Assembly: GCA_003999685.1 (NCBI GenBank)
Contig: CP021222.1
Coordinates: 1,364,001 to 1,428,000, forward strand
From: Taiwanofungus camphoratus
Lineage: Eukaryota > Basidiomycota > Agaricomycetes > Polyporales > Taiwanofungaceae
Length of the DNA: 64,000 nt
Direction: 5' to 3'
How positions within the stretch are numbered: position 1 is the stretch's first letter; each line of letters starts with the position of its first letter. The notes below the pieces were generated by a model. The model did no database searches, was not told the DNA's origin, and was given only the letters and a program-made list of their open reading frames with translations. Positions 1 through 64,000 of the stretch are shown here, one piece after another. The translations under genes were made by a program, and so were the position numbers.

Positions 1-841
1 CAAAGGAAGAAGTGTGCACTGAGGGGTCTCTCTCGTACATAGTAAACTACCTCTGAATAAATAGGAGAGAGTGAGGTGAACTATTCTTGCGTGAAGTGAT
101 CCTTACAAGTCCGAAATGTGTACTAAAGTGCATGAGCTCTGAAGTGAACACGAGGAGGATAGAAACTAAATAGGAACTGAAACAGGGGAACTATGTCTGG
201 TAGAAAGGTGACCAAGTTCATTCATGAGGGTGGGATGACTATCAGAGAGTGGTCATGCACTGTGATCAACTGTTTTAGTGGGCTAAGAATGTACAAAGTT
301 TCTAGCAGCGGGACTTGTCCTAATCGAGGCAGGAGATGCTCTAAATGGGTAGAGGATCATATAGATGCGCCATAGAAGGACCTTATGGCATAGGATCGAG
401 ACCCAGGGGGTGTGCAAGGCTTCCTTCATAAGTCCAGCCTTCAGAACTTCAGACCGTTTTGGAGCCCATCAGAGATGCCTGCAGTCACAAGAGATTGGAG
501 AGACTTAGCTAAGCCTTTTTAGCTAAACCCAGGATGAGTGACGTGGTAGCTGGGGCCTGGACCTAATAGAACAATATTGGAGGGCTGGCCGTGTCTGATA
601 GCAGACTTAGCAGGAGTTAGAGACTTCATGGCTAGCATTCGAAGCTTTGTAGCACCTCGTGTGACTTCACAGGACTTCATAGGGTGTTAGAAGGGTTTAG
701 GAGGCAAAGGAGGTGTTAGGAGCATCATAAGAACCTATCCCTCCTGTCATAGGCTGTAGAAGAGTCATAGGATGGTCTGTGAGGGGATTAGAAAGCTCCT
801 AAAATCACAATTCAGAGCCCAGGAGACTACAGGACTCATCA
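1..841 (+). repeat. LTR-A family copy, left part outside the window
   Basis: This stretch matches the second half of the complete LTR-A units at 3370-5135 and 51340-53094 and ends in the same way, at ...ACTCATCA. Its left part lies before the window. It is the most altered of the three copies, and many positions that are CG in the other copies are TG or CA here. A 60-residue open frame at 193-375 falls inside it and is not shared as protein-coding sequence. I read it as a noncoding repeat. Confidence 0.75.
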
Positions 842-1319
842 ATGAACTCCCAGTATAGACTCCACGAACCGCCTGACCTCTTCTATAGGTCCTCACACTA
901 GTCAAATCTCGTGTACTTCGCTTTACAAACTTCAGAGTGTTAACCTTCTAAGCTAGCTAAAGACTTCAGAGAAGTCTAGCATTATTTTCCACTTATTTGG
1001 ACCTTTATTCCATTGACCTATTACTTCCTAGCTCTACACATCCTATGCAGTCAGATAGCGTGCTTTAGCAAAACCTTGAAGGACTTCGCAGATTTTTGAA
1101 GGACTTTGCACACTTCGGAGGATCTTGCAAGGTCTTTGGGATCATCTAGCATATAGGAGCAAGATCCTGTTGCACAAGACCCTTGACCCCTTACTCCCTC
1201 GCTCACAAAAACAAGACACATAGGTTTTCCGGTACCATACAAGTTGTAGCTCCCCTTCTCATATCCCCACAGTTCACCCCACTGCTTCTTAGCCACATTA
1301 CGGAGCACTTCCTAGGTCC
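842..1319 (-). repeat. Diverged inverted fragment related to LTR-A
   Basis: Read on the minus strand, about 1040-1319 follows the first 300 bases of LTR-A: CCTAGG near the start, then the GGGGTGA, GTTTTTGT and GGGTCAAGGGTC-like blocks in order. There are many substitutions and small length changes. The part from 842 to 1040 is more weakly similar. It is an older or different subfamily copy, cut on one side by LTR-A copy 1 and on the other by the foldback element. Confidence 0.55.
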
Positions 1320-1424
1320 CCACACAATCCAGTAAGAAAACCCCATTACAACGGGCGAATAAACACTGAGTTTGGCCCGTTGTGAATGGGCCATCCGACG
1401 TCGGCCGACCATTGAAACAAGCCC

Positions 1425-1804
1425 CATTGCAACAGGTCAGCCGGGTGTGAATGTATTCCCATTGCAACGGGTTGGCCGGCCATGGAAGTAGCCCATTGCA
1501 ACGGGTTGGCCGGGGATGGGACCAGCCCGTTGCAACAGGTCGGCCGGCTATAGACCCATCCCATTGCAATGGGTCAGCCAGGCATGAATATATTCCCGTT
1601 GCAATGGGTCGGCCGGCCATGGCATTATCCCATTGCAACGGGTCGACTGGCCATAAGACCATCCTGTTGCAACGGGTTGGCCGGCCATGGCACTATCCCA
1701 TTGCAACGGGTTGGCTGACCATGGCATTATCCCGTTGCAACGGATCGGCCGGCCATGGCACTATCCTGTTGCAACGGGTCAGCCGGCCATGGCACTATCC
1801 CGTT
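1425..1804 (+). repeat. 34-bp tandem array, left arm, outer part
   Basis: About eleven units of 34 bp (two of 35) follow one another. The consensus starts CCCGTTGCAACGGG, a perfect 14-base palindrome, followed by a GGCCGGCC palindrome and CCATGG. The array continues after the LTR-B insertion at 2353-2490. Most differences between units are at CG dinucleotides (CCCGTT, CCCATT, CCTGTT). The long frames on both strands across this array are by-products of the repeat. Confidence 0.9.
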
Positions 1805-1809
1805 GCAAT

Positions 1810-2352
1810 TGATACAATTTCTTTTATCGCATATCTTATCGGTCGGACCTCAGATCGGTCCCATGACCTTTCGCTTCTAGGACGGGCCTCGGGTAGGCCC
1901 AGCTTCTTCGCACAGCATCTTGACTCATCGCTGCTTATGGTACGGGCCCCGGTTACTCATGGACTCTGACTCATATTGGGCCCCGCTTACACATTCCATC
2001 TTACGCTTACTGATTGCTAATACGGTCCAATGACTCATATCGCCTTACTTACGCTTACTCATGCTGATTCTTAGACCACGTGCCATGGTCCGTGCGCAGA
2101 GTAGAATACGTATATAAGGTCCTGTACTTTGTAGGTCGGACCTTAAGTTCGATCTGGTTACCAAGTAGCTAGTTACCACTAGCAATCTTATACTCGTATC
2201 TTGCGACCTCTCGCTTCATACCTGAGTACTCGCTCGACTCTATCGACTTCGCCCAGGAGGACATACGCAGTGTCCATAAAGCCTCACTACTATCTTCAGT
2301 AGCCAGGTCCTCACGTTTGAGGCTTTCCGGTCGTTGATACCAGCTTGTATCA
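1810..2352 (+). mobile_element. Solo LTR-B (Ty3/gypsy family) with 5-bp TSD
   Basis: The 543-bp unit begins TGATACAA and ends TTGTATCA, a perfect 8-base terminal inversion. GCAAT flanks it on both sides (1805-1809 and 2353-2357), splitting a 34-bp unit of the foldback arm. The same 543-bp sequence is the 5' LTR of the gypsy element at 54030, which fixes its family. It contains a TATATAAGG-like promoter box near 2111. It is a recombination remnant without internal region. Confidence 0.92.
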
Positions 2353-2490
2353 GCAATGGGTCAGCCAGCCATGGCACTATCCTATTGCAATGGGTTGGCC
2401 GGCCATGACATTATCCCATTGCAATGGATCGGCCGGCCATGGCACTATTCCATTACAATGGGTCGGCCGACCATAATACTAGCCTGTTGG
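2353..2490 (+). repeat. 34-bp tandem array, left arm, inner part
   Basis: Four further 34-bp units continue the array after LTR-B and run into the 21-bp array at about 2485. The phase is kept across the LTR insertion once the GCAAT duplication is removed. Confidence 0.85.
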
Positions 2491-2990
2491 TGCTAGTTAG
2501 AAACATTTACTCACTGGTCAGAAAGATGTCAATGCTGATAAGAAACATTGTGGCACCAGTCAGAAACCTTTCAGTGCTGGTCAGAAATATTGCGGTGCCA
2601 GTGAGCAACCCTTCAGCACTGGTCAGCAACTCTTTGGCACTGGTCAAAACATTTTGGCACCGGTGAGCAACCCATTGGTGCCAATCAAAACATTGCGGTG
2701 CCGGTGAGCAACCCTTTGGTGCTGGTGAGCAACCCTTTGGCACCAGTCAGAAATATTGCAGCGCCAGTCAAAACATTACAGTGCCGATGAGCAACCCTTC
2801 GGCGCTGGTGAGCAACCCTTCGGTGCCAGTGAGCAACCCTTCGGCACCAGTCAGAAATATTGCGGCGCCGGTCAAAACATTGCGGCACCGGTAAGCAACC
2901 CTTTGGCATCAGTCAGAAATATTGCGGCGCCGGTCAAAACATTTCAGCACCGGTCAGCAAGTCTTCGGTGCCGGCGGGGAACATCCCAGC
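2485..2990 (+). repeat. 21-bp tandem array, left arm
   Basis: About 24 units of 21 bp alternate between two variants, GTCAGAAATATTGCGGC-like and GTGAGCAACCCTTCGGC-like. Because 21 is a multiple of 3, frames through the array stay open and give a seven-residue period (for example VRNIAAP and VSNPLAP). The matching array on the right arm is in the opposite orientation at 7080-7540. I see no start context or conserved flanking protein that would make it a gene. Confidence 0.85.
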
Positions 2991-3010
2991 ACCAAGCCTT
3001 GGGAGCTGGT

Positions 3011-3370
3011 CTGATAGGTGGTACAGCCCCGGGATCCCATCTTTGTTGGTCCTTTCACAATTTGAGTAACAATGCTCATTTTAGTGTAATTGGCACCTCT
3101 GGAGGGGATTCCCACTTTGCCGGGAATTGTGAAGCCAGGACCCTTCAGCGCCAGTGGGGAACATCCCAGCGCCGTGCCTTTGGACCCGGTCTGATAGGTG
3201 GCACAGCCCCAGAATCCCATCTTGGTCAGTCCTTTCACAATTTGAGTAACAATGCTCATTTTAGTGTAATTGGCACCTCTGGAGGGGATTCCCACTTCAT
3301 CAGGAATTGTGAAGCCGGGACCCTTCGCTGCCGGTTGGGAACATCCCGGTGCCGTGCCTTGGGACCCGGT
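3011..3370 (+). repeat. Two ~180-bp units, left arm
   Basis: Two direct units start at CTGATAGGTGG (3011 and 3191), exactly 180 bp apart, and end with a GGACCCGG block. A third, more diverged unit lies beyond the LTR-A insertion at 5136-5290. Four inverted units lie at about 6346-7080. The units hold no recognised coding sequence. Confidence 0.85.
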
Positions 3371-5135
3371 GATACGACCTAGGGGACCCTGGTACCTAGG
3401 GAGTGCTCCGCAACGTGGCTGTGGGGTAGTGTGATAACTGTGAGGGTGTGGGGGTAGGAGCTACAACCTGTATGATACCGGGAAACCTGTATGTCTTGTT
3501 TTTGTAAGTAGGGGAGTAAGGGGTCAAGGGTCCTGCACAACAGGATCTTGTTCCTAAGTGCTATACTATCCCTAAGGCCTTGCGAGGCCCTCCGAAGTAC
3601 GCGAAGTCCTTCGAGATTCTGTGAAGTCCTTCGAAGTTTTAGCTAAATCACGCGAGCTGACTTCGTAGGCTGTATAGAGTTAGGGAGCAATAAGCCAATG
3701 GACTATAATTTCTACTAAGCGGCAGAGGGTACGAGACTGCTGCGAAGTCCTTTTAGCTAGAGTTAGCTAAAGGGTGTAAGGCTTAGAGGTTTGTTAGAGC
3801 GAGGGGGGCGAGGTTTGGCTGGCATAGGAGACTTGTAGGAGAGGTCGGATGGTTCGGAGAGCTAATACTTGGAATAGGAATGAGGGAACGAGGTTGCTGG
3901 AAGCTCTGAAGTGTCTGATGATGTTGAGGTGTGGGTCGGAGAGTTCGAGGGCGTAGAGAGATGTACTATAGCCTGTAATGAAGGCTATGGGGGAGTCGTA
4001 GGGTTATTCGTAGGACGTAGGGATGACGCAACGTGAGCCTAAGGGTATAACTAAGGCGGAGGCCCACCGGATAGGTGCTATAAGAGGTGCTGAAGGGCAC
4101 GAAGTCACGGCGACTTCGTAGATCGTAGTGCGTAGTTCGGGAAGCGTAGACGTAGTTCGTAGATATATCGCGAGCGTAGACGTAGTTCAAAGGTACTGAA
4201 ACGGAGCTGGGGTGGAGACTTAGGGACCTTGGGACCGTTCCTAAGGTTGTACTCGCGGCGCTTTCCTGAGATCGGAGCTACAGGGGAACTGGTATTCCAA
4301 AGAGAGAAGCGTACACTGAGGGGTCTCTGTCGTACATAGTAAACTACCTCTGACTAAATAGGGGAGCGTGAGGTGAACTAATCTTGCGCGAAGTGATCCT
4401 TACGAGTCCGAAATGTGTACTAAAACGCATGGACTCCGAAGTGAACACGAGGGGGATAGGAACTAATTAGGAACTGAAACAGGGGAACTACGAACGGTAG
4501 AAAGGTGACCAACTTCATTCACGAGGGCGGGATGACTATCCGAGAGCAGCCATGCGCCGTGATCACCTATCTTAGCGGGCTAAGAGCGCACGAAGTTCTT
4601 AGCAGCGGGACTTGGCCTAATCGGGGTAGGAGGTGTCCTAACTGGGTGGAGGGCCATATGGATACGCCCTAGGATGACCTTATGGCGTAGGATCGAGACC
4701 CATGGGGGTGCACAAGGCTTCTTAAGTCCAACTTCCAGAACTTCGGACCGTTTCGGAGCCTATCGGAGGTAGCTGCAATCACAAGAGCTAGGAGAGACTT
4801 AGCTAAGACTTCTTAGCTAAGCCCAGGATGAGTGACGTAGTAGATAGGACCTAGATCCAATGGAACAGTATGGGAGGGCCGGCAGTGTCCGATAGTGGAC
4901 TTAGCAGGAGTTAGGGACTTCGCGTCTAGCATTCGAAATCTCGTAGCACCTCGTGTGACTTCGCAAGACTTCGTAGGGTGTTAGGAGGGTTTAGGAAGGA
5001 GAGGGGGCATTAGGAATATTATAGGAACCTATCCCTCCTGTTGTAGGCTGTAGGAGAGTCTTAGAGTGGTCGGTTGGGGGATTAGAAAGCTCCTAAAATC
5101 GCGATTCGGGGCCCAGGAGGCTATGGGACTCATCA
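3370..5135 (+). mobile_element. Solo LTR-A, complete copy (~1.77 kb)
   Basis: The unit begins TGATACGACC and ends GGACTCATCA, with TGAT...ATCA terminal inversion. It is flanked by CCGG(T) on both sides, and it cuts a GGACCCGGTCTGATAGG stretch of the 180-bp array. A second full copy lies at 51340-53094 and a partial one at 1-841. The ends, the flanking duplication and the lack of coding sequence fit a solo LTR. It is long for a fungal LTR, no internal region is seen here, and the superfamily is unknown. Confidence 0.65.
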
Positions 5136-5290
5136 CCGGTCTGATAGGTGGTACAGCCCCGGGATCCCATTTTTGTTGGTCTTTTCACAATTTATGTCAC
5201 AATGCCCATTTCAGTCATTATGGCATATTTAGGGAGAACTCTCTTTTCACTATGAATTGTGTGGTGAAGACCCTCTAGCACTGACATGTG
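5136..5290 (+). repeat. Diverged third ~180-bp unit, left arm
   Basis: After LTR-A the sequence resumes with CCGGTCTGATAGGTGG and follows the 180-bp unit with many changes. It pairs with the innermost right-arm unit at about 6346-6490, which carries the same differences (ACAATTTATGTCA, for example). Confidence 0.75.
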
Positions 5291-6345
5291 CTTCACTGAC
5301 ATCAGAGGTTGTGATGGAATCATTCAGGGGTTCCAGCCCTGGATCCCATCTGTCCCATCCTTTCCATGATTGAATCTGCCTGTGTTCTATAAAAAATTAC
5401 ATAAACACCAGAGATATTGCAGATTTTGCTGTTCTGGAACCTCTTGATACTGATTTTTTTATCTGTTAACATATGAGTCTATGCTCTGTCACTGTATTTT
5501 TCCCTGCCCAGTCATATATTCTATATATTGAGAGCGTCACTACTTTCTGTATCAATATGTGACATTATAAAATTGTATCTTCAGAATAGATTGCAAGGTT
5601 CACTCCATTCATATTGCCTGACACTGTCCTCCAATATTCAATAATGTCAACAATGTTCTGTGCTCTCTAAACTACATCTTGTTCAAATATTGTATCATAT
5701 ATGAGCTCATAACAGGCAAAAAGCACATTAGATGATTGCATATGAGACACATTTGACAGATTGCACTTCATGTTTCCTGAAAAGGAATGTGGCTCAGTCA
5801 CACTTGCAGTTACAGCCACATCTGCTTGCACTTCACTTCAGACATGCTCAACTTGAATAAAATGGATCCTCACTCATTACATTATGTATCTGTTGAAATC
5901 TGTACCATAAAAGTCAAATATATGATTGTGTACATTATTCAAAATGAAGATATTCAACAAGCCAATTCAATATATGTTCGCAAGCATATAAACTCAATAC
6001 ACAGCTTTCTTGAATGCCAATTTCAGAGCCATCTGCATTCAAAGATGTGTATTCAATATAACAAAAAAGAAGTGAAATCAGGTATATTATACACCACCTG
6101 AATCAATAATGGTCTGAAACAATAGGATTTTGTCAGCAGGGTTTAAAACAACCAGCATTCAAATACAATAGAATATTGTGAAATAGCATGACAACTGAGT
6201 TAATGTTTTCTAACAATCATCATGAACATCAATCAAAGGTGGGGAAATTCAGAACAGTATCAGTGCTGAAAGCCAGTGAAGATGCAATCCCAAATTGTGA
6301 TCACCTATTCATCCCAGTCAGGACACCCAACACTGAAAAGCACAA
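5290..6345. other. AT-rich loop between the foldback arms
   Basis: About 1 kb of AT-rich sequence separates the arms. A 104-residue frame at 5787-6101 (+) and a 65-residue frame at 6188-6385 (+) are the only longer ones. Neither resembles a known protein, and neither has introns, signal or motifs. I see no transposase, tRNA or structured RNA. Confidence 0.6.
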
Positions 6346-7080
6346 CACCAGCATCAAAGGGTCCCAGCCTCACAGTTTCCAGTGACAAGAGCATCCTCAG
6401 AGAAAACATCATTTTTACTGAAATGGGCATGATGACATAAATTGTGAAAAGGCCAACAAAGATGGGATCCTGGGATTGTACCACCTATCAGACCAGGTCC
6501 CAATGCATGGCACTGGGATGTTCCCCACCAGCGCCGAAGGGTCCCAGCTTCACAATTCCTGGTGAAGTGGGAATCCCCTCCAGAGGTGCCAATTACACTA
6601 AAATGAGCATTGTTACTCAAATTATGAAAGGACCAACAAAGATGGGATCCCGGGGCTGTACCACCTATCAGACCGGGTCCCAAGGCATGGCACCAGGATG
6701 TTCCCCACCAGCACTGAAGGGTCTCAGCTTCACAATTCCCGGCGAAGTCAGAATCCCTCCAGGGGTGTTGAATTCACTGAAATGGGCATTGTGACATAAA
6801 TTGTGAAAGGACCAACAAAGATGGGATCCCGGGGCTGTACCACCTATCAGACCGGGTCCCAAGGCACGGCGCCGGGATGTTTCCCACCGGCACCGAAGGG
6901 TCCCGGCTTCACAATTCCCGGCAAAGTGGGAATCCCCTCCAGAGGTGCCAATTACACTAAAATGAGCATTGTTACTCAAATTGTGAAAGGACCAACAAAG
7001 ATGGGATCCTGGGGCTGTACCACCTATCAGACCAGCTCCCAAGGCTTGGTGCTGGGATATTCCCCACCAGCACCAAAGAC
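6346..7080 (-). repeat. Four ~180-bp units, right arm
   Basis: The CTATCAGACC landmark recurs at about 6487, 6667, 6846 and 7026, spaced 179-180 bp, in inverted orientation to the left arm. The outer three are close to the left-arm units. The innermost matches the diverged unit at 5136-5290. Confidence 0.85.
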
Positions 7081-7540
7081 TTGCTGACCGGTGCTGAAAT
7101 GTTTTGACTGGCGCTGCAATATTTCTGACCGGTGCTGAAGGGTTGCTTACCGGTGCCGCAATGTTTTGACCGGCGCCACAATATTTCTGACCGGTGCCAA
7201 AGGGTTGCTCACTGGTGCTGAAGGGTTGCTCACCGGTGCTGAAGGGTTGCTCACTGGTGCCATAATGTTTTGACCAGCGCCACAATATTTCTGACCAGCA
7301 CCAAAGGGTTGCTCACCGGCGCCGCAATGTTTTGACTGGCACCAATGGGTTGCTCACCGGTGCCAAAATGTTTTGACCAGCACCAAAGAGTTGCTGACCA
7401 GTGCTGAAGGATTGCTCACTGGCGCTGCAATATTTCTGACCAGCACTGAAGGGTTTCTGACTGGTGCCACAATGTTTCTTATCAGCATTGACATCTTTCT
7501 GACCAGTGAGGAAATGTTTCTAACTAGCACCAACAGACTA
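7080..7540 (-). repeat. 21-bp tandem array, right arm
   Basis: Inverted counterpart of 2485-2990, with about 22 units of the same two variants in the same alternating style. It runs outward into the 34-bp units at 7545. Confidence 0.85.
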
Positions 7541-7544
7541 GTAT

Positions 7545-7664
7545 TATGGTCAACCGACCCGTTGCAACAGGATAGTGCCATGGCCGGCCGACCCATTGCA
7601 ACAGGATAATGCCATGGCTGGCCGACCTGTTGCAACAAGATAATGCCATGGCCGGCCGACCCGT
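7545..7664 (-). repeat. 34-bp units, right arm, inner part
   Basis: Three to four inverted 34-bp units are present here, interrupted by LTR-C. The right arm carries about five units in all against about fifteen on the left, so the array length has changed since the arms formed. Confidence 0.85.
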
Positions 7665-8235
7665 TGTTACAAGGCAGTAATGGTGCGAACATACATTTTC
7701 ATTTCTCTTCACTATACCAGACTAGCGGGTCGTGTACACTTACAATTATCACCATCATTCCTGACGGGCTGACCGTCACCCACCTGGTTATGGACTGTTC
7801 CTCAAAAGGGGCCACTCGGGCCTCTGACTTATGGACACTTAGGTGCTGGTACCCGTGGGGGTGAGGGCTGGCTTGCCCTAAACCCACCATAGTACTTAAG
7901 GGGTTGGCTCACTGCAGAGCACCCCAATCTTGTCCTCCTTAGTTACACTGTGTACTTTGGTGCCGTCATTACCATTTGTACTTTATGACTGGGCTTAGGC
8001 CTCTATACCTTCGTCTATTCAACGGGTTGCCTTAAACCATCTATATCCTTGTGACTACACTAGGACTTAGGCTGTGACTTAGCCCGCAACTCTCTCGAGA
8101 CTGTTGGGCTAGCGGTTGAAGACTTAGACGTGTACTCGTTGTCAGCCAGGCTGACTCCTCGTTTACACTTCACGCCTGACTACTCAACGACCCCCTGTCA
8201 TGGTAGTCACCTACGGGCGTAGACCCCCTGTAACA
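7665..8235 (+). mobile_element. Solo LTR-C (Ty3/gypsy family) with 5-bp TSD
   Basis: The 571-bp unit runs from TGTTACAAGG to CCTGTAACA. CCCGT flanks it on both sides (7660-7664 and 8236-8240), splitting a 34-bp unit. Near-identical copies lie at 53295-53866 and 61635-62205, the last as the 5' LTR of a gypsy element. Copies differ mainly by C/T and G/A changes. Confidence 0.92.
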
Positions 8236-8386
8236 CCCGTTGCAACGGGATAGCGCCATGGCCGGCCGACCCATTGCAATGGGGCTTGTTTCAATGGTCG
8301 GCCGACATTGGACAGCCCATTCACAACAGGCCAAACTCAGCATTTATTCGCCCATTGCAACGGGGTTTTCTTACTGGATTGTGTGG
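8236..8386 (-). repeat. 34-bp units and outer terminus, right arm
   Basis: The arm resumes after LTR-C and ends with the inverted outer terminus GGATTGTGTGG. The stretch at about 8290-8386 is the inverted copy of 1320-1415. Confidence 0.85.
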
Positions 8387-9889
8387 TCAAATGGCATCGA
8401 AGACATGACTAAGGCACTAGGGTCAAATTAGAGCACTATGTGGGGCCTAGAAGGGCCTTGCACCTATCACTGTCTGGGCACAAGTTGTTCCCCTTGTTAC
8501 TGGTTTGACGACTCTCACCTCAACTTGTTTGTGAAACCACCAATTATGTTATTTAAATAGTATGCTACACTCGTATATCAGTGCTAACTTACACCATTAA
8601 GGTGAGTTGAGAGTCTCGCTAATGCAATTTATGGGGTGCTTATACACTCATGAAAGTCCACATATATGGAGCTGAACAATGCATATATGCATTAAAAAGC
8701 ATAGTTTTGATCTTGTGGTGAGTAGCCATTGTCTTAATAACACAGTAGGTTGATTATACTCATCTTCACTGGCAATGAGAGCCAGGACTCATGAGGCCAC
8801 TGTGAGAGTAGCTACAAGGAAGCCTTTTGAGTACACTACAGACTTGGATTTGGCTCTGTAAGCCCTTCTAGATAGGTCACTGATGAAGCTAACATCCATC
8901 AAGAATAGTCTTCCTTGCAGACTACCCATATGAGAGAACACATTCCAAACTATGTCAATGCTTTCACATCTTCTGTCATGATGGTCTCTAACCTCCCACC
9001 TGAGCACAGCATACAGCATCACTGGCTGCACCTTCCTGCAAACCATGTGCTACCACTGCTTTGAGCACACACTGCTCAACCCCACCTTCAGTGTCCTTCC
9101 TTCTGTTCCTGCTTGCCTTGTCCACACTCAGGCATGCCATTGCCTCACTTGCACTCTGAGGTCTACACTGCTGCTCACATGCATGACAGGCTGACCCCAC
9201 ACACTGCACATTCCTCATGCACCTTCCTGCTGTCATTGCACTTGTATTGTGCATGCTTAGGGCTGCAATTTCAGTACATTTTGACTCATGCTTTATTTGT
9301 TACCAAACTGATATTCTACTCTGTAATACAGGTCTGTCAATTATACGCAAAACCTCTACAAAGAGAGGGGACAGCCAAGGGATGGTCTGCAGACTGTCCC
9401 AAATGTGGTACTATGTGTTATGTGAGACAAATGGGGTGTATATGAAGTGAGCAGGGCATTCCCAATGTATTTGGAATTGCCCTGGTTGTAGTAATTAGAG
9501 TATGCCAATCTGGGGTAGCATATCATAATTGTGAAACAGTCTGAATTCTTGGGGCAGGTTGCAGAGAATCAGAGTGCTTCCAATGAATCATATGGTCACG
9601 AGCTTCCTTGTTCTCCCACAATGTGCCCCGACGGGATTTTGACTGGGCTTGAGACTCCGAGATTTACGGCATGTCGGTTACATAATGGAGGTCTGAGGGA
9701 CGGAGACTGACGAAGCGTATCCGTCTTTCTCGGACTAAGGTCGGAGAATGAAAGGGCGCTGGCGGAGGTTAGATTATAGATCTAGTGCGCCCTCTGCCCA
9801 GCCACAACGCCCCTCGCGGTAGTAAGCAGGTTCGCCATCGACCACTACAACGACAACCACTGTACGCGTTCATTGATAATATTGCCGCC
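8387..9889. other. Intergenic stretch with no supported gene
   Basis: Between the foldback element and exportin-1 there is about 1.5 kb without a convincing gene. Open frames of 60-110 codons on both strands (8789-9254, 9113-9450) lack family resemblance. A short CPKCGTMC-like cysteine cluster is encoded at about 9390-9420 but is not supported by flanking sequence. The last 250 bases before 9890 are richer in GC and probably contain the exportin-1 promoter and 5' UTR. Confidence 0.5.
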
Positions 9890-12800
9890 ATGGAGGTAAA
9901 TTGAACTTGTTTGGTCGGTTATCTATTGCGGATATTCATGATTATACAGGGCATATTGGACTTCTCCAGAGAGTTCGATGTTTCGCTCATGGACAAGGTT
10001 GTTATAGCCTTCTATTCTGGTGTGGGCCAGGAAGTATGTTTTCGCTTTCATATTGGATATCCATGTACTGATTCAGATTGTATCTCTGATCTTGTCTATT
10101 AGCAACAGATGGCACAACAAGTCTTGACGCAGTTTCAGGAGAATCCGGACGCATGGACGAGGGTACCGGACATCATGGAATGTTCGTCTTTTCCCCAGAC
10201 AAAGGTGCGCTGCCGTTTGTGCAGTCCCACTTTCAAACATGCTCACACGGTATCCTGTCAGTACATAGGTCTTCAAATCCTTGAGAAATTGATCACGACA
10301 AGGTGGAAGTCACTTCCAGAAGGGCAGAGGCAAGGTAAGTAGACGAGTAAGTGCCATCGCCCGGACAACTAATTTCAGGAACAGGCATCAGGAACTTCGT
10401 CGTTGGTGTTGATGTTAGGGTTGCATCCGATGAAGCCACTATGCGAAGGGAGAAGACGTACCTCAACAAGCTCAATCTGGCTCTTGTTCAGGTATGTATT
10501 TCACGTATAATTCTTCGCCTACACTGAGTGCCGCGGGCATATCCTGCAGATCTTAAAGCAAGAGTGGCCGCATAATTGGCCAGCTTTCATCACCGAGCTA
10601 GTCGAGTCCAGCAAAACGAATCTCTCGCTTTGCGAGAACAACATGGTCATCTTAAAACTCCTCTCCGAAGAGATTTTTGACTATTCGGCGGAGCAGATGA
10701 CACAAGCAAAAGTGAAAAATCTCAAGAACCAGATGTGTGGAGAGTTCTCCGAGATCTTCAAGTTATGTTCAGAGATTCTCGAAGAGGCGCAGAAGACGTC
10801 CTTAATCAAGGCAACACTGGAGACACTTCTGAGGTTCCTGAATTGGATTCCTCTTGGCTATATCTTTGAGACAACAATCATAGATCTGTTGCTCAACCGG
10901 GTGAATATCCGTTTTTGTTTATACGTTGATGATATTCGCGAACCTTTGTTAATCAGTGTTCATTAGTTCCTCGAAGCACCGGAGTTTCGAAATGTGACTT
11001 TGAAATGTCTGGCGGAGATAGCAGCGCTCAATGTTGGCCCTGAATACGATCCCAAGTTCGTCATCCTGTTCGCAATGGTGATGACCTCTGTCAACCGCAT
11101 GATTCCTCCGAGCACAAACATCGCGCAGGCGTATGCAAGCGCGGGAGACGCTGGTCAGGAGCTTGTTCTCAATCTCGCCTTATTCCTCGCAAATTTCCTT
11201 TCCAACCATCTACGCGCAGTCGAGACTGAACAGAACCGCGACGTCCTGCTGAACGCTCATCTGTACATGGTAAAGATCTCGCAAGTTGACGAACGAGAAA
11301 TATTCAAAATATGTCTTGAGTATTGGCTCAAGCTTGTGGCCGAGTTGTATGAGGAGATTCAGAGCTTGCCAATTGGGGAAAGTGGGCTGCTAATGGGCCT
11401 CAGTTTGGGGAGTACTGGTTCAAGCATGCTGAATGGAATGGCGCTGAGGAAGAACATCTACAGCGATGTGCTGTCAAACTTACGCCTGGTCGTGATTGAG
11501 AAGATGGTCAAACCGGAGGAGGTATGTTTCCTTCGCTCGTACTGCGACCCATCCGCTTCGATGATAACATGAACGTTATACTTTAGGTTCTCATAGTAGA
11601 GAACGAGGAAGGCGAGATCGTCCGAGAGTTCATGAAAGAGAGTGACACTATCGTCCTGTACAAGTCGATGCGCGAGCTTCTCGTTTATCTCACACATCTC
11701 GACGTGAACGATACGGAAAACATTCTTACGGAGAAGCTAGCCAAACAAGTCGATGGCTCTGAATGGTCATGGCAGAACCTCAACACACTCTGTTGGGCGA
11801 TCGGATCTATTTCGGGTGCTATGAGTACGTCCTCTCCCACTGCACATTATGTGCTAATAGATTCTCTCTGGTTCTTACTTTATCACCAGATGAGGAACAG
11901 GAAAAGCGCTTTTTGGTCACTGTCATCAAGGACCTCCTTGGTCTTTGTGAGATCAAGCGGGGCAAAGATAACAAGGCTGTCGTTGCATCTGATATTATGT
12001 ATATTGTTGGTCAATACCCGCGGTTCCTTAAGGCGCACTGGAAATTCTTGAAAACTGTTGTCAATAAACTCTTCGAATTCATGCACGAGACTCACGAAGG
12101 TAAGTCCTGGTTTCCTATAGCACTCATCTGTTTCGTACCCTCCGCTGTTTTCCCAGTTACTGTTAGTCTTGAAGAAGTTAACAATGGCTGGTGTTGTAGG
12201 TGTACAGGACATGGCGTGCGATACGTTCATCAAGATCGCACAGAAGTGTCGGCGTCACTTTGTTATGCAACAGTCTGGAGAACAAGAGCCATTTGTCGAC
12301 GAGATCCTGCGGTTACTGCACAGAATCACTGTGGATCTCTCACCACAACAGGTCAATTTGCCAAGTCTGCCGTTACGTCAACAGTTTAAACGTTCCTCTT
12401 ATTTCAGGTCCATACCTTCTACGAGGCTGTGGGATACATGATTTCCGCGCAGCCGAACAAACCTCAGCAAGAGAAATTGATCGCAAAATTGATGGAATTA
12501 CCTAACAACGCCGTACGTGATGGTCATTCAGAGTGTTCTCAGAGATGACCTGATTTATTTTACTCCACAGTGGGACTCGTTGATGGCTCAAGCTGCTCAG
12601 AACATTGACGTGCTGAGCAGTGTGGACAATATAAAAATTCTTTCTAACGTTTTGAAGACCAATGTTGCTGCTTGTACGTCTATCGGAAGCTTTTATCTCC
12701 CCCAGATTGGGAGGATATTCTTGGATATGCTGGGATTGTATAAAGCGGTCAGCGGAATCATCAGCGAAACGGTCGCGCGTGAAGGTCGGTGATATTTTAT

Positions 12801-14103
12801 ACCACGTTTACCTTTATAAATGAAATGTGTTCGGGTTTTTTGCGATGCAGGTCTCATTGCTACTAAAACGCCCAAAGTCCGCCACCTGCGGACTATCAAA
12901 AAGGAGATTTTGAAACTGATGGAGACATTTATCAAGAAGGCGGAGGACCTTGAGACCGTTAATACAAACTTCATGCCACCGCTGTTGGACGCCATCCTTG
13001 GTGATTACAACCGTAATGTACCTTCCGCTCGAGACGCAGAAGTGTTAAACGTTATGGCGACTATCATTAGCCGGCTTGGGGTATGTCATCACATCTCACT
13101 TATGGCACCGCAGTCGTCTTGATATGTATCTGTAGCCCTTGTTGACACCTCAAGTACCTGCCATACTTGATGCAGTGTTCGAACCGACATTGAACATGAT
13201 AAACCAAGACTTCTCAGAATTCCCCGAACATCGGGTTGGATTCTTCAAGCTTCTACGAGCCATCAACCTAAATTGCTTCCCAGGTGGGCCGCATTTTGAG
13301 GATCACTTATAGACCTTGTGTTCACCGTGATACCTAGCTTTGTTGACGATACCACCATCACAATTTAAGCTCTTCATGGACAGTATTATTTGGGCAATCA
13401 AGCACACCATGCGAGATATTGCGGAGACTGGTTTGAATTGTGCGTATGGTCTTTCCAACAAAGTGAAACCTAATCCTGACGAACTCATAGTGTGTCTGGA
13501 GGTGGTCAACAATTTCGCCGGCGCTGATCCTGCAGTCTCGAACGCATTTTTCCAGCAATATTTCCTGAGTATCATGCAGGACATTTTCTTCGTACTGACG
13601 GATACCGATCACAAAAGCGGATTCAAGCTGCAATCTCTTCTGCTCGCGCGGTTGTTCCAGCTCGTGGAGACCAACCAAATCATCGTAACACTTTACGACC
13701 CAGCGGCAGTACCTGATCCAACCATGGGAAATTCGGTATTCCTACGGGAATACACGGCTAGCTTGCTGAAGTCGGCTTTCCCGCATGTACAAAGGTAGTA
13801 TCTTAAATTCAGCTAATCCGCTTCGCTACCTTTACTCACTCACTACGTTGCCTCTATAGTGCCCAAATACAGACCTTTGTCTTGTCCCTAGGAGAATATC
13901 ATAGTGACATCAATCGCTTCAAGTTGGCTCTACGTGATTTCCTTGTCCAACTCAAGGAGTTTTCCGGAGACAATGCAGAGTTGTATCTCGAAGAAAAAGA
14001 GGCTGAGGCTCGGCAGAAGGCCCAGGAAGAGCGAGAAGCCGCAATGCGCATTCCTGGCATGCTCAAGCCGTCACAGCTTGAAGACAAGGACGAGGACATC
14101 TGA
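9890..14103 (+). CDS. XPO1: Exportin-1 (CRM1), nuclear export receptor
   Basis: Karyopherin that carries leucine-rich nuclear export signal cargo out of the nucleus with Ran-GTP. About 16 exons can be traced. The first is only ATGGAG, spliced to GGCATATTGGAC to give [12 protein letters not shown]. The importin-beta N-terminal domain follows ([14 protein letters not shown]), then the exportin-1-like domain ([16 protein letters not shown]), then HEAT repeats of the cargo groove and the CRM1 C-terminal domain, ending EDKDEDI. In the groove, NVAACTSIG keeps the cysteine that corresponds to the leptomycin-B target (Cys528 in human, Cys529 in fission yeast; threonine in budding yeast), so sensitivity is predicted. 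The assembled protein is close to the usual length of about 1,070 residues. The gene is convergent with the F-box-like gene downstream. Family assignment is firm; some exon edges are approximate. Confidence 0.96.
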
Positions 14104-14484
14104 TGGACTGCATGACCTACATTGTCATTGTATGATAGACATACTGCCTCATTGTTGCGTGGATCCCGTTTTGCCTACCCATTATGTACACCGGTTGCGT
14201 GCTCCCCTTTGGCCCACCATTTGCGCTTCTTCCGTTCGTTAGCAGCAGTGTATAACCTCGCTATCGTCATCTCGTTGTTCTATCGCATATATCTCTCATG
14301 TACAATTAGCTTAATTCAGGAATATGAAGAGGATAATGTACAATTCTTTGATCTTGGATCCAGCTCTATGCAGCACGGGACAAAAGTAGGGCCTACTGAA
14401 AGGTTGTAGCCAGAGCTATGTGCATCATGGTATAGTGGAGGATATTCGAAAGCCAGTAAATGCGCCATAGTAGCTGCAGAGGTA
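14104..14484. other. Convergent intergenic region
   Basis: About 380 bases separate the stop codons of exportin-1 (+) and the F-box-like gene (-). It should hold both 3' UTRs. I see no further gene. Confidence 0.6.
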
Positions 14485-16969
14485 TCAGGTGGAAAACTGA
14501 TAGAAGCATGCTCGTCCTTTTTCTAACCAGTCTATTTCTCTTGAATTGAGATCTTCAGCTTTGAGTGTGTCCGAGATCAGCATTACATTGGATGATGTTT
14601 TTCCACCGTCTGTCTGATGGTACATGTCCCCATTTTCAACGGTCGCGTCGTCGACAAAGTGCCTGTGAGAGCGTGAGGAAGTGGCGCAACAGGTGAAGAT
14701 GTTACATACTTGGCTCGCAAGTGATTTACTATCGAGCTCAGGTAACAATTTCGCCCACGCCAATCGAAGCAGAGTGAACAACACCAACGACGTTGGTGGA
14801 TGAATCTGCTGACTGTGTCAGGATACTTCTCGTAATAGCTTGCTTCGAGTTCCTTTGCCCTTTTCTTCTCGTCCTCACTGACAACATCCCATCCATCGTC
14901 GCATCCATTCTTGAGCTGTGCCTTGAACAGAATCAGTATAGAGAGTGAGGATACATGTAGAGATACTTGCTGCCGCTCGCCAAGTCGTGATTTCCTTGAC
15001 GCCAACATGGCTAACCCGGTTTCGTTGCCAAAGGCGAATGTCTGAATCATCCATCTCTTGTCGAGTCGTTGAGCTCGGATCCTTGCCACACGCTTGGACA
15101 ATCGATCGGACACGCTGGAACGTATTGCTGACGCCCAAGGTACTGCAAGACCATTTCCGAGCGCCCGCCATCGCGAATGCCACTCGGTCGTAGATTCCTG
15201 CAACGGACATGTTCATATACGAATAATAGTTTGGACGCAAACAGGGATGGCCGACAACGTCGGGGTACTCAAGCACCGCCTGGCAATTCCGACATTCGAA
15301 GAAAGCAACAGCGAGATCAACAGGATCCACGTTCTCGGCCACATCAATTCTTTCTGTTATTAAGGCTGCAAGTCTCTCCTTGACGTCGACCTCCCAGTTC
15401 TCAATCAATGCTGGCACTTGACCACGGATTGCTAGAAAAGTGTCACTGGTGATATTGGTGGTGCGTGGTGCCTCAATTAAATTCCGAATCTCCGGCATGA
15501 AGGCAAAGTCAGCAAAGAGAGGCTTCATCTCATCTGCAATTGTCCTACGCTTTTCCGAGTAGAAAGAAGTCATCATAGAGGAGAATGCATCAAGACGCCG
15601 CTCCAGGATCGATTTCCACTCTTCGGCGAGACGGCGAGCCTTGACGCTCTCCATGCATGCAACAACCTCGTCGCGTATCTTGACCCACCCTAAGTCAATT
15701 GAGCAGTCAGCACGTCCCTTTTCCTTCGAAACAAATTGATATATACCACGATCGGTAAGAGTTTTTGCTACACGGACCTGCGGGAGAGTCGTCAACTGAT
15801 AATATTTCCGTGCTTGTATATAGTTAAGGTCTTCATCCCACCCTAACTCGCGCAGACGGGTTATGATTCTGCCATCCGGTGAGTTCACGCATTGAGGGGA
15901 ATCCGATTGAAAACGTACGATTCCAAGCGTTTGCCTCTAATATCGTCGAGTTCATTTGCACGGGTGTTTGCCTTCTCAAAAGCCCATGCTTTACACAAGT
16001 CGGCATGCTGAGTCTCGGTTAATTAGGATTACCGGGGGACCGACATCTTGACCTTTGCAACTTACCTCCTTTATCTGTTTCACAACTGCTGTCTGCTCCT
16101 CAATGAACCGCTTGGACTTCTCTTCGTCTTGCTCAACATCAGCCCACCGGCGTTCAAAAGCTGATATCTGAGGTACATGATAGATGCGCGCGCCATTATC
16201 TGAGGAAGTAATCTTTTAGTTGGTCTCTTTGGGCGGAACACGACCTACTTACCCCGCATGCTGTTCAGCACCGTCGAAGAAGAGAGAATGGTGTACAATA
16301 TGTAAGGTAAACGCCCCACCCATGGCCCGGTCCTACGCACCCCTCAGGATGGTGCACCAGCGGATAGTGAAACACTTACAATTCCTTCTTGCAGGTACTG
16401 CAATATCGCACATTGAAGTCCCAAAGTATCTTTTGAACATTATTCTTTAAGCAGTTCTGAGATCCGATTTCTCATTGAAAATCCAGAAATTCACGCAAGC
16501 TTGGATACTCACATGACAGTGCGGAGAGAAAGCGAGGTTGGCATATTCTGGCTCACTGAGATGAGGTGGACACCCAGGAAACCCCTCCAGGTTATTCCGA
16601 GCTGCCTTCCAAAGGTGAGCAGAAGTGCGAGTCATGAGAAGCGCCCGAAACGCCTTGCTAGTTCTCGCCAAGTAAAGCAGATCCCGCGGCTCAAGATAAT
16701 TGCAAACCTGCGCGTAATCAAAGATGTTTGGACGAAAATCTTTCGATAGTAGATGACATCCGTACTTCTATGACTATATCAACAGGCATGTTTGGCATGT
16801 CTTTGAGAGCACCCCGCTTTCCACGAATTGTACGGCGTCCTAGAGCAGGGGGGGCCGAAGGCTCGACCACTCCATTCTCACCGCCATCCGCTAAAGGATG
16901 GCTGGTCTTGATTTTCTTGCATGGCATTGAGGCTGCACATGATAAGACAAAGGCACCTATGACTCGCAT
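14485..16969 (-). CDS. F-box-like domain protein, basidiomycete type
   Basis: The N-terminal exon (16969 to about 16765) gives a basic lead-in and then LKDMPNMPVDIVIEV. The next exon gives VCNYLEPRDLLYLARTSK followed by a tryptophan and CPPHLSEPEYANL. This is the pattern of fungal F-box domains, which bind Skp1 in SCF ubiquitin ligases. After it come paired cysteines (YCSTCKKEL), a glutamate/lysine-rich helix (FERRWADVEQDEEKSKRF), a long alpha-helical middle at about 15000-15888, and a tail ending ACFYQFST. Several short introns are needed. The start was chosen as the first ATG of the frame leading into the F-box; a later in-frame ATG near 16925 is possible. The substrate is unknown. Many Agaricomycetes proteins share this layout, but I cannot name an orthologue. 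Confidence 0.75.
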
Positions 16970-17754
16970 TGAAGATGCTCATACCTTGCCAACCTCGAAA
17001 ACTTCGCGTTACTGATAGTTAGTGGAACAAGAGGCGGGCGCGTCTGAGTGCCTTTGTCGCGACGAATCCGGCGAAGGCCGGTGGCCGGGTGGCTGGTCCA
17101 TAACGCAGCGCGAGAGAAAATACCATCTGTTAGTTTTTATCCAAGTGTTTTGCCAGCTTTTCTTAGCCAGCTCAGCCCCGTTCACTCAGCTCACAATACA
17201 TAGACTCACGGCAGTTGTCGCTTATCGAAACACATGGTTTAGGGCTGTTTCCGAGATAGCATCTCTCACAAGGGGTGTGCACCGGCAGGGGAGGGGGGGT
17301 TAGGGGCCTTTAACCGGGATTCTTACCGGTTAGCAGTATTTTCCTCCAGATATTAAATAGGCTATAATGTGGTACAATAGATACTCAAAATAAGCAATAA
17401 TTACTGTAACTAAGCCTCTTTCCTGATTTTGGAGCCCTCCCGAGTCGTTGGTGTCGACGACCATACTGCGCTACCATATATGGTAAGATAACTCATAGAG
17501 TTACATTTGTCATAACTGTGACATGTAAGTGACATTAATCAGGTGCAGATTGACTCAGGCCCAAGAGATACATCCATTATGGAAGATGCCTTCCAAATAT
17601 GGTGCGTGGGAAGCTCCCACGGGGGAAGTGAGAGGTGCTTAACCGGGATTTCTGACCTCGTGTCGAAAATTCTATTTTTGCCTGCCCCTTGATCTACGCG
17701 ATCTGAGCACCTTCAGCTCAAGCGCACCGCCCAAGGACAGCCGTGAACCTCGAC
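16970..17754. other. Divergent intergenic region
   Basis: About 785 bases lie between the starts of the F-box-like gene (-) and TMA20 (+). The stretch includes a G-run at 17290-17299 and a directly repeated TTAACCGGGAT (about 17311 and 17639). No gene is supported. Confidence 0.5.
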
Positions 17755-18483
17755 ATGTTTAAAAAGTAAGGCTTCTCTTAACTTGGGTTTACCATTCTCA
17801 TTTGGTATTAGATTTCAGCCGTCCAGTGATATCTCTGGGCAGACGAGCGTGAAATCATCTGTCCAGCGATCCATCCGAGCGAGCATCCTCTCTCAATGGA
17901 AGATCGAACCAGAGACATTAGAACAGATTTGGCCGAAGAAAGAGTCGTTGACTCTCGTGAAATGGTCCGTGTCTCTGTTCCTCACACAAGGCATGCTATG
18001 ATCGTGGTGTTGGTGCTGATCATGCCTGTCCATCATAGCAGAGACCATATTTCAATATATACGCTACATGGGGAACCACTTTTCTTCCAACATTTTGACG
18101 GCCCCTTTTATCCCACGCTGCGACTATTGCACAAGTGTATGAGGAGCATTGTTTATATCCGTTGGATACGCGACTGATCGTGTTCTCAAGATCCGTTCGT
18201 CCTGCCAATGGTAAGGATCGATCGTGGCGCCATTCGCTTTCTCCTCGCTGGTGCACACATGATGTGCCCCGGCATGACTTCTGCGGGAGGCTATCTTCCA
18301 CCAGTGGACGCCGCTCTACCTGCAGGTTCACCAGTTGCTATACACGCGGAGGGAAAGGAACACGCTGTTGGGATCGGTATCACGAAACTCGATACCGAGG
18401 AGATGAAGAAAGTGAACAAGGGTGTCGGGGTCGAGACCGTGACTTATGTTGGGGATGATTTCTGGGCATTGCAGAAGCTGTAA
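17755..18483 (+). CDS. TMA20: Tma20/MCTS1, ribosome-associated PUA protein
   Basis: Homologue of yeast Tma20 and human MCTS1, which with Tma22/DENR removes deacylated tRNA from post-termination 40S subunits and supports re-initiation. The start exon is ATGTTTAAAAA, spliced to give [14 protein letters not shown]. Next come [13 protein letters not shown] and [12 protein letters not shown] (the MCT-1 N-terminal domain), then [18 protein letters not shown]. The PUA domain runs from [18 protein letters not shown] through [13 protein letters not shown] and [14 protein letters not shown] to DDFWALQKL at the stop. Three introns give about 180 residues, the usual size. The gene is convergent with the Puf gene. 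Confidence 0.95.
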
Positions 18484-19260
18484 GAATATGTTGTATGTTG
18501 TACTATCAAGCAATATCGGATAATCCCTAGTAGTGTTCCACCTCACTGCCATCCTTTGCGTATGACTGCTACTTGATGTTGCCAACGTGTAGTCTCGATA
18601 AGATCAGATTCTCTCCTTGATTTCAATGACTAGCAGCTCTTATAATTTAGTCTTGCTGAGGGACTCCACGACGTCTAGACTACAAGCTCTGCTACTACAA
18701 ACTTCCCCATCTTCAAGGATGCTGCGACAAGTCATCTTATGTAGACTGACCTCTGGAATCTTTGCAATCCTCCCTTTCAGAGCTCCCGCCTTCGTCTCTT
18801 GCATGACTCCTACATGCAAGAGCGATGCATATCATGCAAAAGACAGCCAATGAAAATTCTTCTAGACGATAAATTGATTGACTGTGTTTTACAGCCCTTG
18901 AGTACTTATACATAGCGACAACCAAGGAGAGAAAGAGAACACCCAACCATGCACCCATCCTGCAGCATCAGCAAATGATACCGTCCAACGGGAAACGAAG
19001 TCCTATTTTGCTGTAAAACAATCAAAGGAGTGTGCGATTGTGACAAGACTATTTGGCGTGGGAGAAGGGTATATGGGTCCGGGGACAATCGACCGAAGAG
19101 TAAAGTCACAGGGCCCACGGATTCGATCTTTATAGTAGCGATCAATAGCAGTTGAAACAATGGATGGAACGGAACATCCTCATGGCTCGAATGTATATAC
19201 GGATGTCGAAGGCGATTCGTTATATGTCGTGAAACGATAGCTGTGCGGATAACTGTCGCT
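18484..19260. other. Convergent intergenic region
   Basis: About 780 bases lie between the TMA20 stop (+) and the Puf-gene stop (-). Only short overlapping frames are present, with no motifs. It probably contains both 3' UTRs. Confidence 0.5.
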
Positions 19261-22200
19261 CTAAGCATGGAAAGCGCCCATGTTGGGCGGATTTTGCTGT
19301 TGATACATTTGGTACATGTACGCCTGATAGACATGTGGTGGAACAGACTGTGGAGCCATGCCGTTATAAGGCGGCTGAGTCATGCCCATGAGGTTGGCGG
19401 CCTGCGAGAGACTGGGAGATTGCGTGCCGAATGGAATGGACGACGGCGACGCAGTTGTGGCAGAAGGTAGCCCTCCATTGCGGCGAGGAACGTTGTTTCT
19501 GGGATTGGCGATGTCCGGTGATCGAAGCGCGAAGGGGTTGAAAGGATCTGTCGATGGCGAGAAAGCCGAAGGAGGATTCGATGCGCGGCCACGTCCTGCT
19601 GCTCCATTTTGTCCATATGCGGGATCGATTTGCAAGCGTGGAGGGCCGGACGCTGCGTTTTGACCACCCATTTGAAGAGCTGCCATCATTGATGCGAGGC
19701 CTTGGTCAGTAGACGGGTAGCCAGCCGGAAGACCAGGCATGCCGAAATTGCTTTGAGACATGTACTTGGACTTTGAGTTGGGCTGAGGAATGTTGGTGGT
19801 ATAGGTGGGCTGCAAATTTGGAACAGGTAACCCAACTTCTTCAATCAAACGACGATATGCTTGTGTGGCAATCACCTTGAGCTCGATAAGCACACGCTTG
19901 GTAGCCTCCACATAATTGGAACGTTGGGCCGGATCGACGAATGGACTGGTGAGAATCTTATGAACGACAGCCACACCGTTGACTTGGTCGCCCAAAACAT
20001 CCGTGAGAACATGATCACCAGGAGACGAAAATAGCGCTTCTACAACTTGACTAGACGCCTCCGGCTCCACTTTCTGATTGACAATCCTAAGCACCGTCAA
20101 CGAAGCCAACTTGTGAGTACACAGATGCGACAGGTGCGGTGTGAAACGGGGGGCCAGTAAGTTGTATCTAGAGGGGAAACTTGAAGTGTCAAGGAGCCAG
20201 GTCAATAGTAATGCACCATTGGGGTTGGTGGCCAGAGGAATCGAATTCAAAATGATTGCTGTGGCAAGGCGGCGCTGCTGGCTGAGAGTGATGTGACTAC
20301 TCTCGAGACAGGCTCTCATACTGCGAGCGCCAAAACGACCTTGGGCTATTTCCCAGAGACGGTCTACCATAGCGTCGAACAGGAAGTCGGTAGCAGGTGC
20401 TCCGAAGCGCAAACAGCACCTAGATTCACGTGAATCCCACCCTGGTAGCAAGAAGGGCGTATCACTTACTGCACGACGTAATTACCGAACTGATCCAACA
20501 ACAGGGGTGGGACATAAGGTCTAAGGTTCTGCGTAATAAGTGCAACCTCCTCCGGCGTCTGCACGCATTCTATGATCTTCTGAGCAGCCCAAGTACCATT
20601 TTTGTGGATCCCGATCATCGCAAGATGAGGACTGATACGTTCAAGCATCGCGAGTCTAGGCACTGGAGAGCACTTTTCAAAAAGCTTTTGAACTACCTAT
20701 TGCACACAGTCAGCATGGGATCCGTATGCAAGAAACGAGAGTGGGGTTACCGTATTACCAAGCCAATCAGACGCAAGGTCGACAATTTCACCATCAAGGA
20801 AGTCAGCCGCAACATTGTCGATCTCCTCGGTGGAAATAGTGCTAGTATCAAGGCGCTTGCGCAGTTCCCGCAATTTTGAAGCATCCCAGCGTCTGTTATG
20901 AGGTCTCTCAGATACGAGGGGTATGGTGGTATAGTACATAGTGGGTGGGCGAAACTCTGCGATTGCCTCAATCACGGCATCACGAAGTAGAAAAGGGGTC
21001 ATACCTGCAAGAGCTTGGATATCGGCTTCAGCATCCGGGCTGCCACCACTAAGCTCCTTCATGATCATCTGCTGCTCAGTGACAGAAGCTGACCATCCAG
21101 CAGGCTTGACGGAGCCGTCATGACCGGCGGTATGAGCACCAGAGGCGATCATACTAAGCAGTAAGTTTGATCGGTAATTCTCTACAGCACCACTGAGGAC
21201 CTGTTGGTCGACAGGAATAGTCGAAGCACCCTTGACATTGCGTAGTGCATGGATGGTGGCCCCGACACTCAGGTCCCCGACTCCTTGGACATTGAGACCC
21301 ACATTTTCGTCCTGACCACCATTACCCTCCTGGCCATTTTTCACTGGTACTTTTGCAAAGCCAATGCGAATGGCGCCAACATCGCTGCCCAGAACGTCGC
21401 GGCCATTCAGAGCTTTGCGAGCCCTGACTGCATCATCCAAACGCTCGAAATTGACTACAACATTGGCATTTAGATGACGTTGAAGATCATCGATATCAGA
21501 CTTACTGAATCCACAGTTTTTGTGCGTAAGAACTCTTGCAGATTCTATCGGTCCATAAGGACTGAAGACGCTCAAGATAGTTGCTGGAGTTGTGGTCGAG
21601 GGAATGGATCCAATCCAGAGTGCCCTTGTTGGAGTGGACTGCAGCTGTGCATCCATACCTGCTAATCCAGCATTGCTACCAGAGGCCTTGCCCAACAATC
21701 CGCCGGGGGAAGTAGCGGAAGGACTATTCAGGTTAGTGCCTTTTGCAGGGGCAACTGGAGCACTATCAGCTTTTCCAAAGCCAATGCGAACAGTCTGGCC
21801 ATTCGGCATGCCGATGTCGCCCCCAAGTCGGTTGAGTACATCCTCCTTGGCACGGATGGCGTCTGCTTGATCGACGAAGTTTACAAATCCACATTCCTGA
21901 AGGAATGTGATGTCAGTAATTAGGATCTCAAAGGATACAGTTCGGCACATCGACCTTCTCAGGCAACAACCTTAAGCTCTCAATCGCACCGTAGGGCGCA
22001 AAAACATGAATGAGCTGTTCGCTAGTGACTGAACTATCCAAATTGCCGATCCATAACGAGCGAGTGGGTGTCTGCATTTGTGTGGAGCTTTCAGACTTCG
22101 GGGACGTAGCACGGTTTGAAGTGTTGGAAGGAGCAGCTAAGTAGGAAGAACTGCGGGAACCAGATAGTTCTCCGTTGGGGAAGTGAACCGAAGGCGGCAC

Positions 22201-23458
22201 TCCACCACGTGCAGCTGTAATCTTATCCCCTCTAAGAATGCCACCAGTGCCGAGATTCCCAGTAAGACTAGTTTGTAAAGAGAGGTCATTTGCGTAAGAT
22301 GCTTGCTGCGTCTCAAGGGCCGCTGTCCGCCGATGCAGAGCCCTTGACGTGTCATCGAGATTTCCAACAGAAATTGCGCGGGGTCGCGATCCGAGACCAG
22401 GAACAGAGAGATGGTCACTATGCTTGAAGCCTTTTGCGATATAATCGGAAGACACATAGCTACTGGTGTCATCTTGGTAGGAGTCGAGACCTTGTCTATG
22501 GTACATGTCTTCATCGTAGAGTTCTTCTTCCTCTTCGCCGTTCGGGGTTGACAGTAAGGAGCGACCAGCGGAGGGCCTGAGATGGTATGGATTAGAAACG
22601 GTGGTCGCGCGCAATCTGGATGGGTGAGTAGCCAGGTTCCCCGCAATCGCCGCTTGCGCCTGATTTCGCAGCTCGGTGATGGTAGCTGCCGGCGGGTGGC
22701 GAAGCGTTTCGTCTAGGCCCAAATAATCGAGTGTATGCACGTCAAATTCATCGGCGCCAGAATCCATTGACGCGACCGAGCGTAAATCATCCAAAACGGG
22801 CAAACCGTTCCCGCCGCCATTCCTAGATGACAACCAAGACGAGGAGAAAATGGACGGGCCAAAAGCATTGGAGAGCCCCCCAGTAGGCAAGGTCAGCGAT
22901 CCGGACCTCAGACGGCTGTTGCGCTCCGACAGGGCGGAGGAAGCCACCGAAGAGGCGACCGAAGCTGAGTGACGTAAACTGGGCCGAACGGGAGCCGCCG
23001 TCGAAGGCGCAGCAAGGCTCTGTCGTTGCAACTGATCAGTGAACGACTCAGTGGAGGGCGCAGTGCTACCCAAGTTACTAGAGGCAGCCGCGAATCGCTG
23101 GGCAGCAAGTTGTACATTGGAAGGTAGGGTGCCGGCCCTAGCCCTTCTGAAGCCAGCGGGATAGTTGGTAGGAGGCAGGGTAGATGTGTCACCTGGAGTG
23201 GTCGTGGATGGAGAAATGTCATTAGGAGGCGAACCACCAGAAGCTAAGGCGCGCAGCGCAGGAGGCCTGTATCTAGCACTTATCCTTTCCTCAGCCTCTA
23301 GCTCTCTCGCTCTGCGAATGGCAGGTCAGCTAATCACCGAAAAAAAGTCACGAGTAAATTGACCTCTTTGCAAAGGCCGCAGACGGAGCTGGTGGAGGCG
23401 TTTTCCCAGAGGCAACACGGGAAAAGGACCCGTTGTTGTCGGATGCGGATAGAGACAT
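19261..23458 (-). CDS. Puf-family RNA-binding protein with RRMs (Jsn1/Puf1-like)
   Basis: The start exon reads MSLSASDNNGSFSR and is followed by a low-complexity, serine-rich region. Two RRM-type segments follow: SLWIGNLDSSVTSEQL with FAPYGAIESLRLL, and ALWIGSIPSTTTPATIL with FSPYGPIESARVL. The Puf repeats follow, for example IGIHKNGTWAAQKIIECV, LLLDQFGNYVVQ and GRFGARSMRACLES. The C-terminus is rich in Pro, Gln, Asn and Tyr (QMYQQQNPPNMGAFHA). RRM plus PUM-HD is the arrangement of yeast Jsn1/Puf1 and Puf2, which bind 3' UTRs of target mRNAs, many for membrane or mitochondrial proteins. Several short introns interrupt the frame. The start was chosen because its frame runs by one intron into the RRM region. 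The exact orthologue is not certain. Confidence 0.88.
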
Positions 23459-24448
23459 TGTACCTGAAGTAATGGGATATTACGAATTATTGAATGTTGG
23501 CGATAGCGGTCGCGTCAGAGCTAGTTGCAGAAGTAAGCAAGAAGCAAACAGGAGTGCAAAACAACCAAAGCTCGAGAGTCCGAGAGCGACTTGGGGTAAC
23601 TATGAGCAAGGGTTATAGGTCGTAATAGGGAGATTTTTGCAAAGAACCAAATTTTGACGGGCGAAGATAGACAAGGATTGCCCAGAACTACTACAGTAGG
23701 GGTAGACTCCGGTAAATAGTAGGACTTAGTAGGATGGATAGTGGTTGGGAGCAAAGGCCTCAGGCAGTGGAAAGGAGGACCTGTATGTGCTTGGAACTCC
23801 GCTCCCTTCTATAGCCGCTCGCCAGCCGCTGCCTTGTTCCCTGTGAGCTGTTAGTCACGCTGGTCCCACGACTTCCATTGATGCGTTGGATGTTTTTTTT
23901 CTGAATCAAAGTTTCGAATATCGTTTCGAATGTTCGACGCCGTGGCAGGCAGAAAACGTATGGACTCGTGAAGGTTGGCCAACAAACCACAGACAGTCAC
24001 TAAAAAGGAATATTATTCTGCGTGAGCCCTGGCCATACATAAACTAGCTACTAGCAACTATACTGAGGGGGGGGGGTTACTTTCGTGGCAACGACATAGA
24101 AATGACAGTAAGCTCGCCCCATACTAACGTACCCTAATTCAAAACGTTCAACATAAAAGCATACGCGATGGGAGCAACGGGTATTCGGATCCTCGGCGGC
24201 GATTGGATGACCATCAGAGGTCAGGCGATGAATGATGATGATGATCGTTTGGCTGCTCGAATCAAGAAGCAGCCCACGGAACGTAGGCCGAGAATTGCAG
24301 GACAAGACAGAAAGAGACGGAGACAGCCAGTAATTGATACACGGTCTAATGAGTCTGCAATGGCTCGTGAAACAGAAATTTAATAAGTAACTCAAAAACA
24401 CAAACGCAAGACAGAAACCCTGAAGGCAAGCATGAACATCATGTCCGA
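23459..24448. other. Intergenic region upstream of the Puf gene
   Basis: About 990 bases lie between the Puf start and the stop of the next minus-strand gene. The region contains a T-run (about 23891) and G-run (24067-24075) and a short GAT microsatellite near 24234. No gene is supported. Confidence 0.5.
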
Positions 24449-27400
24449 TTAAGAGAGCGAGCTGCGCGAGCCCCTCTTGGTAGAACGCGTCCGGGATCGA
24501 TTCGCAACTGCATTCGCCACGCGCTTAGACCGCCGTAACGGTCGATCGCGACAGGCTGAGTCTTTGGCAGTCTCCCCAGGAGACTCAATGTTCTGTGAAC
24601 TGGTGGCGACAGATGCAACGGGAGCCGACGTTTCCCAGTCTGGGTTCGAACACAAGACACGGAACATCTCCTCTTCCGTTGGGCTGAGTGGTCCTTCATC
24701 CACTACCTCATCCTCCGGCGACGCCGCAGATGTAGGGAACACCGCGGATGTCAAGGCGAATTGAGGATGAACCGATATTAAGTGATCCTCGATATCCCAA
24801 TGCGAGACCATCCCTCTTTCCCAAGGGGCGCCCTCTTCCCTTGCGAGGAGTTCTAGTCTGGGAGGAGATATAGAGCGACGTTTCGCATCAATTGTCGACT
24901 GGAAGTGCAGACCAAAGTCACCGGGTGCGCGACTTGATGTGTCGTGGATACAGTGGAATTGAGGAGGGAAGCGTTGCGGTAATTCATCAGACAGGAAATC
25001 GCTAAGATCAGGATGGGATCGTGATAGATCCTGTGCGATGGCTAGAGGTACCCAAGAGCCGCAAACGGCGGTAGATCCTCTGCCGACGATGACAGCATCA
25101 GGCAGACGAGGACAGTGAAGTTCAAGAAACTTGATGATGGGCGAGACATTCACAAAGTGGGTGTCTGCCCTCCGTAGGATTAGAGACGAATCCAGTGTCA
25201 CTTGATATACGAGTATACCTGAGTGAAAACCCGCGCCTCCGTCAATCAGGGGACAGGAACGCAAACCGAATTGAAACATACCTTCAAGCTGAGTAAGACT
25301 AATAGTAGGACCGCCAGGTCGACTAGAGATTACAATCGTTTCATCTTGTTGGAGCCATGATTCAGAACGCAAAGTGTTAGCAGCCTTTGTAGCTTCGGGC
25401 GGAGATATATGCCCGGAAGGATCGCTCTCGAGAGCTTCTGGAGCAGGTGACCGAATGGACAATGAGGTGAGCGAAGAGATCAAAGATGGCGATGAAAGAT
25501 CAGGCAAGAGGTGACACTCTCCCTCTTGTCGCGCGCCAGATGTCGTCAGGCCCAAACGAGGCGAGAGCAAAGGCACACGTGTTTGTGGTTGTGTACTCGT
25601 ATCAGCACCCACGCTGGCTGCGGACATTCGCGAGGAAGAGTGATTGGAAATTCTAGCAGCAGCAGGCTGATCAGCCACATGATCGCGACTCCTGCGCCCG
25701 TCCTGCCAGACGCCGTCCTCGAGGTCATGGGGTGTCACACTGTCAGGGCCAAGTAGCTCGACGTCTCTCCACAAGAGCTCGCTCTGCCGACGTGCCTCGA
25801 CGAGCTCCTCCGACGGCGTGGGAAGGGCAGACGTTAGTACAGGTGAAGAGTTAGGAGACGGGGACGAATATGGTCGTGGCGGTGTGAAGTGCATGTCAGC
25901 AGAGAACAGGTCCACTGGTTCACATTCTTCTTCTTTAACGAACGCCGAACGGTTGTCCTCTGGGCTGCTTGGAAAATTACTTGTGCTCGAGCTCCCGAAG
26001 TTATCGGAGAACATGGAAACAGGGTCATCTTCGAGTTTTGGTCTTGTGAGCTCCGAATTCAGCCCAGCAGCAGCCTGAGCGATCACGTCGACTACCTTCA
26101 TGTCTGCAGCAATGCTTTCCATGTCTTCCCATGCATCGAGCAGTCCACGCACGTCGCTTGGCTCTTGCTTCACAACGACGTCCTCGTCCTCAAACTGCAC
26201 CGATGGTGATCGTGGCCCCGGACTCTCCCACTGAGTTTCCGTGTCACCGTCGAAATCGCCAAAAAAGTCGTCATCCCAACCCATGTCATCATCCGCGTCG
26301 TCCCTCGTCAGACTGTGGGCATAATCTGACAGACGCCGCATTCCTATCATGCTGATGTGGAAATCATCATCTTCGAACTCGGAGTCTGGTGGAGGGGATG
26401 CTGATGTCGTACTGAAGGGCACAGAGGGCGAGCGGCGATAATTCATACGCGGTGGGTGAGGTGCAAAGTCAGAATATAGTTCATCGATTGAAGGCGTGGA
26501 GGATGGAATTGAAATTGAACGTGAGGGGTAGTCGCTAAGTGCTGAGGCGGAGCCATCTGGGGACTTCTCGGTGTTGGATGGCAATGAGTCTACGGACATT
26601 GAATCGCTCTCAGAGTCAGAGTTAGAATCTGAGTCTGAGTCCTTAGACAGATCTATTACTTCGTGTGGTTGGGAGCCATGGGAAGGATCAGATTGCACGG
26701 ATGCTGCCGGAGACAAAGCGCTGGAAGCAGTCACTAAAGAAGGTCGAAGCCGCAAAGTAAGTTTCACTTTTGGGGGCCGCTTCTCTTCTTCGCCCAGAGA
26801 ATCCGAGTCCGAACCTTTGTCAGCGCATGCTCGCAATAAGCGCTTCCGTTTGTGGCCACACTGCTCTGCCCTCCTGAGACGATCTCTTTCCCTTTTCCTT
26901 TCTCGGCCATGGTTCGGCGCACTTCCTACTTTGCCGTTCTCACTGTAGTCAGACAATCGAATGCCGGCCCTGGCAAAAGGGCAGGGTGCTCCCGCTGCTT
27001 TACTAAGATACCAAACCATCGTGCCCCTTCTGAAATTTGTGATCCTGTTATCTGATGGACCAAGCGTGCAATGTGCACCTCCCACTCGGGAATGAAGGGC
27101 AGGCACGAGCTCGTCATCGGAAGCGGTTCCAGACAAGACGTGTCGGAGGAGCAAGGGATGGTCTTGTTGCACTTCACAGCGTTGCAAATGGTTCCGAATG
27201 TAAGTTGTGATTGCTTGACCAGCTGCGGACACGCTATGGACGGACCGAAGAACAACGTGCTGTCAATGAGTATGAGGTCACGAGTGATTTATGGTCGGAC
27301 ATACTTCTGGCACATTAAACCGAACTTCATAGTCATCTCTGCAAGATCCTTGATGGTCATCGCGCGATTGTCCTATTGTAGCATGCAACACCTCAGTGCC

Positions 27401-27742
27401 TGAATGCCACAATAGGAGTATTGAACGAGGTGGACGTACGACGGACATGAAGGAACGGCCTATGGCCAAAAACACCTTGCTATTGACATCCTCCGAATGC
27501 AGCATAACATGTTCTGGAGGGAATGGAGATATATCTGGCTTTGGAGCGTCGGCGATCACAGCGACGGACTTGGACTTGGAAGTAGGAACGGGCCTGATAC
27601 GTCTTGGAGGGGCGGGGAAATCAGGTGACTGACGAAGACGGGCAGAGGGTCTGATGACAGAGTTGGAGCGTATTCGGGTGCCATACTGGTGCTGGGCACA
27701 GGCGTGTGGTTGAGGAACAGGAGTTGCGACGGGAGAAACCAT
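24449..27742 (-). CDS. GDS1-type winged-helix domain protein
   Basis: The start exon MVSPVATPVPQPHACAQ leads to HVMLHSEDVNSKVFLAIGRS. Two introns further on come AMTIKDLAEMTMKFGLMC, AGQAITTYIRNHLQRC, HPLLLRHVLSGTASDDEL and FRRGTMVWYLSKAAGAPC. I recognise this as the fungal GDS1 winged-helix domain, predicted to bind DNA in the nucleus; the match is from memory. A basic stretch (GRERKRERDRLRRAEQ) and a very long acidic, serine-rich and probably disordered region follow, ending in an arginine-rich tail (RPLRRSKRVAN). The total is about 1,040 residues. The large last exon (24449 to about 27232) is unusually long for this intron-dense genome. The precise role is unknown; budding yeast Gds1 has been linked genetically to mitochondrial function. 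Confidence 0.7.
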
Positions 27743-30700
27743 ATGGGGTAGACCATTAAGAGAGCTGTCGGAAGAAAGATCGGTTGTCGGCCAGCGAAAG
27801 AGACGTATTCTGGAAACGATTAAAAAGGGGGGATGGCAGGCGTTGAGGGGAGAGACAAAGGAGAGGTGGGCTGGAGCGTGAGGCAGAGTTGGAAGTCGGG
27901 GAGAAAGGAAGGCGAGCTTGGAAGAGCACGCGCTTTGTGAGACTTTACTGGACGCGGCAGGTCCCTAGCGGTAACCGTGCCAGGCGTACCTAATATGACT
28001 AGATTGATGGCCGCTCCAGATCGGGATCTCCAATATTGTCACGCCGTCACACTTGCCTAAAACATCCGCAGGACCCCAACCGCGACGTCCTCCTCGCGTC
28101 TGGCCATCGCACGCCACACCCCCACGAATACATACACGGACGCGTGTCTGCGCTTCGACGGGAGTAATGAAGCATCAAAAGTCAGCCCTTCCTGGCACAG
28201 GAACCCAGGTCCCATAGCCAGCCCGCAAGCTGATGTCAGGGTGACAACTTTCGAACTGCGCACTTACGATAGCACTATTTTCGCACTGCCCAGGCCCCGC
28301 CGGCTCAGGCTGGCGTGGCACCAGTCAGTTGGCTTTGGGGACCGACACGGAAGAACCAACCGGGACAACTGCACACATCATGACGCGGACGTGGCTCTAG
28401 GTCACGTGCATGCAACTTGACTAGCGGAAATGAATCCCCCTGCCCCGTTGGTGATACCATCGCACCCAGAGCCATTGTCCCAGAGAAGTTGAAATTTTGA
28501 CACTGCCGCTCGTCGCCGCCTGCAATTGTGCGCCTTGTCTTCCCCATGCCATGAGGCGCCGTATCGCGAGGGGTGCGTCGAAACAAAAGGACCTCTGCAG
28601 CGGATTCCCGCGATCGACAACGGTCCTCCGCGGGTTCAAATTCGATCCTGGAATTCAGCCAGAAGCCGATGGCAATTTGGCGTTAATCGCGGTGGCGTTC
28701 GATCATGACACAGTGCTGCTGACTCGAATACGCCACTCGGAAACATGAATGTGCACATCCTCGGTAGCCAGCCTCTTGCTGTGGACTTTGCGACTTCGCG
28801 ATACTCGAGAGGATCAAAGTTGGCAATGAGGCGACACCTAGCTCATCGTAGCAATTGAAGGCCGTGCTTGTAACCACATAGCGAAATTTCCATGAGGTAC
28901 GAGACAAGGCAGCAGACAAAAGGCTCGCACCTGTTTATGGGCTACTCTGTAACAGAAGCTCATGGTGTCGCTTCGAATTCTTCTATGGAATACTTAGAAA
29001 TGCATATGCGTGGAACGCGAAGCATTGTAACTGGCTTTGGACCACAACTGCTATAGCCCACAGCAGCTGTGACCGACAAGTGCGAAATTAGGCAGTTTTT
29101 CATCGACAGATGCCTTGACAAGGGTATCGATCTTGTGTTATGCCAGCAGAAAAGATCGACAGCGATCGATGAGCTATCAGGTCGATGGTCGTTGTCAACG
29201 CTCAGCTTTAATGTGCTCAGAAGCGCACTCACCGTTGAATATGCAAAAAGACATTCAGGCTCCACAATACACTATACATCCCGACGTCTGCAAACTACGC
29301 AAAGTCATCCCGATGCCGCTCAAAGTGCATCCTTTCGCGATCGTCATTATTTGGAGTAAATGATTGAGACTGTGAGCAAGACTGAGGACTATCGTAGTAA
29401 GAATCAAGCGAGGCGACCACCCGCGCTCCAGACGTACGTCGGAAGGATCAAATGTCATCGAACCGCGATAATGCTTTATTGAGAGATGTGGGTTGTGAAC
29501 AAACTCGAGAGACTCGAGACAGCTTTTGCAGCGCAAGTTGTGGAAGGCACGTGCCTCTGAACTTCACAGTACGTGTGAAGACAGTTGGTATTCAGCCGCA
29601 GGAGGCTGCTGCCACTCAGACTTGAAAAAGCGGCCTGAACTTCACCTAGATATACTGTATAAGCCAGCCAAGTGCCAAGGCAGAACCGCTTTGGGAGACT
29701 AACTGACTTATCTTTCTAAGTTGAACAGCTCTCAGCGGGTCCTGGGATTCAGTTTGCATGAGGACAGACTCGTCGGCTTGGAGTCCTGAATGTCTACAGG
29801 GTGATGCAATCTCTATTACAGTCTTCCGTTCGGTTCTTGAGGCGGAGGTTGTTCCTTCACGTCTGATTCTAGGACCGTGATGAACAGCTGCCGTCAGCGC
29901 TTCTGGGGCCATAGCCACTGTTGAGTGTCTTGATCGATATCTCTTCACTCTTCTCCTAATCGTAGCGAAAGCTTACGAATTTTGGATAGATATTCTTATA
30001 GATTGCCCAGAGATGCGCGTACTCCTGGGCTGTTCTGTAAATGACTTCTGGTTAACAAGCAGCTAGCAGCTAAGGCTAGACTCGGAGTTCTCACGTATTC
30101 CTTCAAGCATCTTCTCATCACCTCATCACCGGGATGATATTGTACTGAGCTTTTAGACATCTCGTATTGCAGCATACCACAAGAGCTGGCACCCATGGTG
30201 CCAGCAGGATGTCTCGCAGCCTTGGACGGATTTTCCTCTAGGTATTTTGGGACCTATCGATATTTCAGCCAACCCTTCGTATGTATATATGGATATGAAG
30301 CTATATGGTGACCCTCTGTAACAAACGAAAGTCCGCCTTAGTCGCCTTTCTGATACCGGAAATGCATAAGTTGACTAACTAGTCGAATTTCTTGCCCTTC
30401 GGTGGCTGAATATGAAACAGTCAGTCACAGGACAGTCGCACACCAGTCAACCTATGGTCAGCTTGTACGACTGGTGCATGACCGCCCTGCAAATTTTGCA
30501 CAAACGTTGACTACGCTTTTTTACAGAGGGGTGACCTCAGACATCGACGTGCCTACGCGCCTCAAGTGCATTTCCACTCGTTGCGTTTGTGCTTGACTGC
30601 AGCCTCAGTTTGTCGCAATGTAGTGTCTTCCCTCATTCCGTGATTCCAAAACTCATCTTGGGGTGTCTTTGTGTTATATTGATGCCGTTCTCCGGCTCTT

Positions 30701-30984
30701 ATGGTTATTCAAAATGTCGGATTACTATTTGACCTACGACATACTTGTCAGCAGGCATCACCAGGGTCCTTGTGCAATCATGAACTTGATCATAACTTGG
30801 GCTCCTTGTACTCTTAAACAGTAGAGTCTGCCTCCACAGAATCAGACTCTCCTGAGAGCATCATTATTGACGAATAATTCTAGTACACGCGCATACAATC
30901 GTACAGTGTTCGCAGCAAAAGTACAAGAATAAGACCACGAAATAATATAAACCTGAGACACCAAGGAGAAGAGGATGCGACCAA
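27743..30984. other. Long intergenic stretch with no supported gene
   Basis: About 3.2 kb without a recognisable gene separates the winged-helix gene and histone H1. Short frames of 60-100 codons occur on both strands but overlap one another and show no motif or splice-linked extension. No tRNA-like A/B boxes or inverted terminal repeats stood out. The first 300 bases (27743-28050) probably hold the promoter of the winged-helix gene. A noncoding transcript cannot be excluded. Confidence 0.45.
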
Positions 30985-31910
30985 TCATACTGCAACCTCC
31001 TAGTGTACACTGTAGTTAATAAGAGCTCAATAGGAACCATAGAAAAAATACACACCTTCATAGATTTTGGCTTTGAGGTGGGTTTGGACTTGGACTTGGT
31101 CGCAGCAGCCTTGGCAGCATGCTTCATTAGGTCGGGTAACATCTATCAATACGAGAACATGTGCAAGCCCAATAAGGGAAAGCATACCTTCTTTTTCTCA
31201 GCCCTTGCACTGCTGGCCTTCTTGGTACTGCTTGCTTTCTTCTCAACCTTCGTGGTACTCGTCTTCTTCGACCTGCCCGTCTTCTTATTGGTGGCAGCCG
31301 CAGTCTTGTTGAGAGCCTTCTTTGATGTTGCGGGCTTTGCATCAATCGCTTTCGTTCCTGCAGGTTTCGCGTTCTTGTCAGAGCAGCATTATCAGCTAAA
31401 CAAAATGATGAACAACGCAAGCAAAGACAAATTTACCTCATTATTGGAGGAAGGCTTGAGCTTGGGTGCCAGCTTAACTTTGCCAGAAGGGCCCTTTGGC
31501 AGAGCAAAAATGCCGATCTGGGCACCATGCGCAATAGCACGATTGAGTTGTGATGCATTGGCGCCCTCTATCTCGAGCTTATACTTTTCAGTAATATACT
31601 GAAAATGCTGTTCTATGAGACTCAGTCGCCATTTCGACTTTGCACACCATGCACCTTCTTGATTGTAGCCCGAGAGACACCAGACCTAGCATCTTCCGGA
31701 TGATCAACAATGCATTCCTGGGAGGCGTAGTATTTATCAGTCAAGTATGTTGGTAAGGAGAGGAAAGATGTCACCTTAATCATGTCCTTCCATGAAGGAT
31801 GAGACGCAGCCAGTTTAGCTGTAGCCTTAGTGCTCGTTGCTTTCTTCGCTATCTTTAGAGTCTTCTCCTTGGGGCCAGCAGGCTTTGCAGACTTTGGAGC
31901 GGAGGCCATG
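30985..31910 (-). CDS. Linker histone H1
   Basis: Binds linker DNA at the nucleosome entry/exit site. The start MASAPKSAKPAGPKEK gives a lysine/alanine-rich tail. The globular winged-helix domain follows: HPSWKDMIK, an intron, ECIVDHPEDARSGVSRATIKK, an intron, YITEKYKLEIEGAN, then QLNRAIAHGAQIGIFALP and KGPSGKVKLAPKLKP. The C-terminal exons encode a Lys/Ala/Ser/Thr-rich tail (SKKALNKTAAATNKKTG and similar). The last exon is inferred: splicing to GAGGTTGCAGTATGA gives a tail ending MKEVAV, so the end coordinate is tentative. The intron-split globular domain is typical of basidiomycete H1. Confidence 0.92.
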
Positions 31911-32209
31911 TTGAATAGATGTGAGTTGTGTAAGGAAGTTTGAATGCTAAAGCAAAGCGCGATAATTTGAAGAGAAGTAGAACCGGTTGCGATCGAGGGG
32001 CGTCCTTTATACCGTTGGGCGCGTCGCGTGTCACGTGCGCAACTCGACGCGGTCTGTTGAATGCAAACCTTAATTTTGCGCTGCGCCCGGGCCATCCAGT
32101 GGCCACATTATTTCGTGGTCTATCTTTTGTCATAATAGCACATTGAAACCTGCACCAATAGAAGTATCTGCATGCGCCTCATTGTCATCCACATCCATAA
32201 TGTGTAATA

Positions 32210-34374
32210 TCACTCATCATTGTTCTGCAAGGCCCCAAAATCGCGCAAAACAAAAACGGCTTCCTCAACCCGCATCTCAAGTACGGTAAGTTTTTCTCTT
32301 TTTTTCTCCCATTGAGCCAAAACCTCCCGTTCGTTCCTGGTGAGTAACCGCTCCTCGTCCTGGCTAACATCACTCCTCTGCCGCTTCTCGATGACAGCCT
32401 TTACACCCGGTTCCTCTTCTTCGGCCTGCCTCCGCGTTTCAATATTGTATAGCGTCTTGTACAGATTGTCTAGAAGCACGGAGTACGCTTTTTGCAGATC
32501 GACGTACCTGTTTTAGTAGTAGGTGAGAACAGTAATGGCTAAAATAATGAACTGCTGTACCAAAGATAGAACGTTCGTGTAGGGTTTCGGTCTGCACTTT
32601 TTGGTACTTCTTGCAGGCTGATCAAGGAATCCGCAGACAATGCGGATAAGAGCGGACGGACGTCCTTGTTTGCCATCATGCCAATTTTTGATATCTAAGA
32701 TGAAGTTGAGATCAAATGCTAGCGCGACGGAGGGCATTCCTTACTTGTTTCTCATCCATTTTCCCCGTATCCAACAACAGTCTTACAATCCGGACGCCAT
32801 CATCACCATGTCGTTCTCTTGTGATAGCTTCCAGTACACGTCGCCTTAGTCGACGTCCTACAATTTCAAACTCCACTTGTACTTTTGAACCATTAAGCGA
32901 GATGAATGATGCTGCTCGACCCGCCGGTGTGGGGTTGTCGGCTGAAGCTAATATACCTAGATAGTCTTTAAGAAGAGACATGCTTGACGGCTTCTTGGAT
33001 GTCGGAGTAAGAAGACCAGCTGATAAATCGTCGTATTCAGACAGTTGCATAGCAATATTGGCAAAAGAAGTAGGATCTAAGAGTTCATAAGAGACAAGAG
33101 CCTGCATAGAAAACATGTCAATACCCGATCTAACATCTGTTAGCCGCATCTGTCTCCCCTCTGTGGCCTTTAAGGTAGCACGCATGACAAGACCGGTGCA
33201 ATCATTGAAGCGCTCCGTTGCAGCAGCTTCTATCAACTGGAAACACGAAGTTACTGGACATACAGACGAAGAGTAGACTAGGAAACATGTACCTTATTGC
33301 GTATATGGATGTTGAACTTTTCATGGTTTACACGAAAGTAGACCTCATCCTGTCGCCAACGCCAATCTTCGATACATAAGGCTGGAGAAAACAAGACGAG
33401 ACTGACATTGACAGCATCCTCATCAATAGCTTTCCGCTGTCAGAATATAATGAGTAAGTGGAACGGACTTTGTCCGAATATTTCACTAACCTTAGATGAC
33501 CGACCCGAGAAATCCTTCGCTTTGCGTTTCTGAGGGTATTGAATGTTGCAAAACTTCAACGTGACGCGGGGTAAAACATTGTTACTTACCATACCGATTT
33601 GCTCTGCTTCCTCCTCTTCTCGCTTCAACCGAACTTCCGCCATTTCTTTCGCTTGACGGAGTTCCTTTGCGGTTGGAAAGCCAGAGATCTTTGCCTTCTC
33701 CTCAGTCTCATATGTGATGCGCTTATCGCGAGGGGAAATGTGAGACAAAACGGTGGAAGGTCTTAGATAAGAGGCATCGACGAGCTTGTGAAGGGCCTGC
33801 AAGTACAGAGTAGGACCTAAAGATATAAAACGATGAATGGGTAGCCAAAAAGGGAATTTGAACGACCGTACCCTTGATCGGGTCGTATAATGAAAGTCGA
33901 GAGATAATGTCTGGAGAGCGAAGCTTGCCGTGATCCAATATCAGTTGAACAATTTCTGCGCCCTGCAGAAGAACCGTAAACTACCCTGCAGCAGGCTCTT
34001 CCATGAAAATCCGCACCGCCTTCCCGTACAATTGCTCAGCCTGCCAAACGTATCGCCCATATCGCAGCCTCATCAAGCACTCATCAATGTTGACTTCCAA
34101 GACTTCGCCATCATCATCCGACTGTGTATGCCAGAGAACATTATGCTGCACCAATATCAGAATAGCAGCCCGGACTGTCCGAGGTTTCAATCCAGAAACC
34201 CGAATGATTTGTGATAGTGGTAGGCGCCCACGGGTGAGCAGCACCGAAGCGACACTCTTGAAGCTGACTTTAGCTTAGCCAACGCAGGAGAATCGAGACA
34301 CTCACAGAGACCAGGGGACCGAAATGAGAGCGAAGTATCTGTTCACAAAGTCGTGCTGTGTCTGCGTCTGCCAT
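32210..34374 (-). CDS. RPC82: RNA polymerase III subunit RPC82/RPC3 (POLR3C)
   Basis: Subunit of the Rpc82-Rpc34-Rpc31 subcomplex that helps open promoters for Pol III. The start MADADTARLCEQILRSHFGP is followed by the first winged-helix segment (SVASVLLTRGRLPLSQIIR, AAILILVQHNVLWH). Then come DECLMRLRYGRYVWQAEQ, the lysine/glutamate-rich middle, and ATERFNDCTGLVMRATLK. Further winged-helix segments precede the coiled C-terminal helix DNLYKTLYNIETRRQAEEEE. The protein ends GALQNNDE. About seven introns give some 600 residues, in the family's range. The start codon fits the conserved N-terminus. It lies about 300 bases downstream of the H1 start, on the same strand. Confidence 0.9.
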
Positions 34375-34775
34375 CCCAGTAGGTCTCTATGAACTGGTCA
34401 ATCTGTCCTTTGAAGTACGTATAGGGGCGTCGCAACAAATGAAAAACCATCAATTTACACTGTCCTGGTGCTAAAGTGGTAAATAGCGGTAGTTTCAAAT
34501 GTAGAATTTCAACATTCGACGCGAAAGCGAAGCTTCTCACTCATCCACCTTCGGGACCAACCAACCAATCACATCCGAGAGATCACGCGTATATCACATG
34601 ATGTTTGCCCTGAGGATTCAATTTCGAACCCCGCAATCTTATCCGGAATCTTCCTCTACTTACCTTGTTACGGCTGTGAGCGTTGGTTGGTAGGGAGCCT
34701 GCGCGAAAGCCGAAATGCCTCTATCTCCCAGAGGTGGATGGGGAGGGAGCCTGCTATTTGCTGCTACAGAAGGCC
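34375..34775. other. Upstream region of RPC82
   Basis: This should hold the RPC82 promoter and 5' UTR. A 65-residue minus-strand frame at 34343-34540 overlaps the RPC82 start and is a shadow. Nothing else is supported. Confidence 0.4.
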
Positions 34776-34924
34776 TTATGCCTACGTATGGAGTCGGCAC
34801 CCTGACTCAGTCGGCAATTGATTGGTCAAAAGCTCATCTTTTTTGATGGCTTTCCAAAAATATTATTGGTCGAGATCCTAAGTGCTGACTGAGGGAACTG
34901 TCCCGACTCTACCAGTAGGCATAG
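34776..34924. mobile_element. Short MITE, degraded copy
   Basis: About 149 bp has inverted ends of about 40 bp: TTATGCCTACGTATGG at left, and the inverse of CTATGCCTACTGGTAG at right. A 26-base stretch beginning GAGTCGGCACCC is identical to one in the MITE at 47286-47676, so they are one family. TA follows the right end, but CC stands where TA is expected on the left. The element is too small to encode a transposase. Confidence 0.75.
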
Positions 34925-36801
34925 TACATGGCGTACAAATAACGTGTCGGCGGTGGTAAATTTATTTTTTTTTGGATTCACCGTACAACGTAGGTACATG
35001 CAGAGTTTGGGATAGGAAGTAGGCTCCGTGCCCCCATGAGCGGTGCACCGTTAACGATCGGTGCCCTTGTTACGTGGCGTGGGCGGGAAATCCACACGCT
35101 CGGAAAGGTTGCCCGGCTCGGTTGTTCGTACCGTCAGCACCCGTAAGGGACTGAGTGTAGCCCTACTGGTTTCGGGCCTCAGTCATCAAGTGGGCGGGAA
35201 GGGTCATCGCAGACGCTCAGCACCGCTATCCTCCCCGCCTCATGGGTGACCAAATTAGGGATGGTCACAGACACCCAAATAAACTTCCCATGACAATTCC
35301 TCCCCGTGTTCTGTGCGGCCCATTGAAGGAGGCCCGCTTACCCAATGACTGACTGAAGTTCCCCCCCTCCCCTCGCAACCTGGCTCAGAAATCCTCATAC
35401 TGACAGGGCACAGTATATCGGCCCACCCCTTCAACCCCGATCCCATGGCAACATGCCCTAACTCCCATAATGATGAACCACACACAAAGGCCCTCTTTTC
35501 AGCACATCTTGCATGGGTGTTGAGTAGTGCCGGAAAGCAATTGCTCCCCTCCCCTTCTACAAGAGACCATGTTCATCAACAATTGGTTAAGTTTGAGGCT
35601 GACCACATATAGGTCAGGAGGATTTGGAGGCTGTTGCTTCCAAGTGACAGGTGGCAGATAAGGGAGAGAAGAATGTCACTGTAGGCAGTGTGAGACAGCA
35701 ATGATTCTATGATCGAGTTAATCAATGCTCAGAAAAAGAATGTGGGGGTCAAGTTGGATGATCTTGACATGAGAATGAGTGGTATTAAGAGAGGGATGGT
35801 AGAGTAAAGCCTCAGTGAGCAACAAGCACCCAAGGAGATGGTGGTGGTTCGAGGTCAAGAAGGGTCGGGCGGTGGTAATTGCCGGTTGATACTTCCTTCG
35901 CGATTTACTGTAGGAGAACAATCGAAAAAGAAGTGTCTGGAGAAGCATGTAATGTCAGAAGACGTATGGAGACATTTTGAGGGGTCAACCGGTCACTAGT
36001 CACTAAGCCAGATATCATTGATCCCTATGAGAAGTGATGTCATATTCTCAAAGACTATTTCTTTTTCTATTCTCTTTCTCGAGTCTGACGGTTCCATCAT
36101 TTTTGCAAACTGCTGTAACACCTAACATGAACAGGCCGCTGGGTGAATAGTAAACACAAGAGAGCTGAGGCCAAATGCATGCAGGGGACACAGAGAATTA
36201 TGAAGCTTGAATTAAGCAGACATATAAGTAAGATGAACAAACAATACAGAGGATGTCGATTGGAAAAAAAATAAGGATACAACATGTCAACAAAATTGCT
36301 GAGACTTTGGAAAGGAAGGATTTAGTCGGATTGGTCGCCATGCAGAGTGCCCACCGATCAAAACGTCTTCTGAACTTGAGATGAAGCTGTGGAGGGTTAG
36401 TCATTGACAAGAATGTGAAGGAAGAAGGATCCCGAAACGAATCGGGAATACTACGAAAACACACGAAAACACTTAGCCTTTCTACCTTGGATCCAATCTT
36501 GCTAATAGAGAAAAAACAGGGCTTGAAGAGAGTTGATCTTGTGATACATTGAGGAAACAAGACGAACTTGGTGGTCCGTGACTGCAAAGGAGGAGTAGAA
36601 CGGCCCCCCACCACTCGCCGCTTGTTGAGCCTATCTCGACGTGATGCAACACAAGAGGGCGTTTGCTCCCAGTTGTCGGAAGAGACGGTGGCACGAATAC
36701 CTACTGCTATCTCGGAGCAAGATCCTGGAGTAGCAGAAGGGAAAGCGGCACACCAAGCAAGCTCATTCAATCCTTAATCGTTTGGAACCTTAGTAAAATG
36801 A
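34925..36801. other. Intergenic stretch with no supported gene
   Basis: About 1.9 kb without a convincing gene. A 190-codon minus-strand frame at 36198-36770 shows no family resemblance and has low-complexity composition. A T-run sits at about 34962. An imperfect inverted pair (CCCATGAGCGG near 35034 and CCGCCTCATGGG near 35236) is too short to call an element. Confidence 0.4.
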
Positions 36802-39660
36802 CTATCCTTGAGTATTAGACATCAACATCGGACGGTAAACATACGGACCTGGTGAGCTTGGTTGGGAACCATCGTACCAACTATCAACTCCGTCATCAGA
36901 GTCAATCTCGTCGTGGCCTCGTTTTGATGATTTGTTCGGCAATGTCGTTGAAGTCTTCCTCGAATTGCTGTTTGAATCAGAGATAGGCACAAGGCCTTCG
37001 TCAAAATCCGTGAAATCTTCCAAGTCTTCACAATTGACACCATCAACCGCGTGAGGAAGGTCAGTCTGTCCTATATGAACGAATGCACCAACTACATATT
37101 TCTCGAAGTTAGTCAAGAATGAGACTTGTCGACGTGGAAAAATAATCACCATCAGCGGGCTGATCCTCAATGGATTCATTGAGTTTATGTTCCAGATCGT
37201 CTTCAACATTCGATGTAATATCAGTGGGTCTTTCAGGTAAATGTTCCTCAAAATCTGAACAGAGCAAAGTAAGCATTGTCAACACCTGTAGCAAAGCTGC
37301 ACCTAAAGTACTACCTGCTAAACCCTTCTCTAGGCTAGAAATGTCAGTGGCAACAACTTCATCCGACAGCGTTCCTGCGTGAACGTCACTTGTTTCTGCT
37401 GCTACAGCACAACGTCACCACCATTAGTCTAGCGCACGAAGAGAGTTATACGATAACATACTGAGAAGACCTTCGGAGTGCGCTCTGAACTCTGCAGAAA
37501 GCCGAGGAGTAGCGGTACCACTTGCATTTTCAGTATGTTCATCGTGTTGACCAGAAGGGTCTTCCAACGAACACAGGTCGTCTTCAAAAACATCTCGATT
37601 GTTGTAGGCCGCTTGGGTATCGTCTCTCAACTGGACATCGCCAAAGCCTTCGTCGTCGTCCTCGGGGTATTCGTCGACATACTCCCCGCTTTCAATAGTG
37701 TCGGCATAACGATGTACCTCACCCGCATCAAGGTTGGTATTTTCACGATCACCGCCTTCGTGTGTCTCATCGCACTCCTCAGGATTATCACTATCGGCCT
37801 TCTCTTCCCCGTAGGCTTCTACACCTCGAGCATTGTTTAGTAATGAAGGGTCACCTGCCTCGTTCTCACCCTCAGCGTCAGGGTCATTGACGTAGCCTCC
37901 GGCAAATGAGCCTGCCTTGAAAACATTTGCGTCAGCTTGCTGAATACCATCTGTAGGAGACGTCTCCACGGTCGCCTGTGCGTCGTCTTGTTCATCTAAA
38001 TCTTCACCTATAATACCGATCGAGTAAATGCCAGGACTACACTGCCGATTGGAAAGCGGATTCAATTTCCGCGGACTCACCTTGCTCATATTGCCCATAG
38101 GGCAAATTCTCATCGTTGAGATTCTTGTCATCTCCAGCTGCTAAATCTAGCCGCGCAATCTGGTCGCGGAGAGCGTTATATCGACTAATGAAGCGTGGAG
38201 ATGAAGCCTGCAACCGGAGACGCAGCGGGCCGAACAAATCAACGCCATCATGTAATACATTCAGATCATGGAGCGTGACCTCATGAACATGTACATTGTC
38301 CTATGTACGGCCGAAATAACTCAGTAATCTGGTCATCGCTCATACGATCTGTAGCACCTACCTCTGCGATGACGAGCTGTAAATCATACGCGTCTAGGAC
38401 TAGCTCCGCATCGACCAACTCTGGAGTACTCTGGATGCACGCTTCCTGTCGTAACGCCTCGAATAGAGTGGATAGAGGCTCATAATAAAGGGTAGGGCGA
38501 TGGTGTAGCAACAGGGTAGGGGGCTGCCGTACAGTTGCGACCGAGTCACTGGATGGACTCTGAGAACCAGGAGTAGACACCGGCTGATTGAAGAGACAAT
38601 ACTCTGAGATTTCTGATAATAGTGAAAGAGACATAAGAACTGCGGGAGGTGGATCAATGTATACGCCCTCAGAGATCTCATGAGGGTCATTCGTGCCCTC
38701 ATCAGTGTCGACACCGGGCACCTCTGTTTCATCCTGGCGATCTCCCGGTGCGGTATCATGTGTAACAAGATTCTCTTGCTCGGGAGACTCGATTGCTTCC
38801 GGATTCACTGTACCTGATTCCATCAGATCCGATGGTAAAGATATTGCTACGGCAGACGAGATATGAGGGGAATCCACAGCATGTGTGACCGCCGAAAGCC
38901 CGCTGCCTTGAATTTCGTATTCGCCTTGTTGATCCCTAGCACCATCCTCAACCCTACGGTCGAGAATCGTGAGATGACCCTGGTCGGAAACATGGTGCGC
39001 TATATCACCAATGTCAGAGACAGCGCTGGTGGTATTATCCTCAGGTAGAGGGATGGACAATTCAGTAACATCTGTCAGTTGTGCCACAGCACTCTCTGGC
39101 ATTTCATCCGTCAAGTCAACCCTAGACGATGATGCTTTGGAAGGTTCTGGTTCTAATATCGGTGTGGAAACATCCGGTTCAATCGCATGATCCTCTTCAC
39201 TGAGGGGATGCGGAAGGACTTGGGCAGATTCACCGCCGTCAATGTCGAAGTCCGGAATAGCAAGTGACGAAGCCTCGACACCAGTGGATGACGCGTCCAC
39301 GTCGGTGGTTGCAACATTGGGAGAATTAGGGGCCGTAGCATGCGGGCGCGGTGAGGCGATTCTCGAGGCATCGTATACATCGACATCCAGCAGCTCGGCA
39401 TCAGTGTCCCTGTAACTTTCCGCTTCGTCTGCCATTTCGTATTCTGTGATCTCCCCATCATGATCCTCCATGTCGACTTCGATACTAGAGTGATACTGAT
39501 TGAATGACTGCGGGTCCGTGCAGAAAGCTTCGTCAGTCATGCTGGCTTCCACGGAAAGCCAGGGTTCCGATGCCGAAGTTCCTGGATACATATGTATATC
39601 GGCATCACCAGAGTCCAACATCTGCGCATCGTATGTTTCCATGAGTATCGTCGTTAACAT
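36802..39660 (-). CDS. Acidic, serine-rich protein of unknown function
   Basis: Not recognised. The first large exon (39660 to about 38300) is strongly acidic (ASEPWLSVEASMTDEAF, EMADEAESYRDTDAEL). It leads into a more ordered part: LHHRPTLYYEPLSTLFEALR and DAELVLDAYDLQLVIAE, then DGVDLFGPLRLRLQASSPRF and SRYNALRDQIARLDLA after an intron. Further exons are again rich in Asp and Glu, and the tail reads SSKRGHDEIDSDDGVDSW with PSSPGPYVYRP. About six introns are implied. The start may be the second ATG (METYDAQML, about 39642). The conserved-looking middle suggests a small folded domain between disordered acidic arms, and composition suggests a nuclear protein; both are inference. Nothing in the context points to a pathway. 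Confidence 0.7.
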
Positions 39661-40531
39661 TTGGCAAATAAAAGGAGATCGACTGGAAGGTAGGGCTCAA
39701 TGAGAGTGGTAGAAGTTGTGCAAGTGTCTATATTGGAGCTGTATCTCTGACGCGTGATTCCCACGCCTTATATTTAGGGCCGGTTTTTCTACTCGGGGAA
39801 ACGACGTTTGTATACATTATTTCCTCAAGTCAAGTATGTACTCCCCCAATGAAACGATAGGATTTTTACTGTATATAATTTTGCTTGATTTTTGCAGACA
39901 TGCCCCAAGAGAAATGATACCAAGATTGCCGGCCGTACAATCCGAGCGTAGCATTAAATTCCTTCGGCGAAAAAATCACGGGGCCGGCCGACCCCTTACG
40001 CAGCCGGGAGAGGCCGCCCCAGCGTCCGTCCGAGCGAGCCTCCTCGCAGCGCTGCAGTCCCCGTAGAAACTTCACCTTGCTCATTTCTTTGTCCCATCCT
40101 CCACTCCCAGTCTTTTAGCATAATGCATGAACACATGCTGCTCTTTCTATCACAGAACCATCTAAATGTCATCTATAACGTTGTCTAATCTAATGATCAT
40201 CCACTCAAGTATCATAGGTCGGCCGGGAAGGAACTGCGAATCATGTCCCGCCCACCCCTCGCCCCGCGGCCCGGTTCAGCTCACGCCAGGCAAATACTAC
40301 CGCTCTGACTTAACTTGAAGCGCAGCAGTTCGATTAAAATAAGATCAGAGCGATCATAGTCGGATTCACTAGACTCGCTTCCGAAACATGCTCCCCCGAG
40401 CGCCATCTACAGAAGCAGCAAATGCATGGCCTAACTAGAGCTGTTCAAATATTGTACAGGGTTTCTACTCTTTCCTCGAGGTCATGAGGAACTCATCCAA
40501 GAAATCTCGTGCCAGTCTCAGATAGGTCAAT
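39661..40531. other. Intergenic region
   Basis: About 870 bases between two minus-strand genes. It includes a GC-rich part at 39980-40060 and otherwise short frames only. It should contain the promoter of the acidic-protein gene and the 3' UTR of the acyl-CoA-ligase-like gene. Confidence 0.45.
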
Positions 40532-42568
40532 TCATTCTGAAGCCACCACTTTGAACGTGCCATTCGCAGATACCTTGGCGCGTTCGCCAGTCTGAGCCCA
40601 AATCTCATCGTCTTCACCTTGCATGTCGTAGTGACCCAGCACCCGCCCAACAGTTGGGCCCCGTATATACAAAGCACCGCAAGGATCTGCCCCGTCTTCG
40701 ATGGCGTTGTCATCCACACCAAGGAGCTTAGCCTCCACATTGACGGTAGGCGGACCGACAGATGCAAGATATGTAAATGCGTATGCATCCGCGGCGGATG
40801 AAGACGCGGCTATGGAAGTCGGGAACATCTGAAGATCAAGGGGATGAGATGCGAAAATAGGCCCCGAGACCCGCGGATGAATGTGTGCATTCACGAGGGG
40901 GATGGAGAGTGCGATACGGGAGGGAGTCAGTGCTTGCGCCTCCATAGGCCCTGTTTCGTAGTACGTAAGGCTGCAGGGCATACAGGTAGATTGCAACTAT
41001 AGCGCACCTCCACTGACAACGACACCTCTTACAGTCCCTGCACCCTTGCCCATGACCTTGACGCGTGCACCATCAAACACAAGTCTGTCCCATAAGCTTT
41101 GTTTAGTCATGAAGCCTTCGAGTATTGCGGCGAGCTTGTGCCGCCATGCAAGGGAATACAGAATCGATGATTTCCTCGCCTCCTCAAGAACCGAAGTTGT
41201 AAGAGCGCTCAAGTGGGTAGGCTTGATGAAGAGTAGCGTAGGAGAGGGAATTGGTAATGAATTGATAGAGAGAAGGTCAGAGAGAAGGGTTGAGGTTGCG
41301 TCTGTGAATTGTGATGAGGACCTCAAATCTCAAACATTTCACTGTAATATCTCACTTCCTTCAGGAGTGATCAGCCTCGTGCTCATTGTCGTAGCAAAAT
41401 TCGTTCCTTCATAGACGGCCGTGTACGCTATCACCCGTCCATACGAGGTGTTCAAAGAGAATGCTGACACGATAGTGTCAAGCGGTGACATTGCGCTAGA
41501 AAGAGGCAGGAGTGCGCGGGTCCCAGCGACACCTGCAGTGAGGTTCTCATGTGTGAGCTGCGTGCCCTGCAGGTCACCGGATGGTGTCAAAAAGAAGGAC
41601 ACGGTGAATACGTCCTGAGGGTCTGACGACAATATTGGCTCGCGAGGACAACAGCGTAAATAATGATGCTTACTAGGTGTCGAAATGGGCGGTTTGTCCC
41701 CTTGGGCGCCGATGCGTTCGACGTCTTCCCATTTGAGTACCTTCAACTTTTCCGTTCGTGAGAACTTCTTGGTGTCAATATCTCCAACAACTAGAACAGT
41801 GTGGCGATCATTGTCATGTGAATCATAAATAAGCTCGAGTAAATTAGGCAGGAAATCTGCGTGAGTTATGATAGCGGACGGAGGATGTGTCTCAAGAACA
41901 GGAGACAGCAAGGAAAGGTCAGTCAGTACGAATGACGGAATAGAATAGGATGCAAGAGCGAGATCAGAGATAAGATATTCTGTGTGATACACGTCACTCA
42001 ACACCTCTCGCTGAGGTTCAGAGACATACCAATACCGTCATTGAGGAGCAGAAGGACGTTGGACTCCTGGGGGGCGAGCCCTGCAAGCCCGATAAGACCA
42101 CTCCCGAAAGATGACGCCCGGTCCCGCAACTGGAGGTTCGTTATCTGCGAAAGGATAACCCACGCGTCGGGAAGTGCAGCAGCGTCAAGTCCATACGGTC
42201 AACATACTTTGGTGGACCACAATGTACGAGGTGCATCAGAATCAACTTTTACGAGATCAAGTAGTATCTGCTGATCTTTGGTAGGTCTCAGAGGAAACTG
42301 AAGATAAACGCAAGATTTGTTCCGTCAGCGGTGGTAAAACTCTGATACAAATCAAACGTGCCCTTCCCAACATTCCGGTGCTGTAGTTTCTGTACACAGC
42401 ACTTTCCTTGGGATTTCTGACTCGAGCGACATCACTTTGTCTGCCAAGAAGGATAGGGTGAACTAGGGATTGCGGTCTATAGAGATTGTGAAGTAGGAAT
42501 AGACAAGCCGCCACGAGACCCAGGACGATCGTAAGATCGTCCGTGACAATGTAGTCAGACAGAGCCAT
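40532..42568 (-). CDS. AMP-binding, acyl-CoA-ligase-like protein, divergent
   Basis: The start MALSDYIVTDDLTIVLG runs into a single membrane segment (LTIVLGLVAACLFLL). The adenylate-forming fold follows: SSFGSGLIGLAGLAPQES, YLISDLALASYSIPSFVL, ESVFVL-like strands, FTVSFFLTPSGDLQGTQL (the P-loop position), SAFSLNTSYGRVIAYTAV and YYETGPMEAQALTPSRIA. The final WAQTGERAKVSANGTFKV ends with VVASE. Fungal long-chain acyl-CoA synthetases share the membrane segment and order. Two features are odd. The usual TSGTTGxPKG loop is replaced by TPSGDLQGTQ. The chain also stops just after the (T)GD motif, so the mobile C-terminal subdomain with the catalytic lysine is absent. It may therefore be a non-catalytic homologue. 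It is divergent from SPT16. Confidence 0.72.
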
Positions 42569-42925
42569 GGCGCGAAAACCCAGCTTTTGACTATGATCTC
42601 CTTCGACTACGAACTGTGCAAGTGGATGCACCGCAGCTTCAGAGTCGATGTCTGCTGTCAACATGCAAAGTTCGACCGCTCAGCCCGTCTCGGTCACCTC
42701 TTGCGTGAAAGGCAACTGAGTGGCCGGTGTGACACAATAATTGCTGTGACTGGCGACACGTCAAATATCCTTGCAGAGTTAACCCTAACACTACCATCGC
42801 GTCATTGAGACTCCGACGCGACCGTGTTCCATGAGCGCGCCACCTCTGGCCGGACGCGTTCTCTCTTCTTCTCGACTTACCATCTTCTGCGGACGCTCTG
42901 CCCTCACCTCTCGGTCTGGTCAGAT
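42569..42925. promoter_or_regulatory. Shared divergent upstream region
   Basis: The 357 bases between the start codons of the acyl-CoA-ligase-like gene (-) and SPT16 (+) must contain both promoters. No clear TATA box is visible. Pyrimidine-rich tracts (about 42849-42872) precede the SPT16 start, as is common in fungal promoters. Confidence 0.5.
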
Positions 42926-45900
42926 ATGGCTCAAAAGGTACAATTGAACGCTTTATTATTCAATCAACGCCTCGGTCATATTCTTACCTCGTGGAAAGTG
43001 CGTTCATATACTACTTATAAGCGTCTGGCATATTGCTTACCTATCAAACTATTTGTGCACTGCAGGACGCGAGCAATAACAATGATTACAGCTCAATAGC
43101 CGATGTTGATGCTTTATTCTTGTCTGCAGGAGACCCTGCCCGTGAGGATGAGCCCATCCGCAAGGGAACTGCCTTCCAGGTGAGAGCCACGTTCTTGTGC
43201 GTTCTTTCGTGCTCTGACGGGTGCGTGAAACTATATAGACATGGCTTCTGGGCTTTGAGTTCCCGTCGACGTTGATGCTTTTCCAAAAGGACCGTCTGTC
43301 CATTCTCTGCTCTCCGACCAAGGGTAGGTTGTGGTGGTGTTAATTACCACTCGTTTGAAGCTAACGGGTTGTCCTCCCCAGCCAAAATTCTATCGCAGAT
43401 CAAAGACTCAGGAGCGCCCGTGCCCGTTGAGATCCTTGTTCAGGCGAAGCCCAAAGAGCCTCCTACAGATGCTCTCCCAAGATTCCTGGAAGTTTATACA
43501 TCTCATAAACGTATCGGAACACTGACGAAGGAGTCGCACTCCGGAAAACTAGTCGACGAATGGAACAAAACTTTGGGAGACTCCGAGGAGAAGCCTACAC
43601 TCGTAGATATGTCAGCAGCAGTATCTGCATTCATGGCGGTGAAAGACGAGGAAGAACTGGTACGACATGAGTAATCAGTGTGTTCTAGCTCAGTTACTGA
43701 TGGTTGATTGCAGAAATCGATACGAACGGCATCAAATCTTACATCCACCCTCCTGGCATATCATATAGTGTTGAAATTGGAGACTATATTAGACAGAGAA
43801 GCTAAGATCTCCCATGAGGCGTTCGCTGGACAAATCGAGACGCGTTTGGGTTATGGTGATGGCGATAGCGCTAAAGGTCCGGACATGAAGGTCTGGAGTA
43901 AAGGACGGGGACTTGGTGACGTGAGTTATTGTCCGTTCTCGTCAGCTCCGGATACTTATCGATGATTATTCAGGTCGACTGGTCATCGACAGAGTTCTGT
44001 TATACGCCCATCATTCAGTCGCAATCCACGAGCACCGGTTACGATCTGAGTCCTGCTGCTGAATCATCATCTGATAACATAGCACACAAGGGCGTCTTCC
44101 TCGTGGCAGTTGGCATGCGATACAAGGGCTACTGCGCTAATCTTGGCCGTAGTTTCATCGTCGACCCTTCAAAAGTGAGTCAATGTGCATATTTTTGTTA
44201 TACTCATCCCACACTTGACTCGCAGGAGCAAGAAGCAATCTACTTATTACTTGTATCGCTACAAACGGAAATTCTCACCCAACTCAAAGGTGGCGCTATG
44301 GCGAAGGAGGTCTACCACCACGCTCTCTCATATGTAAAACAGAGAAAACCTGAGCTTGAGAAGCATTTCGTGAAAAATGTTGGACACGGTGTAAGTCGGA
44401 TTTTACGTTTGCCTTGTATATATACTCAATATATGTGCTTTACAGATGGGCATGGAGTTTCGTGACTCATCTTACCTTCTGTCTCCCAAGAATGGACGGA
44501 CCCTGCTTCCTGGCATGATCTTCAACTTAGTCCTTGGGTTCCAGGATCTTGAAGAGGGCGGCAAGAAGTTGGTATTTCAGTTGTCATTTGCACTCTTATT
44601 GCCCTTATCAATCCTCTCAGATACGCGCTACAACTTGTCGATACAGTTCAGATCAACAACGATAAAGCCGTCTGTCTTACCACCGGTGTCAAATCCGTCA
44701 AAGATACCATGTTCTTCTTGAACCAGGATGCTGATGCTGATGTGCAGAAGTCGGGGGCTCCGACGAAGAAAGTACCGACTACTAAAGTCAATGGGAACGC
44801 CTCTCCTGCCAAAAATAAGATGGCCGGTGGTAAGGTACTACGAAACAAAACCCGGAGCGCGGCGCAGGAAGAAATGATCCAGTCGACGGCCACCAAGATC
44901 GCTCAGCATCAAAGGGAACTGCACGCCGGTCTCCAAACGGAAGGCCTTGCAAAGTACTCCGAAGGAGCAGGCGGGACGGGAGGCAAGGAAGGCAAGAGTT
45001 GGAAGCGGTTCCAGAGCTACAAGGGGGAAGCTGCCTTACCTAAAGAGGCTGAAAGTCTAAGGGTGCGCGGAATTCCACATGTTCATGGGCGATGAACTAA
45101 CCTAGGACATAGATCTATGTCGACAGGAAGTCCCAGACGATTGTATTACCTATCCACGGCTTTGTCGTACCGTTTCATATCAACACGATCAAGAACGTCA
45201 GCAAAAATGATGAGGGAGAATTCACTTACCTGAGGGTGAATTTCCAGACCCCTGGTCAGCTAGCTGGTAAGAAGGAGGATACAGTAAGCAAGTTCCATCG
45301 GTCCTTGGGAGCTGGTATCTGACAAATGTGAAGCCCTTCGAAGATCCTGATGCCACATTCATCCGATCCATCACATATCGGTCTCCCGACGGGCACCGTT
45401 TTGATACTGTGTCGAAGCAGATCACCGACCTCAAGAAGGAGGTTAATAAGCGTGAGCAACAGAAGAAGGAGATGGCCGATGTCATTGAACAAGATATCCT
45501 TGTGGAGATTAAGGGTCGGAGGCCGACAAAACTTCCGGAAGTATTCGTAAGGCCGGCGTTGGACGGAAAGCGGTTACCAGGAGAGGTAGAGATCCATCAG
45601 AATGGCTTGAGATACCAGTCTCCAATGGGGTCTCAGAAAATAGGTATGCTTATGCCTGATGTTGCACGATGGTGTCTGGCTTGACGTTTCATGTGATTCA
45701 TAGATATACTTTTCAGCAATGTCAAGCATCTATTCTTCCAACCGTGCGAGCACGAATTACTAGTCATTATCCATATACATCTCAAAGCACCAATCATCAT
45801 TGGGAAGAAGAAAGCACACGTAAGTTCTTCGTTCAATTTCTTTACGCAGGCATCTGTAACATTCCTATCTATAGGACGTGCAATTCTACCGTGAGGCATC

Positions 45901-47057
45901 CGATGTGCAATTTGATGAAACCGGGAATCGTAAACGCAAATACCGCTACGGTGATGAAGACGAGATTGAGCTTGAGCAACAGGAGAGGAAACGAAGGCAA
46001 ATCTTGAACAAGGAATTCCGATTGTTCTCAGAAAAGATCGCTGAAGCGGCGACAGCTTCTGTAAGTCCTTGTACATGCGAAATCCACTGTCATCTATTCA
46101 ACTTTTTTGTAGACGGGCGATACACTTGAGCCTGACATCCCGTTCAGGGAACTTTCTTTCGAAGGTGTCCCGTTCCGTACTAATGTTCGACTGCAACCTA
46201 CGACCGAGTGCCTCGTTCATCTCTCAGACCCCCCTTTCCTAGTGGTCACCCTGGCCGACATTGAGATTGCTTCCCTGGAGCGTGTACAATTTGGCTTGAA
46301 ACAATTTGATATGGTCCTCATATTCAAAGATTTTACGAAGACTCCACTACACATAAACTCGATACCCAGTGCTCAACTGGACGACGTGAAGAACTGGCTC
46401 GAGTATGTCTTCTAAACAATCTTAGTCCTCGTACTGCTTACTCAATTACCCAGTTCTGTTGATATTCCCCTGAGTGAAGGCCCAGTTAATCTCAATTGGG
46501 GTCCAATTATGAAGACCATCAATGAGGATCCGTACGAGTTCTTCCAGCAGGGTGGTTGGAGTTTCCTGGGAGGCTCTGCCGGTGGTGAAGAGGTGCGCTA
46601 AGCCTTAACGTCTAGACAGTGCATTGAGTGATCTATGTCTTTTGACAATAGAGTGATGCAGACGAGGATTCAGGCTCTGAGTCTGAGTTTGAAGCTGAAA
46701 TAGACGAGACCGAAAGTTCTGAAGGCAGCGAAAGCGATTATCAGGACGGGTCAGATGCTAGCGATGATGAGGGAAGCAGATCTGATTTCGGTTCTGACGA
46801 TAGCGAGGGTGCGTTTATGAAGGACACCCATACATTCGTATGCTTATTGTCGTTCAAACAGGTGATGATTGGGATGAGCTGGAGAGAAAGGCCGCCAAAT
46901 GTTTGCATCTCCCCTACTTTTGGAATGTTGAGTATTGACGTTTACCGGTCATCTAGCTGACAAAAAGCGAGTCGAACAAGGGATGGGCCATGAGTCTGAC
47001 GATTCGGATCGGCCAAAGCAGAAGGCGAATGGCAAGAGCAAAAACAAGAAGCGGTGA
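42926..47057 (+). CDS. SPT16: FACT complex subunit Spt16
   Basis: Histone chaperone that with Pob3/SSRP1 lets polymerases pass nucleosomes. The start [20 protein letters not shown] opens the catalytically dead aminopeptidase-like domain ([19 protein letters not shown] across an intron, [65 protein letters not shown]). The linker and dimerisation region follow ([36 protein letters not shown]). The middle domain comes next ([53 protein letters not shown]). The acidic tail carries [12 protein letters not shown]-like runs and ends with basic KSKNKKR. More than ten short introns are present. The reading order and length (about 1,030 residues) match the family. Confidence 0.96.
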
Positions 47058-47285
47058 TCGGTACTGCTCTTCCGTTGTCCTGTTCTTTGGCAGGCCTCTA
47101 TCAAATCAATTGATGTTTTCGTTGTACTTGTGATGTATTGTTATTATTTGGCAGATCTCTTTAACCAATGTTGAATGCAGTCCGATGTGGCCCGCTTATC
47201 TGTTTGTCTGATGGCCTGTTTTGCCGCCTCGTTTCAACCTCCAAGCATCTATGTTTCTAAGCCAAACTACCTGAAATCCCCTCTA
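47058..47285. terminator. SPT16 3' region
   Basis: About 230 bases between the SPT16 stop and the MITE, with T-rich stretches suited to a 3' UTR and poly(A) site. The cleavage site cannot be fixed from sequence alone. Confidence 0.35.
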
Positions 47286-47676
47286 CTATGCCCACGCCTT
47301 GAGTCGGCACCCTGACTCAGTCGGCACATCCTTATAACTCATGCAGAATTTGTCAGATCCACTAGTAATTTAATATATGTGTTCTCGGTCATGATACTAC
47401 AGGCCTCAAAGTTTAAAATTTCAGATACCTCAAGTTTTCATGAAGATTGTCATTTTGGTGAAGCTACGACCGGTGTCTGAAGTCACCAGCCGAAAGTGCC
47501 GTGGCTGGGTTTCATTTACGAAGTGGCAAGGACTTTGATTAATTATGTTTGAGTTGTCATTATGCAATGAGTTGACGAGCGGACTTGAAAACGGTTGCTA
47601 TCACTCATTGTTACCAGGCATTAGGTTTGTGTGACTGCCGACTGAGTCAGGGTGCCGACTCAAGGCGTAGGCATAG
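47286..47676. mobile_element. MITE with ~40-bp TIRs and TA target duplication
   Basis: The 391-bp element starts CTATGCCCACGCCTTGAG and ends with the inverse of CTATGCCTACGCCTTGAG. The inverted ends match over about 40 bases with one difference. TA lies immediately outside both ends (47284-47285 and 47677-47678), the target duplication of Tc1/mariner-type elements. The interior is AT-rich with no frame. The TIR holds TGACTCA, which matches the binding site of bZIP factors such as Gcn4/AP-1. A shorter relative lies at 34776-34924. Confidence 0.9.
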
Positions 47677-47678
47677 TA

Positions 47679-49954
47679 TGGGCTGAGAAACATACACTAT
47701 CGCTTTGTGTGATGCACCACGATGGAGTATACATATCCACTAGTCGACTGCCACATCCACTTATACGTGTCAGACGATATCAGGATAACCGTCTATGTAC
47801 GTATCAAAACATGGGAGATAAACCGGTGGCACTGTATCTGCCCTTAGTGGTTATTCAAAAGTATGTAGCTTTGGGGGTTAAAGCTCGGATTTCCAAAGAT
47901 TCATATAAATATCGCACCGGGTGAGATGTAATTCGTTTTGTATCAGCAATAAGAAAAACGTGAGATGATAGCTCTCTACTGAGATGCTCCATCGAAGTTA
48001 AACAATCATTCGACATGGCTTTTCAATTAAATTAAGATCATAGCATGAATGATTCTGAAGTTGGTAAATGCACAGGTGAGCTTCTTGGACATGTGAGTAT
48101 TCTCGGGAGGATGACGCTTGCTCCGCGCGGGTCCAGAGTGGTGCTGAATCTGCTGATGCGCACGCAAGCGGTCCCTGTGAGAATGATCGGACAGAATCCG
48201 AGTCGATATTTCCTGGAAAACTTGGTGACTAGACACGAGGTGTCTGTCCAACAGCTATGTCGACGGAATTGAGCAGAGCTTACTCAGGAACCTCGCTTGC
48301 TGCCGGTAGAGAAGCGCGGATTAGCCTTGTCAATGCTCTATGAATCCTTCCAGCGGCAGGAAAAAATCATAGTTCGCATCGAAGGGTCAGATTACTTTCG
48401 TCTCACCGCGGCGCTGGACGGCACTTTCAAAGGATTGAGAAGAGGCAGCGAGCTTGCACTTTACGACTTAGCTAGTCCCAGTCAGTTATTGGGCCTAGAC
48501 GTGAGAAAACATGACAGTGAGAACACACGCAAGACTTACGTGGAGTAATCTATAGTGGCCAGCGGCAGTCAGCAGAAGGTCCAATGTCAAAAACAAAGCG
48601 GCTGCTGTGCAGGATCTTGGGGCATATCTTCATTCAATCACTATAGTAAGCCTTGCGCAAGAAATTGCCAAAGAGACTAAACAATCCATTGCAGTAGGTC
48701 ATCAGAGTGATTGCGACTAGGACCGCGGCCAATGTCAGATAATTAATACAGGACGAAGGTACACCTAGACGAGAACTGTAGGGCAGGCCCTGACTGCGAA
48801 ACCATAGATCGTCTTCTGCTAGTCGACCAGCCGGTTCTGAAAGTCGACAGAGCCCGGCCCCAGTTCTCTGCACGTCATTGATTCAGCATACTCGATAGCT
48901 TTCCTTCCTCTAAATGATTCACAATGTATTTCTTGCTGGATCCATCCGGTTCATCCTAATTCTGTCATCAATGCATTATTCTCTGCAGCCAACATGCTAC
49001 ACTTGCCATATGTCTACTAGTGTAGCACGTGAGTAGAGCCACGAAGAGCAAAAATATCACGTCTCAAACGAGCAGGGACGTATTTAACTTGAACAGGATG
49101 CTTTGCAAAATGATGGAGCGAAAACCTTTTGGAGCGTCAAAGCCAAGCTTATGTACTTTGAAGCGATCGAATAGCCGATGATGGTTGCAGCCACCGACGC
49201 GTAGCGTGTTTCTCATGTGAGTCGAGATCAGACAGCAGACGGACCAGCTTGAGTTCGCTTGAACACTCGAGTAAGTACTTTGTCTCAGTACCACCAGTGT
49301 GGACGATCCTCCTGCTCGGGGTGTGGGTGTGTAATGCTTTGATAGGCCGGAATGTGGATCCCGCTTTGACCCCAGGTGTCTTCACTGTAACGATGTTGCG
49401 AAAGGCCTGGCCTCCAAAATCCAACAACATTGTACTGATGATGATGATGATGAGTTCAATTTACGTGCTGCGGGCGCGTAAGTGCCTATGATGCACGATC
49501 TACTGATGTACCTATGTGTAGTATACTACTTCCACCTCAACAAAGAATGTACTAAGTTTTAGCTATGTAATTCTAAAATTTGTGTGTGCTTGTATGTTTG
49601 TCAGGTTTCCGGCAATTTAATGCAAGAGAGCCCAATTCTAAACCTGCCGTCCATGAACAGTACGATGGTACTGAGAATCTTGTCATCTTGCGGTGGCAGG
49701 AAGCTGGTCGGTGGTCCCCCACTTCCTGTCAAAACTCCTCGGGTCTCTGAAACCGGCAAGCATGCAAGTACACACAGCGGGAAAGGTGTGGTATGGTAAA
49801 GAAATATACTATGTGTCAAGGTGGTGTTACGGTGAGGTGATCTGGAAAGACTGGATGGCTAGCCCGAGGATGCGAGCAGCTACGACGCATCAGTGTTGTA
49901 TGAAGGAGAGTATCTGGAATGAGGTAGTTAGCAATATTCCGTGTACCTGGATTG
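47679..49954. other. Intergenic stretch with no supported gene
   Basis: About 2.3 kb between the MITE and the LINE. Frames of 60-95 codons occur (48297-48548 and 49149-49430, for example) without family resemblance or plausible splicing partners. A GAT/ATG microsatellite of about seven units lies at 49437-49454. The part next to 49954 may include the 3' end of the LINE, but no A-rich tail is visible. Confidence 0.45.
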
Positions 49955-51340
49955 TTACCTGTTCTTAGTGTTGTAGTATTCGAAGCAACCTGTAGCTTGT
50001 ACAAATTTCACTGTTGCTTTGAAGTGCTTCGGGTTCCCTAGAACAGCTTTGATGGAGTTAGTGCTTCTGCCAATGGCTATATGAAGTGCTTGTCTTTGTT
50101 TGTGGAATCGTCGACATAGTAGAAGAAAGTGGTTGATGGTTTTGGGTGTTTGACAGACTTCGCACAGGGCCGTTTGACTTTGTTTGATTTTCTTCAGGAA
50201 GCAGTTGAGCGCCACTGCGCCAGTGCAAAGTTGAATCAGGAGACTAGTTCCCTGTCTGCTAAGTGATGAAAGAGCTTTGAAAGTATGGTGATTTGGTAGA
50301 TCAGGATCAATTTTACTTAGCTTAGTGAATCTAGGCAATTTCTTCCATAGCTTAATCCACTCATCCTGACTGGTAACCTTGTGCGCTGCTTTCATTGCCA
50401 CTATGCTCTTTGGTAGCTTAGTGTGTAGAAGTGACGGGATGTCATCGCAGCGTGAACTGTGTCCATTGGCTGCTAACTTCGCCTCTTGGTCTACATACTC
50501 GTTGCCTGGTACGTTGTGATGTCCTGGTGTCCAAGCTATGTGTATATGGAGGTCTCTGTAAGTTAGTCTTAGCTGGTGGATCTCTTCGTGAATGGCGTCA
50601 AGAAGGTATTGTGCTGGTTGCCTTCGGTTTTGTCCTAGTGCCGTTATGGTCGACTGGTTGTCCAGCGCTATAAGGATTGATCTGATCTGGCATTTTAGTG
50701 TTCTTAGCATAGACTTTATAAGATGCACTGAAAGTAGTACACCAACAGTTTCACCTTCAAAAACTGTGTGTACCTTATCTGAGCCTAGGTGGAAGTATAG
50801 CATTGGTTTGTTGGGCATGTTAAAGGCCGTCACTGCCACCCCTATCTTGCCATCTATGCCTGATCCGTCAGAGAATATTTGCAAGTCGTCCATGCATGTG
50901 TGAATGTATTGGGCGGCATCATCCTTTGATTTGGCTATGTGGGTGGTGAAGCTAGGTGACCAGTTGGGCAGTTTCCTGATGGGGTCTATCATTTCAACTT
51001 TTTGTGGTTTCATTCAGAACGATTTAAGGAGCTCGTGAATGGTGGAACAGTGATGACATGGGTAGTATCTCGAGCAGTGTAGGACTATTGCATGAAGTGG
51101 GTGTGATTGGGGTAGAGAGCAGAGTTGTAAGCATTCCTTGAAGCATGTGTGATTGAGTCAGATTGGTATGGGAGGGATATCAGCGTGGAGTTCTAGCAGG
51201 TCAGTAGTGGTACACTTGAATGCCCCTGTAATGAGACAGCATGCAAGGCGTTGTAGCTTTCCTAGTCGTTTAGCAGTGCTGACTGATCCCTTTGGTAGCG
51301 TTCTGTCAGTGATCATGTGAATGGGTTCGTACCATACAGT
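49955..51340 (-). mobile_element. LINE 3' part: RNase H and C-terminal region
   Basis: A 352-residue frame at 49955-51013 carries an RNase H domain: QIFSDGSGIDGKIGVAV (first Asp), the FEGETVGVLL Glu, LIALDNQSTITALG (Asp) and WTPGHHNVPGNEYVDQEAK (His/Asp). After it comes a terminal cysteine/histidine stretch, CEVCQTPKTINHFLLLC. The RT C-terminal portion follows upstream at 51014-51340 (WYEPIHMITDRTLPKGSV). RT followed by RNase H on one strand is the order in fungal LINEs of the I/Tad group. The element continues at 53095-53294 and 53867-54029, separated by insertions. Its 5' portion is not in the window. The frame upstream of the RNase H part is interrupted by stops, so the copy is dead. Confidence 0.88.
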
Positions 51341-53094
51341 GATACGACCTAGGGGACCCTGGTACCTAGGGAGTGCTCCACAACGTGGCTGTGGGGTAGT
51401 GTGATAACTGTGAGGATGTGAGGGTAGGAGCTACAACCTGTATGATACCGGGAAACCTGTATGTCTTGTTTTTGTAAGTGGGGGAGTAAGGGGTCAAGGG
51501 TCCTGCACAACAGGATCTTGTTCCTAAGTGCTATACAATCCCTAAGGCCTTGCGAGGCCCTCCGAAGTACACAAAGTTCTTCGAGATTCTGTGAAGTCCT
51601 TCGAAGTTTTAGCTAAATTGCGCGAGCTGACTTCGTAGGCTGTATGGAGTTAGGGAGCAATAAGCCAATGGACTATAATTTCTACTAAGCGGCAGAGGGT
51701 ACAAGACTGCTGCGAAGTCCTTTTAGCTAGAGTTAGCTAAAGGGCGTACAGCTTAGAGGTTTGTTAGAGCGAGGTTTGGCTAGCGTAGGAGACTTGTAGG
51801 AGAGGTCGGATGGTTTGGAGAGCTAATACTTGGAATACGAATGGGAGAACGAGGTTGCTGGAAGCTCTGAAGTGTCTGATGACTTCGAGGTGTAGGTCGG
51901 AGAGTTCGAGGGCGTAGAGAGATGTACTATAGCCTGTAATGAAGGCTATGGGGGAGTCGTAGGGTTATTCGTAGGACGTAGGAATGATGCAATGTGAGCC
52001 TAAGGGTATAACTAAGGCGGAGGCCCACCGAATAGGTGCTATAAGAGGTGCTGAAGGGCGCGAAGTCGCGGTGACTTCGTAGATCGTAGTGCGTAGTTTG
52101 GGAAGCGTAGATGTGGTTCGTAGATATATCGTGAGCGTAGACGTAGTTCAAAGGTACTGAAATAGAGCTGGGGTGGAGACTTAAGGGCTTAGGACCGTTC
52201 CTAAGGTTGTACTCGTGGTGCTTTTCTGAGATCGGAGCTACCGGGGAACTTGTATTCCAAAGAGAGAAGCGTGCACTGAGGGGTCTCTGTCGTACATAGT
52301 AAACTACCTCTGACTAAATAGGGGAGCGTGAGGTGAACTATTCTTGCGTGAAGTGATCCTTACGAGTCCGAAATGTGTACTACAGCGCATGGGTTCCGAA
52401 GTGAACATGAGGAGGATAGGAACTAAATAGGAACTGAAACAGGGGAACTACGTACGGTAGAAAGGTGACCAAGTTCATTCACGAGGGCGGGATGACTATC
52501 CGAGAGCAGCCATGTGCTGTGATCAACTATCTTAGTGGGCTAAGAGCATACAAAGTTCCTAGCAGCGGGACTTGGCCTAATTGGGGTAGGAGGTGTCCTA
52601 ACTGGGTGAAGGGCCATATGGATACGCCCTAGGATGACCTTATGGCATAGGATCGAGACCCATGGGGTGCGCAAGGCTTCCTAAGTCCAGCTTCCGGAAC
52701 TTCGGACCGTTTCGGAGCCTATCGGAGGTAGCTGCAATCACAAGAGCTAGGAGAGACTTAGCTAAGACTTCTTAGCTAAGCCCGGGATGAGTGACATAGT
52801 AGGTAGGACCTAGATTCAATGGAACAGTGTGGGAGGGCCGGCAGTGTCCGATAGTGGACTTAGCAGGAGTTAGGGACTTCGCGTCTAGCATTTGAAACCT
52901 CGTAGCACCTCGTGTGACTTCGCAAGACTTCGTCGGGTGTTAGAAGGGTTTAGGAAGGAAAGGGGGCGTTAGGAATATTATAGGAACCTATCCCTCCTGT
53001 TGTAGGCTGTAGAAGAGTCTTAGAGTGGTTGGTTGGGGGATTAGAAAGCTTCTAAAATCGCGATTCGGGGCCCAGGAGGCTGCGGGACTCATCA
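51340..53094 (+). mobile_element. Solo LTR-A, second complete copy, inside the LINE
   Basis: Begins TGATACGACC and ends GGGACTCATCA, like 3370-5135, with the same length within about ten bases. It sits between LINE halves that join as ...KVKYAL and TVWYEP... once it is removed. The flanking duplication is imperfect (ACAG left, ACGG right). Differences from the first copy are mainly CG to CA/TG. Confidence 0.7.
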
Positions 53095-53294
53095 ACGGGG
53101 AGTGCATATTTGACTTTTGGGATGACAACTGAACAGTAAATGCATTTGATATAGTGAGAGGGTAGCCCGAAGGAAGGCCATGTTAGTCGTTTTGCCGCCA
53201 TAAGTAGTTTTGTACCTTTGGCTGTTGCGTATTCGACATGTTCATGCCATCGTGGTTCTTGATCTATCTGTATGCCTAAGAGTTTGGCTGATCT
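53095..53294 (-). mobile_element. LINE middle piece (RT C-terminal region)
   Basis: The minus-strand frame reads KLLGIQIDQEPRWHEHVEYA and LPSHYIKCIYCSVVIPKVKY. This is the stretch after the RT palm in LINEs, where LG..ID..L.W..H is characteristic. It is bounded by solo LTR-A on one side and solo LTR-C on the other. Confidence 0.85.
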
Positions 53295-53866
53295 TGTTAC
53301 AAGGCGGTAATGGTGCAAACATACATTTTCATTTCTCTTCGCTATACTGGACTAGCGGGTCGTGTACACTTGCAATTATCACCATTATTCCTGACGGGCT
53401 GACCGTCATCCGCTTAGTTATGGACTATTCTCCAGAAAAGACCACTCGGACCTCTGACTCATAGACATCTAGATAATGGCACCTGTGGGAGTGAGGGTTA
53501 GCTTGCCCTAAACCCACCATAGTACTTAAGGGGTTGGCTCACTGTGGAGCACCCCAATCTTGTCCTCCTTAGTTACACTGTGTACTTTGGTGCCGTTGTT
53601 ATTGTTTGTACTTTATGACTGGGCTTAGGCCCCTATACCTTCATCTATTCAACAGGTCTCCTCAGACCATCTATGTCCTTGTGACTACACTAGGACTTAG
53701 GCTGTGACTTAGCCCGCAACTCTTTTGAGACCGTTGGGCTAACAGTTGAAGACTTAGACGTGTACTTGTCGTCAGCCAGGCTGACCCCTTGTCTACACTT
53801 TATGCCTGACTACTCAACGACTCACCATCATGATAGTCACCTACGGGCATAGACTCCCCCATAACA
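53295..53866 (+). mobile_element. Solo LTR-C inside the LINE, with 5-bp TSD
   Basis: The 572-bp unit runs from TGTTACAAGG to CATAACA, flanked on both sides by GATCT (53290-53294 and 53867-53871). It is the same family as 7665-8235 and as the 5' LTR at 61635. The LINE frame resumes on the far side. Confidence 0.92.
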
Positions 53867-54029
53867 GATCTGATGCATTTGATAGTTGTGTTGCTGTGAA
53901 TGTAGTCTTTCCTGTCTACAGATTGTTTCCTTGTTAGTTGTAAGCATGCAAATTTGGAATGCTCAGCTGGGGAATTGTGTGATTCAGACCAATGTTCCTG
54001 CCTGGTCAACATATTACTTATGATCATGT
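53867..54029 (-). mobile_element. LINE piece (RT region) up to the gypsy insertion
   Basis: The minus-strand frame reads HNSPAEHSKFACLQLTRK and DYIHSNTTIKCIRS, in register with the piece at 53095-53294 after removing LTR-C. It stops at the 5' LTR of the gypsy element at 54030. Any further LINE sequence must lie beyond the nested elements, outside the window. Confidence 0.8.
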
Positions 54030-54572
54030 TGATACAATTTCTTTTATCGCATATCTTATCGGTCGGACCTCGGATCGGTCCCGTGACCTTTTGCTTCTAG
54101 GACGGGCCTTGGGTAGGCCCAGCTTCTTCGCGCAGCGTCTTGACTCATCGCTGCTTATGGTACAGGCCCCGGTTACTCATGGACTCTGACTCATATCGGG
54201 CCCCGCTTACACATTCCGTCTTACGCTTACTGATTGCTAATACGGCCCGATGACTCATATTGCCTTACTTACGCTTACTCACGCTGATTCCTAGACCACG
54301 TGCCATGGTCTGTGCGCAGAGTAGAATACGTATATAAGGCCCTGTACTTTGTAGGTTGGACCTTAAGTTCGATCTGGTTACCAAGTAGCTAGTTACCACT
54401 AGCAATCTTATACTCGTATCTTGTGACCTCTCGCTTCGTACCTGAGTACTCGCTCGACTCCATTGACTTCGCCCAGGAGGACATACGCAGTGTCCATAAA
54501 GCCTCACTACTATCTTTAGTAGCCAGGTCCTCACGTTCGAGGCTTTCCGATCGTTGATATCAGCTTGTATCA
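54030..54572 (+). repeat. 5' LTR-B of the gypsy element
   Basis: 543 bp, TGATACAA...TTGTATCA, with a TATATAAGG promoter-like box near 54331. The internal region starts AAAGATCG at 54573; no TGG-type tRNA primer site is evident there. Confidence 0.93.
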
Positions 54573-57500
54573 AAAGATCGAACTTACGCTAAGTCGCCCC
54601 TAGTCTTATCTAGTAGGGCTAACCGTTAGACATCATGTCTACCATCGAGACAGTCGACCCCACCGCTTGGGGATTGCCGACTCAAGTAAACAACGCGCTG
54701 CTTCTGTACGATCGTCTTCGTTGGACTTTTGTTGACCAGAACCTCAATCCGATCTACCCGAACTCCCCACTCGCGTGGGTAAGGACAATTTCGGCTCGAC
54801 GAGCACAGGAGAAATTAGCCTCCTATTTCAGACGTAACCCTCCGCCAGACGGAAGAGACCCAGCTGGTTTCTTTCCCACATCAATACCTTCGACACCGTT
54901 GATAGCCACTCCGACCACTCCCACATGCCCATCACTTCCTTCCACACCAGTAACACCCACCACCCCTACCACGATGGCTACTATCGCAACAATGACCAGG
55001 GCGGAGCTCGAGGCGCTCATAGCGCACCTTTCAGCGCAACAGCAACAGGGGAGTCGACCCCTTGAGCTCGACATTCCTGCATCGGAGCCGTTCACCGGGC
55101 AAGGAGAAGATCTGGAGTGTTTCCTCCAGCAGGTGGAGCACTACCTCACTGCCACCAACAATCAAGGGTTAAGCGATGATGCAAAGATCGCTTACACAGT
55201 CGCTCTCATGAAAGGAGGGCAGGACGCACGTATCTGGCGCAATACATTTTACGAACGGGCCGCGGGAGGGCATGCTCCCTACGCTAGCTGGGACGTATTC
55301 AAGGCGAGCTTGCGACTCGCGTTCCCCGAGCACGAAGGAGTCCAGAGGGCTCATCAGGTGCTAATGGAGTTGCCGGCCAAGCAACTAAACAAGAAGACCA
55401 GGGTCAGTACAAAGATGTACGTAGGGAGGTTCCGACTCCTGGCAGAGAAGGCCAAGTTAAAGGACGCTTTCACGAGCCTCCAAGGCCAACGCACCGAGAA
55501 CGATTACCCCACACTGAGGGCAATCTTCATCAAAGGTCTGGACCGCCAGATCTACACGACACTCGCGGGCCGCACCAATACGGAACGACCCAACTCCATG
55601 GAAAAATGGTACACTGACGTTCTCCATCTCGACGCCGTCTATAGAGGGATTGACCAAACCCTTTCGACCACCACTGACGTCGACTACGGCAAACCCATGG
55701 AGGTGAACGCACTTGTTACCCCACGTCCCACGCCGTTCACCAAGAAGTGAGAAGACGGATGTAACCTTAGCGAGAAGAAGAGAAAGTACCACATGGACAA
55801 TCATCTATGCTTCTACTGTCACAAGGAAGGACACACGGTGCGCAAGTGTCCGAAGAAGACGGCCAAGTTAGGCCAAAGGAATACCTCGAAGGAACCCGAG
55901 GCACGATCCCCCATGGATTTCTGCTCGTACATCAAGACGCTCTCGTCGGATGAGAAGAGGGCGATGTTCGAGGAGTTAGGAGGATTTTTAAAGGGACAGG
56001 GTGAGCCGACGCAACCACTGCCCATATCCATTTCACTGTCCCGCATCGTACTTGTAGTTCGGAATGACAGAGCCCTTCACATTCCGATTACTGTGGGACG
56101 AAAAGCCGTCGAAGCCCGCGCCTTTATCGATAGTGGCGCATCGGAAATATTCATGCATCCACGATTTGTTAAGGAACACAAGTTACGGACTGAGGCACTA
56201 CCACACCCAATACCGGTGTTCAACATGGACGACACTGCCAACAAGCAAGCGCTCATTAACAGACAAGCCTTGCTATCGTACAAAATCGGGAATGAGCCCC
56301 GGTTTGTCAAAGCATACGTGGCCAGTATAGGGAACGAGGATGTCATCTTCAGACATACATGGCTCAAACTTGAGAACCCCAGTATCGACTGGAAGGGGGG
56401 TCATGTGGAACTGAAGCACCGCATGACCCTGCAAGAGTCTCGAGAGTGGAAGAAGGGGATCATTGCGCAACGAGTAGTGTGACTGGAGCTGAAGAAACTA
56501 GCCGAACGAGAACAGGAAGAAGCCCTGGATCCCATGCTAGACTATGAGGTAGACTGGTCAGCACCCCCTTGTTCACAAGTAGTGGCATTCCTCGCTGAAC
56601 GAGACAAACGCCTCAAGCAACAATGGCAGCCCACCATTGAGGAGGTAGAGGATGAAGGAGACTTCGAGGTGGTCGACACCATGTCTCCTGTCCTGCCGAC
56701 GACAGACATATCTAGGCAGACGGCACACCGCGACATCCCAGTCACACCCCTGGTAGAAGAATCGGTCAATGGTATCACACTGGATCAGGCGATGGAAACG
56801 ATCGACGACGATGAACTGGTCATAGTGTTCATCGAGGGAGATGATCAGATCATGACATATGGACGGGACTCGCACCCGGCGTATCGAGACGCCCCGCTTA
56901 TGGAAAAGAAGTACCCTCTCAACGGAACTTATTGTCGTCTCGAAAACGGTCTTATCTGGCAGGTCAAGCACGACATCAGTCGACTCACCACGTCTACAGA
57001 ACTCGCTATCAAGGAACACGCCAAGAAAGAGGAGAAACCGGTCACGGAACTCGTCCCCGAGTACCTCCATGATCTCCTCCTGGTGTTCGACAAGGCCAAG
57101 GCAGCGAGACTTCTCCGACATTCGGAGTTCGACCACGAGATAAATCTCAAGCCGGATTTTAAGGACTTCAAGCAGTCGACGTATCCTCTCAACTGGGATC
57201 AACGAGCGGAACTGGACAAGTTCCTCGAAGAGGATATAGAGAAGGGGTACATCCGACCGTCCAAATCGCCACTCGCAAGCCCATTCTTCTTTGTGGATAA
57301 GAAGGACGGCGGATACCGACCATGCCAGGACTACAGGGAACTCAACAAGGGAACGATCAAGGACAGATACCCTCTTCCCCTCGTAACGGAACTTCTGGAA
57401 CGCCTCAACAACACCACGATCTTCACAAAGATGGACCTTCATCAGGGATACAACAACCTTCGCATCAAGGAAGGAGACGAATGGAAAGCGGCTTTCGGTG

Positions 57501-59482
57501 TTCCAGCAGCTGGGGAAGGACCTCCCTCGTTCTACGAACCCCTGGTAATGTTCTTCGGGATGTGCAACTCACCGGCAACATTCCAACGGATGATGAACAC
57601 AGTCTTCGCAGACATGCTCAAGGAAGGATGGTTGGCAATCTATATGGACGACATCCTTATCTACTCGACAGACCCCGAGGAGCATAAGAAGCGGACACGG
57701 CGAGTTATCGAACGACTGAGAGATACCGATCTGTATCTCAAACCGGAGAAATGCAAATTCGACGTGCAAGAAGTCGAATTCTTAGGCATGATCATCAGAC
57801 CCAGACAACTCGCCATGGACCCAGTCAAGGTAGCCGGCATCAAGGACTGGCTGATACCTAAGAACCTCAGGGAGGTTCGGTCATTCATCGGATTTGGGAA
57901 CTTCTACTGCCGGTTCATACATCGCTTCTCGCATCTGGCCCAACCTCTGGTCTCGCTTACGCGAAAGGACATTAAATGGCATTGGGACGATGAACAGCAG
58001 GAAGCTTTTGAGGCATTGAAGAAAGCCTTCCTGGAACAACCGGTTTTACAGATGCCTGACCCGGAGAAGCCATTTGCGTTGGAAACGGATGCATCGAAGT
58101 TCGCCACGGGCGCCGTCCTCAGGCAAAAAGACGACAACGGCGATTGGCATCCATGCGGTTATATTTCCCAGAGCATGACGCCAGCGGAACAAAATTATGA
58201 CGTCTATGACCGAGAACTCATGGGCATCATGAGGGGACTCAACGAATGGAGTCACCTCCTCATCGGAAGTCTGTACCCAGTCACGATTTATAGCGATCAC
58301 AAGAATCTGACGTACTGGAAGACGGCACGGAATCTTAATCGAAGGCAAGCACGATGGGCTCTTCGCTTGTCCGAATTCAATTACAGATTAGTTCACGTCC
58401 CGGGCACACAAATGGTGCAAAGCGACGCGCTCTCCCGGCGCCCCGACCACGACAACGGTTCATCAGACAACCAGGATGTAACCGTCCTACCAGACAAGGT
58501 ATGGGCAGCAGCAATCAACACGAGTCTCAGAGCTTTCATCATGGAAGCATGCGTAAATGACTCAGTGTATATGGAAGGGATGCGCAATGCACAAAACGGC
58601 TCAAACGACCACTGGACAATTCGAGACGGAGACCTCCTCTACGATAATCGGGTATATATTCCCCTGGACGAGGATCTATGACGACAAACGGTCTCGAATT
58701 ACCACGACCTCCCCTCCGCCGGCCACCCTGGAATTCAGAAAACCCTCTCGTCTAGTCGACGAGACTACTGGTGGCCTGGAATGGCTGACTTCGTCACACA
58801 ATACGTCAAAGGTTGCGGCACTTGCCAGCAAATGAAAGTTAACATGCACCCCACCCGACCGGCCCTACTCCCAATCAAATCCGCGCAGCACGCCACTCCG
58901 TTCAGTGCATTCTGCGGCGACTTCATTACGGATTTGCTGACTTCGGAGGGCTACGATTCAATTTTGGTCGTTGTGGATCATGACCTTACGAAGGGGGTAA
59001 TTTTCATTCCATGCAACAAAACGATTGACGCATCAGGAACAGCCGAGGCATTATATCGTGAGGTTTACAAGTGGTTTGGTCTTCTGGACAAGATCATTAG
59101 CGATCGAGGACCACAGTTCGCATCAAAGGTATTTCAGGAGCTCTGCCATATGACCGGAGTCAAGTCGGCTATGAGCACAGCGTTCCACCCTCAAACGGAT
59201 GGAGAGACGGAACGAGTCAACCAGGAATTGGAGATCTACCTGCGATGCTTCACGAGCAACAACCCGGACAATTGGTCGTCACTGCTGGGCTCAGCACAGT
59301 TCGCTCACAACTTGCGTGAGCACTCTACAATCAAGGCGTCACCCTTCAAGGTCATGATGGGCTATGAATCTCGAGGGATTCCCGTCGTACACCCCGGATC
59401 GGACACACCGGGCCCTGCTTATCGACTGCGGAACTTGCAGAAGATTCGGGAAGACGCACACTCAGCAATGGAGCTAGCACAG
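54030..59482 (+). mobile_element. Ty3/gypsy element with LTR-B, fossil, interrupted
   Basis: Parts in order: the 5' LTR-B (54030-54572, identical in length to the solo copy at 1810); a gag frame (54635-55750) with a Thr/Pro-rich linker; a CCHC knuckle (CFYCHKEGHTVRKC) near 55810; an aspartic protease (FIDSGASEIFMH) near 56130; reverse transcriptase with YMDDILIY near 57640; RNase H (LETDASKFATGAVL) near 58080; and an integrase zinc region and catalytic core (58690-59480; [13 protein letters not shown]). The order protease-RT-RNase H-integrase defines Ty3/gypsy. The copy is broken in a few places, is cut at 59482 by another element, and has no 3' LTR in view. CATGT precedes the 5' LTR, as the expected target duplication. 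Confidence 0.93.
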
Positions 59483-59982
59483 TGTTACCGGGGGGTTCAC
59501 CCTGATAACGCTGCAGAAGCTTGGAGCGGTGTGCAGCGAAGGGTCGAAGAGGAGCGATGGTGACGACAAGTCACGATCCTCGGTAGTCTTCAACTACAAG
59601 CCCTATGTAGTCGCGATAGTCTTTCACGGGCTTCTTGCGGTGCAAGGAGATGTGTGAAGACTAGCGTGTATTGGTACTAATGCGTAGTACACTTTAGGAA
59701 GGATGAACAAAGAGAATACGACTAGGGGAACCTCCAACAGTGGGACTCCCCTTTATACTGCCACCATCAGCCCCCAGGTATACTAGCAGCCCCCCAGAGA
59801 CCGCATAAGGTGAGAGGAGTCAGCGGCCCGAAAGTACATAACTACCATGGCGTGAGCGGGGACGGTCGGCCCGTCAGTCAATCTGGGTAAATAAGGTGTG
59901 GAAGGGATGCCGCGCGTCCATGGTGTGACAAACAAAGGGAAAGAAAAAACGAACACGTCTCTGGTCCTATCCGACAGTAACA
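59483..59982 (-). repeat. 3' LTR-D
   Basis: 500 bp bounded by TGTTAC on the plus strand at 59483 and GTAACA ending at 59982. It starts exactly where the plus-strand integrase similarity of the LTR-B element stops (after AMELAQ). CACAG precedes it; the partner duplication would lie outside the window. Confidence 0.8.
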
Positions 59983-60023
59983 CTACCCCCGTCTCCTCTC
60001 AGGTGTCGCCCCAACACCTACCT

Positions 60024-60830
60024 TCATGACCTGGTAGCTCCCTCGTCAGGCTGCTTCGACCCACTGATTTCCGACCAGGCAGCCCCTGCCTTGGGGCATT
60101 GGTCGGTGTCGTGATCGTCAGCGAAACAATCCAGACAGCGAGGCGGGACGAAGGGCTCAACAGCCGGCTCCCCCAGTCGTGGCTGGTGGATGCAATCAGC
60201 AGCAACGTGATCGAGGCCCATGCAGAATTCACAGGCCCCAGCCCATCGGTCCAGGGGGCGGCACTCGGAGTGGAGACAAACTGTCCACTCGTCCTGCGTG
60301 GAGGGGGCTGGGCGCGTGATGACGGAGGAGGGTGGTAGGAGATGCTCGAGGGCGGAGACGACGTCGGTGCGAAGGAGGAAATTCAGATGGGAGCGCGTAG
60401 CATTACAGGCCTGCCAGTACGATATACCAATTTCCCGGATGGGGCTGGCCCACCATTTGGCTTCGTCATGCTCTCCCTTCTCCCTCTCCCCTCTGTACCC
60501 CCTTATTACCTGATCGAGGTGCAAGACGACCTCGGCCTGATGTCGAAAAATGGCAACCTGGGCCGCAAGATTGGGCCAGACAACGAGGGCGGTGTCCACC
60601 GCCGGGCGTAGTCGTTCGTTGGCCAGCACCCATCCGAGACGGTCGGCGGGGGTCAGAAAGTCGGCGGCGAGGCCAGATGTTGCTTGGCGAGGTAGGGGGA
60701 CGACAATCCCCTCGGTGAAGTTGGGGAGGTTCTGCGGTCCCCGAAGAAAGGGATTCAGTGTGCGGGCATTCCCTGCGGTGAGGATGGAGGCGGCAAGGCG
60801 GGCTCGGGCGGCGTTGGTTCGATGGGACAT
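60024..60830 (-). mobile_element. Extra ORF with two zinc knuckles in the LTR-D element
   Basis: A 268-residue open frame lies between the end of pol and the 3' LTR, on the same strand as pol. It starts MSHRTNAARARLAASILTAG. Near its C-terminus are two CX2CX4HX4C knuckles: CEFCMGLDHVAADC and, about 30 residues later, CLDCFADDHDTDQC. The middle is helix-rich with tryptophans (AKWWASPIREIGISYWQAC). Its first codons overlap the end of pol in another frame. A position after pol is unusual for a knuckle protein, since the gag knuckle normally lies before the protease. I do not recognise the rest. It may be an accessory nucleic-acid-binding protein of the element. Confidence 0.6.
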
Positions 60831-61634
60831 GGTGGGAGGCGGCTTTGAAGTGCTGCGGAATGGCTCCTTGCAGGGCAGTTGAACGGTTGTCGACTGGGTT
60901 GATGCCTAGGTGGTTTGCCTTCTTATAACGCCTCAGCAGGTCAGGGGAATGCTGTAGATCATCTTCCTTCTGCCAGGTGCTGGCAGAGACCGGCCATCCC
61001 TTCCATTTGATGAGAAACTCCCATTTCCCACGTCAGGCACGATGCCCACGGAGGGCCTCGACTTCGTACTCTTCTTCCCCCTCGACCAGATCAGGTGGTG
61101 GTTTCAGAAAGTTGGGTCCGTGTTCCGCTGTTTCCCTGTATGGGGTGAGCAGCGATGCATGGAACACCGGGTGAATCTTCCAGGTTCTCGGAAGCTGTAG
61201 CTTGTACGTCAGTGGCCCCTTGACTTCCGTGATCTTGAAGGGTCCAAGCCGCTTTGGGTCAAATTTCCGACTTATTGTCCTTAGCCGGAGGTTCGTGGCT
61301 TCTAGCCAAACCTTGTCGCCTTCCTGGAAAGGTTTCCAGGGAAAAGGGGTTCGTTCCTCCATCAGCTTCTGGGCTAGCTCTTGCGCTGCAAGAGCCTCTT
61401 TGCGGGATTCGGAGATCTGGGTCAGGCGGTCTTGGAGCGTGGGGTATTTGTCGGAGGGTCGTGGAGATCCGATGGCCTTCGGGTCGTACCCCATGGTGAG
61501 CTTGAATGGCGATTCCTTCCTTCCAGCATGCGGCACCTGGTTGTGTGCGAATTCGAACTCGGGGATGTGTTTGACCCAGGTGTGGGGGTCATTTGCGCAT
61601 AAGATTCTCCAGGCCGCCTCCAGTTCCTGGTTGA

Positions 61635-62205
61635 TGTTACAAGGCGATAATGGTGCGAACATATATTTTCATTTCTCTTTACTATACCGGACTAGCGGGT
61701 CGTGTACACTTACAATTATCACCATTATTCCTGACGGGCCGACCGTCACCCGCTTAGTTATGGACTGTTCCTCAGAAGGGACCACTTGGGCCTCTGACTT
61801 ATGGACGCTTAGGTGCTGGTACCCGTGGGAGTGAGGGCTGGCTTGCCCTAAACCCACCATAGTACTTAAGGGGTTGGCTCACCGCGGAGCACCCCAATCT
61901 TGTCCTCTTTAGTTACACTGTGTACTTCGGTGCTGTCGTTACCATTTGTACTTCACGACTGGGCTTAGGCCTCTATACCTTTGTCTATTCAACGGGTCGC
62001 CTTAGACCACCTATATCCTTGTGACTACACTAGGACATAGGCTGTGACTTAGCCCGCAACTCTCTCGAGACCGTTGGGCTAGCGGTTGAAGACTTAGACG
62101 TGTACTCGTCGTCAGCCAGGCTGACTCCTCGTTTACACTTCACGCCTGACTACTCAACGACCCCCCGTCACAGTAGTCACCTACGGGCGTAGACCCCCCG
62201 TAACA
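61635..62205 (+). repeat. 5' LTR-C of the gypsy element at the window end
   Basis: 571 bp, the same family as the solo LTRs at 7665-8235 and 53295-53866. It links those two solo copies to a Ty3/gypsy element. Confidence 0.92.
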
Positions 62206-64000
62206 TTAGGACAAGATTCCTTCTACAAACTCTATCTCAGGATAGCGAATTAGAACGCGAGCAAGCGGAAGAAACCGGACCCTCACCAACGTCCTCATAG
62301 GAAGGATTGGGTAAGACCAGTGTCCCCGTTGGAAGGGACTGGCAGGAGGATCACTTGACTACAAGTGCGTACCATCAGTGTTGAATTGAAGGATAAGAAA
62401 CACCGGAAAGATGGAGAAGTTCCTGGCGATAGTCTGGAGAGCTATCACCTGGCGAAGAAAATTGAAGGAAGGAAGGGAGGAAGACTACATACCCCGACCG
62501 GAAACAACAGAAGAAGCAGCCCTAGGGATCCCCTGGGATGGACCGCTTACCCCAAGCGACAATGACCTCAGACTTTCTCAGCCCTCCACTGAAGCCCTTG
62601 AACAGGGGCAGAGAGGCACAGGCTCCAGGCAAGGACACCGACACAACCACCCCGATACAGCTCTGACACCTCATCACTGGAAGAAGAGGAGCTGCTACCG
62701 ATGCAGGAAGCCAGGACACTTGGTCAAGGCATGCCCGGAGCCCAGGAAAATTAGAAAGGAAGGACACAGAGACGTGGCCCTAGGGGAAGCTGACGATGAA
62801 CACGATAATCCACACAAAAGCGAACCCAGACTTCCACAACCCTCCAATGATACCGGGAGAGACAGGGAGCTGGAACTGCACCACTCGTCAAACTCAGACG
62901 ACTTCGCCTTGGAGGAAACCCAGCCATATCCGGTCCCACCAGCAGACTACTGGAGCAGTGAAGAAACGGAGGAATCCTTAGGAACATCCACCGTAGAATC
63001 CATTGAACAGAAACGGTTCCCTCATTTTGAGCACTTCACTGATGCCCCAGGAGGGGAATCATTGGCTGAAGGCACAGGGAAACCTGCGCAAAGAAACTTG
63101 GACAAGCCAAAGACCAGTAAGGACCCGACCATCTCAATGGGGGCCACAATCACAGGATACCGGAAAGGAACCACTCTGTATGTAGAAGGTTATGTTGTCG
63201 CCGGGAAAAGGGCCATCGCTGTGAGACCACTAATCGATAGCGGAGCCGATGCCAACCTCATACACCCTGACCTTGTGGAACGATGGGGACTGCCCACACG
63301 ACCGCTACCTCGGAAGGTACGAAGTACGACCATTGATGGGACCCCCAACAGGGGTGGACCAATTACCCATCGAGTTGAAGGGAGCATACGGCTTGAAGGG
63401 TATGACATACCCACAAACTTCTATGTATCGGACATCGGGGACCTCGAAGTAGTGCTGGGCAACCCTTGGTTGATTCAAGTCAACCCGCAGATTGATTGGC
63501 CGAAAGGGACCCTCACGGTTGACCCAGACAGGATTAAGGAATGGCAGGGGTACTATGCTTGGATCATGAACCAGCCTACCACGGACGGCATCCCATTGTG
63601 CCGAGCCTCTGCACACGAGGACGATGATGAGCTAGAAACCATCCTATGTGCTTATACAAGGGGAGAAGGGGTCTTAGGCATGTTCAACGATCAACCGGAG
63701 CCCCTATTCGATGAAACGGGCCTGCTGCAGCCACCCAAGAAGTCTCAACCATCGTTAGATCGGAACAGCCATGTAAGGGGCTCAAAACGGTTCATAGCCA
63801 CCGCCAGGCAGACAAGCGCACCACTGACACCCCCTGAGGAGGGGCCACAGATTGAAGACCTGGTGCCTGAGTACTTACTCGACTACCGGGACCGCTTTGA
63901 AAAGGCGGCCGCTGCTCGATTCCCTGATTCGAGACCATGGGACCACGCTGTGGAGACAAAGCCTAACTTTGTACCTAGGAAGTGCGGGGTAATTGCATTA
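61635..64000 (+). mobile_element. Ty3/gypsy element with LTR-C, runs off the window
   Basis: The 5' LTR-C (61635-62205, TGTTACAAGG...CGTAACA) is followed directly by the internal region. The flanks differ (GTTGA left, TTAGG right), as expected for one LTR of a longer element. A single plus-strand frame is open from about 62390 to the window end. It holds a short gag-like segment, one CCHC knuckle (CYRCRKPGHLVKAC, about 62693), an aspartic protease (LIDSGADANLIHPDL, about 63233; VVLGNPWL, about 63452) and the lead-in to reverse transcriptase (LVPEYLLDYRDRFEKAAA). The gag part before the knuckle is shorter than usual. It sits inside the LTR-D element, so it is the youngest layer of the nest. 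Whether it is whole cannot be judged from this window. Confidence 0.88.

Follow-up and report, generated by a model that had tools for sequence, protein, structure and literature searches.

The 64,000-nucleotide stretch of Taiwanofungus camphoratus DNA analysed here (the window) contains two long mirrored arms built from tandem repeats around a central loop. This arrangement raises the question of whether the locus is a mobile element or a head-to-head duplication formed in place and, if it is mobile, which transposase moves it.

Architecture of the window copy

With three nested solo LTRs removed, positions 1321-8385 of the window form a foldback element some 4.2 kb long (4,186 bases after excision), in which each arm runs, in mirrored order, from a terminus of about 125 bp through a 34-bp array, a 21-bp array and 180-bp units to a loop of 1,074 bp. 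The mirrored arms of three tandem-repeat types given in a preliminary description of this DNA are real: the arms match each other within the window over 569 bp at 89% and over 399 bp at 90%, reach 98% identity in places, and each contain tandem arrays of period 34, 21 and 180 in mirrored order. The outer terminus common to both arms also holds, with the outermost 125 bp (1320-1444 and 8262-8386) mirrored at 90%, but its start shifts from 1320 and 8386 to 1321 and 8385, as the boundary of the element is CACACAATCC and the preceding base differs among copies. The parts of the copy and its flanks, in window coordinates, are as follows.

953..1320 (no strand): left flank, resembling the LTR of 3370-5135 and ending 22 bp before the end of that LTR
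1321..1444 (+): left terminus, outermost type A (CACACAATCCAGTAAG...) (mirror match, genome matches, end pattern)
1457..1809 (+): left-arm 34-bp array, outer part (tandem period; cores counted)
1810..2352 (no strand): nested solo LTR with target site duplication (TSD) GCAAT, foreign to the element
2353..2489 (+): left-arm 34-bp array, inner part (tandem period)
2490..2962 (+): left-arm 21-bp array (tandem period; genome matches)
2963..3369 (+): left-arm 180-bp units (tandem period; genome matches)
3370..5135 (no strand): nested solo LTR with TSD CCGG or CCGGT, foreign to the element
5136..5283 (+): left-arm innermost partial 180-bp unit (mirror match; genome matches)
5284..6357 (no strand): loop, 1,074 bp (8 full genome copies; CpG observed/expected 0.06)
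6358..7078 (-): right-arm 180-bp units (tandem period; genome matches)
7079..7540 (-): right-arm 21-bp array (tandem period; genome matches)
7541..7664 (-): right-arm 34-bp array, inner part (tandem period)
7665..8235 (no strand): nested solo LTR with TSD CCCGT, foreign to the element
8236..8261 (-): right-arm 34-bp array, remainder (visual reading; core counts)
8262..8385 (-): right terminus, also type A (mirror match, genome matches, end pattern)
8386..8474 (no strand): right flank, a dispersed repeat ("M", about 240 bp) present from part way in to its end

Each 34-bp repeat holds a 14-bp near-palindrome (CCCGTTGCAACGGG), and counts of these 14-base cores gave 15 units in the left arm, in agreement with the preliminary figure, and six in the right arm, where about five had been proposed. 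Selection for a palindromic core was considered, with 132 of 338 units symmetric against 112 ± 8 after shuffling; it is not relied on here, given that 52 of 5000 shuffles reached 132, three of 341 units were set aside and units within arrays are related. The loop was also considered as a captured gene or RNA, an idea rejected on its open frames and an Rfam search: its only open frame of at least 100 residues has 106, and no Rfam family was found at gathering thresholds in window positions 1-9500.

A dispersed foldback family

Our search of the host genome (33.2 Mb, 15 contigs) returned at least 41 matches to the outer 125-base terminus, the window's own two included, and eight full-length copies of the loop at 94-100%, window copy included, together with one partial match at 76%. 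All 53 matches listed for the 180-bp unit and all 18 listed for the 21-bp array fall in the eight loop-bearing copies, in both arms; the loop and both kinds of inner arm repeat thus co-occur in eight of eight full loop copies, on several contigs. The long inverted arms of tandem subrepeats around a loop that define foldback-type elements are present in all eight copies, the window element among them. The preliminary description had held that a local duplication would be indicated if no other copy shared these ends or if the two halves occurred separately, and neither was the case. The window element is therefore not a local head-to-head duplication, since all eight full loop copies lie between such arms and the terminus recurs elsewhere.

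The partial loop match sits inside a ninth element (C5:1731367-1736756), whose ends and 34-bp arrays are those of the family and whose 21-bp and 178-bp arrays are distinct; comparison of its 7-mer flanks gave no TSD. This element is a second foldback subfamily built on the same plan.

Target site duplications and unoccupied sites

Two end types were distinguished: type A, CACACAATCCAGTAAGAAAACCC, with 32 genome matches at two or fewer mismatches (23-base end pattern), and type B, GAGCCCATYCAGTGAAAAACCC, with 19 matches; the reversed control patterns for both had no match in the genome. Both ends of the window copy are of type A, and its TSD-bearing relatives have one end of type B (GAGCCCATYCAGTG...). 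A search for 7-mers shared between the flanks of these 51 ends, over every one of the 1275 possible pairs, gave seven pairs that matched at 7/7 positions, against about 0.08 expected for random 7-mers, and six of these seven were adjacent facing ends, every one A-B. Among the 17 adjacent facing pairs within 35 kb, a 7-bp TSD was found in 6 of 12 A-B pairs and in 0 of 5 A-A pairs; these counts are not all independent, since segmental duplication accounts for some of the elements (for example, identical flanks at C9 ends).

Perfect 7-bp TSDs flank four of the eight loop-bearing copies (C11, C4, C10 and C5:1860580). Comparison of 7-mer flanks revealed none around the window copy (AGGTCCC against GTCAAAT), C5:1600263-1603625 or C9:1399157-1402832, and the C8 copy, where LTR sequence replaces the outer part of the right arm, was left outside this tally. 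A near-match (6/7) between the left flank of the window copy and C5:1603625 was dropped, as about 1.7 such pairs are expected by chance.

The search of the host genome for empty sites suggested in the preliminary description was productive, with unoccupied forms found for three of the four TSD-bearing copies (C11, C4 and C10 searched). The C11 flanks, joined with one copy of the TSD, match across the joint at 40 of 40 places scored (119 candidates), over equal spans of 298-300 bases and at 90-92% identity. This copy interrupts a retroelement in its first open frame; a later frame of that retroelement encodes reverse-transcriptase domains, and the window contains the retroelement as well (ungapped match over 500 of 500 bases at 90%). 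The unoccupied form of the C4 site lies in the window at 49789-50272 and matches across the joint at 77%; that of the C10 site, which is within a reverse-transcriptase frame, lies at C14:961243-961418 and matches across the joint at 77% over 176 bases.

Long KDZ/TET elements with the same ends

The length of the long A-B pairs prompted the guess of a KDZ transposase, which was then sought. The host genome contains 15 matches to the KDZ family (PF18758) and 11 to the TET/JBP dioxygenases (PF12851), which act in DNA demethylation, some of them segmental duplicates, and 14 control genomes had no match to either family. Of the 15 KDZ matches, eight are located 6.0-15.6 kb inward of an A end and point toward it (for one, C5:1730232, a B end intervenes before the A end); of the 11 TET/JBP matches, nine are located 1.2-3.6 kb inward of an A end and point away from it. 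The other seven KDZ and two TET matches fall outside this pattern of distance and orientation. KDZ and TET genes, A and B ends and a perfect 7-bp TSD occur together in two long elements, C13:229429-255314 (25.9 kb) and C12:1033415-1062933 (29.5 kb), and next to both A ends, as well as the C12 B end, lie cores spaced in 34-bp phase. A scan of ten open frames of the C13 and C12 elements matched one frame each to KDZ (2e-41), CxC2 (7e-24) and Tet_JBP (6.9e-19), and the other seven had no family match.

The loop-bearing foldback copies contain none of the 15 PF18758 matches and are therefore at most non-autonomous KDZ members. Their A and B ends are those of elements that encode a PF18758 transposase. 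Only the terminus and the 34-bp array are common to the foldbacks and the long elements, and the long-element portions compared contained no source for the 21-bp, 180-bp and loop parts.

Arm variation and CpG depletion of the loop

The number of 34-bp units differs between the arms of one copy, as proposed earlier, and also among copies. Left and right core counts were 15/6 in the window copy, 14/8 in C11, 13/11 in C4, 9/18 in C10, 6/10 in C5:1860580, 13/6 in C5:1600263 and 5/8 in C9 (seven copies counted; C8 left out). Relative to the A-to-B direction, the loop is in the plus orientation in two of the four TSD-bearing copies and in the minus orientation in the other two. The arms thus probably recombine, since exchange between them is the simplest route to a loop in both orientations.

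Similarity between partner arms was scored in overlapping windows cut from the arms, with 261 of 353 kept after removal of LTR windows and windows without a match. The partner arm was the best match in 100 of the 261, against about 17 if matches were random (100 of 266 with LTR windows included). This excess was clear in just two copies, C5:1860580 (26/36) and C8 (22/28), and the arms are therefore homogenised within some copies only. In the other six, mean similarity to the best other copy slightly exceeded that to the partner arm; the window copy scored 9/35, with 89.9% identity to the partner against 92.0% to the best other copy.

The loop is strongly depleted in CpG (observed/expected 0.06; TpG+CpA 1.67). 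Each of the eight loops has 0-6 CpG, and transitions are the majority of differences in every loop pair. Because the loop copies agree with each other, the CpG loss appears to be mostly older than the spread of the copies, with methylation-driven decay as its likely cause.

Origin of the window copy

The window copy is rearranged, as it has two A ends and no TSD while all six TSD-bearing adjacent pairs are A-B. The foldback reading of the preliminary description is supported, whereas a single clean insertion is not, and the link to KDZ and TET was absent from that reading. The copy lies between two different repeats, LTR-like on the left and the dispersed repeat M on the right, and its joined flanks gave no joint-spanning match among the 46 listed (40 of 632 candidates scored). 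At C9:824020-824445 and C12:973026-973443 both flank repeats recur in the order seen here, with about 186 bp between them; at C10:1145314-1145845 their order is reversed. The two same-order sites imply that the missing TSD may reflect a local target deletion rather than the joining of distant sites. A distant chimera as the sole account, at first favoured because the flank repeats differ, is weakened by these neighbouring repeats at two places. The window copy may represent two nearby insertions fused by deletion or one insertion with loss of target; we prefer the former, which also accounts for the two A ends.

Competing explanations and proposed mechanism

Our analysis points with considerable confidence to a non-autonomous foldback family, with the window element as one copy, that depends for cut-and-paste movement on a KDZ transposase supplied in trans by a TET-carrying transposon of 26-30 kb with the same ends. 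The alternative that the arms arose by inverted duplication in place and never moved would agree with a window copy that lacks a TSD and has arms up to 98% alike in places; it is nevertheless scarcely credible, because this combination of arms and loop recurs in eight copies spread over several contigs, of which four carry 7-bp TSDs and three have unoccupied counterparts. It is also improbable that another transposase generating 7-bp TSDs (e.g., hAT or P-like) moves the foldbacks, with ends common to the KDZ elements through chance capture. Elements of the hAT superfamily with 7-bp TSDs are reported from rusts by Kojima (2025, PMC12730594), and contact between the KDZ transposase and this DNA is presumed here; chance capture would, however, have to explain why the long KDZ elements agree with the foldbacks in their A and B ends, 34-bp arrays and TSD length.

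A less remote, although still unlikely, alternative is that A-A copies did not arise by recombination but are a form competent to transpose, one that deletes target DNA and makes no TSD on insertion. In the window copy the two A ends sit flush with the breakpoints, and the ordered flank repeats on C9 and C12, with about 186 bp between them, are the pattern expected of a target deletion. The split in TSDs between A-A pairs (0/5) and A-B pairs (6/12) speaks against this form, as does the A-A copy on C9, which lies between LINE-like and gag-like sequence (read by eye; Pfam gave no confirmation).

The same ends, 34-bp arrays and 7-bp TSDs as in the TET-carrying KDZ elements thus suggest that the foldbacks very probably belong to a Kyakuja-like transposon of this kind as its non-autonomous family. 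Under trans-mobilization by that transposon, the KDZ transposase would bind the termini and the 34-bp repeats in foldbacks and long elements alike, and the arrays would lengthen and shorten by unequal exchange. The mirrored arms could pair with each other and with those of other copies, and such pairing would invert the loop, homogenise the arms of some copies and join ends from different insertions. The window copy, A-A and without a TSD, would be a product of this joining, for example through the fusion described above.

A pair of ends 200 kb apart

A B end at C5:1600263 and an A end at C5:1800230, about 200 kb apart, are both flanked by GATTGGC. Only 35 A/B pairs are on the same contig and correctly oriented, so about 0.002 chance TSD matches are expected among them. 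The joined flanks of this pair are intact at C8:1331065-1331307 (94%) and C4:2324497-2324739 (92%), in both cases with equal spans of 243 bases. The shared TSD and the continuity of the joined flanks at two other places show that the two ends derive from one insertion.

This pair would fit either macrotransposition or recombination into one element at a later stage. In maize Ac/Ds macrotransposons, of the hAT superfamily, the ends of two separate copies act together, which resembles the first of these readings, where joint action on C5 is conjectural. That ends of different copies acted as a macrotransposon, so that a stretch of about 200 kb was inserted as a unit by the KDZ transposase, is a tentative reading that we consider less likely than not.

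Relation to known systems and implications

TET-carrying Kyakuja elements have 7-bp TSDs and occur in five orders of Agaricomycotina, and Kyakuja-1/2_LB are described with 5'-CA..TG-3' ends and no TIRs (Kojima 2025, PMC12730594). The family described here shares with the TET-carrying Kyakuja of Agaricomycetes the KDZ transposase, the TET/JBP gene, one CA-starting end and the 7-bp TSD, which was found in four of eight foldback copies and in the two long elements, though not in the window copy. Compared with Kyakuja-1/2_LB, the A-B elements differ in ending 5'-CA..TC-3' and in having inverted termini of about 100 bp and 34-bp arrays, and a transposase-less foldback family rides on the same ends. 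Given these ends and inverted termini, the family is Kyakuja-like and is not filed as Kyakuja; its transposase is known here by its Pfam KDZ and CxC2 domains only. TIR motifs of KDZ and Plavaka elements are, according to PMC8290104, given in its supplement.

Galileo, a P-superfamily element of Drosophila (Delprat 2009, PMC2775673; PMC10990002), resembles the present family or its proposed behaviour in its long inverted arms, its 7-bp TSDs, its oppositely oriented middle segments and the ectopic recombination that swaps TSDs among copies. Galileo differs in its transposase superfamily and insect host, and its inversions were established by comparison with uninverted chromosomes. A second Drosophila element, Tetris of D. 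virilis (PMC4079207), is likewise an apparently non-autonomous foldback with tandem repeats in its arms (about 220 bp) and ends shared with another element; in contrast to the present family, its abstract names one array type instead of three and no identified autonomous partner, and Tetris supplied satellite DNA. Among the titles and opening abstract lines listed in our literature searches, outside subscription journals and Repbase, none describes a foldback KDZ family.

These results add to a TET-carrying group of fungal transposons a transposase-less passenger family with defined ends, a defined TSD and presumed binding repeats, and small constructs could be used to test its transposition and the role of methylation and TET. 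They further suggest that foldback-driven rearrangement, known from insects, also arises on an unrelated transposase, and the pair of ends 200 kb apart provides a test case for whether KDZ ends may move large chromosome segments.

Foldback subfamilies and insertion sites

The foldback family includes a second subfamily, which shares its ends with the first.

C5:1731367-1736756, second foldback subfamily (element L036), ends the same as those of the first subfamily

The 34-bp arrays of this element hold 12 and 26 cores, and its arrays of 21 bp and 178 bp differ from those of the first subfamily. CpG is nearly absent from the loop at the centre of the foldback in the window (5284-6357; observed/expected 0.06), with 0-6 CpG in each of the eight loop copies.

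Window 54623-58678, frames of a retroelement, of which the later carries domains of reverse transcriptase and RNase H

The first of these frames corresponds to the unoccupied form of the site into which the foldback copy on C11 is inserted.

Window 8386-8474 and L076, dispersed repeat of about 240 bp, terminal sequence CACCTATCA

This repeat occurs close to several KDZ-type ends.

Distant ends and probably duplicated ends

The ends at C5:1600263 and C5:1800230 (G000; L032, L067) carry the same 7-bp TSD with 200 kb between them, and a flank-joining search found the joined site uninterrupted at two further places. Other ends have flanks in common.

C5:1508051 and 1521344, inverted A-end pair (L039/L040), flanks identical over the 30 bases compared
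C4:2510605 and 2531174, inverted A-end pair (L045/L046), flanks identical over the 30 bases compared
C9:1158883, 1234252 and 1384129, three B ends with one common 30-base outer flank

For the C4 pair, the identity extends over 594 bases at 100%. Both A-end pairs probably lie within inverted duplications, and the C9 trio, two of whose three ends fall in TET-bearing stretches, probably represents a segmental duplication.
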